Shown one piece after another: positions 1 through 64,000 of a stretch of DNA of 64,000 bases. Made by a program: the position numbers and the translations under genes. Under the pieces are notes generated by a model. That model worked only from the letters and a program-made list of their open reading frames with translations, was not told the DNA's origin and made no database searches. The DNA comes from Mesaphorura yosii (lineage: Eukaryota; Arthropoda; Collembola; Poduromorpha; Tullbergiidae), in assembly GCA_009869945.1 (NCBI GenBank), contig WIXG01000328.1, forward strand, positions 23,852 through 87,851, in the 5' to 3' direction. The stretch's first letter is position 1, and every line of letters begins with the position of its first letter.

Positions 1-96
1 TCTCCCTCCAGCTCGTCCAGCCGTAGGTTGAAGGCTCCAAAACGCAAAGGCCGCCCAGAGGAAGACCGCGAATGTCAGCGTGAATGAAGCTCTCAT
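1..96 (-). CDS. Partial secreted protein, N-terminal 32 residues (paralogue of 440-1150)
   Basis: The reverse strand from an ATG at 96-94 encodes 32 residues beginning MRASFTLTFAVFLW, with a hydrophobic signal peptide followed by QPTAGRAGGR. The gene runs off the left edge, so only the secretion signal and the first mature residues are visible. The next gene on the same strand starts MKALSTFILLAAVCAFW and continues QPASGRAGGR, so the two are clearly tandem duplicates. Upstream sequence is also shared, including an AGAGYAGAAATG word and a 22-base element. The function is unknown; the call rests on the signal peptide and the paralogy. Confidence 0.7.
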   Translation of the reverse strand, partial: MRASFTLTFAVFLWAAFAFWSLQPTAGRAGGR

Positions 97-326
97 CTTG
101 CAAAGCAAACCTCAGATGTGCACAAGTTTCAGAGCAGAAATGAATGACAGACTTGTGGCTTCATTTTATTTAAGCACTCAAAGAAGAAAGAAATGACCTG
201 CTACAAGCATTTGCGTGGCAGCCTTAATTAAGAGTACCTCTCTCGCCCTTTCGGTCCTGGTACGCGAGCACCCGGGCCCAAATTTTCCAAATGAAGGTCC
301 GAGGACTTTTGTCATAACGCATATCT

Positions 327-348
327 GGTCAATTAAGTACAATTAATG
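327..348. repeat. Duplicated upstream element, copy 1
   Basis: This 22-base AT-rich element (GGTCAATTAAGTACAATTAA plus TG) lies about 230 bases upstream of the left-edge secreted-protein gene. It recurs with one mismatch at 1461-1482, about 310 bases upstream of the paralogue. It is either a shared promoter element or simply residue of the tandem duplication. The rest of 97-439 shows no coding potential. Confidence 0.55.
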
Positions 349-439
349 CGTCGCATTAAAATATGCAAATATGCTGTCTAAGCCAGTCAACATCGTTAAA
401 CAATTTATTTTTGGTATTCTGATTCACTATGTTTAGTGT

Positions 440-1150
440 CTAGGCCATAGGTTTCCTACCGGCGACGTCGGGATTTGCTTCTTTGTACCAGCGTGCAAAC
501 TTCCTTGGCCTGTCCACTGCAATCTTACGCACACGGTAGCGACCCGTGCGGATCGTCTTATACTTTGTCCGTCCGTACGTGTAAATAGAGCCCGAACCGG
601 AACCGAGCAAGCCCACACCCACGCCCGCGCCGGTGAGGTAGTCGCCACTGCCAGGCTTCGGGTCGCACCTCCCCGTGGCACCATCTCGCTTCAGTCCGCG
701 GGGGCACTTTGCAGGCACGCAAAGTCCACTCCGAAAGTAACGGATTTCTAGCGCGCCGCAACCGTCGCGATCGTCCTCGTCTTCATCATTTTCGTCTTCG
801 CTCTCTTCTTCGTCGTAGTATTCATCCTCCTCCTCCTGGGGTTCGTCCTCACTTTTGCCTATAACTGCGCCTCCACCAGTGCCAGCGTCTTTCTCATTGA
901 CCACTGCCGAGGCGGGTTCCGTCTCAGGTTCAGGCTCGAATTCAAACTCACTGGATAAAGAAACTTCCTCTGTCTGTCCTGGAGTCGCCACGAGAAGTTT
1001 CGCATTTTCACCGTTGCTGTGGGCCCTCCCTCCTGTTTTGGCGAGGCTTACCGGAGCTGGAACTCTCCCTCCAGCTCGTCCTGATGCGGGCTGCGCATTC
1101 CAAAAGGCGCAGACAGCAGCCAAGAGGATGAACGTGGATAAGGCTTTCAT
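440..1150 (-). CDS. Acidic secreted protein, 236 aa, unknown function
   Basis: The reading frame is open further upstream, but the methionine at 1150-1148 is the best start because it opens a classic signal peptide (MKALSTFILLAAVCAFW, cleavage near QPASG). The mature protein has a Glu/Asp-rich stretch around residues 75-135 containing EDEYYDEEESEDENDEDEDD. A small cysteine-bearing segment follows (CGALEIRYF, then CVPAKCPRG and GRCDP). The C-terminus is Gly/Ser-rich, then basic (RTKYKTIRTGRYRVRKIAVD). An acidic middle and basic tail are seen in cuticle or mineral-binding secreted proteins, but I recognise no family. It is intronless from the chosen start, on the same strand as its tandem paralogue at the left edge. 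Confidence 0.65.
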   Translation of the reverse strand: MKALSTFILLAAVCAFWNAQPASGRAGGRVPAPVSLAKTGGRAHSNGENAKLLVATPGQTEEVSLSSEFEFEPEPETEPASAVVNEKDAGTGGGAVIGKSEDEPQEEEDEYYDEEESEDENDEDEDDRDGCGALEIRYFRSGLCVPAKCPRGLKRDGATGRCDPKPGSGDYLTGAGVGVGLLGSGSGSIYTYGRTKYKTIRTGRYRVRKIAVDRPRKFARWYKEANPDVAGRKPMA

Positions 1151-1460
1151 CTTGCAGACGTTGGCGGAGATTTGTAGGCTCTGCGTGACCTGTAGAGTAG
1201 AAATGCCAGACAGATTCGTTGAAATTTGAACTTTTCTCCTTGAAATTGATTTAAATTGAGTATTCAACAAAATGGAAATGGCGCAGTCGACGCTGCATTT
1301 GGACTGTAGCTGCAGCACGAAAGTTTTAGTACCTCTTTCATTCTTTTACTTCTGGTGACTCAATTGAAAGTCTAAGGATTTTTACATTATGACATGAGCG
1401 ATGAACGAGTATGTTATTTATAACTCAGAGTTGTGCGTAAGCAGAAACAGAATAAGGACA

Positions 1461-1482
1461 GGTCAATTAAATACAATTAATG
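1461..1482. repeat. Duplicated upstream element, copy 2
   Basis: This is the second copy of the 22-base element at 327-348, differing at one base. It lies upstream of the acidic secreted-protein gene. The remainder of 1151-1857 holds the 5' flanks of that gene and of the divergent GPCR at 1858, with no further coding signal. Confidence 0.55.
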
Positions 1483-1857
1483 AGGCTCATCAAAATAAGC
1501 ACACTCGCTAATCTCTCCCTTCGCCGACACGCGACAAAGACTACGATAAAGTTACGGTAGACGAAGGATAGCAACGACATCGCTTGTTAGTTGCAAGGAT
1601 GGGAAAAATGCAAGCAATTCCTGGTTTACTTAGCATGCGCACGTGAGAATCAAAAATTACTTGAGTAAAGTATTTTGAGGCTTGGAAGTTTCCTAGTGCT
1701 TCTTGCTTTTTCTATGGTCCGACGTCTTTTTGAGCATTTACCTCGACAGTTTGCAGCTTTTGGTGCAGATTTGGCATTCCATAATTTCCTGCTGCTTGCT
1801 GCATGCATTCACAATTCAGGCCTGCATCGCTTCGCTCGTCGTCGATAGGCACAATAA

Positions 1858-2937
1858 ATGGCCACCAAAACGTCGTACCCGGCCTCTCAGTCGCTACTGC
1901 TCGTCGCGTATGTGCTCTCCAATCTCATCGCCATACTCGATAACGCGTTCATCATCCGAACGATTCGCCACCGTCGAATGCGGACGACGACCTTCGCTCT
2001 GATCGCCAACCAGGCATTCAGCGATTTGATGTGCGGGCTGCTGTATCTCAGCCAGCTCTTCCTCTGCTCCACACGCCTGCTCTCCTTCGGCCTTCCGGGT
2101 ATCGCCGTCTGCGAGGCGTCGTTCACGCTGATGCTCGCCACCTTTCAAGTGTCGATCCTATCAATGTGCGCCATCTCCATCGAACGATACCTCAAACTTT
2201 GTCGCCCGCATGGCGGCTACGTCCTCCAGCCACGGCTGACGATCTTCAGTATTTGGGGGCTCGCACTCCTCGTCACGATGCTCAACTCCCCTGAGACGAG
2301 GTTCTCACAGTTCTTCACGCCCACCCAGATTTTTGGCTGCCGCATTTCGATCCCGACGGGCCTCCCCTTCTTCCGGTCGCACTACAACCACGTTTTGCTG
2401 CTACTCTTCACGGTTGTCTGTCAGGTCACCGTCCTAAATGTGATGTACTACAAAATCATCCGCAAAATCTGGGGAAAGAAACCCGTCGTCGTGCGGTTGG
2501 ACGTCGCACACGAAGCATTCGACGAGAACAAGCGGCAGATGACGAAGATGCTGCTCATAATTCTGGTCTCCTACACCATCTTTTGCGCTCCGCTCTTGTT
2601 CACTTTCGCCGTGCACTACTTTGTCGTGGAAATCCTACCTGAGCCCTGCAACGCGGCGACGGAAGAGGCGTGGTTGTTTCACGTGGCAAGCTTCCTCATA
2701 CTTGCGAGCGCCGGAGCCAATCCGTTCATTTACTGCAAGTATAATCGCGTGTTCAGGTCAGAGGCAGAGACGCTCCTGCAGCGGATCAGGCGGACGTGCA
2801 CGCGTGATCAGGCGGGCGACGGGGGCGATGGCGGAGACGAACTCTGGATTTCTTCTAAAAGTGCAACGAATACGAGCAGCACTTCGACTTCGCAATCGTC
2901 GGACATTCCAGTCGTACATTTTGCAAGAAGGCCATAA
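1858..2937 (+). CDS. Rhodopsin-like (class A) G-protein-coupled receptor, 359 aa
   Basis: This is an intronless seven-transmembrane receptor. TM1 ends at NAFIIRTIRHRRMR. TM2 carries the conserved acidic residue in NQAFSDLMCG. TM3 ends with the class A ERY motif (SIERYLKLCRP), and TM7 has NPFIYCKYN, a form of NPxxY. The TM3 cysteine (AVCEASF) and an extracellular-loop-2 cysteine (FGCRIS) can form the usual disulfide. The cytoplasmic tail is Ser/Thr-rich (SATNTSSTSTSQSS), a plausible phosphorylation region. The ligand cannot be told. The receptor lies tail-to-tail with a close paralogue at 3143-4090. AATAAATAAATT about 50 bases downstream is a probable poly(A) signal. Confidence 0.85.
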   Translation: MATKTSYPASQSLLLVAYVLSNLIAILDNAFIIRTIRHRRMRTTTFALIANQAFSDLMCGLLYLSQLFLCSTRLLSFGLPGIAVCEASFTLMLATFQVSILSMCAISIERYLKLCRPHGGYVLQPRLTIFSIWGLALLVTMLNSPETRFSQFFTPTQIFGCRISIPTGLPFFRSHYNHVLLLLFTVVCQVTVLNVMYYKIIRKIWGKKPVVVRLDVAHEAFDENKRQMTKMLLIILVSYTIFCAPLLFTFAVHYFVVEILPEPCNAATEEAWLFHVASFLILASAGANPFIYCKYNRVFRSEAETLLQRIRRTCTRDQAGDGGDGGDELWISSKSATNTSSTSTSQSSDIPVVHFARRP

Positions 2938-3142
2938 AACTTTCAGGTTGTACTCATTTACTATTTGGGGTTTATTAATTCACACACTAATAAATAAATT
3001 AATTTGCGTCACACTAAATTAATGCAATTAAACTGTAAAATATGATTGATTCGTAACAATTCGTATAGTGTCAGAAGACTACGAAGTGGTCGCGTCGGTT
3101 CCACTAGCACTTTTGCTCAGAGAGAAAAAGACTTTGGTGTTG

Positions 3143-4090
3143 CTAGCGCGATGGCCTGCGTCTGAGCCAATCGAGGCCCTCCTTCGCTTCCGACCTAATC
3201 ACTTGATTATATTTGCAGTATATAAATGGGTTCAAGCAAATGCTCGAAATGAGGGCAAAGTATGACAGCTGAAACCACCACGGCTCGTCCGTCGCCTCAT
3301 TGCAGGGCTCCGGGAGGATGTGCACGACGACGTAGTGGAGCGTGTAAATGATAAATAGCGGGCTGCACAGGCTGAAGTACAGGACCACAATCACAATCAG
3401 CATCTCGGTCATCTGGCGCTTCGACTCCTCAAAAGCCTCCGTCGCTTCCTCCGACTGGTTGCCCACGGGCGATCGTGCCTGAATCTTCGCGATGACTTTG
3501 TAGTACGCGGCGCCCATGACCGCCGCCGGGGCGGAAGCGGCGAGGAGCAGCACGATGACGTGGTTGTAGTGCGATCGGAAAAAGGTAAGGCCCGTCGGGA
3601 CGGAGATCCGGCAGCCAAAGATTTGCGTCTCTGTGAAGAATTGCGAGCACCTCGTCTCGGGGAGGCTGACGAGCGTGAGCAGGAGCGCCAACCCCCAAAT
3701 GCTGAACACCGTGCGCCACGGCTGAAGCACGTATCCGCCGTTCGGGCGACACAGTTTGAGGTACCGCTCGACGGAAATGGCCGTCATCGTTAGGATGGAG
3801 ACTTCGAACGTCATCAGCATCAGCGTGAACGACGCCTCGCAGACGACGGCGCCAGGCAGTCCGAAGGAGAGCAGACGTGTGGAGCAGAGGAAGAGCTGGC
3901 TGAGGTACAGCAGCCCGCACATCAGATCACTGAACGCCTGGTTGGCGATCAGAGCGAAGGTCGTCGTCCGCATTCGCCGCCGGCGCACCGTACGGATGAT
4001 GAACGCGTTCCCGGCCGTGGCGACGACGCTCGTTAGGACGTACGCGGAGAGAAGAAGCCAGTCAGCCCACGAATACGCGTGGGCAACCAT
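3143..4090 (-). CDS. Rhodopsin-like (class A) GPCR, 315 aa, inverted paralogue of 1858-2937
   Basis: This intronless seven-transmembrane receptor has the same landmarks as its neighbour: NQAFSDLMCG in TM2, ISVERYLKLCRP after TM3, and NPFIYCKYN in TM7. From RRMRTTTFALIANQ through LLSFGLPG it is identical to the 1858 gene, whereas TM1, TM4-TM6 and the tails differ. It lacks the long Ser/Thr-rich tail and ends shortly after TM7 (EGLDWLRRRPSR). The two 3' ends are about 200 bases apart. The uneven identity suggests gene conversion after an inverted duplication. The ligand is unknown. Confidence 0.85.
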   Translation of the reverse strand: MVAHAYSWADWLLLSAYVLTSVVATAGNAFIIRTVRRRRMRTTTFALIANQAFSDLMCGLLYLSQLFLCSTRLLSFGLPGAVVCEASFTLMLMTFEVSILTMTAISVERYLKLCRPNGGYVLQPWRTVFSIWGLALLLTLVSLPETRCSQFFTETQIFGCRISVPTGLTFFRSHYNHVIVLLLAASAPAAVMGAAYYKVIAKIQARSPVGNQSEEATEAFEESKRQMTEMLIVIVVLYFSLCSPLFIIYTLHYVVVHILPEPCNEATDEPWWFQLSYFALISSICLNPFIYCKYNQVIRSEAKEGLDWLRRRPSR

Positions 4091-5212
4091 TGCAAACGAA
4101 CGCGGAGCGAAGGAGCTCTCAAATGGAAATGCGGGCTCGCACGTCGCGCCTGAAATTGCACAAAAGCAAAGACCGCATAGAAAAGAAATCGCGACCTCGC
4201 GAATAATTCACTATAATTTTCGAAATCACATGATACAGAATTCATAAAGAAAATTCCTGTTGTAATTCGAAATTCACAGAATGCTAGTATGCGGTCTCGA
4301 TTCGGCCAAGGCAGACAGCCAGTCTAACCCGTTATCATCAGAAAGAACATGAAAAAGTTGGTAAAACAACGGCAGTCCTACTAATTATGCTAAAAATTAC
4401 AGGTCCCAGTCTTGAAATTCACGAACCGCCAAATTATGTCCGAATTCATCTATGCTGGGACAGCAAAAGAAAGCTCCGTTCATTTCGAAATTCGCAATTC
4501 ACAGCGAGCGAAATCAATTTGCAAGTCACAAAATGGTTATAACTGACTTGGAATTTCGCATCTTTGAATTCTATGGCCACCTGGCCGGGTGCACTTTTCC
4601 TTTCGCCCTGGAATGGGACCATCAGCAAAAATTCCTGCACACCTGCACTTCGCGCTCCAAACTAGCGGCGGGAGGCGGTTTCATGACCACCAGTCGTGTA
4701 CATGGAGAGTCTGGGTAAGGCAGAGAGACCTCCCGACAGGCAGAGTACAGCCATGCGCACAGGGGGTGCTGAACCAGAAACGTTGTATTTTAAAAATTTT
4801 ATGGCAAGTTACCCGATTTTAATTAGTGGAGTCTATGTGTACAATTATAAATTCCATTTAAGTAATTGTTATCATGTTATTAACTGCGAAATGTCAATAA
4901 ATCCAAGTTTAAATTTTCGGTCAACCTAATTTCGCAGCATTTAGAAGCTCCTTGTAATGAGTACCAAGTAGTTAGTTTGGACCTACGATTTGCCAACCAC
5001 CAACGCCTTTTCACTCGACGGCAGAGTTCCGTAGAAGGTCCGTGTAGCTACGTCTCTGACCTTCGTAGTTTCGCATTCGGTTGTGCATTAGAAAGTTCTT
5101 TGAGACTACGCTGGGGCTACCGGAGACATTTCAGCAACTTCCTGCGGATGCTCGCAACTACGCAACTCGAGCTACTTTGTCGGTTCAGTGTGTTCGAGTG
5201 CTACATGGGCTA
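4091..5212. other. Intergenic, no gene recognised
   Basis: About 1.1 kb upstream of the reverse-strand GPCR. Short open frames exist on both strands, but none shows a domain, a signal peptide or a coherent exon. An unassigned downstream exon of the chitin-binding remnant at 5213-5646 could lie here, but I could not identify one. Confidence 0.5.
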
Positions 5213-5646
5213 TTAGCTCACTTGCAATTCTTGAGGGAAAACCTCATATCCAATTGGAGGGCAAAAGACGGGCTGAGGCTGCTCGGTTGTCATAGGTGGA
5301 ATCGTGCTTGGTTCGGCTGCTGGGAGATCTAGATCACAGTAGGCGCCTGCGACTGGTTTGCGTATCTTGCATCGAATAGTAGCGGAGAGCACGACAAAAT
5401 CTGAGACACGCCGTGGAAGCATCGAATATACAGCGTACAGTTTCCGGGGTACGGGAAATTGTAGACGCCTTCTGGTAGGCAAATTTCGGGTAAATCCAGT
5501 TCGATAGACGCAATTTCATCTCTGTATCTGCTTGCATCACCGCCGTAACTTCCGTATCCGCTCAGAGTGTACATTCTGCTGGCGCGGGCTCCGATGGATT
5601 CAACAGCTGCCACTGTCTCGTTCAAGATGTTTGAGTGGTTTGTCAT
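5213..5646 (-). pseudogene. Chitin-binding type 2 (CBM14) protein with a one-base frameshift
   Basis: From the ATG at 5646 the frame encodes an N-terminal region and then a peritrophin-A type domain: CLPEGVYNFPYPGNC, YIRCFHGV, LSCSPLLFDA. The last two cysteines appear only in another frame (RCKIRKPVAGAYC, then DLDLPAAEPSTIPP). One missing base near 5375-5385 would restore the six-cysteine pattern. A second domain then seems to begin (VFCPPIGYEVFPQE) and stops at 5213. GTGAGC right after it could be a splice donor, but I found no following exon. Such proteins bind chitin in cuticle or gut lining. There is no clear signal peptide at the ATG, so a 5' exon may be missing. It is either a young pseudogene or carries an assembly indel. 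Confidence 0.55.
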
Positions 5647-5978
5647 TTTGATGCTTGTGCTTCATTTATGCATCCTCCAGTAATTTAATCGTTTGCACAC
5701 AAAATTCTCTGTTCATGTCTGTATGATTGATTAAATAGAATCCTAAGTTCCCCAAGAATGCAATTCCATTCTTTCTCAACTTTTACTTTTCTGCAAGGAT
5801 TCTTGAGTTTTTGTGGGTGGGACATTTTTCTGCTCGTGTTGATTTGCACTTGCACACTTCACTTGCTGATTTTTTAATCGAAGTGAGAGTCAAAATTATT
5901 ATTCACATTTGACGGTTATTCAGTTACTGATTAGTGATTACCTTACTAGCTAACCAGCCCTGAGCCATCGCATAGGCA

Positions 5979-7000
5979 ATGAATGCTGGAGCCAGCACCA
6001 GCAGCAGTGTAACCGGAGCCGGCAATTCCAATCAAGAATTCGATTCAGGTAAGGAAGTCGTTAGCCAAAGTCGTCAATTAATAAACTTCCTGCTTGCTTA
6101 TCTGTTCTAATCGAATGTATTGTTACCACCTGCAATTAATTAGGCCCGGTGGAGGTCGAGCTTATCGATGGAGTGCCGAAAGTCTTCCTGGAGTGCCTCG
6201 AGGACGTATTTGACAATTCAAACAAATTGTATCTGCAGTTAAAACTTCAATCAGATGGCCAATGCGCCAGCCCCGCTCCCCTGCACGAGAAATACAACCT
6301 GGAGCTGCTGATAAGCGTCTTAGACGATAAAGGCAACGCCAGATTTTCCGTTTGGCTTCTAAAAAGTTCCCCCGCACCGGCGCCGCCGAAGCAAACTCAA
6401 TTTCTAGTGGTTACTGATCGTGGTGATGCAATTTTGACAGTCGAGCAAACTGGATTCATGGTAAGCACTGCAATTTTGCCAGTTGCCAACTTCAATTACT
6501 TGCAAACTTAATGCTGATTCGATTTATTAACAGGCTACTCGGTACGAAATTTCAGGAGCTGGAATTTTAGGGTTTAGCCTGCGCCGGACGGCTTTCGGCA
6601 ACTACGTCGCCTTCGACAAGTGGAAGAACCTGTTTAAAATCCATTCCTGGTGGCTCCGACTGTCCCCTCTTTGCCTTGCGGGGCCGAGACGCCAGATAAT
6701 GGTTAATATTCTTAATCTAGACGGCACCTGGACTGGAGCGCTCGCATACAACGTCTCGACTGTGCCGCATTCGAGCCCGGATGGAGGAGTAGCTGTAACA
6801 AGCCTAGGGGAACAGCTCACCAGCATCAAATTCGCTCCAGGCTTAAATCGGAAAGCCAAATACATCATGTTTGCAGCCTGCCTGATTCCGGTAAGCCAAA
6901 AGGCCCCATACCGAAGAATTTTCATTAATAACTTTAAGCAGATTCCTCCATTTATTGCCATTTTTTGCAGTTCTCGTCTCGTTTTCGCAAGAAAAGATGA
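5979..7000 (+). CDS. Phospholipid-scramblase-like (tubby-fold) protein, four exons, 257 aa
   Basis: I infer exons 5979-6048, 6144-6460, 6534-6890 and 6971-7000. The introns have good donors (GTAAGG, GTAAGC, GTAAGC) and AG acceptors, and the phases agree. The protein starts MNAGASTSSSVTGAG and ends FSSRFRKKR. Late features recall the scramblase/LURP fold: a beta-rich middle (FLVVTDRGDAILTVEQ) and a C-terminal segment SIKFAPGLNRKAKYIMFAAC resembling the DLxxKAxxLGAxFLID helix buried in scramblase barrels. No clear calcium loop or cysteine palmitoylation cluster is visible. The exon structure is well supported by frame continuity; the family call is tentative. Confidence 0.55.
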
Positions 7001-7313
7001 AGGACAACGATTAACCATTAACCAGCGCAGTAATTAGTAACTTGGCCAAATTAGCAGATAAATAATCTCGAATTCACGAGAATTAGCAATAGCATTAGCA
7101 CGAAACACGAAACTTTCGCAATAAAACTTGACACCACGGTCGTAAACTTAAATGTTCATTTGTTCTTTTCCGTCTCATTCATTCCTCCCACAGCACAGCA
7201 GCTGTGCTCTCGGTCCTTGTTTTTCTGGATCCTTTCACACTTGATCTCAAAAACAGCAGCAGCAGAACATCGGCTGGCCGGTCGGCTCGGCGATGTGCGG
7301 AAGTGCGGACGAC

Positions 7314-7333
7314 TCTTTCTTTCTTTCTTTCTT
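7314..7333 (+). repeat. TTTC microsatellite
   Basis: A short run of about four to five TTTC units lies in the 7001-7760 interval upstream of the PARP-Deltex gene. It is followed by TTCAG and could serve as a polypyrimidine tract for a 5' untranslated exon. GTAAGAATTT at about 7506 is a candidate donor of such an exon. Confidence 0.5.
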
Positions 7334-7760
7334 CAGAATTTAATAAAGCAAATCGTCAACGTCATCGATTCTTCAATTATTCATCTCTCAAAGTCAGACT
7401 CAGAATGTCATTAAGTTTAGTTAGCTTATAATCTAGTTATTTAATTGTCTAGTGAACCTACGTGCCTGCCAATTCCACCCGACAATCAATGCGAACAAAT
7501 AGAAGGTAAGAATTTCGTAATCGTACGAGCACGAGATTGGACCCCGGCCCGAGCATTTTCATTGATAAGGAATTCAATGAGGCATGCGAGACAGGACAGG
7601 AAAGAGCCTAGTGGTTAGTTAGTGTAATAGTGCAGTGATAAGACTTGGGAATTGTGTAATTTTTCAGTTGAGGTTATGCGTAGTTGTGTTGCTAATTTCA
7701 GATTATTGCCATCGCAAATTCCCAACCCAAACCCAATTAACTCGCTCGCTGTGGAGAAGG

Positions 7761-10700
7761 ATGCCGCGGGGAGGGCGATCCCTATCCAACCCGGCGTCGC
7801 CTCCGAGCTCCGCCACGACCGCAGTCACGCCCACGCCGAACGGAACCACAACCAGCGGCCAGGCTTCTGCGCAACACCAACACAGCGCCCCACAACCACC
7901 GTCGGGGTCGGGGCTTCAGTATCCTGTGCGTACACCTGCTGCTAGTGGAGCCGGCTCCTTCAATCATGCACCTTTGTCTACCATCAACATGACATCAATA
8001 ATGAATCAACTTTCTCAGCATGCAAGTTATCCAACCTTCGGCAGTGGCGTCGGGAGTGGAGTCGGCAGTTTGCCACATCAGCCTTGGATTTCCAGCCCCT
8101 CTGGTATCGGGTACGTGTATTCATTTTCGTATGCACCGACACATCCTGCTTATCCTCCAACTCCGTCGACGTCTGCTCCGGCTCCAATGGGCGGGTCAGG
8201 TTACCTGTCCTATCCGAGCGGCTCTCAGAATCAAACGACGCAAGCCGCAGCTTCAAACATCAATGGGGGGCAGGCGCCAAATACAGCCCCAGTCGCGTCG
8301 GTCCCGCCACAGCCACAGTCAGCAGCGCCTACGCCGACGATGCCCCCGCAGACGGCCATCCGTGGAAGAGGGAGAGGACGCGGTCGGGGCGGGGTCGGTC
8401 GACCGAGAAAAACTGCTGCCTTGATGCCAACACCAACACTGACTTCATCCACGGCGGCCGCACCAGCCGCAGCCGCCGGTCTGCAGGGCGGGGGTTCTCA
8501 GCCTCCGCCTGCTCATGTGTCTTCAAATGTTCCTGCCGCTGCACCTCTCGGGCCATTAGGGCCATTACTCGGATTAAGTAGTCGTAACTTAAGTCGTCCT
8601 GCGATGCAAAGACATCGATTAGTGCAACATTCGCATCCTTGGTCGAGGCCACCTTCCGTTCACACTCTCTTTGGACACTCTGCCGCCCAACCACCGCCCG
8701 CCTCGCTTCTTCCTCCCACCTTGGCCAAAGCTCCTTGCCCGCCAAACTGGGCTCAATCGCTTCTTCAAGCCACCGCCCAAGTCACGAGTCCATTTCTGAA
8801 GTTTCCCGTCGTCAAAACGTCCGCCGAGTACGCCACCCTCTCGCAGATGTTTGGGCCCACGATGGGCGACGTGGAGCGGGTCGTGAACCCCGAACTCTGG
8901 AAGCGTTTTACCCGTACCCGCGCCGATCTGCTCACGTCAAAGTCTGATGACCTTATTCTCCTTGCGTCGCTGGGGCTCAACGAGGCCGAAGTCGCGCAGA
9001 GGGCGCACGTGTCCATCAATTTCGACAAGGGTCACCTGAACGGGAGCCCGTACTGCGACAACGTCGTGCTACTGTTCCATGGCTCCCGTGGCCACGGCTC
9101 CGTCGACACGATTCTGAGCCAAGGACTCGATGAGCGGCTGGGAAATACAGGCGGCCTGATGGGGCGTGGAATCTACTTTTCTGACGAGCCGCAGAAAGCC
9201 ATGCAATACGACACGAACGGTGTGCTCATTGTCTTCGCCGTCATGCTGGGCGACTGTCTCGCGATTCCTGGGGGAAGCGGCGGTGCTGTTCGCGAACCGG
9301 AGAAGGTCGTGACTCAGAAGAGGAACCATCAAGACCTGTTTTTCGACTCAGTCGTAGGGTGCCCGACCGCCGTGCACAACGAGTATGTCGTCTTCAACCG
9401 GGCGCAGTGCTGCCCACTGTACACGATCTCGTATAATAAATGGGGGCAGGCCACGCCGACGGTGCCCGCCTGGAATCAGACACCTACCTACGGAGAGCAC
9501 GTCGAGGCCCGCCAGCGCTTGCCTTCCTTCGCATGGGGTGTAGGCGTCGGCTCAGCAGCGACGGCCCAGACGCAAAGTCCGTTTTACGCTCGGAAAATAT
9601 TTTCGGCCATGGCGGCTGATGCTGACGACGTTGGAATGGAAACGGAAGACGACGAAGCAGGCTCATCAGCAGTGCGGCGTAACGCAGCCACGACCGCGAC
9701 TGGAGCACAGCAGTCGGCGATGACGAATCTGAAGACGGCCCAGGAGCTCGATGAAGAAGAATCGTTGGCCGTTAAGCTCAGCCAGCTCACGGAACTCGGG
9801 TTCTTGGACGACGACAAAAATAAGGACCTCCTGGAGCAGTTCGGCGGCAACCTCGAGACGACAATCGACTACCTGCTGGAGGAGGCCGCAGGCTCAGGCC
9901 CGAGGGCACTCAATACTCAGGCGACGGCGGCCGGTCCGACTCCAGGCACGTCCGCTTCTGCGATCGCCGCCATGGCGGCGGTGGCGGCGCTAGCAATTCC
10001 ATCCACATCCACTTCAAGCTCGGGCTCGAGTCTGACAAGTCCGACCCCAAAAATATTTTCCCTCTACGATACAATTGACTTGACGGACACCGACGAGGAG
10101 CAGGAGACCACCCCAGCTCTGCACTGCAAGCTCCCTCGGCTGGGCAGCCTCAGTACCGTTACCGTTGCCGTTCCTCAGAATTGCTGTGGAGGTGGAGGGC
10201 AAGGGGCAAGCTCCTCAAAAGCGACTGTGACAGCGACAGCAAGCGTGGCGGGTAAGTAAAAGGCGTAGGCTTAATTTTCAGTCGAGATAAGCCCTACGTT
10301 TCGTATCCACACTCACTGACGACTGATTTTTGCCCACTCAGCCGACGGCGCGATGGAGTGGCTCGACTCTCTTCTGAAAGACTACGACGTTTCGCCGAAG
10401 GACATGAGCATGAATGCGGCTGGAGACGAGGAAGGTGACATCGCTGGTGCTGGCGACGGCGAGGGCAGAGACAAATCAACGGGCGCTGTAAACGAGAATG
10501 AAGAAATGGACGCGGAGGAGGAGGAGAACGCGGTGACTCAACCACCACCAACTCCGCCCCCAACGGAGGAAGAATGTCCCATCTGCTTCGTGGAGTACTC
10601 GCTTGGCCCGGAAGGAGCGGCCGACTGGCAGGTATTCGGCATGAACAAAATTTCTTGCGGACTTAGCCGTTGTATGGTCTTGGTGGGAATTTAAAATTTG

Positions 10701-11218
10701 AATTTTTGCCTTTGCCGCTTGCCCTCCAGACACTCCCCTGCGCCCACAAAATCTGCACCGCCTGCCACGCTCAAATGCAGAGTTCCGGGACGACTATGTC
10801 TGGGCAGTCGCACACGTTCATAAAGTGCCCTTTCTGCCAAGCCTGCGCTGGGATCCAAATTGGGAGCTGCCCCGACGGCTCCATGACTGTCCTTAAGCTG
10901 CCGACTCGGGCAGCCGGCTACCCGACCTGCGGGTCGCTCTCCATTCGCTACTACGTGCACTCAGGGCGCTACACCCTCGACCGCACCGCCTACCTGCCCG
11001 ACAACACCGAGGGACAGCGCATCCTCGCCCTCCTCCGCACCGCGTGGGACCGGCGACTCTGCTTCACGATCGGCACGAGCATGACGACCGGCGCGAAGAA
11101 CGTGCTCGTCTGGAATATACATCACAAGACGGCGCTGGCTGGCGGGACGCACGGCTACCCCGACCCGACGTACCTCCAGCGGGTTGCTGAGGAGCTGATG
11201 CAGTATGGAATTCAGTAA
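7761..11218 (+). CDS. PARP-UBA-RING-Deltex C-terminal domain fusion protein, three exons, about 1089 aa
   Basis: Exons are 7761-10251, 10342-10631 and 10730-11218, with phases agreeing at both junctions. I start at the ATG at 7761; the frame opens at 7635, but the extra 42 residues are hydrophobic and probably untranslated. Domains in order: a disordered N-terminus with an RG run and AT-hook-like GRPRK (about 205-217); a PARP catalytic domain (about 360-565) with H440 in FHGS, Y472 in GIYFSD and E541 in NEYVVF; a UBA domain (about 679-720, LTELGFLDDD to TIDYLLEEA); a SUMO-interaction motif (TIDLTDTDEE, about 772); a C3HC4 RING (CPIC, CAHKICTAC, CPFC); and a Deltex C-terminal domain (AYLPDNTEG, FTIGTSMTTG, IHHKT, HGYPDPTYL). 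It is expected to be an E3 ligase coupled to ADP-ribosylation, perhaps on chromatin. Confidence 0.9.
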
Positions 11219-11969
11219 CGCAGTATCCAGCCCACAAAAACTCAAAATTCAAGCCGCCTTTTGCCATTTTGCCTCAGCCAACTTCGAATTATCGTCTTCC
11301 AATACCATTCCACGTAATACGCCAATACGCCTATGCCTTCGTTTATACTTGAATACTTGAGATAGACTGATATACGCCATAAATATTACTTAATTTATAG
11401 CGCAATTTAACATAATGCAATCATTACTTTAGTGCAAACGAAAAAATAAACGAGAGTTTAGTAATTTTTGGGACGTGTGCGTCTGGCGTAATTTGTTTTG
11501 AGCTTTGTGTAAATTTTGATAGGTACACGTGGCCCGGCACTACTACGCACTATGACTTGAACTCGAGACATTTTTGACATCCTAGGACACGAGTACTCTA
11601 ATCCGCAACGTGACAAGTTTCTAAAGCGCAATTGGTGAATATGAGTACACCTCCTCCATTTTGGGGTTCTTGTGAGCTGCTTCCACAATTTTAAACCTTA
11701 TTTGACTTTTCCTCATCTTTTATGTAAATTACTTGCAAGCAAATATTTGTATGGCACATGACATTTCGAATTTTGGATTTCTCAGGCGGATTATTGTTCT
11801 GGACGGACGCCGCTTGAGGATAAGTAAAGCCAAACCAATTTCCATTTTTATTAGCCACGAGCCCGACATTTCATTCCCCTGTGAATTGCATGCAAGACTC
11901 TTTTGTGACCAAATTTGAAGGCTGATCTTGTCAGTGCTGAAACCTTGAAATTGCGAAGATGTTACTTCG
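11219..11969. other. Intergenic and 3' untranslated region
   Basis: This is the AT-rich 3' flank of the PARP-Deltex gene. AAATAAACG at about 11444 is a likely poly(A) signal. No further coding segment is supported before the EGF-like pseudogene. Confidence 0.5.
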
Positions 11970-12515
11970 GCCCCCACGCAGGTGGCGTTTGCAATTTCAT
12001 CACAGGGCGTCACCTGGTCGTCTGGCACCGCCCGTCGAGTTCGTGAGTGACGTGATCTGCGTAGCCGCTACTGTCGCCGTGGCATATACAGAAGTGCCCC
12101 GTCCGCAGATGGTGTGCAGGTGGTCGTCAGTCCATGCTATGGTTCGGGTGGATCGATGACTACGCGATCACCCCGCGCCCGGGTCGGCCTCGAATTCATC
12201 CGTGCAGACGCACGTGAACGTGGCCGAATCGCAGAAAGTATTCTACAGCGCGGGTTTTCCGTGCACGGCGCCGTGGTCGGCTCGCAGGCGTCGCCTGGCT
12301 TGGCTGGCTGGCGGATACAACGGCAGTTGGTCACCCAGCCCGCGTTGCACTTGCAGGAGAAAGTCCCGTCTCCGTTTGACCCCGCATTCGGTGTTTGGCA
12401 CCCCGTTGCAATCTCGATTGATTGGGTCGCAGTCGTCGCCGGGGAAAACCGCCATCCCCTGCGCTGACGCCGCCCCAATGCAACCGGCGGCGAACGCCAA
12501 CGTGAAGAAAATCAT
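11970..12515 (-). pseudogene. Secreted cysteine-rich EGF-like protein, broken by several frameshifts
   Basis: The reverse strand starts at an ATG at 12515 with a clear signal peptide (MIFFTLAFAAGCIGAASAQG) and continues into DDCDPINRDCNGVPNTECG. The frame then fails in a GGGG run near 12380, where one surplus G would account for the shift. GTFSCKCNAGWVTNC follows in the second frame. Further shifts near 12235 and beyond lead to TFCDSATFTCVC, then GHFCICHGDSSGY, then QVTPCDEIANATC in other frames, and a TAG codon is also met. The repeated CxC spacing recalls EGF-like or small secreted defence proteins. At least three shifts plus a stop favour a real pseudogene over sequencing error alone. Confidence 0.6.
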
Positions 12516-12811
12516 GTAGATTATTTAATCAGCATGTTCGAGTCGTGTTTTTTAATCGTGCTTTGAAGGCTACTGCAGAATTCGCCCTTGCGTGCCCAAT
12601 TTAAATAGACGATGAGAATTAGGTTTCGTGCAATCTATTCGTGTCAGTGTCATGACTTAGCTGACTTGAAATGTTGAGTTGTCATTGCTTCATTGCTCAT
12701 TGGCTTGAATTCCGCAATTAGCAATTCAACCCGTCAACCGGTCAATCGCAGTTCAGTTTGAGCTTCCTTCTTCATCGTGCCAAATTAGAGTCAGAGCCAC
12801 AAGCAAGAAAA

Positions 12812-13477
12812 ATGAATCCTGGTATAAATTTCCCGCTCAGGCTCGCATTCGCCTTATGCGTTGCCGCCCCCTTTTTCAGCGCTAGAGTGCTTGGACGAGG
12901 GTTCAAGACGCTCGGTTCCTTCCCAGCTTCAGCGGAGGGTGCTGGTTCGGGCACGCAGCAGGTTGCTTTCTACATCAGTGACTATGCCGTAAGTACACCG
13001 GCGTTTACTTAGATCTAAATTTAGTTATTAGCACATCATCAGTGGGATCTCCTCTTTTGCAGCTGGACCAGAATGGAGCCCTCCTGGAGTGCCGCTCCGT
13101 CTTCCTCGGCCGGCTTGTGACCATTCTGCTCCCAGAACAGGACGACTACATCCGGACAAGGTTGCAAATCCTCGGATACGGTAAGGCACCCTTGATTTTA
13201 TACGAGACGATTTAGACGCTAGTTTTTGAATTCATACTATGTCTACGGCGACATAGGACGTGAACAAGTTCACACGGCGGGTCGTTACAACGGCGACAAT
13301 TCTACTTGGGAATGGACCACGACGCTACGCCCAATCAACTACACAAACTGGCGCCCCTCCGAGCCGGCCTCAATGACGGACTCCTGCGTCGATCTCCTCG
13401 GTGAATCCTCCAGCTACGGCTGGGTCTCTCGCGCATGCGTCAATCCGCATTTCTTTATTTGCGAAGTCACCATGTAG
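12812..13477 (+). CDS. Secreted C-type lectin-like protein, three exons, 171 aa
   Basis: Exons 12812-12988, 13063-13180 and 13257-13477 splice in frame. The ATG at 12812 opens a signal peptide (MNPGINFPLRLAFALCVAAP). The lectin-like fold is shown by a first cysteine in LLECRSVF, WEWTTTLRPINYTNW, then DSCVDLL and RACVNPHFFICEV at the end. The carbohydrate-specificity motif EPN/QPD is degenerate (SEPASM) and the WND calcium motif is absent, so classical calcium-dependent sugar binding is doubtful. The protein lies tail-to-tail with a related lectin at 13810. I chose the third acceptor (ACATAG at 13256) because it restores alignment with that paralogue. Confidence 0.75.
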
Positions 13478-13809
13478 TTTGTAGATGGCGTCGCATGTCG
13501 GTGCTTGGCGACTCGGCCCGCCGTGGTTTGCGGTTTGCGAGCTTTTTGAATAAATACGAGGACGAAGCTCAGAAGTCGCAACATGATTGGCTGGTCGCTT
13601 TCGTTGCTAGCGTGAATATTAGCTTTGGGAGTGCTGAGGATATACTTTTTTTTTATAAAATGTTAGTTGCAGTTGAAGTTTTTAAATTGGTCAGTCGACC
13701 AAAATGAATATTCAAGCTGTTGCCATTGTTTAATAATTTCCAGTAAATTCAGCAAAGCTGAAGTGTAAGTCTCAAGTCTGACATTGACGGGCGACAAGGA
13801 CACGGACAA

Positions 13810-14274
13810 TTAATTAATTACAATCTCGCACACAAAGTGATGCTCCTCCGTGCACGCGTTGCTTCGCCATCTGTTGTCGGGATCGCCAATCTTTGCGCAG
13901 CAGTAGCCGTCAGTGCCAGGATTCCACCCGCCCCAGTTTGCGTAGTCGAAGGGGCGTGCGATGGTCGTCCACTCCCAAGCGAGTGAATCGTACTGGAACT
14001 TACCTGACGTCCACACGCGGTCGGGAGCCGCAATGCCTGCGTCCCGCAGGAGCTCTGTGACTCGTTCGTCTTGCTCGCTGGTAAGAATTGTCAGTAGGCG
14101 GCCGCCGAAGACTGACTGACACTCGTGCATGGCGACGGCATGCGGAGCGGCGTACGGGCTCAGGTAGTAGGCCGTTTGGCGGAGCCGCCCCAGTTCCAAG
14201 AAGTTTGCACTCGCAGTTTCAGCCAAACCTAAGCCGAAGATCGAGAAAGTCAGCGGTATGACAAGCAGCTCCAT
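13810..14274 (-). CDS. Secreted C-type lectin-like protein, intronless, 154 aa
   Basis: The frame opens at 14295, but the second methionine at 14274 begins the better signal peptide (MELLVIPLTFSIFGLGLAET). The domain shows YYLSPYAAPHAVAMHECQS, GRLLTILTSEQDERV, SGKFQYDSLAWEWTTIARP, FDYANWGGWNPG and a closing SNACTEEHHFVCEI. WEWTTxxRPxxYxNW is shared with the neighbour at 12812. EPN/QPD is missing, as in that paralogue. This copy has no introns, although the neighbour has two within the same domain. The role is likely extracellular recognition, inferred from family. Confidence 0.78.
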   Translation of the reverse strand: MELLVIPLTFSIFGLGLAETASANFLELGRLRQTAYYLSPYAAPHAVAMHECQSVFGGRLLTILTSEQDERVTELLRDAGIAAPDRVWTSGKFQYDSLAWEWTTIARPFDYANWGGWNPGTDGYCCAKIGDPDNRWRSNACTEEHHFVCEIVIN

Positions 14275-14529
14275 TTTCTCACGAGTATTGAGCACTTGAG
14301 TAGAAACCGAAACTGATCGTCGCGTTTATGAGGTTCACAAAAATCGAACGTCAGCAATTGTAGAACACGAAATACGATAAGTGTCAAAACCTTGTTGATA
14401 AACAGTCAAGTTTTGAGTCCAATTTATATTCAGTATTGAGATAGTAAAACAATGATTTCAGAGAGAACAGTTAGTCCTTTCCACAAGGTCGACATTTATT
14501 CAGCCCATTCGTTCGTGAATTTGTGAGAA

Positions 14530-14983
14530 ATGATTCGACAACTATCAAGCAACACGACTGTTATGTTCATCAGTTTGGTCGCTTCTATTGGCATGGACGC
14601 CTTTCTCAGGTGCTAATTTTCAAGGAGACGTGACAATGTACATCTACAGGATACCAGACTTTGGTTGTTTCCACAGCACCATCATTTAAACCAGGAACTC
14701 TCTCAGATATTCCGCTGCTGCTGATCCGCAGGTGCCAGCCATTAGCCTTCATGAGGACACATACCTGGGTGGCGAGGAGTATTTCGTCTCAGGTTTGGCT
14801 CGTGCTTACCTCCCGTTCGCACCCAAGCCGTGCGTAAATTCCGGTCGAAGCTGCTGGACTTTTTTCTCCGACCCGAATTTCAATGGAAATTCAACCTATG
14901 TCCAGGCTGGAGTGAATGACATTGACTATTTATATTCTTACACGGGGAATCAATTGTGCGTGGGTGCGGCCAGGAAGCCATGA
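14530..14983 (+). CDS. Secreted beta/gamma-crystallin-like protein, two exons, 118 aa
   Basis: Exon 1 is 14530-14609 (MIRQLSSNTTVMFISLVAS, a signal peptide) and exon 2 is 14707-14983; the phase-2 junction yields FLRYSAAADPQVP. The mature part reads ISLHEDTYLGGEEYF, later CWTFFSDPNFNGNSTYV and NDIDYLYSYTGN. Two repeats of aromatic/hydrophobic-x-G arrangement (YLGGEEYF; NFNGNSTYV) match Greek-key motifs of the beta/gamma-crystallin fold, which often binds calcium. Three cysteines are present. It lies divergently from the lectin at 13810, with a shared 255-base promoter region. The fold assignment is by motif and moderately sure. Confidence 0.62.
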
Positions 14984-15311
14984 ATAATCTTCAGCAATTT
15001 CGACACAAAAATTGAGGCAGGGTTCAAATTACGGTAAGATATTTGAAGACAAAATCAAAATCATCTAAATGTGCGACTCTGCAAAAAAAAACTACTTGAC
15101 ACTAATCAGCTTAATAAATTTGGTACTTGCACGCATCCATTGAAGTGTTAACTCGGTCAGTTGGTCAAAACTTGAGGTTGATTTATTGTCAACGAATTCT
15201 TAGTCAAAACTCAAGTGAGGTGACAATAATAAATTTCACATCCAACTCAGTTTCGAGACAAGATTTAATTGTGCAATTTGATTTAATTGCAGGAGTGGCT
15301 CCTCCCAATCC

Positions 15312-15461
15312 ATGCGAGATCTGACGTCCAACGTGCCCGGGTTCCGCCAGCAGGTCACCGCCGATCCCGGCACGAACATTTTCTTCTCCTCCATCCCACA
15401 GCCTGACGCAGCAAGTCGAGTGCTGACGGTGGACGCCGGGAAAATGCTGGGCGGGTCGTGA
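15312..15461 (+). CDS. Short putative coding exon, 49 codons, unknown
   Basis: A GC-rich island in AT-rich flanks reads MRDLTSNVPGFRQQVTADPG onwards to GKMLGGS and a stop. It is preceded by a good acceptor (TTTAATTGCAG ending 15292), and the frame stays open back to it, so it may be the terminal exon of a gene whose 5' exon I could not place. There is no signal peptide and I recognise no family. The 308 bases between the crystallin-like gene and this exon hold nothing else I can support. Confidence 0.35.
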   Translation: MRDLTSNVPGFRQQVTADPGTNIFFSSIPQPDAASRVLTVDAGKMLGGS

Positions 15462-15700
15462 TAGCGCGCCTTAAATTCCTAAGTGATGATTTAGACTTCT
15501 TGGCTAAGAATAGCGGTTAATACTTTTGATTAATTTTGTTAAAAATAGATTCGTTGAATTCATTTACACAATATTAATTATTTGTTCGTGCTACTTGACG
15601 TGATTCATATGCAACCTTAACTTAACGTTCGGTTTAACTAGTGCAGGCAAACTAACGCGTACAATTCTTTCGTCTTTCTCCAGTTGATGACATGACAGAT

Positions 15701-16997
15701 TCAGTCGTAGCTTAGAAGCAGTGTCATCAGACCATTTAATGTGAACTCATGCATAATCGAGGCAAGGGTGGCTTTATCCAGGGGCAAACCACAAGCAAGG
15801 GAAAAGACAAAGGGGCGATAGGAACGAATACGTGCTTTAGCCAAGGGTCTATCGTCAGTTTTGTTCGGTTCTAGTGAATGTATGAAGACTCTGGACTCAT
15901 CCGCCATCGACTTACTGAACGCAGCAAGCTTCACAAGCCCGTAGAAAGTGGCAAATGTGATTACGAGGAGAAGAAGCAGAATTCCGACCTTCACGAGACC
16001 ACCTTCTGAAGATTTGAGGAGACGCACCATAAAGAAGGATTGTACAATTATCATCACGTGCATGCAAGAGTGTACTGCGAGATTCTGCTTTGTGGAGTTC
16101 ACCTCATCGTTGCACAGCTGGAACAAGAGCTTACGTTGTATGAAAAATGAGTGGTATGAGGTACTGTTGATCTCTGGATTCCTGCGCAGTGCAAATGCCA
16201 GTTTAAATTCTTTATGTGCACGTTCACCCTGCACCTCGTCGCAAAACTTACATTTCTTTGTAGTTTTCCAAGCAAAACCTTAGCAAACTCACTATCAGCA
16301 GGCAGACTAGAACATAGCTCGTCCACACAATGGCTTCTGCTACGCATATGCCCGCTATGGCGGCCGAAATTAGTGCAGTCATCATCAACTCTGAGACCTG
16401 AAACAGTGGCGCAGTGGATGAGACAAGCGATGAGACAAGGTGAACGTCGAGGAGCCACAGGCAGAAGAATAGAATGGGGGTGGCCACAATCAAGAAGAGC
16501 ATGTAGCACAACCATAAAGCTACACGAAATTTCAGCCACAACGAAGCTGCTTCAGTCCGGCCCCTGCTTCGGGCATTGATACTTTGAACCCAGTTGAAAG
16601 CAGTTGCATAGAATGACGAGCTTCTGATGTATATCTTTTGACATGCCGTTGTTATGGTGGCTATCACGAAAAATATCCACAGCACACAGAAATTCAGGCG
16701 GTTTTCTTCCAGGTCGAGGTGTGCCCTGAAATACCACGCGTAGGTGATGGCGACAGCGATCCCGGCTTCTCGAGTCAACAAATGTGCGGCACGTGCAGTT
16801 TTAAGAAGGTTGCCGTGATCCGTCTCAAATAAACCCAGCTCTGCGTTCCATTTTGTTGGCAGAATTCCAAAGGGCATGCGACCCGCTCGGAGCACGCCTC
16901 GAATGATGAACAGCACACTTGGCGAGATCAGCCGGGTTCCCTTCCGCTTCATTCGTGGGTTTAAAGCGTTTGAACTTTCATTGCGAATGCTGAACAT
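15701..16997 (-). CDS. Gustatory-receptor-type chemoreceptor, two exons, 408 aa
   Basis: Exon 1 runs 16997-16252 and exon 2 runs 16181-15701. The 70-base intron has a perfect GTAAGT donor and a GCGCAG acceptor, and the codon AT|G restores the frame, so the apparent frame break is an intron. The protein has about seven hydrophobic segments, for example FCVLWIFFVIATITTACQ, VALWLCYMLFLIVATPILFF and VKVGILLLLLVITFATFYGL. The C-terminus (RPFVFSLACGLPLDKATLAS, then FTLNGLMTLLLS) matches the pattern of three other receptors in this window. These are ligand-gated channels of arthropod taste and smell neurons. The TYxxxxxQF signature of insect receptors is not evident. Confidence 0.75.
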
Positions 16998-17493
16998 GGC
17001 GCCGAATCGTCCTCTCTGTTGATGTGACTTAACTGAACTAAATAATGCAGCAAGGTGACCTTCCGGACCTTCTGAAAAATATGGTAGCCTAACGAGTCAA
17101 CTGTCTACATACGGAGACGGACCAAAATTGGCAATTGGTAATTACCCAAATACAAAGAAGTTCATGCAATTTCAGCCTTGCATGGGCGACTCATTTCCCA
17201 GTAATACAATTATCGAGGAAAAAGAGCTCTGAAATTAATACGAATATGAATATGAATGCGAATACTGTGGTTGTGGACGAGAAGCCAAGGATAACGTGCG
17301 CCAATTTCGAACTGATCAGCAAGCTTAATAATTTACTTTTCCCTGCGCTTGGGCAGCGAAATCACCAATAAAATATTTTGCAGCAAGCGGAGAGCATTTT
17401 ATTTCAAATCTAATATGTTGTACATTTTCATCATGTTAAATACTAGACAACTCAATAAACGTTAAATCAATCTGAGAGGGGCTCCTGTTCATG

Positions 17494-17710
17494 TTAACGG
17501 GTCGATACTGCGTTCGCTACAATCCAATCGTGCATCTGAGCGATTTCCGTGTACCACCCAGGAAGTTTGTTTCCACCGCCGAATCTGTTATCAAATAGCC
17601 AAGCATGGAATTTTCACGAAAGCACTAGCTCAAGTGCACTTTAGCCTCTTCAGCAATATACCACTTACCCGGACGAAACGACTCCGCAAAGGTCGCATAC
17701 TCTTGCAGTA
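17494..17710 (-). pseudogene. Trypsin-like (S1) serine protease fragment, last two exons
   Basis: The last exon (17584-17494) reads FGGGNKLPGWYTEIAQMHDWI, in two pieces FGGGNKLPGWY and TEIAQMHDWIVANAVSTR, then a stop. This is the standard trypsin C-terminus (NKPGVYTRVxxxxDWI). An 84-base intron (GTAAGT donor) separates it from a short upstream exon ending 17669 that encodes VCDLCGVVSSG, matching the GVVSxG strand. No GDSGGP, Asp or His exon is found further upstream before 18290. It therefore looks like a truncated remnant, unless distant exons were missed. Confidence 0.6.
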
Positions 17711-17755
17711 CACAACGTAAGCACATAGTATACAAATACATACATACATGTACCG

Positions 17756-17769
17756 GTTACCATAGCAAC
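17756..17769. promoter_or_regulatory. X-box-like (RFX) motif
   Basis: GTTACCATAGCAAC is an imperfect palindrome matching the X-box consensus GTNRCC-ATRRNRAC bound by RFX factors, which drive ciliary genes in animals, including those of chemosensory neurons. It sits in the 17711-18273 spacer, which otherwise shows no coding signal. It is between chemoreceptors, but not immediately upstream of either start. Confidence 0.35.
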
Positions 17770-18273
17770 GGCAACGAACGGCGTGGCTCTGACCTCACTG
17801 TTCTCACAGGACCGACATTTCGTGACCAGCTCCAGTTACAAAGTGGAGTGGATCTTTTTTCACATCTTGGCATGTCTGGGAAAAAAGTGACCAATTCAAC
17901 TGAGTACAAATTGTTTTGACCTGAGCAAAGCGGACATGAGCAAGGACATTGGCTCACCCCAAGTCCACGAACCGTACAGTTATAACATTTGTGTACCAGT
18001 CACGAAATTGTAACACATACAATGGTGAGGCAGCCATTTCAGGTGGTTATGTGCTTGACTTTGATCATGTATGAGCACGTGGGAGTTTTAGGAACAAGGC
18101 AGAAAGTATACGAGTCATTGCATTTGTAAAATGTCCTGAAGTAATTAGTCCTGATTTTTATCAACGGAATCTGTGAAATGTCGGTTTTATTAACTGAATG
18201 AATAAATGAGTGAATAAACAATTAAATCCTAGAAATACTCTTTTTTAAGGGGTAGAATATTTTTTTGTCATAG

Positions 18274-18535
18274 AAGGTCCACTGCACGTGTGCACGTGCT
18301 TCAAAAGAAGCTGACACTAGACAGTCAAATTGAAGCTGAAACTGGCGCAGATGCGGTTGGTGAAGATGCAGGGGCAGATGTTGGAGCTATTCAAGATGTA
18401 GCTGCGGACGAGGACAATGGAACTACTCAAGATGTAGAAGGAGCCACTGACAATGAAGATGTTGAAGATGCAGTGGACGACACTACGGCGGGTGAGGTTC
18501 AGGATTCGGCTCCAGCCCGTCCTGAAGCACGGTAA
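18274..18535 (+). CDS. Acidic low-complexity terminal exon, unknown
   Basis: After an acceptor (TTTTTTGTCATAG ending 18273) the frame is open for about 87 codons to a stop at 18533-18535. It has no ATG early in the frame, so this would be a 3' exon. The protein is rich in Asp, Glu, Ala and Val (GEDAGADVGAIQDVAADEDN, then DNEDVEDAVDDTTAGEVQDS). AAATAAATT follows at 18560 as a probable poly(A) signal. I could not place a 5' exon, and no family is recognised. Confidence 0.35.
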
Positions 18536-18727
18536 TCCTGAACTTCGAAATTAGTGTTTGAAATAAATTATATTGCAGCACATTTGATTCACATTCTTGT
18601 CAGAATATCCGCTAAGATATTTGAGAACGTTTCCAACTGTATAAGCACACTGAAGGCGTGTGGCAATAAATTGGTGCTTAAACAGTTCGATCCCAAATAA
18701 ATGCTGACTTTTTTCTGCTGTGGAACT

Positions 18728-19984
18728 TTAATTACCGGGGAAAAGGAGTAAGAGCTCAATCGCGTTGTTCACCACCACGTCCCAGAAAAGTAACACCGTT
18801 CTCTCGTCAAGCGTGTACACAAACAGCTTCACCTGGACGGGTTGAGCCAACCGTAACGCCCGCCGGCCAACCTCCCACTGGACCCTACTCATCTGGTGCC
18901 ACTCTCCCTCCTTCGCCCCACACCCGCCCCGGGTGGTCCTCCAGTGCACCAGTACGTTCATTGTCTCCCGTACGATAATCCCCGCAATCCGGAGACCCAA
19001 CGACGTGAAAACTGCTGTCGTGACGAAAACGCCGATGATGAGAATCCGCACGAAGAGTGGACCGTCGTAGCTGAGCGCAAAGAAGAAAGTCACTGAGCAG
19101 AAGATGAGCGTCCCGACAGCCAGCGCGCTGAGCAACGTGGACGCCCATCCCACAAATGACTCGATCATAAGGCGCATGATGGTGTACAGCCGGAGCAGGT
19201 CCAGGGTCAGTTTCGGGTGCCCCAGAGAAGGAGACCGGAGCTTTGTTCCAAACATGTAGTAGAGGTACCAGCCAGCGATAGTCAGGAACCCAATCAACAT
19301 GTGCACCCGAGCACAGAGGAGAATGGACATGTAAGTGAAACCTATGAGGACACATATTAAAGCGACGACTAACAGCCAGAATGGAGCTTGAGTGCCGAGG
19401 ATGAACTCCACAGGGCGCACTGCCTCTCGAATAATCCGTGCGATGCTTTCCAGGTACAAAAACGCCGCTGCTGTGAACGACACAGGAATGAACAAACGGG
19501 CCAGCACGTACTCCAGTCGTAGGACGGCCCGCAGTCTCTGTTCGTACTCGGCATCCACGCGTTTCTCTTCACGGGTCCATCTGTCTTCAAACGGGGGCTC
19601 GCCGCTTAGTCGGTCGCAGACACGCATCATCGAGTTTCCCAACCCCACAAGGATTCTGGATCGGGCTACGTTCCAAATGAAGAGGTAGTCGTACAGCATG
19701 GCGATCATGTGGAATGGATTTGCGAGCTGAATGTAGAGGTTGACCGCCACAGGTATGACACCATCCTTGTACAAGTACCATGAGATGAAGCTGAATCCGA
19801 GCAGGAAACATTGCATCACGAACGAGGCGATGATCTGGAATCTAGCAACCCAGTAAAAGTGTTGGGATTCGTCGCACACTACTCGCCGATTTCGGGCTTG
19901 AATAAGAAGCGGAAACAGGCCCAGTTTGTGTGGGCCATGAAGACCGTGGACAATGAGCCTGAGGGTGGCCGGTTCGAGGAGCAT
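18728..19984 (-). CDS. Gustatory-receptor-type chemoreceptor, 418 aa
   Basis: This is an intronless receptor. The frame extends upstream to 20056, but MLLEPATLRLIVHGLHGPHK at 19984 resembles the N-terminus of the receptor at 58923 (MLLESETLQYLRFALRLSTK), so I start there. Hydrophobic segments include FQIIASFVMQCFLLGFSF, PFWLLVVALICVLIGFTYMS and ILIIGVFVTTAVFTSLGLRI. The C-terminus (QPVQVKLFVYTLDERTVLLF, then NNAIELLLL) shares its layout with the other receptors here. The proteins are ligand-gated cation channels with a cytoplasmic N-terminus in the known family. The ligand is unknown. Confidence 0.75.
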   Translation of the reverse strand: MLLEPATLRLIVHGLHGPHKLGLFPLLIQARNRRVVCDESQHFYWVARFQIIASFVMQCFLLGFSFISWYLYKDGVIPVAVNLYIQLANPFHMIAMLYDYLFIWNVARSRILVGLGNSMMRVCDRLSGEPPFEDRWTREEKRVDAEYEQRLRAVLRLEYVLARLFIPVSFTAAAFLYLESIARIIREAVRPVEFILGTQAPFWLLVVALICVLIGFTYMSILLCARVHMLIGFLTIAGWYLYYMFGTKLRSPSLGHPKLTLDLLRLYTIMRLMIESFVGWASTLLSALAVGTLIFCSVTFFFALSYDGPLFVRILIIGVFVTTAVFTSLGLRIAGIIVRETMNVLVHWRTTRGGCGAKEGEWHQMSRVQWEVGRRALRLAQPVQVKLFVYTLDERTVLLFWDVVVNNAIELLLLFPGN

Positions 19985-21219
19985 TGTTTGTGTATCTCTT
20001 GGAGATGTTATAATAAGACTGAAATTGCCGCATTGCGACAGCCGCAATAAAATCAAATATCGGTTCAGATGGAAAATTTCTGGAGAATTTTATTAAGATG
20101 CATGAGGTTGGAAAATTCCCGCAGCCTGGCTTGCATGGGTTTCAGCCAGATCCCATTAATTTTCATCATTCACACCATGAGCCGAGCATAGCACATGGTG
20201 TAAATATTTGATTTCAAATGTGACCTTCTTGGAATTGCCTATTGCTTGTGTGTGGTTTGAATTATAAATTATACCATAAATATCTCATGGCCAGTTTTCA
20301 CCACCAAAAATCAGACAGCTTCTTTTGTGAAGTTTCAGGGGCATTAAATTGGCCACTATTTTGCGAACAAGCAGCAACGAACAACTTGCACCGTACGTAC
20401 TGAGTTGAGCGCTGGACTCAAAAACACAAAATGGGCTGACTATCACTGGTTTATGCGACAAGTTGCGTGATACATATTCCAGACGTGATGATTCCTACTA
20501 CTTGAAGGCTGCATCATTTATCGAGCTCGACGTGTAGGTGTGTCCTCCGAATAATTTTTTTGATGACAACTCTGGCATGGGCAAGAGCAAGGATAAGGTG
20601 GTGGGCAAGGCAGTCTGAAACCAAAAAGCCTTATCGAAATTTTACAATGCTGGTTCTTTCGTGCTTGAAAACTTCCCGAGCACCGCTCCGAACATTTGGG
20701 TTCCAATAACGGCTCCTTCGATGAGCACAGGTTTCGCCACGGCGCGATCACAAAGTCCAAGTTACAAGAAACAATGAAGGACCAGGGGCCAAGATGCACC
20801 CAAATCAGTGACCAGGAATGCTAACGGTCGCAATTAACTTTAACCGAGTTTTTTATTCAGTTAATTGGCAGGAGCAAATCAATTGCACGCCCTCTAGACA
20901 AAAAACCAGACGCAGACTCAATTAAACTTCCACTCGAAAACAAAAAAAAACCCACGCCACAAAACGCCCTGCGCAAAACAAATTCTCGGTCAAAGCCGCA
21001 ACGCAAACTTAAGTTCCATTTCATAATCTCAAATATTTACAAACATAGAACTTGCAGAAATGCAGGGTTTAGCTGGACACACTCCGCAAGCCCCAACCCC
21101 GGCTCCAATCAGCCTGAGAGTAAAGCCTGAGTCGAGTTCTAGAGTTTAAATAAATGTGATAACTGTAATTTCGACAAGCACGCAATTTAATAAAATTCAC
21201 TCTGATAGTTAAGCTTCAT
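19985..21219. other. Intergenic, no gene recognised
   Basis: This holds the 5' flank of the chemoreceptor and the 3' flank of the PDZ gene. A reverse-strand frame around 20518-20799 has a cysteine/proline-rich end (LPCPPPYPCSCPCQSC) after an AG. It lacks a start, a family match or a convincing partner exon, so I do not call it. Confidence 0.45.
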
Positions 21220-23478
21220 TTAAGCTAAGTTTAATTGATAGCATGATTTAGATTTTGCTGCGGCGAGGCTGAGGCTCGGTCGAGGCGGTTTCGGGATTTT
21301 CGCCGTCTGCGTCTTCTTGCATGACGTCGGCGGTACGATTTCCCTTCTTGCCACTTGCAGCGTAATCGTCCCACATTTGATGGTCTTGAAAATCCCGAGC
21401 ACCTGCGCGTGCGTGTACTGCGTCAATGGCTGCCCGTTGATTGATAGTATTTCGTCACCTGAAATGAGAACATGCAAAATTAATTACTGACAAAAACAAC
21501 GCCAACGCTTTTCAAGTGCTCTGTTGATCCACACTTTGCAGAGATAGAACTTACCTTCGGCTAGAGTTCCGTCCTCCGCCGCCTGACCGTAGTCAAATAT
21601 GCGCTTGACGAAGACTCCAGGCTGGCCTCCTCCGCCGGTGGCGCTCCTCGCGCTGGACGTCGACGTCTGCGCTGAGGACGAATCTGCCCCACCAACGAAT
21701 GTAAAGCCGAGGCTCTTCCGATTCTCGCCCTTGACGAAGCTGATTGTAAAGATGCAGAGTGATTTCAGGGAGCCGGAGGGCGCGGGCGCCGCCGCCGAGG
21801 GAGTCACGTCAGTCACGTTCGTTGCCTTCGACCTGCTGGAAGTCGGACGCCGGTCCCGAATTTTGTTCCTGAGACGGACTGAGGGAGCTGCAACTGTGGG
21901 GGGAGTCGATTGGCTGTCTGGAGTGGATTCCAAGGCGGTGGTGGCCGTGGCCACGCCTGACGGGACGGGAATCAGGCTGCTTTTTAGTGGTGCTGGCGCA
22001 GGGCTCTGTTCTTCATTCACGACGATGGCGGTTTTATACATGCAAAGTGAAGTTGAGACGATTGATGAGGGCTGGGGTTCGTTTTCGCATTGCATAGTGA
22101 CAGGATCGGCACCCAAAGGCACCTCGACAAATGGAGCAGGCGACGAATCACCATGCCTTCCCGAATCGCTCTCGTAGCCGCTCTCTTCGATCTCCGACGA
22201 ATTCCTTGACCCCAGCCCAGATTTACGGCTCCTCCTGCGATCTGTATTCGTGCTCGTGCCTTGACTAGACTGACTGCTGCTCGTACTTACGTTGGAGGAC
22301 GGATCTTCATCATCCTCTTCGTCTTCTTGGGCCTCCGTCGTGGAGCTCAGCTGGTGGAGAATGTCGCCGATGCTGCAGCTTCGCTGGCGGGTTTCTGAAA
22401 AACTTCGGTGCGGTTCGGGTTTGACGTAAATTGATCGGCTTTCTATTTCGGCCCCGTTTTCTTCTGCCACCGACTCTGACAACGAACTCAGTTTGCTCCT
22501 GATTATGTAATTGTAAGGGAAAGAAGGACGCTTGACGATGGGAGTGATGGTGACCGATTTTTGGACGTTCGACACTGACGCTGAAAGATGCGGGTCCGCG
22601 TTCGACCGTTCCGACGACCCGCCGCTGCTGCACGCCGAAGGGAGGTGCGTGGTCGAGGCTGCGAAGCGCTGGCGTGGAGTCATCAGGTACGTGTGCAGGT
22701 CCTTCAGGTGGTGGTCGAGAAGGGACATGGACGAAAGGTTGTCACAGCTCGTTGTTTTCGACAAGAAGGAAGCGGCGTGGGTTTCGGACGAAGTCGGTTC
22801 CCCAAGGTTGCTGTTGTTTTCGAAGCGAAGCGGCAGGCGCCCATCTTCCTGCTTTTCTTTTTGCTTGCGCAGATTCGGGCGAAGCAAATTCCGGAGTGAC
22901 TCCACACGGCTCAGTTTTCTGACGAGGGTCGCCCCCGTTTTGTGTGGCTTCGAATCAGAATCGGTAGCATTCGTGTTCTTTTCCCCTTCGGGTATAAAGT
23001 TCAAAGAATTCCTGCGCGTCGTGGCGAATCCTAGCAACAGAGAAGATCGACGGGGAACTCCGTTGAATCGGCTGATACTGGCGCTAGCGCTCATCGAAAG
23101 ATCCTCCGAAGACGTGGACATTGAAGACGAAGTGCAAAAATCGTCGAAACCCTTGCTGTTCGTGCTGTTCTTCGACCGGACGGGGTTCCGATTCCAGGTT
23201 CCAATAGAGCTTCTGCTTGCATTTTCATGGCGTTGGCGATTCCACGCGGAGTGCTGCGGATTTTCAATACAAGCGCCGATGTCGAAATCGACGTCGTCGA
23301 CTGATTCGGCTCCAAACGAGCTGAATTTTGTGATTCCGACGAGCTGCGGGTCTTCGAACTCGAGGGAACCGTTTCTGCGCCGGTTGAAGATCCTCATCTT
23401 TCCGACGTTGTTCGTCCACTGCCTGCAAAACACAGAATGATCCAAATTAGTGAACTGTACTCTTAATTCGTCAGCCAT
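21220..23478 (-). CDS. Single-PDZ-domain scaffold protein (IL16/PDZD2-like PDZ), two exons, about 720 aa
   Basis: Exons 23478-21555 and 21458-21220 join in phase 1 (GAAG|GTGACGAA), with the intron splitting the PDZ domain. The first 570 or so residues are Ser-rich and disordered, with an acidic run (EAQEDEEDDEDPSS). The PDZ domain begins FVKGENRKSLGFTFVGG, with the SLGF carboxylate-binding loop. It continues GVFVKRIFDYGQAAEDGTLA and GDEILSINGQPLTQYTHAQV and closes with GTITLQVARR. The wording resembles PDZ domains of pro-IL16 and PDZD2, which bind C-terminal peptides of membrane proteins. An AG just before GCAGTGGACG near 23422 means the first 19 residues may be intronic and a distant first exon may exist. 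Confidence 0.75.
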
Positions 23479-26400
23479 GCCAAATTGTCAATGCGATGCA
23501 GCAGATCAGCAGATGTCGAGCTAATTAATTCTATTCTAGATTATGACACTTCATTCGCAATCAGGCAGAAGAAAAACTTTCGCTTGCAATTAAAACCTAC
23601 CAGAGACCAGAGCCAGACGGAGCCTTGACATGAATTTGCCATTTGCCGTTTGCTATTTGCGAAAAATATGAATTGCACGCGCAGTCCTCGATTTCCTTAT
23701 CCACATGCAAATTTTTGCATGTTGACAAACGCATCTTCAATTCGTAATTTATGAGCTACATTCTGAATTAATTGCAAGCCGCTTTCTACTTTGTGTTTGC
23801 ATTCATAAATCACGAATCACGCAGATTTCTTTGTTTTGCGATTGCGAATTTCAACGGCAAAAATTGCGATTGTGATTCAATGCCAAGTTCAGTTCTTATT
23901 CGTACTCGGGCTCGTAATTTCTCCAATTTGAATTTCTTTCTTTGAACCTTTGTTGATAAATATTTGCATACAGATGCGTTCAGAGAAGAATGCTCGTGAA
24001 ATGGAGCGAAAAGATTCACATTCACATTCGCATCTTTGGCATCACAAAACTCGTTTTAATCCCTTTTCAGAGGTGTTCATGCTGATTAGCAGTAAAGCAA
24101 CAAAACAAGTTTCGAATTACACGCAGAATTTCAGATGCAGACAAGAATCCAATTAATGTCCCATTTTATGAGTTTGCACAGTGAGCGATGCAACAAGGAA
24201 GTGATTCCCAATTCGTAATTCGCTTTTCGTCGTTCGTACTGTTAAGAAGACAGAGTTCAATTTGCAAAGACAAATGGCTTCATTCTCACATCTCGGCCGC
24301 GGCTCGGTGGCAATTGCGAATTATACGCGTGTTTCATGATTCAGGCGACCTTCGTACCAGCCCACAGCTAATGCTGATCACTGAGTTCAGGTAACACTTG
24401 AGAGTCACCACTCGCGAATTTCGGAATTTCGCACTGTCATCGCATTAGCAGCCAGCCAAGTCAAAGATTTACTTTCAAAACTCCAAATTCTGCGTAAGCT
24501 TATCGTCGCCTTTCACCTTGCAGATTTACAAGATAAAAGCACTCGACTTATTGCGACTCGACTAAAGTCAGATTGGACTTGAAAATTTGCAAATTGCAAT
24601 TTTTGCAGGCTGAAACAGAAAATTCCTGATTTCTTAATGATTTGGGTCGCATAATCGCTAATTATTGAGATTTCTCGAAACGCGAAACTCGCTGCAAATT
24701 GCCAATTGCGAGGTAGGTTAATTATTTTGCTACTCTAAATTGTGCATTCGAACGAACGAATATTGTCGAATTGTGTCAGGAGTTATTGTAATTAACATAA
24801 TTTATACTAAGACATCGCAAGCTGGTGGCAAAGTAATAAATAATTCGATTAATTTTTTGTGATGCAATAATGATTTGTTTTTTATTTACGTGACCGCCAT
24901 TTGCCATTCATTGCATTGCTTTCGGAAAGACGATGCGAGACTTCTTCATCTTTGCTCCATTCATAAAATTGACAAGTAACTCGGCTTCTTTGCGTTTCAC
25001 ATTCGCATTCACTTTCGCGTTTCGTCTTCTTTCATTAAACAAAACGTCAAACAATAATAAAAACTCGCGAATCCCGATTTCGAAGTTGGCGCGGGGCAAA
25101 TCGATAATCTGCGAGCAAACTTCGCGCGGCGATGCGCCATGATGACCAATTATTCAAGTAATTAAAATCTCATTAACCGTTAGCCTCAGTTCACAATAAT
25201 GAAGATGATGAAATGTGAACAATTGTCAATTACGTTTGGACGGAACTTTCATTGTCAGCGATTAATTAATTGGGAGACGAATAAATTGCTCGTAGCAGTG
25301 GTTTTTCATTTATTGCATTGCAAATGCCAATTTAAAGTGCCAATCAACAAATCTGACTTTAATTAAAATTCTTCAGTGATCTCAATTGGAAAGAAATTAC
25401 ATTGAAATGCATTTAAAGTAGATTGAAACTCGTTTCTCGTCTTTTTACATCTCGTTTTAGTTTTCGCATCTGTGAAGATGAGCATAAGTTTACACGTAAT
25501 TTGTAATCGTAATTCGACATGTGTTTTAACAACGTAAAACCTGTTTCGAATTTTCACGGTTCAGCGTCCAGCTCGTAGCGTAACAAAGTTCAATTAATGT
25601 GTTGCTTTGTTTTTGTTTAATTAGAATCGGGAAGACTGGCAGAAGGCAATGTGGAATGACGCCGTTTGAATGAGGAAGTCAAACGGTTCCATTGTTTTGT
25701 AATCCATACAATTAAAATCCGGTACGGTTACGGGATTTAATTAATTAAACCAATGAAGTTGTTTAACAAGATTCGACTTCAAATAGGGCAATCTTCTGTC
25801 ACAAAATTTACACTCGCGAATTTAATTCTTTGCAATTTGCTGTTTATGTCACTGTTACTTGAGATTAGGCTCAAGGACAAGCAATAATTCCAAAATGGGA
25901 CGTATTGCCAATTGCGACTGCGCTTCCCAAATTGGCACTTCGCAAATATTCGCAGGCGATACCCACGCGAATTGTGAAATACGTTCAACAGAATCGGAAT
26001 TGTAACGGAAATGCGCCAATTTAGACACAAACGAACAGCGAACGCCAAAATCGTGATCTCGATTTGAGATGCTCATCGAATGTGACTTTTCACATGAGAA
26101 TGCGATCGTCTTTTGTTAAGAATCCGTCTATCTCGTCGCTTTTCTTCGCTGAAGCGTGCGACAAATCAGATGAATCCCAGCTCGGCTGTTTCGTTTACTG
26201 CACAGCAACAATTAATTACGATTCTACTACGCAAATTTGCATTTCGCACCTGCTCCCCTGCCAAAAATCGTAACCTTGTTACTCCTTATCTCAGGCCAAG
26301 CAAGTGATAACAAGCCGAGATAAATAAATAGCTCTCATAATTAATCTTTATTATCACGACGACAAAGACAAAAGGCGAGTGAAGGCAAAGGAAGGCAGCA

Positions 26401-27004
26401 ATAAAAGGAAACACGCGCACAGCAAAAATGCGCCGTCATCGCGGCATTTTACGATTTACTTTCAAAACTCCAAATTCGCGTTCGCGCATGTTTATTATTC
26501 TAATTCAGATTCATTAGCCCATAATTCTGCTTTGCAGATGTGCAAGATAAACACATGCATGAATTCAGGGCGGAATCACAATTCAAGATTGAAAGCACAT
26601 GTATATGGCTTGCCAAGTCATTGTTGGCAATTACGAGCGGACAGGAAAGGAAACGAAAACGATCCGTGAATTTGCGAGAATAACAAATGCGAATTCGATT
26701 ACGCAATGAAAGGCGCCTTAATACGCGAATAGAAAGCAAATAATGAGACTTGTTACGTGTCAACAATGAACATCAAAACGTGTCAGCCAGCGTGAATTGA
26801 GTCTCAACTCAATTTCAATCGCTCACGCTTTTACAACGTGATTCGCTGCGATTTGAATGACAGCAAGTCCAATTATTGCCAATTTTGTAACAATTCGTTG
26901 TTACTTCAAGTGTTTACTTGAACGGCTCCAAGAATTTGACGTGCTTCTGGAATTTTGGAATTTTACGGTGAATATCGAGATTTTATATTCAGTATGAAAG
27001 CAAG
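23479..27004. other. AT-rich gene-poor spacer
   Basis: No coding exon is recognised. The sequence is AT-rich and filled with short recurring words such as GCGAAT, AATTGC, TTCGCGAATT and GCAAATTT on both strands. These create many small chance open frames. The right end carries TCAGT at 26989-26993, an arthropod initiator, 12 bases before the start of the receptor at 27005. Confidence 0.5.
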
Positions 27005-28450
27005 ATGGGTTACGGCCGCATTCTGTGTACGTTTCTCATTTTAGGGGCTTTGGCCACGTTTGCAGAAAATTCGACTCTGGCCGTTGTGCCCCATAATTTC
27101 TATGGCCAGCCCCTGAAGGTAGTACTCCAGGAATTCTGGTCTAGGCACGCCCCGGAATTTGGGACCCACACCGCCCTGACCGTGAACGGGAGTGAGTTCC
27201 ACGCCCTCGGACCTGGCGTGACGCCCTTCTGGGATTTTCAGGACACGCTGAACTTCAGCTTGCGCGTGCTCGTCAGCAGTCGGACGGTGAGTGAAACCAT
27301 CAGAGAAGGGAAGAACGGGACGGTAGAGGGTAAAGAAGGACAGTGGCTCCTATCCGGGGAGGCAGACGTGACCCACACGTACAGCCTCGAACCGTTCATA
27401 CTCCGTGTGGGGTACTTCACGTATTTGCACCCCGTCCGGACGCAGTGGCACTACGTTTTCTTCAGGCAGCCGCCCGTGCTGTTATACAGGTCAATTTACT
27501 TGGACCCCTTCACGGCGGCTTTGTGGGTGGCCCTGGTTTACACGTGGACGGCGATCATTCTGGCTCTTTTCACCGCAACCGCACGCGCCACGCGCCAGCG
27601 AATTGGCGGGGTTGAGATCAGGGTTGGCGCTGGCGCTCGCCTTTACAGGATGGCTCTGTGGAATATTTCCACCGTTACAGGAAAGAGTTTTCCAATCACA
27701 GAATCACAATCGGAAGAGGATACGCGTTTCTCGACGAAAGTGGTGACTCTGACGGCCAGTGCTCTCAGCTTTCTCGTCCTCTCCGTCTACACGGCTCTCA
27801 TCATCTCGACGCTGTCGCTCCGTGTGGATCCTGTAAAGCGGCTGTCCGACCTGCTGCAGTACGGCTACAAGGCCGTTGGGGCACCTGGCTACCCCGACCC
27901 TCGGGACTTCACGTACGACAGGGCGCTGGGTGACCGGCTGTACGGCATGACGAGGCACAATTTTCGGAGCTACGAAGACACCATCGTCAAAGTGCTGACA
28001 GGTGCAGACGTCGGCGGCAATCACACCCAGACGCCACGCACGCGTTACGCGGGCTTCGAAGTCATGCATGGGTTCTGGATGAATGCCAGGCTCGGGAATT
28101 TCACAACCTCTCAGATTTGTGGCCTCTCCAATTTTCGGTCGCTCCGTCCATTCAAGCACGCGATGATCCTGCGAAAAGACTCGCAGCTGAAAGAAGCCCT
28201 GAACCGAAAAATCTTGCAAATCACCGAAAACGGGCTGAATCGGAGACACGAGGCTCATTTCCGGCTGACGGTCATCGACGACTGCCCCGCCCCGCCGCGG
28301 TACGTGTACGACCCCATCAATCTGACGGATACGTGCGAAGCGTTCTACGTCATGTTGTTTGGGCTGGGCTGCACTTGTTTTGTGCTTCTGGTAGAAAATC
28401 TTGCGAAGCGAACAATGCTGGCCTCGTTGACTAGAAATTGGAGCCGTTAA
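27005..28450 (+). CDS. Divergent ionotropic receptor, intronless, 481 aa
   Basis: It has a signal peptide (MGYGRILCTFLILGALATFA) and no amino-terminal domain. The ligand-binding half S1 includes NGSEFHALGPG and FWDFQDTLNFSLRVLVSS. M1 is about 185-205 (PFTAALWVALVYTWTAIILA) and a short pore loop follows (RMALWNISTVTGKSF). M2 is TASALSFLVLSVYTALIIS, in which VYTALIIS replaces the iGluR SYTANLAAF motif. S2 follows, then M3 (AFYVMLFGLGCTCFVLLVEN). Such receptors are cation channels of chemosensory neurons. Two paralogues lie at 30531 and 38565. A TCAGT initiator lies just upstream, implying a very short leader. Confidence 0.8.
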   Translation: MGYGRILCTFLILGALATFAENSTLAVVPHNFYGQPLKVVLQEFWSRHAPEFGTHTALTVNGSEFHALGPGVTPFWDFQDTLNFSLRVLVSSRTVSETIREGKNGTVEGKEGQWLLSGEADVTHTYSLEPFILRVGYFTYLHPVRTQWHYVFFRQPPVLLYRSIYLDPFTAALWVALVYTWTAIILALFTATARATRQRIGGVEIRVGAGARLYRMALWNISTVTGKSFPITESQSEEDTRFSTKVVTLTASALSFLVLSVYTALIISTLSLRVDPVKRLSDLLQYGYKAVGAPGYPDPRDFTYDRALGDRLYGMTRHNFRSYEDTIVKVLTGADVGGNHTQTPRTRYAGFEVMHGFWMNARLGNFTTSQICGLSNFRSLRPFKHAMILRKDSQLKEALNRKILQITENGLNRRHEAHFRLTVIDDCPAPPRYVYDPINLTDTCEAFYVMLFGLGCTCFVLLVENLAKRTMLASLTRNWSR

Positions 28451-28838
28451 TCGGAACGGAACGATAGTTCTCCAGACGTAGCGTTAATTAAACGTCTGGC
28501 TCAGCAAGTTTTCCTTGCCTGAACCGCAAATTAGAAATTATTTTGATACGATAAGCGCTTTAATTGAATATATGAACCAAATAATGAGAGAAATGCTTAG
28601 CAGCGAATTTTCGAGTTCTCAGCATTGTTTTTCGGTTTTCTGCGGAGTCACGCAGCCTTGCGAAAACCGATTATCAGGCTGATTGCGGTTGGCTGACTCG
28701 AATTCTAGTTTATTCACGAATCGCCGCGAACCGCAAAAACAAAGAAATATTAAAGCCTTTAAAAGACCGCATGCTAATTTCCATAGGACAGTCCAGCTCG
28801 AGAGTCTCGCCACACTAGCACGAAAACCCACGCGTAAA

Positions 28839-29730
28839 ATGTCGAGCAAGCAAGCGCCGCAACGACGCCGCAAGGCCAACGAGAACCCCGACGCAGCCGC
28901 AGCCTCGGCAACTGGCGCGGCGCCACCAAAACAGCCGTGCTGCACCAAAGCACCTTCGGTGGTCTCCAACTACAAGCCAAAGGGCAATGAGGTGGTGGGC
29001 AAAATCAGGTGGTCACCCGACCTGACAATCTACGAGTCACCATTCGACGCGAACAGGAAGCCCACAAAACTCATCATTTGTGCGTACGACATTTTCGGGC
29101 TGCACCCCAACACGAAGGAGGTTTGCGACAATCTCGCGCTCGCTTCCGGCGCCCGCGTCATCATGCCCGATTTCTACCGCGGCGATTACTGGAGCGAAGA
29201 TCGAAAGTAAGTCGGGCGCGAAATTTGTATAACAAGCATGTAATGTGCACGTTTTTTCACGCTGTAGTATTCAGTTGATGTTCAGTTGGGTGACGTATCA
29301 CGGAAGCTGGGACACAATCGTCAAGACGGACATCCACAACATTCTCGACGAGTACAAAACGAAAGAGGGCATCACGTCCGTCGGGATCTTCGGCTTCTGC
29401 TGGGGCGGGAAGATTTCCGTGCTGGCCGGGATAGAAATTCTCGACATCAGCGCGGCTGGGCTGATTCACCCGTCAGGAGTCCTCATTCAGGAGGCTGACA
29501 AGATCAAGTGCCCAGCTATCGTCTGTCCGAGCGGGGATGAAATCAATTTTCTACCGTTCAAAGTCAAAGTCGAGGAGCGCCTCGGCCAAGGCAAGGCGGA
29601 GCATTACCGTTATGATAACATGCATCACGGGTTTTGTGCGGCTCGCGGGAAATTCGATGATCCAGCGAACCGCACGGCGGTCGACGAAATTATTGGACAC
29701 CTGGCGGCATTTTTCAATAAACACCTTTAA
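28839..29730 (+). CDS. Dienelactone hydrolase family protein (carboxymethylenebutenolidase-like), two exons, 276 aa
   Basis: Exons 28839-29206 and 29268-29730 join in phase 2 (CGAAA|TATTCAG). The start at 28839 gives MSSKQAPQRRRKANENPDAA, a disordered head, then the hydrolase (EVVGKIRWSPDLTIYESPFD). The alpha/beta-hydrolase triad is visible: nucleophile Cys in GFCWGGK, Asp in SGDEINF and His in NMHHGF. ICAYDIFGLHPNTKEVCDNL and MPDFYRGDYW are typical of the family. The known reaction is hydrolysis of lactones or ester-like substrates in the cytosol. It is unrelated in function to the receptors around it. The length is slightly above the usual 230-250 because of the N-terminal extension. Confidence 0.88.
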
Positions 29731-30530
29731 ACCATGAACCGTGCCATGAATTTTGAGAATTTGTGCACGTCTGCATAACCTAAAGTTTATGCAATAAATA
29801 TGCACGAATATGCCGCAGTTGCAGTTAATTGGCAGTATTTAAATTGCAATTACCAGGACGCAATTGCAATTGCATGATTTGGCAGTGACACAAAAGCAAT
29901 TTATGAATTCGCGCTCACGTCCTCGAAAGTAAACACAGGCACAAACCGTAACGTGTAATTATGATCTCGAAAATTACTGGGTGGCAATTTATCATTAAAA
30001 ATCGAGTCAAATCTCAAATTCACGTCACGTGTATGTACTTCAAGAATGCAAGGCTGGCCCGCCGAGTCGATTATTCGAGATTAAGTCGTTAATTACGGTG
30101 ATTACAGATTATCTACGTGACCCGTCACCGTAACGTCAAGCACAAAAGCAGCGAGCAGCGCTGTGCTGCGCTACTGTGCGTTTGCAGAAAATTAGCATAA
30201 TTTATGCAAGTCATAAGCAGAAGCACCTTCATTAAATTGTGACATCTTTTTTTATGCCCTCGCGATGCTCCGATTCGCATTTATCTTCATAAATAAAAGA
30301 GCCACCGCGACAATTTCGGCAAAAATTGAGTGCCGAGACTTTCGCTTTTCGATTTTCTGCGGAAACCTCAAATTAGTGAAATTAGAGTCATCTTCACTGC
30401 GCTTTCGCGAAGCGAAATTGTCACTTGAGACGCCAGTGTTTATTGCAATTCACGTCAAATTGCCGTCTTTGCTCGAGAGCTGCTTGAAAATTTGCAAATT
30501 CAGTGTACCTTTTCTTTTGATCACGTTAAC
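29731..30530. other. Intergenic, promoter side of an ionotropic receptor
   Basis: This is 800 bases of AT-rich sequence. AATAAATATGC about 60 bases after the hydrolase stop is a likely poly(A) signal. TCAGT at 30500-30504, 27 bases before the receptor start at 30531, may be the transcription initiator, as in the paralogue at 27005. Nothing else is recognised. Confidence 0.4.
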
Positions 30531-32056
30531 ATGACTTTGAAAATCAAATACTTAATTTTCTTGCTTGTGGCTTGGACGCCGACGTACTTGAGCCGCCACG
30601 ACGTCCAAAATTCTAGCACTGTCCTCCATAATTTTGGCGGTCGCCCACTTGTCGTCCTGCTGGAAGAATTCTGGACCCGTCCAACCCCCGAGCTCGGAAC
30701 CCTCACGGCGCTGACGGTTAACGGCAGCGAATTTCACGCGTTTGGATTGGGCGTGCCGCAATTTTGGGATTTTCAAGATACGCTCAATTTTACGCTACGC
30801 ATCTTACCAAGCAGCCGGGTCGTATCGGAGCGAATCAGTGAGAGCAGAAACAATTCGGCTACGGGGGAAGGAGGGCGTCTGATGCGTGGGGAGGCCGACG
30901 TGACTCACATGTACTTGTTCGAGCCTTTTATACTCAGAATCGGCCTTTTCGAGTATTTGCATCCGATTCAAACGCAGTGGCATTACGTCATCTTCAAACA
31001 GCCTCCAGTCGTTCTGTATCGTTCGATATACCTGGACCCGTTCACGCTGAGTTTGTGGGTGGCCTGGCTCGGAGCGTGCGTGTTGATTACGATCATGCTT
31101 TATTTGGCCCGGGGTCTGGCGCTGGAAGCGCTGGAGGCGGAGCATTCAGGCTCGGGCGAAAGTGCAGCGGGAGGCTTAATTTTGTGGATGATTTCGACGG
31201 TTACCGGAGGTTGTAAGCCAGAGATTCTAGATTTTAGTCGGATTTCTGTCGGTTTTCTTCTTGATTGCCGCCAATCGATTATTCATTTGCAGGCTATTCA
31301 ATTGGCAGCCAACGCGATGGCCCGTCCGTTAAAATGACGACTTTAACGGCGAGCGTCCTCAACTTCCTGATGCTCTCAGTTTACATGGCGCTCATCATCT
31401 CCGCGCTTTCCCTGCGCGTCGATCCCGTCCGTCACCTGCACGACCTCCTGGACTACGACTATCAGCTAATTGCCAGTCCCAGCCACTCCGACCCCCACGA
31501 TTTCACCCTCGACACGGCGCTCGGCGATCGGCTGAACAACGCAATGCTCAGAGATTTCGGACTTGGGAGTTACGGTGATTTTGTTTCGAAAGTCCTGAAG
31601 TCCAGCCCGGCGAACGGATTTTACGCGGCTCTCGAAGTCAGGCACGGCTTCTGGACGAATGCAAAACTCCAGAATTTTAGCGCTTCTCAAATTTGCGAGT
31701 TCGACCAGTCCACTGCGGGCGCCAGCTTCCGGTCGCTGGTGAATTTCAAGTATGCGATGCTCGTGAGGAAGGGCTCGTCGCTCAAAGAGCCCCTGAACAG
31801 GAAGATTCTGCAGATTCTCGAGAGCGGAATCAACCGGAGGCACGATGCCAGCTTCTTGTGGAGCGTCGTGGAGCGCTGCGAGCCACCCTCGCGCCACATC
31901 AAGCACCCAATTAATCTCATCGACACAGCCGACGCGTTTTATGTGCTGATTGCTGGCTTGGCGTTTGGGTGCCTTGCCTTGGCGATAGAAAAATGCAAAA
32001 TGCGTGACAAACTCACGCGCGCGTGTGGACAATTGAAATTGAAAATTAGGAATTAG
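30531..32056 (+). CDS. Divergent ionotropic receptor, two exons, 481 aa
   Basis: Exon 1 is 30531-31212 (donor GTAAGC) and exon 2 is 31293-32056, joined in phase 1. MTLKIKYLIFLLVAW at 30531 is preferred over an earlier in-frame ATG because it starts the signal peptide. The layout matches the 27005 gene: NGSEFHAFGLGVPQFWDF, GEADVTHMYLFEPFILRIG, M1 (PFTLSLWVAWLGACVLITIM), pore (ILWMISTVTGG), M2 (TASVLNFLMLSVYMALIISA), S2 and M3 (AFYVLIAGLAFGCLALAIEK). The intron sits right after the pore loop and is absent from both paralogues. It is a tandem duplicate separated by the dienelactone hydrolase gene. Confidence 0.8.
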
Positions 32057-35000
32057 CAAATAATTATGGCAGCTTCAAAGCGAGTAAACGTTAGTGATTG
32101 TAATTAGTGTAATCGCGTGATTGCGATTTGAAGAAATCTCTTGAGAACGTAACTGTGATCTCGAAAATTACAGGTTTCGATTCATCGTCATAATCTCAAA
32201 GTTGCACAAAGCACGATAACTCACACAATTGTTTGCGTTTATGTTTGTAGACTGTTCATCGTACGTGATGCGTTCAGTCAATAATCAACAATGAGATGAA
32301 AAGTTGTAATCCTTGTGCACAAGATTAAATGTCGCTTATTATAATAATTACAGATTACAAATTTGTGCTACTGTGCTACTGTGCTGCGTTGGGCTGAAAA
32401 GAAATTAGCATAAACACCTTCATTAAATTGTGGCATCTTTCTTTTTCCTGCGTTGCTCCGATTCATATTCGAGATGACATAAATTCGCAATGTCGCGTTT
32501 CGCATTTCGCGAATTGCGAAATTGCGACTTTCGCTTTGCTGCGGAAGGAAACATTTTTTTGCTCGCGCGATGAGTGTAATTTTAAAATTTGGCATGATTT
32601 TAAGCAATTTTGGCTTTGCAGCTCAAAATAACTTGCTGGCAGCCCCAAAATGAGTTTATCGCGTGTGGAGGTCGATGCAGCATGCACACGAAACGGATTC
32701 CATTTTGGGCGAATTAATTGCCCTGCTAATGAGCTTTTAGCTGTCACTTTTCTTGTTTTCAAGTCAAGCCAAGCCGTGTAAAGTCAACTCAGCGCTTGTC
32801 GTTCACGAATTTAATGAGGCTTGTAAAAGTCATACCACTGCCAAACATTGCATCGCTTCAAACCAGTTAATTGGACTGTCATTTATGCTAAACGACCAAA
32901 CGAACGAGAAGAACGGCTCAACGGAACGGTGGTCAAGGCTCACGAATTACGAAGGCGATGTGAATTGTGCAATTAGCGTTTAACGGCAGCGATGACTGCT
33001 TTGACGGGCAGCCCAAAAGTAGTGTAGTGCGGCGGCAATTGAGAGTTTTTGTCTCCCACACGCAACTCGAGGACAACTCAAATATGAGAACAAGCACTCA
33101 TAATTTTTGTTTATTGCGAGTTGCGCAATGCAAATGCAGCGCGAAGAAGCATAAAAGCTCATCTTCGTTGTTGTGGTTAAACGCAGCCCCAGCTGTCAAT
33201 CATCTTTTCTGACTTGTCCTGCGGGAGAAGATTACAAAATATGCTTCGAGATGAAGATTCAAGATTTTGCTGATCGCATTCTAAAAATAGACGCTATGCT
33301 ATTCCATTTTGACTGACGAAACGATTTGTCTCAATTTCTACGAAAATGACACAAAATTTCATCTGCGCGTTTAATTGCATTTGCAATTAAGTGCAATTTA
33401 CGGAGAAATGAAATAAGAAATCTTTAATTTTACTGCGGCAACGCCGGCGAACGCAAGATTGCCATAAATCGTAATTACAATTTACAAATCTACGAAGATT
33501 TCAAAGTTGGGCTGCAAATTACGGCTATGGCGTTGTGGTGTTTTGATTATGTGACGCGACGACGCGACTTTGACGCTTGTCGCTGATAAGCGTCACGTAA
33601 GCGCTGGCTCACGTACCATTCATTAAGCGGTACAAATATTAGGTCACGACAACAATGGCACGACAATAATAACACGAGCGTTAAGAATAACATCTTTTTC
33701 TTCTTCTTCTGACTCGACTTTCGCTTTTACATTCATCTCAAAGCAGAAGAACAGCAAAATGGAACAATGATGAGTTAACGATTTCGTGCATCTTCGCCGT
33801 TGCCGTATGGAATTCGCACTATTTTTAATTACTCGCCTGCCGCTAATTTTGAGAATGCGAACTCACGTGTTGACAGATGCTGTGATCTATTTTTGTCATC
33901 TTCCCGTCTTCGTCGTCACCGCTTCGTGAGACTGACAATTCGAACCTGAGTCTCGGCTTAATTTAATTTGTGGCTTTTCCGTTATTCGCGAATGACAACC
34001 GAGTCGACTCGACTCGAGTCATCTTTTTATTGTTCTCCCACTGCAAAAGTTCTGAATGCTGTAATCATCTCGAGATTTTTGATCTCGCATAAATTATTAT
34101 CCTTGCCTGGCTCCGCACGCCGCGCCGTACCGAGCTGAGAAACGAAACCAGATCATATTCGAGAATTCGAGTACGAGCCGTGCCGAATGACGCGTCAGGC
34201 TGTAATCATTTACCGTTGGATTAAAGTCCTATAAATCATAATTACTGGCTCACACTCGGATTTTTATTCTCATCGCTACACACAAATTAATGTTACGTAA
34301 AGACCCGACTCGCCGACAAAGGCTGTTGCTAATTTGCGTTGCGCAGTGCATTAATATTCTGCAAATGGAAGACGACGAAAGAATTTTAATCAAGCGTGCT
34401 GGCGCTGCGTCAGCGTCAAGCAAGTCATGCGAGTGCGAGTAAACTTTGCGAATGCGAATTTGCTGTTTGAAGGTTAGGCGCGAGTAACGCAGTCTTTCAT
34501 GCATTAAATTTAAGCAGCATATTTTTAGATTGATTTCAGGAAGTGATTTCAGGTGTCAAGCGGTTGCGGAAAAATTGCAATTAAAAGTCACAGGCCGTAA
34601 ATTGGCAAAACGCGAAATCATCGCCAGAAATTGCCTGCGGGCCTTGGCAATGATTATTGCCTTTAATTCGTGAGTTTGAAAATGCAAAATTAATCAGAGT
34701 ACTTAAAATTGCGTCTTAATTAGCGTGCGAACTGTGAATTGGCAAGATCGCCTTTGGCCCCGGTTCTTAACGATCTTAATTCATTATTAAATTGGCAGCG
34801 TGGAGTTAAACAATAAATCTTTGTCGCGGTCGCCGTTTCCGCCGCTCCTTTTTCGAAGAAATTGCTCAATCATGGGCAATCGCGCTCGCCTTATAAATAC
34901 ATTTTAATTAAATAAATCTCCAGATCAATTTCATAAACACGAACACACACGCAGCCGCACGCTGCAATTTTGTGTGCGATTTGAGATTTGTGGAGGCGCT

Positions 35001-37178
35001 GCTCGTTATTTGAGCCGCGGACACAAGGACAAGTGCCAGCCTGTCATTCCAAACTTGGAGTCTTAATTTTTATTACTGCTCTGAAGTTATGATCGATCTT
35101 CTTTGTTCATGTCTGCATTTAGTTTACGAGTGAATGATTCAAATGTGAATTTACAGTCATCCATTTACAGCCAAATCAAGGCAAAAGTTGGCTTGACAGT
35201 TTTATTTTAGTGAAATGCTCCAAATTCGGCGTGATGCCATGCGGCATAATCAAAATTCGCAATCAAGACCAAAATATTTCCTGATAACGGAAACAACCAC
35301 ATCAGTCAAAGACTGCAACAGAATTGCTAAGCAACAAAATTCTTGTAATCTATTTTGTGGTTGTGAATTCAGGCTTGTTGAGACCACAACGCAACACGAC
35401 CGGGGCGGCCGGCCGTGCTGAATTCCTCATGAACACGGCCGCAGTAAACACGCAGTGAATACGAGATGAAGTTGAAGACGGCGACGACTTGAATTGGGTT
35501 AAAATGTAATTAATGAGACGCCTGCGATAATTTATGTGGAGAATTCTTCAGGCTTTTAGTGTGTCATTAATGCGCGAATGCACCAATGCATTTTTGCATT
35601 TTTCATGAGCTGCAGCCTGCAACTGCTTAAACAGCACGTGAAGTTGAAGTAAAGCGATGTATATGCGCTGCGCAAAGATGAAACGGATCTTAACAAAGGA
35701 AAGATGATTTATGCGTCTTCTTCACATGAGACGAGACAACGATTAACGAGATTCTAATCTAAATGGAGCAGAATGCAATACAATCGGAATTCGATGCGAA
35801 AAAGCAACAGGTGCAGTGCACAAAAGTGTCATACTGACATAAATTGAGAGCAACTTACCTTTAGTTTAAACCTCGCGCTGCCTGGCCGCTACCGTCGCGT
35901 TCTTAAAATTCCGACTCTGCAAAACAATAAAATACGCACTCAGTTAAAATTTACGATTTTGACCAATCAAGAAAAATAAAGCTGTTCGCCTTGCTTTGGC
36001 GTAGCGCTTAAATGGTGCAGATGCAAATCAGCTAACATGCGAAAAAAGGAGCGAGCGCGACAAAGATTTATCGTCTTTAATTACACATGTAGCCAAATTA
36101 ATAACTGATTAATTGCTGGCTTGATTAATTCGTTGAAAAGTGAAACCGCACTGAATTTGGCCTGCGTTAATTAAGACTTCAAAAATTCGTTTTAAGACGA
36201 CGTTGTCCCTTTGACTGCGGCCGGCAATTTGTATGCAAAACGAATTAACGCGGCCCGCGCGATTACCATTAAAATAGCAATTGCGGAATTACGCTGTTTA
36301 CTGCAATTACCACTGCCAAGGGCGTCTGGCTACTTTGTGAATTTTAATTGCAAAATTACAAGTTTGTCAAGTGCGAGCCCGCAATGCAATGCAAAACTGC
36401 AATGTTTTTCTTCTTCCTTAATTTAATTTGTACGCGTCCGCGTCGTCGCATGAGAATCTGCTCTCCAAATCTTGCATGTCAGCTTGACACTGCACGTCTG
36501 ATTAAAATTCTTTCGTCACCTCCTCTCATTTGCAGAATATTAATGCTAGTGCACGGCACACAAATTAGCTACGCGTTTCAAAAACCTGCTTGCCTGAAAA
36601 AGTCCTGCCTGCGTGCAATGCAATTCGCATTCACGTAATTCGTAATTATGATTTATGTGATTTTAATCCAACGGTAAATGATCACAAAGTCGTCTGCCTT
36701 GTTCGCTCTGCTCCGGTTTCAAGCGTCTCCCTGAAAAACATGAGAACCGACGAACATGGGACGACTCACAGCTTGAAGTTTTAAAGAATTGCGATGCAAA
36801 ATAAAATTAAGCCGGCTCAAATTAGAAATTGCTGCTCACAGCAGGCTAGCGGCCAAAAAAAATAGAGCAGACTCGGAATTTTGCTCGAGACTGAGCAACA
36901 ATGCAGAAAGTAAGCGACAGGCGACACGACTTGAACCTACATGCGGAACTTTCGCGAAAACTCACAGCGCAGCGTATTTTGACGTTGACACGTAACAAGG
37001 TAATAATTGCATAACTAGTCTCATTGTTTGCTTTTTGTCAAAATTAACCACAACACGGCAATTACGAATGAATCCATCTTTTATTTATTGCATAATGAAA
37101 ATTCACAGATCACTTTCGCAGCTTAGCCCATGCAAATGACGAATTGTAAATTGCGCATGCGCACAATAACAACTCTCT
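32057..37178. other. AT-rich gene-poor spacer
   Basis: Five kilobases without a recognisable exon. The same GCGAAT/AATTGC-type words recur, with runs such as GACTCGACTCGAGTC near 34004. Short open frames have no domain, signal peptide or exon signals. Confidence 0.5.
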
Positions 37179-38565
37179 TTAAAATCTCGCATGTCTTGCG
37201 AATTTTTCCACGAGGAGCACAGCGCACGGTTCACAAAGACCAAAGGCCATCACGTAAAATGCTTCCATCGTGTCCGTCAGATTGATCGGATCCTTCGAGT
37301 ACCGCTGCGAGGGTGCACAGCTTTCGACGACTGCGAGCATGAAATGGGCTTCATTCCGGCGGTTGATTCCGCTTTCGAGTGTTTGAACGATTTTTAAATT
37401 GAGCACCTCGCGCAGAGGCGAATCTTTTCTCACGAGCATCGCCTGCTTGACTTGGGCGAGTGAGCGGAAGTTGGACAGGCCACAAATTTGATGGGCCGTG
37501 AAATTGAGAATTATTGCATTTGTCCAAAAGCCGTGCATGACTTCGAATGCTGCGTAATGCGTGTGTGGTGCTGTCGAGTCGCCCGCGAGCGCTTTGATGA
37601 TAGTCTCATGATACGACAGAAAATTCTTATGAGTCATATTGTACAGTGTGTCACTCAACCCCCAGTCAAGAGTGAAGCCCTGAGGGTCGGGAGCACCCGG
37701 CAACTCAATTCCCTCGTAGCCGTATTCTAGTAGGCCTGGAAAGCGCTTAATTGGATCCGCTTGCACTGACAGCGTCGACACAATGAGGCCCGTGTAAATT
37801 GGGAGAACCACGAAGCTGAGCATGCCAGCTGTCAATGTTAATAGCTTAACTGAGAGCGGGAATTTGGAATCGTGAGCTGCTGCCTGGGTCAAGGGAAATC
37901 CTTTCCCGCTGATGGTGCAAATCATCCACAAGGCCACTCTGCAGACGCGTCCGATGTTTCCATCTTTTCGGCGTCTTCGACTTTGATAGCAGAAATCGTC
38001 AGAATTATCAACACCCATGTAAACACCAACACAAGCCACAACGGACCCGAGAAGGGGTCAAAGAGAATTGACCTAAACAGTACGACGGACGGTTGCCTGA
38101 AGAAGACGTAATGATACTGCGTACGGACGGGATGCAAATATGCAAAGTGCCCCAGTTCCAGGACAAACTGCTCTAGATTATACGTGTGGATCACGTCAGC
38201 CTCCTGGAAAATAGCAGCGCTCCAGCACTCGTCGCCGTATTGTTTCTGTCTTTTGAGATTTGCTGGTTTTCAGCCAGTTTACTGACAATCACTCTCAGGC
38301 TGAAGTTAAGCATATCCTGAAAATCCCAGAAGGGCGCCAGCCCCGGGCCCAACGCGTGGAATTCACTGCCGTTCACAATCAGAGCGGTCTTCGTCCCGAA
38401 TTGAGGGGTTTCCTTGGACCAGAATCTTTGTAGAATTATTTTGAGAGGTCGGCCATTAAAATTTATGGGTACAGGGATGGAATTATTTGGGAGTTCGCAG
38501 GTTAGAGAGAGCGTGGGCAAAGGCGCCAGAGAAAGAAATGCAAATTGAACGAGCGTGCGAGCCAT
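37179..38565 (-). pseudogene. Divergent ionotropic receptor with two one-base frameshifts
   Basis: From MARTLVQFAFLSLAPLPTLS at 38565 three successive frames together cover the whole receptor. Frame 1 includes NGSEFHALGPGLAPFWDF. Frame 2 runs EADVIHTYNLEQFVLELG to M1 (LVLVFTWVLIILTISA). Frame 3 runs from GRVCRVALWMICTISGKGF through M2 and S2 to M3 (AFYVMAFGLCEPCAVLLVEK). The breaks fall at AAAA (38208-38211) and TTTT (37965-37968) on the plus strand, each explained by one missing base. No other stop or lost motif is seen. It may be an intact gene with homopolymer assembly errors, or a very young pseudogene. It is inverted relative to its two paralogues and intronless. Confidence 0.75.
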
Positions 38566-41500
38566 TCTGAAATAAAACTGAATTCTATCCCATGAAATCT
38601 CAAATTGCGGAACATTTTCCTTATGTATTACAAATTAACGGAACTGCTGCCCAGGCCAAGAAAAGACGAATTATGACATAATTAGACTAACCGTCGCTCA
38701 AAGCGCCAAATACAAGCTGTGAAGGATTGACTTAAGATCTCACTTGAAGAAATTTCGTTATTCGTCTCGAATTTGACACGTAACAAGTTAATAATGGCGT
38801 TAACAAGTGCCATTGTTTGCTTTGTGTAGAATGTATACAGAAACTGACGTGGATTCGCGAAAGCGAATTCATTCATCTTTTATTGCAAAATTGCATAATG
38901 CCTCTCATAATACAAATATGAATGGAAAATCCACGTATCACTTTCGTAGTGCAGTGCGAATTGTAAATTGCAAACAATGACGAGGCGCTTTCGAGGCAAT
39001 GTTGCTTCAATTTCGCCCTGAATTTGAGAGCATTTTGTTTATCTTGTACATCTTCACAGACGTAGTAGAATTGCTGACGCTAAATTACAGCGCTGAATTG
39101 AAATAATAAACACGGCCGGATTTGGAGTTTTGAAAGTACATCGTAAATCGCCGTCACATTTTCTGTTTCCTTTTATTGCTGTCATCGTGATAATAAATAT
39201 TAAATACGAGGGTCTGCCAATATTTATTTCGACTTGTTATCTCTTCAGCTTGCCTGAGATAAGGTGCAAGAAGGTTACGACTTTTGACAGGAGTGGAGAG
39301 CAGGCGCGAGTTGCAAATCAGAATTTACGGCGAGTTTACGTGTATTTTATTGTTGCTGTGCAACAGACAAAATCCGAGCCGAACCTATCCGTGCTAGGAA
39401 TTTGTCACACGCTTCAATGAAGAGTGACGCGACGGATTCCGAACAAAAGGATGACGACGAACAGTGAACATGTGAGAAACCCCAAAGCCATAGCAACGAT
39501 CAACGATGAGCATCTCGAATCACGATTTGTGGCTGAATTGGCGTATTTCCGTTACAAGTCAAGCCAAGCAGTACGGATGCGAATTTGTAGCGAACATGTG
39601 AATGTGAACATGAATGTCTGACACTCGAAATTATGATTCAGTCGAATGCATTTCACCATTTGAATACGTTTAGCGTGGGTGCTCTTTTCTTTTCAAGGCC
39701 TCACTGCTCTGCTCATTTGTGCATGTAATTAAACGTGCTCGCTCGTCCTAATTTTGTCGTCGCATTTTTGGTTCTGCTTTTTTGTAAGCGTATGATCTTG
39801 ACTGCCAAAAATTCTCAACACGAGACGAAGATTTTGATTGAGCAATTGAGCTAAGCATAGGAACCTGTAACGAAGATACGCAGCGAGTTTTGATTAAAAT
39901 GGTCAAAAAAGGCAAGTTTAAATTGCAATTTGATATGTTTAACGTTGACCAACTGCATTTAAAATGGAAGCGTAAACGTCATAGATTTATGAGGCATGCT
40001 CGTTTCTGTCATGTCAAGCGTGCATTGAGAGTGAAAACGCGAGGCGCGGAGGTCTTCACTTCTGTCTCGACTTCGCCTCGTGCATTAATTAAGTTCTCAA
40101 GCATGCAATTGGCAATTAAAAATCTGCCAGACGCAGACGTAATAAATCTGTATTGTTCTGTGTTCTCCAATTAAGTTACATCAATCGTAATTGCAATCAC
40201 AGGGCTCGTTGCTCGCTCAGAGCAAATAGCAATAAATCATGAGATCTGATTCTGATATGCGATACTGATGTAACAAAGGCCGCCTATTTTACGCCTCGCC
40301 ATGATTGACTTTAATTTCGAAAATGCGTGAAGAGATGACTTTCTTGTACACGTAACTCACTCGTAATTTAATTAGCTCAAAGCTCAGTGAAGATGAGAGC
40401 TTGTGACCTGAAAAGCGTAACGGAATGCGCCCTGCAACAATGATCTGTTGATTTATGAAGCCCGTTATTATAACAATCGCCAACCACTGGTCAAGCCAAA
40501 ATCGAAAGTAAAACCTGCGCAGCGCAGAGCAGAACAATGAAAAATTGCAAAAAAAATAAAGCGAAAAAAGAGCTTGATTTGATTTTTCTTATCGCAAGAC
40601 AAGAAAAGAAGACGAAGATGAGTGCGAAAATCTGTTTGTGTTTGTTTTCTGTTGTCACTGCCGTCAATTAGTCACGGTCTGATAATCAAAGCAGGCCACG
40701 TAATAGTAATCTTGTCAATTTAATGGATTTGTTTTGCAAATCGCAAATTCATATTCGCAACGCGGCTGATAAGATTAAATCCTCTTCTCATTCATCTGTG
40801 CATGCTATCGCAAATTTTGTGACAGAAGGTTAACCCCCTGTTCGCGAATTTGATGGCCTGGCCTGAAAAATGTCAGATTTGACAAAGAACTACTTGTCAA
40901 ATGACGGACTTGATTTAATTAATCCCCGTGTCCGTATCAGATTTCAATTGTATGGACCATAAAACAATGGAACCGTTTGACTTCCTCATTCAAATACGAA
41001 TTCCTGATCTGTCTGACTGAATTCGAATTAAAACACAAAGTAAAAGACGAATTAATTGAACCTTGCAATGCAAAACACTGAAAGCACTGAAACAGGTTTT
41101 TTCTTGTCAAAACAGATGTTGAATTACGAATTACGCTCATCTTCACAGATGCGAAACTCAAAGCAAAACAAAACAAAACGAGTTTCATTCTACTTAAAAT
41201 TCAATTCAATTCCGATTCACTTCAACTCAGATTGCTGAAGAATTTTAATGCGAATGCGAAATCAGATTTGCTGATTGACGCAGTTTGAAGAAATTGCAAT
41301 ACGAATGTGAAAAATGTTAATGCGAAAAGAAATGAAAGTCAAGGCGAGGCATTCATCTCTCAATTAATTAGTGGATGAGATTCTCATCTTCCTTATCTTC
41401 GTAAATTCGTACGTGTCATTGAATTGCTTGCTGTGATTGCTCATTGAGAATTCAAGTCGAGCTTCGCCAAACGTGAACTTTCGTCTGCTGCGGTGTTGTA

Positions 41501-44500
41501 CTGTTTGTTTAAAGAAATCTGCTTCGAGCTAATTAATCTTGAGTGCAGATGCGCCGTGCGCGGACGTGTGAGGGAGATGAAAAGAAGATGCGTGTCAAGG
41601 TTCGCCATTTCTCATTGTTCAACTGTGTACGATCCAATTTCCCTTATCTCGGCTCGGTGGAAAATCGTAAAAATTGCTCGTGCAATTTCGAGGCGAACAA
41701 ATCAAACGTTTGCCGATTGATTTTGCACCATTTCGTAATCTTTTAATTGCCATTGTGCATTGTTGCGTTGGAAGATGTGTCGTTTTGCGTTGCTTTTATT
41801 TTTATTTCTGCCAAGGCTGCCCGCCTCGACCTCACATCAACATCTACTAACTTTGTTAATTACACATTGTCAGGAATACAGACAAATTAATTAACATTTG
41901 CGAAATTTCAAGTGGCAAAATTCGCTAAGCAATTCATACAAGCTGAGAGCAGCATAATTACAATTAAAATTTAACACGTCATCCTCGTCATCGTTAACGA
42001 AAGTAGCAACACAACAGCAAGCAAGAAAACAAACGATAACGACAAAGACAAGCATGGTCAAAACAAAACAAGACAAAACGGCAAGCGAAACATCAAAAGA
42101 ATTACAAATTGTGAATTTGAATTTGCAAAGCCGCACTTGAGCGTTTCGCTTTTGCTTGCGCTTCTACGTAATTAGGAAGTCGGCTAATAAGCAAAACCAC
42201 GATCACGATTTAACCTTCGCCGTGCCTGAAAAATGCAAATCGTTTGTGTAGGAATTGATTCTAAGGTTAATTACTCTTTACACGGCAAATTCGGCATTGT
42301 AATTCACATATTCGCGTACTCCAATGCAAATTCGAAGCTGAGATCTGAAGATTTGCGAATTCGCCGACTGCGACTCCTTTTTGCTATGTAAATGCAAGCC
42401 AAGCCGTGCTTAATTCCACGTGTCACTGAGCGTTTTAAAGATACGTTCGCATTTCATCCACGCATTTACCGTGCCGGTTTGAATTGGGTTAAAAAGTAAT
42501 TAATGGGCAAGTATTCTGCGACTTGGATAATTTATGGCGAATTCTTCAGCCTTTTAGCGTGTCATTTAGCGCGGTACGGCTCACTGTGCGCTGTGTTCCA
42601 CTGAAAATCATGCGAATTGAGAACGCACACGGCAGGCAAACAATGCGAATGCAGATACGAAGTAAAGCGCAATACGAATATGAGACAGGATCTTTGTTGC
42701 TGCTGGCCTGCCGCCTGACAATGAAGAAGATTTATCTCTGCACTACACTGCGCTGCTCTGCATGAGACGAGATACCGATCTAAATGGAGCAGAAGTACAT
42801 AAAAGTGTCAAACGAATGCGAATTAAGAGCTTTTTGCATGTCAGTTTTTGAGACTGACAATGCGTGAACAATGCGAGTACGTGAAACTCGGAAAGTGTGA
42901 CACACGCGCACTCGGATTCGAATCAAGCCGCCGCGCACGTGTATTTAATTTTTATAGGCCCTGTCATGAACGGATCGTAAAATGTAATCACATCAGGAAA
43001 TTAAAAGCAAAGAAAATCTTTGCGCCTGCGAATCTTATGAATCGTGATTCTGTATGCATTTCCGGTTTAATGCATGCGCGAATTTAATTACTGTTGAGTC
43101 TTACCTTTGCTTTGCTTATCTGTCAAACTTCACGGCTCGTACTGCCCACACTTTACGGTCTCGGCTCCGCTCGTCAACTCACCACTGCACAGATCGCACG
43201 ATGAGAATCTGAGAATTCAGAATTCAGAAGCAGCGTACCGAAATGTTCACAACAATAAACACAACGCATGTACGATTCAACGATGTGCTTAGAGCAAAAG
43301 GAACAGCGAAGCGACAGACTTCGTTCAGTGTTCGCTACTCGGCGTCTGAATCTCGACTGACTGGCTTGGCAAGCAACTCATTCGTTTCTTACAAGAAAAG
43401 CTTAGGCTGAGGCTGCTCAGCTGCTCACGTGCATTGTTGCGAAGCGAATCTCAGCTGTTGCGTTGGCCGGTGCAGCGTGCAGCAGTGCAACAAACCAGCG
43501 AAATACAAGCACAAATCCTCGCATTGCAGAAATGGAAAGTTGACTCGACTTGACTTGGCTCGGCCTGGCACTTTGTATTGGTTTGCCGACAGTTTGTTTA
43601 CACTTGACTTCAGAAATACGATTCTTAATCAAAAATCAAGAAGCAAAAATCAAGAATCTTGATTCGCAATTCTCATTCTTATCACTTCACTGGCGCATCT
43701 TCATTTTACCGATTTGGCTTGGCATTCCGGCTTGCGGCTGCCGTTAATTAATCATTTTGATTTGGTATGCGAACGTACACGCACGCGCACGCGAACGCGT
43801 AATTAATTTCCGTGCCCAGCGCAAAGTGCCGGCGATACTGCGAATTTACGAATGCGAAATTGACACACTTTCCACGTCGCGTCGAATCGAGTCTCGGCTG
43901 GGGTCGAGGTTAAATGTTAATTGACGCTGTTCACGCCATCGCGATTGCTCTAATGCGCGTTGAACCCGAAACCCGAAGCTCTGAGAATGTGAGCGAGAAA
44001 GTTGTCAAATGTGACAGTTTTAAAAATAAAAGGAGGCACAAAGGAAAAGACGTGAAAAGCGTGGGGTTTTGACTTGGCGTTAATCGTGAACAAATGAACT
44101 GAATTACTGTAATCCCATTATTGAGGGCAACCGCACAATGACAGACACAGCACAATGAAATCTGAGTAACGGGCCCAGACAATGGGATGGAAAGAAAGGT
44201 AAGATACGACATGACGAGAAGACGACGGTGAGTGGAGCGAGGATACGTCCGAGTTCCGTTGCAGGACTCCCGGACGCCTCCACCAGCCGTAAGACGAGCA
44301 AGGGCAGAAGCCAAGGTAAACGAGCACTCTGCCGCTTCATTCATATTTAAACTTTATCTTATAGCTCCAACAGATTTTACAGGTGCAATCTCGTTGAAGC
44401 CAAATCAAGCCAGTAGACAAGGCTGTAAATCATTAATTACTTTAGTGAATAGTGTCCCGCATATATACGAATATAAACACAGAGTACGGGCGGGCGGGAT

Positions 44501-44584
44501 ATTTGGGCACGAGAAATATAAATGGCTGCAAGTACGCTAAGCTCGTTATTATATATATTTGCATTGCATTTATTGCATTATATT
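38566..44584. other. AT-rich gene-poor spacer
   Basis: Six kilobases with no supported gene. A GC-richer patch at 44230-44316 on the plus strand (RVPLQDSRTPPPAVRRARAE, followed by GTAAAC) looks exon-like but has no partner. A segment near 42475-42560 resembles one near 35490-35570: both read TTGAATTGGGTTAAAA and later ATTCTTCAGSCTTTTAG, so part of this spacer is duplicated from the previous one. Confidence 0.45.
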
Positions 44585-46825
44585 TTAGTGCGGTGTTCTA
44601 CGTCTCAGGGCAGCCCATTTTGCGTGCGCCAGCAATAAAAATTTGGCCACGCCCCAAAAGCAGCCTTTGAACGGCATGATTTCTAGAAAGAAAACAAACG
44701 TCGAGCCAAGTGTCATGACTCCCATCACACTGAATGGAATACTGTACAGCTCCATGGATCCTTTTCTCGGGTCGGTCGCCGGAGGACGGAGTTGAAAGAG
44801 TACGGGGGCTACGACGGGCTCGGTTTCCAGGTCCGGGTAGTATCTCTTCCTCTGCTGTCTCTCAAACACCTCGTCGCGTTCGTCCTCAAACCGCGCCCAC
44901 TTACCATAGTAAATTCCCGACTCAATCAGCCCACGAATGCTGCGCTGCGCGAGCCTGCACAAATAATTTGCCGATATTCCAACCTGATTCAGGAACACAA
45001 AAGGTTGGGCGGGCCCGACGTAGGCCACAACCTTCTCCGAGGCCAAGCCGTGCTTGAGGGTGGCCAGCACCTGCCAGAAGTTGTGGCCCTCCAGCAGAGC
45101 GAAATTCTTCGGGAGCGGTTGCGGCTGCGTCCCGTTCTGAGTTGTAGAAACCAGCCCGTGCACGGCTTCGTGACGAAATTGTGCCAGCTTTTCGTCGATG
45201 TTCACCTCCGGCCGGACGTGAATGACAGATTCGCTTATTCTCGCGTACTTTGCAGACGTCGGGCCTTCCCAAAGCTTTGGCTTATGTGGCACTGGCCTGG
45301 GCTGCCTTTGTGTGTCAAAGAAGACCATAATCCACTGTGAGAGTGCGTAGATCGGCATGGAGCTATTGGAGAGCTCGTCCAGGGACTGCGGGAAGGGTGG
45401 CAAGGTCGTGCAGGTCAAGAGCGACGTGAAAACACCCGAGTAGCCATTCGAAGTAACAACTACGGCCAGGAACCAGGTGGCCAACACGACACGAAGCCAG
45501 GGTTTCTGCCCATCGTCTGCCTCGTCCGTGCTTTGTCCCAAAGTGAGCGCGAATATCGCAATGAATCTTCTGCAGGCGCTCGATTGGGTCTCGCCCGTGC
45601 CCTCGCCCGCGGCCGCCCAAATCAGGCCGGTAACAGACAAGGCGGAGAGAATGGTGAAGATCCAAGTCGGAAGATCCATTGCCGTGAAGAACGCCTGCGT
45701 GTTGATCTCGGAGATGAAGCCCTTGTCCAAGACGACAATCACGTGAAACGGGAGGACGTCGACGAAAATTATGTCCAACATGTACCGCACGAAATCCATC
45801 ATGACTGGGTCGGTGAGTCCGCTCCCCCAGCCCAACAGCCCCAGCTGCACGAGCAGATTCTCCTTCTGCACCAGCTCCTTGTAATGCTCTCGACGGTAGC
45901 CCGTGAAATTGAACCTGTCCAGTAACTCCAGCTGCAGGCAGTCGTTTTCAATGGTGTAACGCCAATCGAATGCATCCTTCCCGGGCTGCCGTCTGTTGCA
46001 AATTGTTCCACTAGGCACCCGCCCGGGAACCTTTGATTTCGGGTCGGGCGGCCCGGACAAGCTTACGAGAACCGGAAACCCGCCTCTATGTCTGTGCCTG
46101 ACGTCCCACTCTTCGTCCAACGCCAACCAGAATTGCGCTGACTTGCCTTCCTTGATTGCTACGCGTGCGCGCGCCGGGAAGGCGTGAAATTCTCCCGGGT
46201 GCGTCGACAAGAATTTTATACGACTGCCATTACCGTTTCCGTTGCCATTGCCGCCAAGATGGAGCACTTCTAGGAAGTTAGCTTGAAACGCATGCAGGAA
46301 CGCTAGCATCGTGCCATAAATGTTCACATCCCGGGCCCGGTTGGACACGACGATTGTCAGCGACGGCTTCGCGTGGCTTTCGATGTCTTGGAACAGAATC
46401 TGTCGCACGATCCAGGCTTCCGTGCCTGTGCTCGGCATTCTGCCGAGGCACAGAAGAACTTGCACGTGACGGACTCGGAATTTGACGAAAGAACGAATAT
46501 CTTTCATTTTGGGAATCATGCGCTCCAGATGCCTGTCCATCGAGCCGTTGGCGGCAGACAGCGACGAAAGAATACGAAATGGACTGCTTGACTGCTCTAA
46601 GAGAAATGCGTAGCTCTCAATTTCGTCGTTGTACTGATTTGAGGCTGTTTCAAATTCGCCCGCGACTGTCATATAACAACCGTCGTCGAATATGCGCTGG
46701 AAAAGCTGGCGGGTTTCGGGAGAAATTGGCAACCGCCTTGGTGCCGTGGGCTTTACGTGCGCTCCGAGGCTTTTAAAATGTGGAATAATGACGATGATAA
46801 GAATACAAGACGAAAAGTTCGCCAT
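44585..46825 (-). CDS. Ionotropic receptor with long extracellular N-terminus, 746 aa
   Basis: This is an intronless receptor starting MANFSSCILIIVIIPHFKSL, a signal peptide. About 390 residues precede M1, so unlike the 27-38 kb receptors it has an amino-terminal region (ILFQDIESHAKPSLTIVVSN). M1 is PTWIFTILSALSVTGLIWAA and a pore-like stretch is RRFIAIFALTLGQS. M2 is LATWFLAVVVTSNGYSGVF, where SNGYSGVFTSLLT stands at the place of SYTANLAAFLT. M3 is SVMGVMTLGSTFVFFLEIMP. It is expected to be a chemosensory cation channel subunit. A (GGN)-type Gly/Asn run (GGNGNGNGNGS) lies in the N-terminal region. Confidence 0.78.
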   Translation of the reverse strand: MANFSSCILIIVIIPHFKSLGAHVKPTAPRRLPISPETRQLFQRIFDDGCYMTVAGEFETASNQYNDEIESYAFLLEQSSSPFRILSSLSAANGSMDRHLERMIPKMKDIRSFVKFRVRHVQVLLCLGRMPSTGTEAWIVRQILFQDIESHAKPSLTIVVSNRARDVNIYGTMLAFLHAFQANFLEVLHLGGNGNGNGNGSRIKFLSTHPGEFHAFPARARVAIKEGKSAQFWLALDEEWDVRHRHRGGFPVLVSLSGPPDPKSKVPGRVPSGTICNRRQPGKDAFDWRYTIENDCLQLELLDRFNFTGYRREHYKELVQKENLLVQLGLLGWGSGLTDPVMMDFVRYMLDIIFVDVLPFHVIVVLDKGFISEINTQAFFTAMDLPTWIFTILSALSVTGLIWAAAGEGTGETQSSACRRFIAIFALTLGQSTDEADDGQKPWLRVVLATWFLAVVVTSNGYSGVFTSLLTCTTLPPFPQSLDELSNSSMPIYALSQWIMVFFDTQRQPRPVPHKPKLWEGPTSAKYARISESVIHVRPEVNIDEKLAQFRHEAVHGLVSTTQNGTQPQPLPKNFALLEGHNFWQVLATLKHGLASEKVVAYVGPAQPFVFLNQVGISANYLCRLAQRSIRGLIESGIYYGKWARFEDERDEVFERQQRKRYYPDLETEPVVAPVLFQLRPPATDPRKGSMELYSIPFSVMGVMTLGSTFVFFLEIMPFKGCFWGVAKFLLLAHAKWAALRRRTPH

Positions 46826-47439
46826 TTTTGGCGTGCTTAATTTTCTCTGCTTTTGCGGTGTCGACTTGCAAACAAGAAAAGAAAAGGATAGACAATCCGA
46901 CTAGGATCAGACAATCCTGCTCACCGCAGAACAGTGCTCAAGGTCGGAATACTTTGTGAAGGTCTCGTCTGAAAAGCATCGCATGACTTGTGCTAGTAGT
47001 AGAGTCCCTGTGAGCTCAAACACACCCAAAAGCGACGGAATTCCATGGAAAATTTTGTCAAGGACATCGCCATCGCGTGAGCTGTTCCGAAAAACATCGC
47101 GGAAACAGAAATGTGCCCGCGGGGAATGATCGTCTTTGGTCCTTGGAAAATACGAGCCTCCCCTTTTTCCGTGCAGGACAAAGACCCATGAACTCGTGGA
47201 CTCGTTGCATGCTCGTTTTGATTGCTCGCACGCTTATTATCAGAGCCATTGCTTTGGTTTTGATTATGCTCTTCACATACGAGCGCAAAAAATTCGGTCG
47301 TGCAAAGTTATTCTGACTGACGCCCACTAAAACAAAGAGACGAAAACTTAAAACGAAGTTATTTTTAATTGAGCGGGTTTTTTTTAATGGCAATGGCACT
47401 GGGATTTTGGCATAAGTAATAAAAACTGCTACCATCAAG
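46826..47439. other. Intergenic
   Basis: This is the promoter side of the ionotropic receptor at 44585 and the 3' side of the transporter fragment. No coding segment is recognised. Confidence 0.5.
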
Positions 47440-47800
47440 CTAAACTAAGTCAATCTTTTTGTTATCAGTGTTTCTACGCAACCAGAAATCGGAGCCGCCT
47501 CCGCGTGGGAGTCTTTGGGGAGGTCTGGGACCAGTTTTTGCCACTGCAGTCATGATGACACCGGCGCAGAGGAGTAGAATCCTGATTATCCTGAAAAGAG
47601 TGAGACGAATCGAGAATGAGAAGGCGCTTCAAAAGAGGGTGCGGTCGGTAAAACTGTGAACTTCGGACCCGAAAGACTTACGACCAGACGTCCGGAAGCA
47701 GCGAAAATATTGTAATCTGCCAAAGACTCGTGAAGAGCACGTCGGCACAGCGGACAAGGCTCACAGTGCCCGCCGCCTCAAATTTCAAAAGGTGGACAAC
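47440..47800 (-). pseudogene. SLC35G-like EamA transporter, C-terminal two exons only
   Basis: Exon 47800-47682 encodes VVHLLKFEAAGTVSLVRCAD, then VLFTSLWQITIFSLLPDVW. After a 91-base intron (GTAAGT donor, TTTTCAG acceptor) exon 47590-47440 encodes SIIRILLLCAGVIMTAVAKT, ending RRNTDNKKIDLV. The E-x-A-G-x-V-S-L-V-R-x-x-D-V-x-F motif followed by two hydrophobic helices is typical of the second EamA domain of drug/metabolite transporters such as SLC35G. The first eight helices are not found within 500 bases upstream, where the next gene ends. It is probably a truncated copy; a distant 5' part interrupted by a neighbouring gene is possible but less likely. Confidence 0.6.
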
Positions 47801-48323
47801 CTCTTACGTCACCGTCACAAAACTCGGTTAGAAAAATACAAACAGAATGAAGAACCACTCATCAGAACGGTCCAAAATGGAACGAGTTAATTAATAATCA
47901 CGGCACGGTAGATTTCAACCTGTCGTTAGCTGCGGGTAGCTCGAGGTTTCAAAAGATGCGAGCAATTTATTTCACATTTGTGCCACGCGATAAGCAATGA
48001 ATAATTCATAAATGCTACAAGACGATGGTAAGTAATTTGTAATTTGATACCAGAGTTAAGAGGAAATTTTGAAACCACTTTGAAAATTTGTTTGCCTGAC
48101 ATGGCACTTTTTTGACCGCATCGACAAAGTTAGCATCCCCATTTAGTAGATTGGAGACTTACAGGATATTTCATTCGAATTAAAGGCCAATCGATTCAAA
48201 TACAGTCGGTAATTTGGTAAAGTGGCTTTCTGGCTCCATACATCTTTTATTAAGAAGGCTTAAATGACAGGCGACATGTGGCAGGCAAGTGACTCGTGCG
48301 TGTACTCGATATTTGGCGCACTT
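47801..48323. other. Intergenic
   Basis: AT-rich spacer between the transporter fragment and the ionotropic receptor at 48324. I looked here for upstream transporter exons and saw none. Confidence 0.5.
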
Positions 48324-50507
48324 TCACCGAATTGACAGGACCTTGACCCTGACCTTGCCGTAGTGTTTCGTACCTCGTGCCCGTATCGTGCAACAAACCT
48401 CAAATACAAAAACTATGGCCGAAATGCACAAAATGGCTACGCAAATTAGAAGGCTGCCGGTGAAATCGAGAAGCTTAAGCGGATGCTGGCCTTGCTTTCG
48501 CATTTCTTTAAGGAGGGCATCCGCCGTGCTCTTCAGCCTCTGCAGTCTTTGTAGCTCCGGATCCACACCCGCGCCCGGTTCCCGAAGCCTGCGCGACACG
48601 GAATTCCACCACCGAACGCCCTGACTGCGGGTTTTTGCCAGGTCGTCCTCCGCCCAGTAACCATACAGCCCCGACGCGTAGAAAGTCAGCAAAATTCTGT
48701 TGAACGACTCCGTCCACCGCGATCCCTTGCGAAAAGACCACCCAGGTGTCAGTTTTATAATGTCCGTGTCCTCCGATCGAATGAAAAGCCTGTCTCGCGG
48801 TCCCATGCCGGGCAGTGTGAAATTCTTCCTTATCGCGAGGTCCCCATTCGTGATAAAGTCCAGGCAGGCCTGCGGGCGGTCCTCGTCCGTGTTCAGCAGC
48901 ACCCTCTCGAAGCAGTCGAAGGAGTGGTTGATGTATGCGGCTCGGGCGAGGAAGGCGACGTGCACCGGATGCTTCGACGCTTTCGTTTCGAGGTACGCTG
49001 AGCCTCCGTAGTACCGGAAGTTCAGGGCGTAGTGCGAGCTGGCGAGCTCGAGGTGGGTCGCGGGGTACTCCTCATACGACTTGAAGGAGAGGAACTCCAT
49101 CAGCTTGGCGCGGTAGCCCGTTTCCAGGACGAGGCACGCGGCCGTCCAGACCATTATGAGCAGGCGGAGGTTGGACGCTGTCCAGTGGCGAAGCGTCGCC
49201 GCCTGCTCCATGAGGATCCGGTAAATGGCGTCCAGCACTTCGAGCGAAAGATGCAGGGCGCTGACGGAGCCGCCCACGCAATTCTGGAGCCTGGAAAAAT
49301 GCACGTACGCACAGATGGAAAAGACGGGCAAGAGCACGGCCAGGCAGGAACCAATCCACATGATCCAGACGTCGTTGTCCAGCGGCCAGAGAATCGAGAG
49401 CCAGCTAGATCGCGTCGGCGGCGGTTTGATGTAAAACACGCGCATGAACCACGTGTTGATGAAAGTCGGGTCGGCAATTGGATGCCTTTCGATTGCGACT
49501 CCGCCCCCGAGGCTGATGTCCGCGTCGCCATAAAACAGCTCGCCCACGATGCCCACCCATTTCATTGTCCCGTTAATGATCAGCCGCATCCCCGTCGAGC
49601 CGCCGTGTCCCGCCTTCTTCACATTGAATGTAAAGTTGTAGCGAGCGCCCGCCTCTCGCAGCATCGAGTAAAACTTGCCGCCGCCCTTCTCCGTCGCCGC
49701 GGGCGTGTCGGGGCGGATCATCGACTGAATCCCGGAGCACGTGACCGGGAAATGCCGGTCGCTGATGACGGAGTCGCAGAGCCGGGAGAAAAGAGGTAAA
49801 GGCCTTTGCCTTTGCCCGATTCCGACTCGCTCACATGTGTTGATGATGTCAATCTTGACTGGCGTGGGCGTGGGCGAAGTTGTGGGCACCGACACGAAAT
49901 ATTTGTACCTCAGCTCGTCCACCATGTCAATGCTCAGAAACCGGCGCTGGAATTCTGTCGCTGGACCACCCGCGAGCGCCACGACGCTGATAAATACGAA
50001 GTAGTCCTTGTGTGGCCTGATAATTTTGGTGCTGATCAGCTGTTCAATCATTCTAGCCCCTGTCTCGCCACAGACGCCGTCGGCGCGGTCTCCTCCGCTC
50101 CTCAAATCCAGGAATACCGACGCGCAATTCGTCCCGTGCTTAATAACTCCGTATGTTAGCGGGTTGATAAGGTCGGTCTCCTCCCATTCGTAATTTCGGT
50201 ACCTAAAAGGGGGCCACGTGGATGGCAGTATGGGAGTGACCAGAATCATTGGGGTTAGGCTGGAGCCTTGTATTTCTGTGCCACTGAACTCGTGACTGTG
50301 ACTGTGGCAGCCGCTTAGTGAAGGAAAAATCCATGTCGTACAGATGAATTGAGGACCACAAGTCGGATTTGCGCTGACCGAGCTGATTGCCTGCGCAATA
50401 TCAGTGATATGGTTCTTGGTCTGAGCCTTGGGCTGTGATGCGTAAACCTGAGATCCAACTAATCCAAGCGCTCCGAAGGCCGCCAGCAGCAGGTAGGGGA
50501 CGCCCAT
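48324..50507 (-). CDS. Ionotropic receptor-like protein, intronless, 727 aa
   Basis: The frame opens at 50570; I start at 50507, where MGVPYLLLAAFGALGLVGSQ forms a signal peptide. A long N-terminal extracellular part is followed by an S1 lobe (FYSMLREAGARYNFTFNVKK; GELFYGDADISLGGG; NTWFMRVFYIKPPP). M1 is DVWIMWIGSCLAVLLPVFSI, the pore is IYRILMEQAATLRH, and M2 is LLIMVWTAACLVLETGYRA. S2 follows, then M3 (LLICVAILCISAIVFVFEVC). The lobe layout and M1-pore-M2-S2-M3 order identify the ionotropic glutamate receptor superfamily. It is probably a chemosensory channel subunit. It is strand-matched with the receptor at 44585 but only distantly similar. Confidence 0.75.
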   Translation of the reverse strand: MGVPYLLLAAFGALGLVGSQVYASQPKAQTKNHITDIAQAISSVSANPTCGPQFICTTWIFPSLSGCHSHSHEFSGTEIQGSSLTPMILVTPILPSTWPPFRYRNYEWEETDLINPLTYGVIKHGTNCASVFLDLRSGGDRADGVCGETGARMIEQLISTKIIRPHKDYFVFISVVALAGGPATEFQRRFLSIDMVDELRYKYFVSVPTTSPTPTPVKIDIINTCERVGIGQRQRPLPLFSRLCDSVISDRHFPVTCSGIQSMIRPDTPAATEKGGGKFYSMLREAGARYNFTFNVKKAGHGGSTGMRLIINGTMKWVGIVGELFYGDADISLGGGVAIERHPIADPTFINTWFMRVFYIKPPPTRSSWLSILWPLDNDVWIMWIGSCLAVLLPVFSICAYVHFSRLQNCVGGSVSALHLSLEVLDAIYRILMEQAATLRHWTASNLRLLIMVWTAACLVLETGYRAKLMEFLSFKSYEEYPATHLELASSHYALNFRYYGGSAYLETKASKHPVHVAFLARAAYINHSFDCFERVLLNTDEDRPQACLDFITNGDLAIRKNFTLPGMGPRDRLFIRSEDTDIIKLTPGWSFRKGSRWTESFNRILLTFYASGLYGYWAEDDLAKTRSQGVRWWNSVSRRLREPGAGVDPELQRLQRLKSTADALLKEMRKQGQHPLKLLDFTGSLLICVAILCISAIVFVFEVCCTIRARGTKHYGKVRVKVLSIR

Positions 50508-52155
50508 TTCTCCTGTTTCTTTCGTCCTATGCACGACGCACGAGAACCGAATCAAATGGTTGAGAAGCAAAAGTGAATTCAGACCTGGACTATAGAAAAT
50601 GAATGTATTGCCTTCATCGTTTCGTGCTTTCCAATTTCACAGGCGACATTTGTGGCATGTGACATTTAGCCTGACAACGACAATGAAAAGCAACGCTGAC
50701 CACACAGCAGAGGCGTGATCGGAAATTCTTATTCATAGACATCAATCTCGACCAGGCTTCAGCATAAGGCACACGAGACGCAAGAAATTAGGAATTAATC
50801 GTTTAATTAACTAAAGAACTCCCGAACGCAAATGGCCAGAACCAGTGAAGTAATAAACATTCGTTATATTGGGTCTCAAAACGTCGACCTGCTCTTGGAC
50901 TTTAGATCACGGACATTCTCTATTAGGGAATTGACGATTTATGCGTTTATACTCACTAGTTCAGTGACCCGACCGACCCACTTTTCCCGGCCGCGACCAC
51001 TCTGGCCTGAATAGCGGTCATCGGCACAGTTTTGCCTTGCAATGCAATGCGTCGCTTCTTTGTTCCAGATTTCAGGTTCACTGATTAATTCCTGAAAGAA
51101 ACCTTTCTTTAAGTCATTCGTTGTCACACGGTTTAGTTGAAATCATCGCTTAAAGCTCTCCGCTCGGAATTGGTATCAGGCAAAAACTGCTGATGAACCA
51201 TTTCCATTCCCAGGACATGTCCCAGTCACAGACCCAGTATTGGAAGTGTTGCTTGTACATGACCATTGCTTTGCACCCTGCTTTAGGATACCAATACCAA
51301 GATTTTCATCTGCGCCCGTCAATTCACAATGACCATTCAAATCCCAGTGAACGAGTGCTTGAGCAGCGACAGAACAACAGCTTGACAATTTTCGTTGGTT
51401 CCCCCCAATTTTGGCACAAAGAGGTCACCCGAAAGAATGTTGACTCAAATGTTCCGGTTTGAACTTGAACGATCCATGTGCCGATAAATATGCATGAAAT
51501 TCACTCTTTTCGAGCTCGTCGACCTGGGAAGGGCACCTGGCCAAAACATGATCAAAGATTAGTTACCATACGGACAAGAAGCACGCACATTCTTTCTCTA
51601 AAACTGAACAAATAGTAACCAACATTTAGCATGTTTAATCGCAACAGTATATATTTATTGGCAAATTGCGACAAATAACAGTATTTCGAAATCATAATCA
51701 CGGTTTTTAGACTTGCTCTCCCTTCTCGCCTGCAGCGGTCGCCGCAGCTTTTCCTCTTCTGTTTCTAGTCTCTTCATGGCAAACCATGCGTGGGCGATCC
51801 GTAAAGGCATTCAAAGTTAGGGCCCATGCACCCAGTCTCTCTGTAGTGCGCTCAGTACTATCAAGAATCGATACAAAACGTACTCGGTCCGAATTCAGAG
51901 CTATAAAACTGTGATGATGTCCCGTTTTAGAAATGAAAACCCCATAGAATTTTTAATAAATGGACTTTGGGAATGAAAATCTGCTTCAAATGAATGAAAA
52001 GCCGCTTTTTCCATCTTATAATTTATGAAGATTTTGCCGCTTTATTGCACGCAAAAACGAAGGCCTTCGTGTTTTCAATTGAACGCTCTTTTAATTAATG
52101 CATATTTTCATTCTTAGGTCCATCTGCAATAAAAACTCATAGATGCAAACACGAC
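50508..52155. other. Intergenic, no gene recognised
   Basis: About 1.6 kb. Several short open frames occur (for example 51193-51462 plus strand), but none has a domain or exon context. Confidence 0.45.
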
Positions 52156-53466
52156 ATGTATCGTGTCATGGTGAATGGAAACGGACGAATTAGTAAATGC
52201 CGCAATGCTCTCAAAGTTTTTGACAGGTTTAGCGAAGATATTCTTCAAGAATTGTCCCAAACTCACACATACACGATGTTGACCTCACGTTCGTTTCGTG
52301 TACTCAACATCCTGTTTCAAATCACGACGGCCATCAAATGTATCCCACTCGGGTGGATTGGGTCGAATTCCATTGTGAAGATGTACCCACTTCAGCGCAG
52401 ATCCCTATCACGTTGGCTGGCGTACTTCAATTGCGCACTCGACGATTTGGCGACTACCATAACCGTTCTCGGGCTCGGTCACTTTATGCTAATCAACTAC
52501 GAACACGTTGTCCTCATTATTCCACCGCTTATCTACGCTGGTGCCATAATTTTCATCTCGGAACTCAAATATTGCGCTTACTACTTCGAACTTGAGTTGT
52601 CCATACTGGTCAACAAAATGTTTCAGACTTCAACCTTGCTTGCACGTACCTTCGAAGTGGATGTTTCTAATACGAAATTTACATCGACCATCTTCCTCGA
52701 GCTGGGTGCCAAAGGACTCATGCTTCTCACATCCACAATTCCTTTTGGAGCATTCGCGTATCAACTCAACGACCCAATGAACCTCTTTCTGTTTTACTTT
52801 GGTCCAAGCCCATGGGGTCAGTTACTGTATGCGTTCTGTTCGATGATTCTCCTCTACAACAAGATCTGGGTTCTCAATTTTATGATAATCATCTTACTCG
52901 CGTCCAACGTACCACTTTTAAATGGGCTTCAAAATTTACGTAATATTGTGATGCGTGAGAACCGAACGCGCTGGCCAGCGGATTGTATCCTTAAAGAGTA
53001 CAGAGTCTTGCAAGTCCTAGCGTCCATTACTTGGGCAGCAATGGGCCCAGTCATTCAGCCACTCACCCAATTCTCATGCTCCCTCCTCTGCATTATGGGT
53101 TCCGTCATGCTCATTCTCTTCTCTCGCCAGTTGAGTCCGATCATTATCATCATCATCGCAGACGTGATCCTTTTCGTCGTGGTCGGCTTCGGTTATGGTC
53201 TGCAATCTGAGATTGACTGTGTACTCATTTCACGGGACATTTTACACAGAGTACGGACTGTATATAGCCAGACAATTGGGAATCATGGAAAAGATGAACT
53301 CAAGAAGATTCAATGGCTTCAACGTGTCCATCGAGCACAAAGACTTGTCGCAGTTCCTTTCGGAAGCCTATACGTCTGTTCACCATCTACTATGATCACC
53401 AACTTTGGATTTATGGCGGAGCAAACTGGGTCGGCCGCCATTACATTCAAAGGGATTGCTGCTTAG
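52156..53466 (+). CDS. Gustatory-receptor-type chemoreceptor, 436 aa
   Basis: An intronless multi-pass protein starting MYRVMVNGNGRISKCRNALK. Hydrophobic segments include VVLIIPPLIYAGAIIFIS, GLMLLTSTIPFGAFAYQL, LLYAFCSMILLYNKIWVL, SCSLLCIMGSVMLILF and IIIIIIADVILFVVVGFGYG. The C-terminal block AQRLVAVPFGSLYVCSPSTM to TGSAAITFKGIAA has the same RxxxVxxG layout as the other receptors here. Codon use is more AT-rich than in the receptors on the left of the window. It is expected to be a ligand-gated channel in chemosensory neurons. Confidence 0.7.
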   Translation: MYRVMVNGNGRISKCRNALKVFDRFSEDILQELSQTHTYTMLTSRSFRVLNILFQITTAIKCIPLGWIGSNSIVKMYPLQRRSLSRWLAYFNCALDDLATTITVLGLGHFMLINYEHVVLIIPPLIYAGAIIFISELKYCAYYFELELSILVNKMFQTSTLLARTFEVDVSNTKFTSTIFLELGAKGLMLLTSTIPFGAFAYQLNDPMNLFLFYFGPSPWGQLLYAFCSMILLYNKIWVLNFMIIILLASNVPLLNGLQNLRNIVMRENRTRWPADCILKEYRVLQVLASITWAAMGPVIQPLTQFSCSLLCIMGSVMLILFSRQLSPIIIIIIADVILFVVVGFGYGLQSEIDCVLISRDILHRVRTVYSQTIGNHGKDELKKIQWLQRVHRAQRLVAVPFGSLYVCSPSTMITNFGFMAEQTGSAAITFKGIAA

Positions 53467-53593
53467 AATTGTTTTTATGCATGAAAACAGAGCATGAAGA
53501 CCCTTGATTGTTGTAGTGAACAAAGCACCCAGCACATGATCTTGGGACGAGTTCTTTTCAAAATTCAAAACCTTTCTCTGGGTACAGTGAAAG

Positions 53594-54311
53594 TTGCTCA
53601 ACGTACAGTCATTTGATTTCATCGATTCGACGACCACATTCGATGCGAACTACACACTCAAGAAGACATTCAGTAGATACAGGCAAGCGAAGCATGGAAA
53701 TGGTGATGTAGATCATGTGTGTAGATTTTGTAGTAAGCAGCTCTCTTCGTTATCTGGCCATTATCTGATTATTCGTGCTGGCCTTGGCCAGCACGTGCGA
53801 AGAATCCACGAACGCCTACGACCACATTGCTGCATTTACTGTGACAAGACATTCAGGCTTGTGTCAGCTCATATTCGAGGACATACTGGAGAAAAACCCT
53901 TCGTTTGCAAGACTTGTTCCATGTCATTCACGAGTGAAGGTGCCCTGCGCAGCCATGAAGAGACTCCTAGGGAAGTCAAGCCATTTGCATGAACGGAGTG
54001 CGACAAAACTTTCCGGACACCTGACGGAGCATCTCAGGACTCACGCAGGCGAGATGCCATTCAAATGTGGCACGTGGCACCCAGCTTAGGCACATGTCGA
54101 ACTTTGGACGACTGTGCGATCCTATAGAGGAGATAAGCCTTATTCCTGCACGTATTGCAAGTACAAGGGTACACAGAGCTATGCGTTGGCGCTTCATGTA
54201 AGGACACATACGGGTGAAAAATCCTTCTCCTGCAGAGATTGCCGGGGCACATTCAAGGGATTTCGTGCCCTAAAAAGGCATAGAACACGGCTTCATGCGA
54301 CAAATTTGTAG
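53594..54311 (+). pseudogene. C2H2 zinc-finger protein, degraded
   Basis: Classical fingers are recognisable: CRFCSKQLSSLSGHY, CIYCDKTFRLVSAHIRGH with linker TGEKPF, CKTCSMSFTSEGALRSHEE, then KPFA followed by TGA exactly where the first cysteine of the next finger should be. The next finger (ECDKTFR; then LTEHLRTHAGEMPFKCGTW in another frame) has a frameshift, and a Trp stands where a Cys is expected. Two further fingers at 54138-54300 (YSCTYCKYKG, SCRDCRGTFKGFRALKRH) are intact. A nonsense codon at a zinc ligand, a ligand substitution and a frameshift together make this a genuine pseudogene. Confidence 0.75.
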
Positions 54312-54423
54312 AGAACTCTGAACATGAGTCCTCTTGTGTTGATGTGTAAAATGAGTATAAAACGGCACTCCATGTGTTATTTATCAGCATTTTCCAAATA
54401 TGGCATGATACTCGACCGTTGAA

Positions 54424-54707
54424 TTACTTTGAATAAATTAACACACCATAAGACGAACAAGCATGGCGGTGGAAATCGCAGTCGATGAAGCCAGCGATCG
54501 AGTTGATGTACGTGTTGGTCACACCCAGCACGCCCGACGGGCCGCCCATGCCCTGGATCCCATTCAGGGCAGGAGCGCGTTTTTACCTTGTATGGGCGGC
54601 AATGGCAATGCTGGCGAGGAACCGTCGTCGGGTTCTGTAGCGTCCACGTCCAGCAAGCACAAGCAGCCCACGGACGCGAAGAAGCAAAGAAAAACGGCAA
54701 TCTTCAT
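54424..54707 (-). pseudogene. Small secreted protein with one-base frameshift
   Basis: The ATG at 54707 opens a signal peptide (MKIAVFLCFFASVGCLCLLD) followed by DATEPDDGSSPALPLPPIQG. The frame then runs K-N-A-L-L-P and a stop. The neighbouring frame continues LNGIQGMGGPSGVLGVTNTY and INSIAGFIDCDFHRHACSSY to a stop at 54424. One missing base in the AAAAA or CCC run between them would join the two. The two cysteines in the tail could pair. It resembles short secreted effector or precursor peptides, but no family is recognised. Confidence 0.45.
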
Positions 54708-55311
54708 GGCTTTCCGTTAAATCGTAATTCACAAAAACGTCGCCTCAAAGAAGACCGACTCGCCAGTGCAGTGATTGCTTGCCTGGAGTTTACTCGCGCT
54801 TAAATATGAGCTTTTCATATCCGGTCACTTGCAAATATTGAGCTTCTATTTTTAGCCTGCCAATCATGAGTTAATGTTAACTGAGTACAACTTCTTGCTC
54901 ATTTTTGTCTTCGCTATGAGCCATAGTTTATGATACATGAGATATGAGACACGAGTCATGAGTCATGATTGAGATTTGAGCAACTATCGAGAAAATGATG
55001 TTGACTTGACGGAGATTGCAAAGAAAAGAGGAAGGCATGGAAAGTGCATCCCATCCAGCTGCTTGCCACGTTCAGCGCAGCGTGCAGGTGCTAATCAGAT
55101 GCCCGGCTTGTGGCCATGCTATGGCCGTGGCCCTTCGTTTGCCAATTCTAAATACCGATATCATTCGCGGCACTCGAAAATGACTGCACTGCAGGGTTTG
55201 ATAGATCGCTAATTACATACAGTCTATTATAGTAGTAAGCGATATAAATACAGGAGGAGCAGGCTCACGAAGATTCAGTAAAACTGTCATTGCCCTTGGG
55301 CAAATACGGAA
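54708..55311. other. Intergenic
   Basis: AT-rich spacer with repeated ATGAG words (CATGAGATATGAGACACGAG and on, near 54936-54970), an imperfect short tandem tract. No gene is recognised. Confidence 0.45.
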
Positions 55312-57593
55312 AAAGTGGGCGCAGCAGCAAAAGTTCCTTTGCTTTTCCTTCTCGTGGCGCTTTCCACGCTGACCGGCTCTTGCACGGGTCAAGAACGTGT
55401 GTGGGACTGCGACAAGCCACGAAATGACCCGCTCCCATTTTGCGACTCGCGTCGCTGATCTCGTGTCGCGTCTGACGTTCGACAAGAGATTGCTCTGCTG
55501 GACGACACCGCATCCGGCGCGTCGGAGAATGTCGATTTGGAGCAGTACTTCTGGACTAATGAAGCCCTGCACGGCGTCGCGTATGCTCCGGGCACGTATT
55601 TTCGCCCACCGACAGAGTTCGCCACGGTCTTCCCCTAAATTTTTAGCTTGGCCTCGTCTTTCAACAGGGAGCTGTTTTTCATGGTGGGGAATGCGACCGG
55701 AAACACGAAGGAAAAGGCGCGAAGGTTCAAATTTTGAATGCAGCATGCCATGCGATTGTAGGGCGTTCGCCAACGTCGGCAACGCTGGCTTGACTTTCTT
55801 GAGCCCCGACATCAGCATTTACCGGGAACCCTGCTGCGGCAGAGGGCAGGAGACGCCAGAGGAGGACCCTCATTTGAATGGAGAGTATTCGAAGAAGTTC
55901 GTGCGAGGCATGGAAGGCGATCGCCACGAGAGCAGTGGATTTCTAAAGGTCTCCGCCTGCTGCAAGCACTTCGCCGCCCACAGCCTGGACGAAGACCGGT
56001 ACGCGTTTGACTTCATCGTGACCAAGCAGGACATGGCCGACACTTACCTGCCCGCCTTCCAGACGTGCATTCAAGAAGCCAGGGCGTCCTGTGTCATGTG
56101 CTCGTACAACAGAATCAACGGCGTCCCGGCGTGTGGCCACAAAAGCCTCCTCACCGGGCTCGCTCGGGAGCAGTGGGGCCTCAACGGGTACGTCGTGTCA
56201 GACTGCGGCGGCGTTTTTTGGCTCCAGCACGGGCATCACTACACGAAACAGAGACGTGTCGCGTCGTCCTCGACGCCGGGCTGGACGTTGAGTGCAGGGG
56301 AGAAGAAGTCCTTCGGAATAAGACGCCGTTGCTGTTGGGGCCGTCAACAAAGAAGCGATCGACGCAGCGCTTGGAAGGGGGCTCCGCGTCCTGGTGCGGT
56401 TGGGGCACTTTGAGAAAGAGGCGACGCGGCCGTACAAGGAGCTCGTACCGTCGATGGTTGACAGCGGGTCACACCAGCAGCTAGCGCTCGACGCGGCGAG
56501 GCAGAACATCGTGCTCCTGAAAAACGCCCCCAACGCTGCGGGCCGTCCGCCTCTTCCGATCGACACGGTAGACTTTGGCGCCCGGCGGGCGAGCATGGCG
56601 GCCATCGGCCCGTTTGCTTTCGGCGGGGACTCCTTCTTAGCCATTTATCATGGGCGGCCGTCGTTCATCAAAGAGCCGTACGACGAGATTAAGAAATACG
56701 TCCCGGACTTGGCGTACCAGCGCGGCTGCGGTGTGACCGATTTTGACGACTGTGGGCTGCAAGCAGCCGAAGACTTTGCGCGAGAATCCGAACAGGTCGT
56801 CCTCTTCGTGGGCATCAACGCGGGTGTTGAGAACGAAGGGCTCGATCGGATCAACTTGACCTTCTACGGGCTTCAGACTGAACTGATTCGTCGTGTGCTC
56901 GCCGTCGAGCAGGAGCCCGTCATCCTCTTCCTAGTTTCCGGCGGCTGCATTAACGTTTCGGAATGGAAGGACGACCCGCGAGTGGGAGCCATCATCTGGG
57001 CAGGCTACTTGGGCCAGGCGGCGGGCGAGGCGATGGCCGACGTCATGTTTGGCGTTTACAATCCGTCTGGACGGCTGACACAAACATTCTACAGCAATGA
57101 CTTTATTGACCAAGTGCCGGCTACAGACTTTCACATGCGACCTGAGGATGGAAACCCCGGGCGCACATATCGCTTCTTTACCGGAGAACCCGTTTACCCT
57201 TTTAGGTACGGACTGTCGTACACGACCTTCGACTATTCATTGCTGGAAAGCGGGGTCAAGATCAGGTGGACTGACGGATTTGGATACACTGCTGTTGATC
57301 CTGCGAATGCCTACAAGAATGTGTTCAAGAGGCTGGGGATTCCGCACTTACTGAATAGTACTTTTGTTCAGGTGAGCTTCGACGAATACATTACTCCGAC
57401 CCTTCCGCCAAAGCTGGCGACGGTCACCACAGATGGAAATCTTCAATCGTGGCACCGCCTGTCATGCAGTGCCGGAGCCATTGAGCCACGAAAGCTTCTG
57501 GACCGAAATCTCAGGCGCCTTACGAGACGAGCTCGCCGAGTGTTTGCAGAAAGTCATGGAGCTCGGGCTGGTTGGGTTGTGGGAGAGAATTGA
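55312..57593 (+). pseudogene. GH3 beta-D-xylosidase-like gene, broken (copy 1)
   Basis: The order of motifs is that of plant/microbial-type family 3 beta-xylosidases: a signal-like start (VPLLFLLVALSTLTGSCTG), [100 protein letters not shown] with the nucleophile Asp, RQNIVLLKNAP, and the C-terminal PSGRLTQTFY and YPFRYGLSYTTFDYS. No ATG precedes the signal in frame. One-base shifts occur near 55452, 55487, 56247 (AAA) and 56320. TAA replaces the Gln of FPQ near 55636. A 37-base GTTC...GTAG segment at about 55722-55758 acts like an intron, since ARR|AFANVGNAG then reads through. The long 3' half (56394-57593) is intact. Confidence 0.8.
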
Positions 57594-57951
57594 ACTCGAA
57601 ATATACAGGATCAGCTTGCAGATATTTGAGAGAAAAGATGGCAGCACTCTTATGAAGGGTCCAAGCCCAATTTCGATGGATTTCGAAATCATGAACATCG
57701 TGCCCCTCTGCGGGAAGCTCCTTGGATGCAGCGCCATCTTGTTTGTCCTCGAACTGGGTTGGAGCTGTCTTAAGACGTTAAGGCGGATGTATTTAGTGAT
57801 GAATGAATTGCTCTATTGACCACTCAGAAAGATATAGCATATGTAATTCGGCTAGTAAAGAGTGCTCTGGCTCATTATCTGTTCTTAATTTAATATTCCT
57901 TTTTGATTTGAGGCTCAACTTAGTAAGTAAATGTAATTACTCTGAGTCTTG

Positions 57952-58745
57952 TAACGTCGGCAATGCTGGAATGACTTACTGGAGTCCAGACATCAACATT
58001 TTCCGGGATTCACGCTGGGGCAGAGGGCAAGAGACACCGGGGGAAGATCAGTTCTTGTCAGGGGTGTACGCGAGAGAATTCGTTCGAGGTCTACAGGGTG
58101 CTCAAGTCAACAGATTTCTGAAAGTGTCAGCCTGTTGCAAGCATTTCACCGCCCACAGCCTGAAGAGGACCGATACGCGTTTGACTCCATCGTGACCGAG
58201 CAGGATATCGCCGACACATACTTGCCCGCCTTCCAGAAGTACGTCGAGGAAGGCGGTGCGTCCTGCGTCATGTGCGCCTACAATGCAATCAACGGCGTTC
58301 TCACCTGCGCCCACAAACCGTTCCTCACCAACACCGTCCGTGGAAAGTGGGGGTTCGACGGCTTCGTGACTTCGGACTGTGACGCAGCCGCGTGGGTTTT
58401 TCTAGAGCACAATTACACGCAGACGGCGGAAGAAACATGCCACGCTGTGCTGGACGCCGGCATGGACCTCGAGTGCCCCTTTTTTGTGAAATTCTTCGAA
58501 ACGCACCTGCGTTTGGCGGTCGAGATGGGTGTGGTGCATTTGGTGGACACGGCGCTGTCAAGGCTGTTCAGGATCCTGATGCGGCTGGGCTACTTTGAGA
58601 AGGAGGAGTGACGCCCCTCCAAGGAGCTTCTACCCTCAATGGTCGACAGTCAATCCCATCAAGGGCTGGCGAAGCATCGTCATCCTCAAGAACGCCCCAA
58701 GCAGGCCGAGGGCAAGCCGGCCGGTCCGGCTCATTTATTCGATAA
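57952..58745 (+). pseudogene. GH3 beta-D-xylosidase-like fragment (copy 2)
   Basis: This tandem partial copy begins abruptly at [19 protein letters not shown] and continues [13 protein letters not shown] and [14 protein letters not shown]. One base is lost near 58163 (copy 1 has CTGGACGAAGACC). It goes on with [49 protein letters not shown] with the nucleophile Asp, and LMRLGYFEKEE, followed by a TGA in place of an alanine/threonine codon. KELLPSMVDSQSHQ and, in another frame, IVILKNAP follow before homology ends. About 200 N-terminal and all C-terminal residues are missing. The first lines of 57594-57951 carry only the tail of copy 1 in another frame and AT-rich sequence. Confidence 0.8.
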
Positions 58746-58922
58746 CAGCCAACACAATGGATAAGCTGCACCATGCACAATTACTCACAATTTTAAATTC
58801 AAAGTTCACTTGTAAATCATTTCTTTAATTTAATAACCTGATCAACTAACAATTAGCCAAAAGCGATAGATATTCGTGTTCGAGATGCCCTAATTAATTT
58901 AATGGGATTCCTAGGCAAATGA

Positions 58923-60131
58923 TTATGTCGTTGAGAGCAGCAGAATAGTTTTATCAATGACTGCATTCCAGAAATGAAGGACACTTTGTTGATCCACTAT
59001 AAATGATCCTGAACCAACTGCAACCTGAATGGGACGCAAAGAACGATATACACGCACCATCAACTTAGCCTCGATGATTTCAGATCTCATTGGACGCCAT
59101 CTGGCGAGTACTTCTCGTGAAGAGCTATACAAATTCGCAAAGTGACCTAGTATGAATGATGAAAGAAAACCACTGACCAACGCGATGAGAAATGCTACCA
59201 AACGGTCTAAATGCGGAATGGTTGAGTCACAAACGAAATAATGACCAAAGATTGTAAAGAGATAGAGTGAAGATGTGATGAATGAGTAGAAAGTTGTCAT
59301 CCATTGAATTTGTAATGTCAAAGTGCAATGTAAGGCTCGATAAATATGTGCTAAGGATAGGAAAGTACCTCTCCTGACATTTTTATAGATTTTGAACTCC
59401 AAAAAGTAGCTGGCTGTCCCGAATACAGTGACGAATATCGTGATCAAAGCGTTGAATAGCACAAAGTCAATGAGGAGTGAGTAAATGAATACCAGCATAG
59501 TGATTATGTTGATGGCATTCAGCTGCCATGTGGAAGGAGCGGCAAAATTCAAACTGAATAATCTGAGTACGACCTGGACTTCGAGTAATGACTCCTGAAG
59601 AATTATGAGCACTGCGTTGTTGTAGGCGATGAAAGCGATTAGCAGAGCAAATGGAAGGATCCATGTGGTACCCAGTTGCAGTGCACGGAGAATCTTCCTT
59701 AAGTGAACTCCATGGCTACGATCCTCCACCAAGTCTTCAAAGTGTCCATCATCCACACGACGTTCGTACAAGGCCAAGGCAGAGTTCACATAGAAAGCGA
59801 CGAGGAGGGAGTCCGAACCCCAGCCGAAAAGATACTCTGCATACACAAAGATTCCATTGCCAAAGAATGCAATGATAAGAAAGCCAGCCACTTCCTTTGG
59901 TATTCGATCCTGTAGCCAGAGTCCTATGCTTAAGCAGTTGGTGTAGGCGAGGATGCTCTGAACGGCAATACGGAACACGACATTCGCCCAGAACCTGAAT
60001 CGTAGTCGAGTGCTCGTGACGAAACCCAGTCGGTGCAAACGGGCACTATAGCCAAGAGGAAGCACTCCTAATTTTGTGGATAGTCGGAGAGCGAAACGCA
60101 AATATTGAAGAGTTTCAGACTCCAGCAACAT
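58923..60131 (-). CDS. Gustatory-receptor-type chemoreceptor, 402 aa
   Basis: An intronless receptor beginning MLLESETLQYLRFALRLSTK. Hydrophobic segments include VVFRIAVQSILAYTNCLSIG, EVAGFLIIAFFGNGIFVYAE, WILPFALLIAFIAYNNAVLI, NIITMLVFIYSLLIDFVLF and LVAFLIALVSGFLSSFILGH. It ends SLRPIQVAVGSGSFIVDQQS, then VLHFWNAVIDKTILLLSTT, closely matching the C-terminal layout of the receptor at 18728 (FWDVVVNNAIELLLL). Its N-terminus is likewise similar to that receptor. It is likely a chemosensory channel with unknown ligand. Confidence 0.78.
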   Translation of the reverse strand: MLLESETLQYLRFALRLSTKLGVLPLGYSARLHRLGFVTSTRLRFRFWANVVFRIAVQSILAYTNCLSIGLWLQDRIPKEVAGFLIIAFFGNGIFVYAEYLFGWGSDSLLVAFYVNSALALYERRVDDGHFEDLVEDRSHGVHLRKILRALQLGTTWILPFALLIAFIAYNNAVLIILQESLLEVQVVLRLFSLNFAAPSTWQLNAINIITMLVFIYSLLIDFVLFNALITIFVTVFGTASYFLEFKIYKNVRRGTFLSLAHIYRALHCTLTLQIQWMTTFYSFITSSLYLFTIFGHYFVCDSTIPHLDRLVAFLIALVSGFLSSFILGHFANLYSSSREVLARWRPMRSEIIEAKLMVRVYRSLRPIQVAVGSGSFIVDQQSVLHFWNAVIDKTILLLSTT

Positions 60132-61257
60132 TTTGTAACAGTGTTCAACTGTGGCTGTCTAAGATTCTCATATCGCAACAATATGGCTGAAGAATCAGCA
60201 AATGCCAGCTTATGACTTAATTTCATAGAGAATTCAAAAGCTAATCTCGCAAAGAGTACGTTTACTATTCATGATAAATTATTTTCACCTTTTGAATTCA
60301 GTTCGCCTTTCAAAAGAAATCTTTACGAATTCACTCTAGTTAATAAAACGCACATTGCTACATCGAAAATACAATTTTGTAGTACTTCAACAAATGACTT
60401 TCATCATGAAGTCATTTAGAAGGATTGCTAAGACGACCTTCGTTCCTTGTGATTGTATGTTTGTCAATAAAGTGGATGAAGAAATGAATGTATGCATGAT
60501 GAAATGAATACTTGAGACAATGTTTAAGCCTATTGAGTTCCATATAGTTCCAGATTGCCTTCTTTCCTTCCCATCTAACGAATTTAATGGACATAATGTG
60601 ATGTCTCTTAATGGAGTATGCTTCACCAAGTGACCAATCGTCCTTCATCCTTTATTAGCACATCGTAATGTGCTTATGCATTCGCAATTCTCTGTCTGTC
60701 TGTCTGTCTGTCTGTGTTTATTTTTGAAACATAATTGGACACTGCTTCATGAATTCAGATGAAAAGGTGTTGAAGGTCGAGCTTCTCGCTTCTCAATAGA
60801 TTCGAGTGGTGACAGCACTTACGAAGCATGAGATAAAATGGTAAAATCAGATACAGTAGAGTTGAATTTGCAGCATGGTTGTAAAACGGACGAGGACAAA
60901 TAGAGCCAAACTCGCAGCGAACGAAGCAATTCATACTCGGCATTTTCTGTGTTCCGCCGATATTAATATGGAATGTATGCAGCAATAACTGTCCCTCATC
61001 TTTTCTATTTAGCATTGGAAGCTGTATATGACTTTGGAAGGTGGGTGGCAGCGGAAAAAGCAAAATGCATTGGGCACGTGCGAATTGCGCTATGTTTATA
61101 GGAAATTATAGGAGCCAATTTTCGAATGCCTGACATTACTGAAAACAATGACAATGAAGCATAGCGAAGCATGTCTACGTTAGTTTAATTCAATGACTGT
61201 CCCTAAAAAATGGCTTCCAAGATTTTAGATGTGCTTATTGGGTTCATGACTATCATG
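60132..61257. other. Intergenic, no gene recognised
   Basis: AT-rich sequence. A reverse-strand frame at 60755-61063 is open for 102 codons but shows no family or signal peptide. A CTGT microsatellite lies at 60691-60715. Confidence 0.45.
60691..60715 (+). repeat. CTGT tetranucleotide microsatellite
   Basis: About six consecutive CTGT (TGTC) units. No functional implication is seen. Confidence 0.9.
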
Positions 61258-61397
61258 ATTATTTTTGCCTGAAACGTGTAAAAAAGTTGTTTTCGGAGCG
61301 ACTTAAGACAAAAAATAGCATTAGGGTGGCCATGAAAATTTTCATGCCTCAAGTCGACCCGAAAGCAAATTTTTTACACGTTTCAGGGAAAAATAAT
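61258..61397. repeat. 140-base imperfect hairpin (52-base inverted repeats)
   Basis: The left arm 61258-61309 begins ATTATTTTTGCCTGAAACGT and the reverse complement of the right arm 61346-61397 begins ATTATTTTTCCCTGAAACGT. The arms match along their whole 52 bases with roughly eight mismatches and no gap. The 36-base loop ends in the palindrome ATGAAAATTTTCAT. The structure is compatible with a MITE-like element or a transcribed hairpin. Confidence 0.8.
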
Positions 61398-61657
61398 ACT
61401 TTTTAGCTTCTCTGGGACCTCGAATTTTTTTGAAAATCTCGTGCCCACCCTTTGGTCCAATCCAACCCGTATTTTTTCCCGGATGTTTGCGGATGCGGTC
61501 TTGATCCATGGCTTGTATAACTGACGTACGTGTCTTCCTGCAAATTGTGTAACGTTCGAGAGAAATATCACTCACAAAATATTGGTTAGTGTGTGAGTTA
61601 ATATTGCGAAGAAATACGCAGAAACATAGTCAACACAGTTGACGAAGACTCTTGACA

Positions 61658-63853
61658 ATGCCCGTCCCTGGGTTACTCCCTGTGTTCCACTTAGCTTTCG
61701 TGTTCATTTCCGTGGCCCTGCTGCCTTCTGTCTCAGGAAAGATTCTCACAGACTGCGAGTTCGCCACCAAGCTCCACGACGAACTGGATGGCAAGGATCT
61801 CGAAGCCTGGGACCAACTTGGAGACTGGGTTTGTATTGTGGATGGCTCAGATGGCATTAACACGTCACGCGTCAGGCAGTCGTCCCTCAACTCATTCAGT
61901 AAAAGCTACGGTGTGTTCAGAGTCAACAACCAGTGGTGGTGCCAAGACGAGTCGTCTCACGTCAATCCGGATTTCACGAACTCGTGCAAAGTGAACTGCA
62001 CTGATCTTCTGGACGAAGACCTCTCAGACGACATTCGCTGTGCACTGGTAATCAAAAAGGAGCAATCATTCGCCGCGTGGGATCGTTGGACGAACAAGTG
62101 CAAGGGAAAGAATCTGGATGAGTACCGGTTCTTGGACAACTGTTCGGTCACACCACAGCCGAGTGGGCCCGTGATTATCAGGGAACATCTGAACATCACG
62201 TTCACAGATGGCGAGAGCAACAAGTACATTGATTGCCGAGCCAATGGGACGCCAGCGCCAAACATCAGCTGGGAGCAGATCGCGCTTTCCGAGCTGAGGG
62301 TCGAAGCCTTGCCCGGTTCTCTATCCCGACTAATTTTCCCCAAAGTCAAGTCGTACTATACTGGGCCATTTACGTGCGTTGCGAAAAATTTCAAGGGAAA
62401 AGCAAATCAAACTTACTACCTTCACGTGAAGCCTGGGTCTGAAAGCTCGGCAGATGGCGCGATCACGTACGGGCTTGCGATTGGGCTGCCGCTCCTAATC
62501 TTGGCAGGATTCGCTGCTTCTGCATTCTACTACTTTAGAAGAATCCTGCTCAAGCTGAATGGGCTCTCGGATGCTGAGATTCGTGAGTTTCTGCAAGGGG
62601 ATCCTGAACGACTCAAGCAGGCTGGTGGTGACGGTAGGGACTCAGGACAAGCGCGCCCTCTACACGAGAACATTCACTACCAACCTTACAACAAGGAGTT
62701 TGACATTCCGAAGGGCAAGCTCAATTGTGACAAAACACGAATCCTGGGTGAGGGTCAGTACGGGTTTGTGACGATGGCGGAGCTGGAGGGCGTTTCCGTC
62801 GCAGTGAAAGCCGTCAAACCTCACACAGACAAAATGTACATCAAGGCACTGCTCACTGAACTTAAGATAATGATCCATCTTGGCAAGAATCCGAACATCG
62901 TGGGTCTCATCGGAGCCGTCACCAATGAATTGGATAAAGGTATACATGTACATGCAGCTGATCTATAATTTATAATGGACGTCGGGCGCTAAATTCAAAC
63001 TTTGATTCTGTTCTCAGGTCAACTGTTGATCGTGGTCGAATTCTGTGAACTTGGTGACCTTCAGAACTACTTGCGGAAACGGAAACAGTGCTTCGTGCCA
63101 GAACCAGGACAAAGTGGGGATGGGGATGAAAACAAGGGCACAAACATAGAAATGCAGTAAGTGCGTTAATTTTAACCGGCAAATAAATAATTGCTAGATT
63201 TGCTGTTGAATTTTGTCTGACCATAGAGAATATGCCGACACAGCATCAATCACGACTGTTCACCTAATCACATGGTGCAGGCAGATCGCACGAGGAATGG
63301 GGTACCTCGAGTCAAAGAACGTTATTCACGGTGATTTGGCTGCCCGGAACGTTCTTCTCACGTTAAGCCTTCAGGCTAAGATCACTGACTTTGGTCTGTC
63401 CCGACAATTGTACGACTACACTAACTACGTAAAGAAACAGCAGGCTCCGCTTCCGTGGCGGCACATGGCTATTGAGTCTCTGCGTGAAATGAGTTTCTCG
63501 ACCGAGTCTGACGTGTGGGCGTACGGTGTGACAATGTGGGAGGTGTTCAGCATGGGAGACGTGCCATATCCGGGTCGGTCATGGTCACTGGACTTTGTTC
63601 ATGAACTGGAGAATGGGATGCGGCTTCTGCAACCTAAGAATGCACCGGACCACATGTAAGAAAATATCATTTAACTTTTCTACTGTTACTGGAACCCGTG
63701 AACATGATTTTCATTCAAATTTTCAGATATGAGATAATGAAGTCATGCTGGAGCTGCAGCAAGTACGCGCGACCTGCATTCCAGTACCTCGTCGCTCAGC
63801 TGGGAGCGTTCACGGACGGCGAGAGCACCAGTACCGGTGATCTTCAATCTTAG
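61658..63853 (+). CDS. Receptor tyrosine kinase with lysozyme-like and Ig ectodomain, four exons, 658 aa
   Basis: Exons 61658-62939, 63018-63156, 63227-63655 and 63727-63853 join in consistent phases to a TAG. A signal peptide (1-27) is followed by a C-type lysozyme-like domain (28-165): KILTDCEFATKLHDEL, LGDWVCIVDGSDGINTS, SYGVFRVNNQWWC, NSCKVNC, IRCALVIKK, WDRWTNKCKG. All eight lysozyme cysteines are present (33, 59, 95, 110, 114, 128, 148, 162). Positions of hen Glu35 and Asp52 are Ser64 and Ser83, so no muramidase activity is expected. One Ig domain (C193-C240), a transmembrane helix (about 267-293) and a kinase domain (from about 350) follow: GEGQYGFV, VAVKAVK, HGDLAARNVLL (HGD instead of HRD), DFGLSR, SDVWAYGVTMWEVFSMG. 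It is probably an active receptor kinase sensing an extracellular glycan or protein. Confidence 0.88.
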
Positions 63854-64000
63854 ACTGTTTAGCAGATTGGTGTCCAATTGGTTAAGTTAAAATTATTTTA
63901 GTCAGAAATACCCTGCAAAATAGATACTACTGTATTCGCATTGAATGTTTTAAAGTAGTCAGTCCAGAGCTCTCGTTTGCACGGTATTAAGGTAAAAGTG

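Follow-up and report, generated by a model that had tools for sequence, protein, structure and literature searches.

A gene of the springtail Mesaphorura yosii joins, in a single chain, a signal peptide, an ectodomain, one transmembrane helix and a tyrosine kinase – the makeup of a receptor tyrosine kinase – and the outer part of that ectodomain is a C-type lysozyme. Comparison of the sequences shows fusion of lysozyme and kinase, loss of both catalytic residues from the lysozyme, retention of its cysteines and cleft tryptophans, intact kinase motifs, further copies in the same genome, and exchange of ectodomains among related kinases. Lysozyme-kinases may represent a kind of microbe or glycan sensor not yet described from animals.

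The gene lies on the forward strand of the window (the whole stretch of 64,000 nucleotides that was analysed). It is modelled as four exons separated by GT-AG introns, with exon joins set by homology, and its spliced translation is 658 amino acids long. The features, with the evidence for each, are as follows.

61658..63853, + strand: complete coding sequence, from start codon through stop codon, of the lysozyme-Ig receptor tyrosine kinase (spliced translation)
61658..62939, + strand: exon 1, with signal peptide, lysozyme, Ig, transmembrane and juxtamembrane parts and kinase N-lobe in one open frame (open reading frame and spliced translation)
63018..63156, + strand: exon 2 (spliced translation)
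63227..63655, + strand: exon 3 (spliced translation)
63727..63853, + strand: exon 4, including the stop (spliced translation)
61658..61738, + strand: predicted signal peptide, residues 1-27, hydrophobic stretch about 5-23 (hydropathy; cleavage site inferred)
61739..62152, + strand: C-type lysozyme domain, residues 28-165 (PF00062, 81.2 bits; PDB lysozymes, 8.3e-23)
61847..61849, + strand: Ser64, at the position of catalytic Glu35 (alignments)
61904..61906, + strand: Ser83, at the position of catalytic Asp52 (alignments)
61937..61939, + strand: Trp94, equivalent of hen Trp63 in the sugar cleft, kept (alignment)
62078..62080, + strand: Trp141, equivalent of hen Trp108 in the sugar cleft, kept (alignment)
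62177..62428, + strand: Ig (I-set) domain, residues 174-257 (PF07679, 25.0 bits, cut-off 23.7)
62456..62536, + strand: single transmembrane helix, about residues 267-293 (hydropathy, with the hydrophobic segment at about 265-293)
62735..63802, + strand: tyrosine kinase domain, residues 360-642, across four exons, with kinase insert (PF07714, 263.1 bits; motifs VAVK, HGDLAARN, DFG)

A sequence-only reading had proposed this order of parts, and Pfam together with hydropathy bears it out, just as the four-exon model reproduces the limits given there for the gene (61658-63853) and its first exon (61658-62939). The domain search which that reading had offered as a check placed PF00062, I-set and PK_Tyr_Ser-Thr all above cut-off: the lysozyme profile covers residues 28-156 (E 9.2e-23; 81.2 bits against a cut-off of 27), and I-set clears its threshold (25.0 against 23.7) while the remaining Ig models fall below their own. 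In a phmmer search of the PDB the top matches to the lysozyme part were dog milk lysozyme (8.3e-23) and horse milk lysozyme (2e-22). The predicted mature start, Lys28, is the same as in lysozymes, and the eight conserved cysteines claimed earlier are all present in the alignment, where the window row is complete. The loop LLDEDLSDD has, by eye, a likeness to the calcium loop of alpha-lactalbumin. Two AlphaFold predictions reached mean pLDDT values of 39.2 and 40.5, too low for a usable model, as their alignments comprised no more than 6 and 5 sequences. Elsewhere in the window, at 58923-60158 on the reverse strand, an open frame of 411 amino acids with many hydrophobic stretches has, by eye, the look of an insect-type gustatory receptor; an Rfam search of the window returned zero matches.

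A critical issue is whether the fusion is real. The gene ends 147 bases from the end of contig C328 (87851 bases) and its exon joins rest on homology, circumstances that would favour a chimaeric assembly or a wrong gene model. Against this, the part from lysozyme to kinase N-lobe lies in a single exon, as the sequence-only reading had stated and the uninterrupted frame 61658-62939 confirms, and the fusion is therefore independent of splice guesses. Moreover, locus C297 repeats the same arrangement, and at C346, C535 and C313 single frames hold the C-terminal part of the lysozyme together with a transmembrane segment and the kinase. A close relative, P0001 (441 amino acids, with PF00062 and PF07714), is encoded on an independently assembled public contig; its frame continues into the first intron, as does that of the window gene, and that contig is thus genomic DNA and no transcript proof. 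Since six further loci and this independent contig carry the fusion, misassembly is excluded. Seven loci and P0001 rule out a chimaeric assembly or annotation artefact for the fusion, and the chance that an error of assembly or gene model lies behind the gene is in our estimate very slight.

The six further loci emerged when the 93 Mb genome of the animal, in 1127 contigs, was searched with the PF00062 profile and with individual lysozyme domains and the DNA around the matches was read. At C297, C346, C535, C313, C176 and C966 a lysozyme precedes a transmembrane segment and a kinase of this type, all on one strand. An Ig domain accompanies the lysozyme in C297, C346 and C176, as in the window gene (C328). 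In C535, C313 and C966 no Ig is recognised and the lysozyme is the only recognised ectodomain, although the reading of C966 is incomplete: the DNA examined there includes neither the first exon of the lysozyme nor the kinase C-lobe, and the contig starts just upstream. All seven fused lysozyme parts exceed the Pfam cut-off, with PF00062 scores as follows.

C328 (window gene): 81.2 bits
C297: 80.0 bits
C346: 74.9 bits
C313: 74.6 bits
C176: 74.2 bits
C535: 71.9 bits
C966: 67.7 bits

Broken copies also occur. C549 is truncated, with a lysozyme (64.5 bits) and part of an Ig domain before a stop, and no kinase was found in the 7.7 kb downstream; C1060 is a lone exon fragment.

Beyond this genome, a first search of public sequences gave a single match to the fusion among 33 candidates. 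In a second search, with 8000 candidates scored, the five matches were P0001 and four lysozymes of vertebrates. A third, again with 8000 scored, gave six (E <= 1e-20): P0001, the multi-Ig VEGFR/PDGFR-like kinase P0006 and four kinases belonging to other families. All such searches required shared 5-residue words, took in no more than the leading 500 residues where no region had been named, and were limited in length; within that reach the fusion was not found in other named species. No description of a receptor tyrosine kinase with a lysozyme ectodomain was found in the literature searched, which left preprints and most subscription papers outside. In the published account of the Folsomia genome the words 'kinase' and 'lysozyme' are both absent from the main text, and PMC11999971 and PMC3623868 are unrelated to the architecture.

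Whether the lysozyme could still cut was judged from an alignment of 14 rows: the seven fused domains, P0001, C549, the free lysozymes C167 and C1114 of this genome, P0002, P0003 and hen lysozyme. None of the nine fusion-group rows, P0001 and C549 among them, retains Glu35 (the residues there are S, L, S, H, A, A, A, L and C), and none retains Asp52 (Glu in C313); the replacement by Ser64 and Ser83 reported from the window gene alone is therein confirmed. Both residues are kept in the five other rows. An active lysozyme on a stalk is ruled out by the loss of the pair in 9/9 rows. Fusions are not the only genes to have lost Asp52, because C118, a kinase-free lysozyme outside the alignment, seems by eye to keep Glu and to have no Asp; another free lysozyme, C1:552k, keeps both (by eye). 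No cysteine is missing from a fusion-group row that includes the exon concerned. All 9/9 rows retain Trp108 and 8/9 retain Trp63, with His in C313. The position of Trp62 holds Trp in four rows, Tyr, Phe or His in four and a gap in one, and Asp101 is kept in none, being absent also from both free lysozymes of this genome.

There are parallels among known relatives. SLLP1 has lost both catalytic residues and, in mouse, has a lysozyme-like glycan groove; it acts in sperm-egg binding, and among SLLP1/LYZL proteins no sites tolerate change less than 63 and 108 (PMC5104373). The catalytic pair is lost in part from an insect lysozyme-like protein (PMC1559613). With the C-type lysozyme family (PF00062, GH22), above all its dead members – SLLP1/SPACA3, LYZL4, alpha-lactalbumin and insect lysozyme-like proteins – the window gene has in common the eight cysteines, the profile, Trp63 and Trp108, and with SLLP1 the loss of both catalytic residues; several fused copies share intron places with the family. 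The dead lysozymes are secreted or membrane-tethered without a kinase, whereas that of the window gene is the ectodomain of a receptor kinase.

Introns point to how the fusion arose. The free lysozyme C167 has three: phase 1 in the codon of Trp28, phase 0 after GIFQ, and phase 1 two codons past Cys80, the boundaries of lysozyme loci being assigned by homology. All three recur at matching places and phases in C346, C176 and C966, the first two in C535, and the first and third in C313. Because five fused copies share these places, a lysozyme gene with introns was joined to the kinase. C328, C297 and C549 have zero lysozyme introns, probably through later loss on the branch that led to the window gene. 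A branch of weak support (60/72; present in 58% of 200 bootstrap trees) sets off the fusion group in the lysozyme tree.

The two sides of the membrane differ in tempo. Between the window gene and P0001 identity is 96.3% in the signal peptide, 74.6% in the lysozyme, 75.3% in the Ig, 98.9% in the transmembrane and juxtamembrane part and 93.1% in the N-lobe; against C297 the figures are 50.0% (lysozyme), 49.5% (Ig), 60.2% (transmembrane and juxtamembrane) and 76.2% (kinase). Only dN is usable, because dS could not be computed in four of six comparisons and exceeded 1.7 in the other two; for the lysozyme part of C328 against C297 it is 0.39, with synonymous sites saturated. Read from these alignments, the ligand side evolves faster, yet the pattern is the one expected of a protein that selection maintains. 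Gene conversion confined to the kinase part may also have produced the pattern between the window gene and P0001.

The kinase itself carries an intact glycine-rich loop, VAVK with the catalytic Lys, HGDLAARN and DFG, motifs from which activity is predicted. The first PDB row was an EGFR chain, whose score derives from two copies of the kinase; the best full-length kinase matches were PDGFRA, CSF1R, KIT, FLT3 and VEGFR. With PDGFR, KIT, CSF1R and FLT3 and with VEGFR/Pvr it shares kinase similarity, a split kinase and a single transmembrane helix. The PDGFR/VEGFR class (III/V), however, has five or seven Ig domains where the window gene has one lysozyme and one Ig, and HRD in the catalytic loop where the window gene has HGD. 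In this the 15 kinases compared, 14 with HGD and one with HAD at the site where HRD is usual, resemble non-RD kinases.

A whole-protein search of the genome gave 84 matches at at least about 63 separate kinase places by hand count (67 of 333 candidates scored), some of which may be other tyrosine kinases; C966 is missing from these matches because of the share of candidates scored. Ectodomains were classified at 41 loci, 39 of them from DNA. Seven are the lysozyme loci, and the others are listed by contig, with the slice in brackets.

Kelch, six: C578 (L023), C1099 (L024), C539 (L025), C732 (L027), C654 (L030), C487 (L044); Pfam run on C578 and C487, the other four called from genome Kelch matches and by eye
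CLCA, five: C37 (L026), C185 (L029), C387 (L031), C610, C604; PF08434 2.5-4.0 kb upstream of the kinase on the same strand, provisionally assigned by that proximity, C610 and C604 from profile matches only
Subtilase, three: C789 (L041), C646 (L043), C981 (L051); PF00082, 99.5, 125.1 and 104.7 bits
Antifungal-peptide knottins (PF11410, cut-off 22), two, next to the membrane: C280 (L036 1540-1820), two stretches, 38 bits; C634 (L052), 28.7 bits
EB module: C553, 25.8 bits, cut-off 24.3
EB-like cysteine-rich, by eye: C727, C799, C486
LDLa: C454
Ig-type, eleven, by eye: C328 (6.3-9.0 kb), C285, C636, C1083, C508, C651, C489, C618, C259, C611, C251
No class given: C992 (L050), with a large cysteine-rich ectodomain on which all Pfam models fell below cut-off, and C147

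Judged by eye, none of the subtilase ectodomains has all its catalytic motifs unaltered (GIGT and GTN; GTD; GQGT), and the subtilase kinases are possibly a second case of a disabled enzyme as ectodomain. The knottin spacing C-x6-C-x8-CC-x3-C-x10-C fits that of the springtail Alo peptides (PMC10051947); such knottins, like the 2-oxoglutarate oxygenase genes of this genome that by eye contain introns, agree with a collembolan source. Kelch matches in the genome number 125, many in frames of 300-450 amino acids that resemble stand-alone proteins.

A tree of 14 kinases, from which C313 (long branch) and C966 (partial) were left out, rejects a single clade of the five lysozyme-bearing kinases (p-AU 0.0005), in a test that presumes a group named beforehand, an earlier kinase tree having been seen. 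C346 and C535 group with five Kelch kinases in a seven-row group (100/99). In the earlier tree three of the kinases with CLCA form a clade (100/100). Rejection of a single Kelch clade was not reached (p-AU 0.071). The polyphyly of the lysozyme-bearing kinases thus indicates that ectodomains were exchanged during the radiation, with no direction assignable; a single origin may hold for the lysozyme domains although it does not for the kinases that bear them. Architecture and catalytic loss as first read have stood, while the view of a single gene has widened to a radiation with exchanged ectodomains. We advance tentatively, and with slightly less than even confidence, that a VEGFR/PDGFR-type kinase radiated and repeatedly took up secreted folds (dead lysozyme, defective subtilase, antifungal knottin, CLCA, Kelch propeller, EB module), forming a fast-changing panel of microbe sensors that would be an animal counterpart of the plant receptor-kinase repertoire.

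What, then, does the ectodomain recognise? We give about an even chance to the proposition that the tethered pseudo-lysozyme binds a GlcNAc-type glycan and signals by tyrosine phosphorylation. Its cleft would hold a GlcNAc-containing glycan (fragments of peptidoglycan or chitin) without cutting it; a multivalent glycan would gather receptors on the membrane; and the gathered kinases would cross-phosphorylate, setting off a response in defence, gut or cuticle. For the Ig domain a part as spacer or as an aid to pairing is conceivable. In favour of a glycan are the union of lysozyme, Ig, transmembrane helix and kinase in one gene, repeated over seven loci and P0001; the loss of Glu35 and Asp52 in 9/9 rows with Trp108 kept in 9/9 and Trp63 in 8/9, two sites that tolerate change poorly in SLLP1/LYZL proteins as well, beside intact kinase motifs; the faster divergence from P0001 of lysozyme and Ig than of the transmembrane and juxtamembrane part and N-lobe; and the intron places shared with a free lysozyme. 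Against it, Trp62 is Trp in only 4/9 and Asp101 is kept in 0/9, and the Kelch, CLCA and Ig ectodomains give no hint of a glycan. The antifungal-peptide fold and altered proteases among the relatives favour a defence role for the set, and not a glycan ligand specifically.

The pseudo-lysozyme might instead bind a protein – a growth factor of the animal's own, a self or gamete partner, a microbial protein – and no glycan, the kinase acting as an ordinary growth-factor receptor; this is the chief competing reading, which we consider possible but less likely. Protein partners are known for catalytically dead relatives, alpha-lactalbumin and SLLP1 being examples. The kinase resembles PDGFR, KIT and VEGFR, receptors of protein ligands, and the lysozyme and Ig parts diverge equally, as if both face the ligand; the role of SLLP1 in sperm-egg binding points the same way (PMC5104373). 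However, the cleft tryptophans are kept, and a protein-binding surface need not keep them. It is also conceivable, and in our judgement unlikely, that the lysozyme is a passive spacer or relic, with Ig and kinase doing the work, or that the gene is a decaying duplicate. Three fused loci without Ig and the many copies suggest that some may be redundant, and C549 and C1060 are indeed broken; yet the cysteines are kept wherever the exon is present, lysozyme dN is 0.39 between C328 and C297 (synonymous sites saturated), and C535, C313 and C966 have the lysozyme as their only recognised ectodomain.

The proposed glycan-binding pseudo-lysozyme has analogues. In the receptor PGRPs of insects the fold of a wall-degrading enzyme has become a non-cutting receptor ectodomain, and the pseudo-lysozyme would relate to lysozyme as these do to amidase PGRPs; their fold is nonetheless that of an amidase, without a kinase, and not homologous to the lysozyme-kinases. 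Plant LysM and other receptor-like kinases place an extracellular recognition module on a membrane kinase, in an expanded set with a non-RD loop. They are, however, Ser/Thr kinases with unrelated ectodomains, and the likeness is one of convergence only.

Animal innate immunity is described in terms of Toll/TLR, PGRP, lectin and NLR-like receptors, and receptor tyrosine kinases are regarded as receptors of growth factors whose ectodomains change little. Catalytically dead lysozymes have been described, and so have receptor kinases that read glycans; what appears to be a new variation is their combination, along with the swapping of ectodomains on a single kinase module in an animal. Secreted folds mounted on one kinase module, a catalytically stripped lysozyme among them, would constitute a new route from effector to sensor, and the sensing of peptidoglycan or chitin by an animal tyrosine kinase is directly testable with the 138-residue domain.

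A separate observation concerns DIOX_N, with 12 matches in the genome. By eye, the frames on C614, C382 and C722 look intron-bearing, resembling isopenicillin-synthase-type oxygenases described in springtails; that on C759 is intronless (L046-L049).
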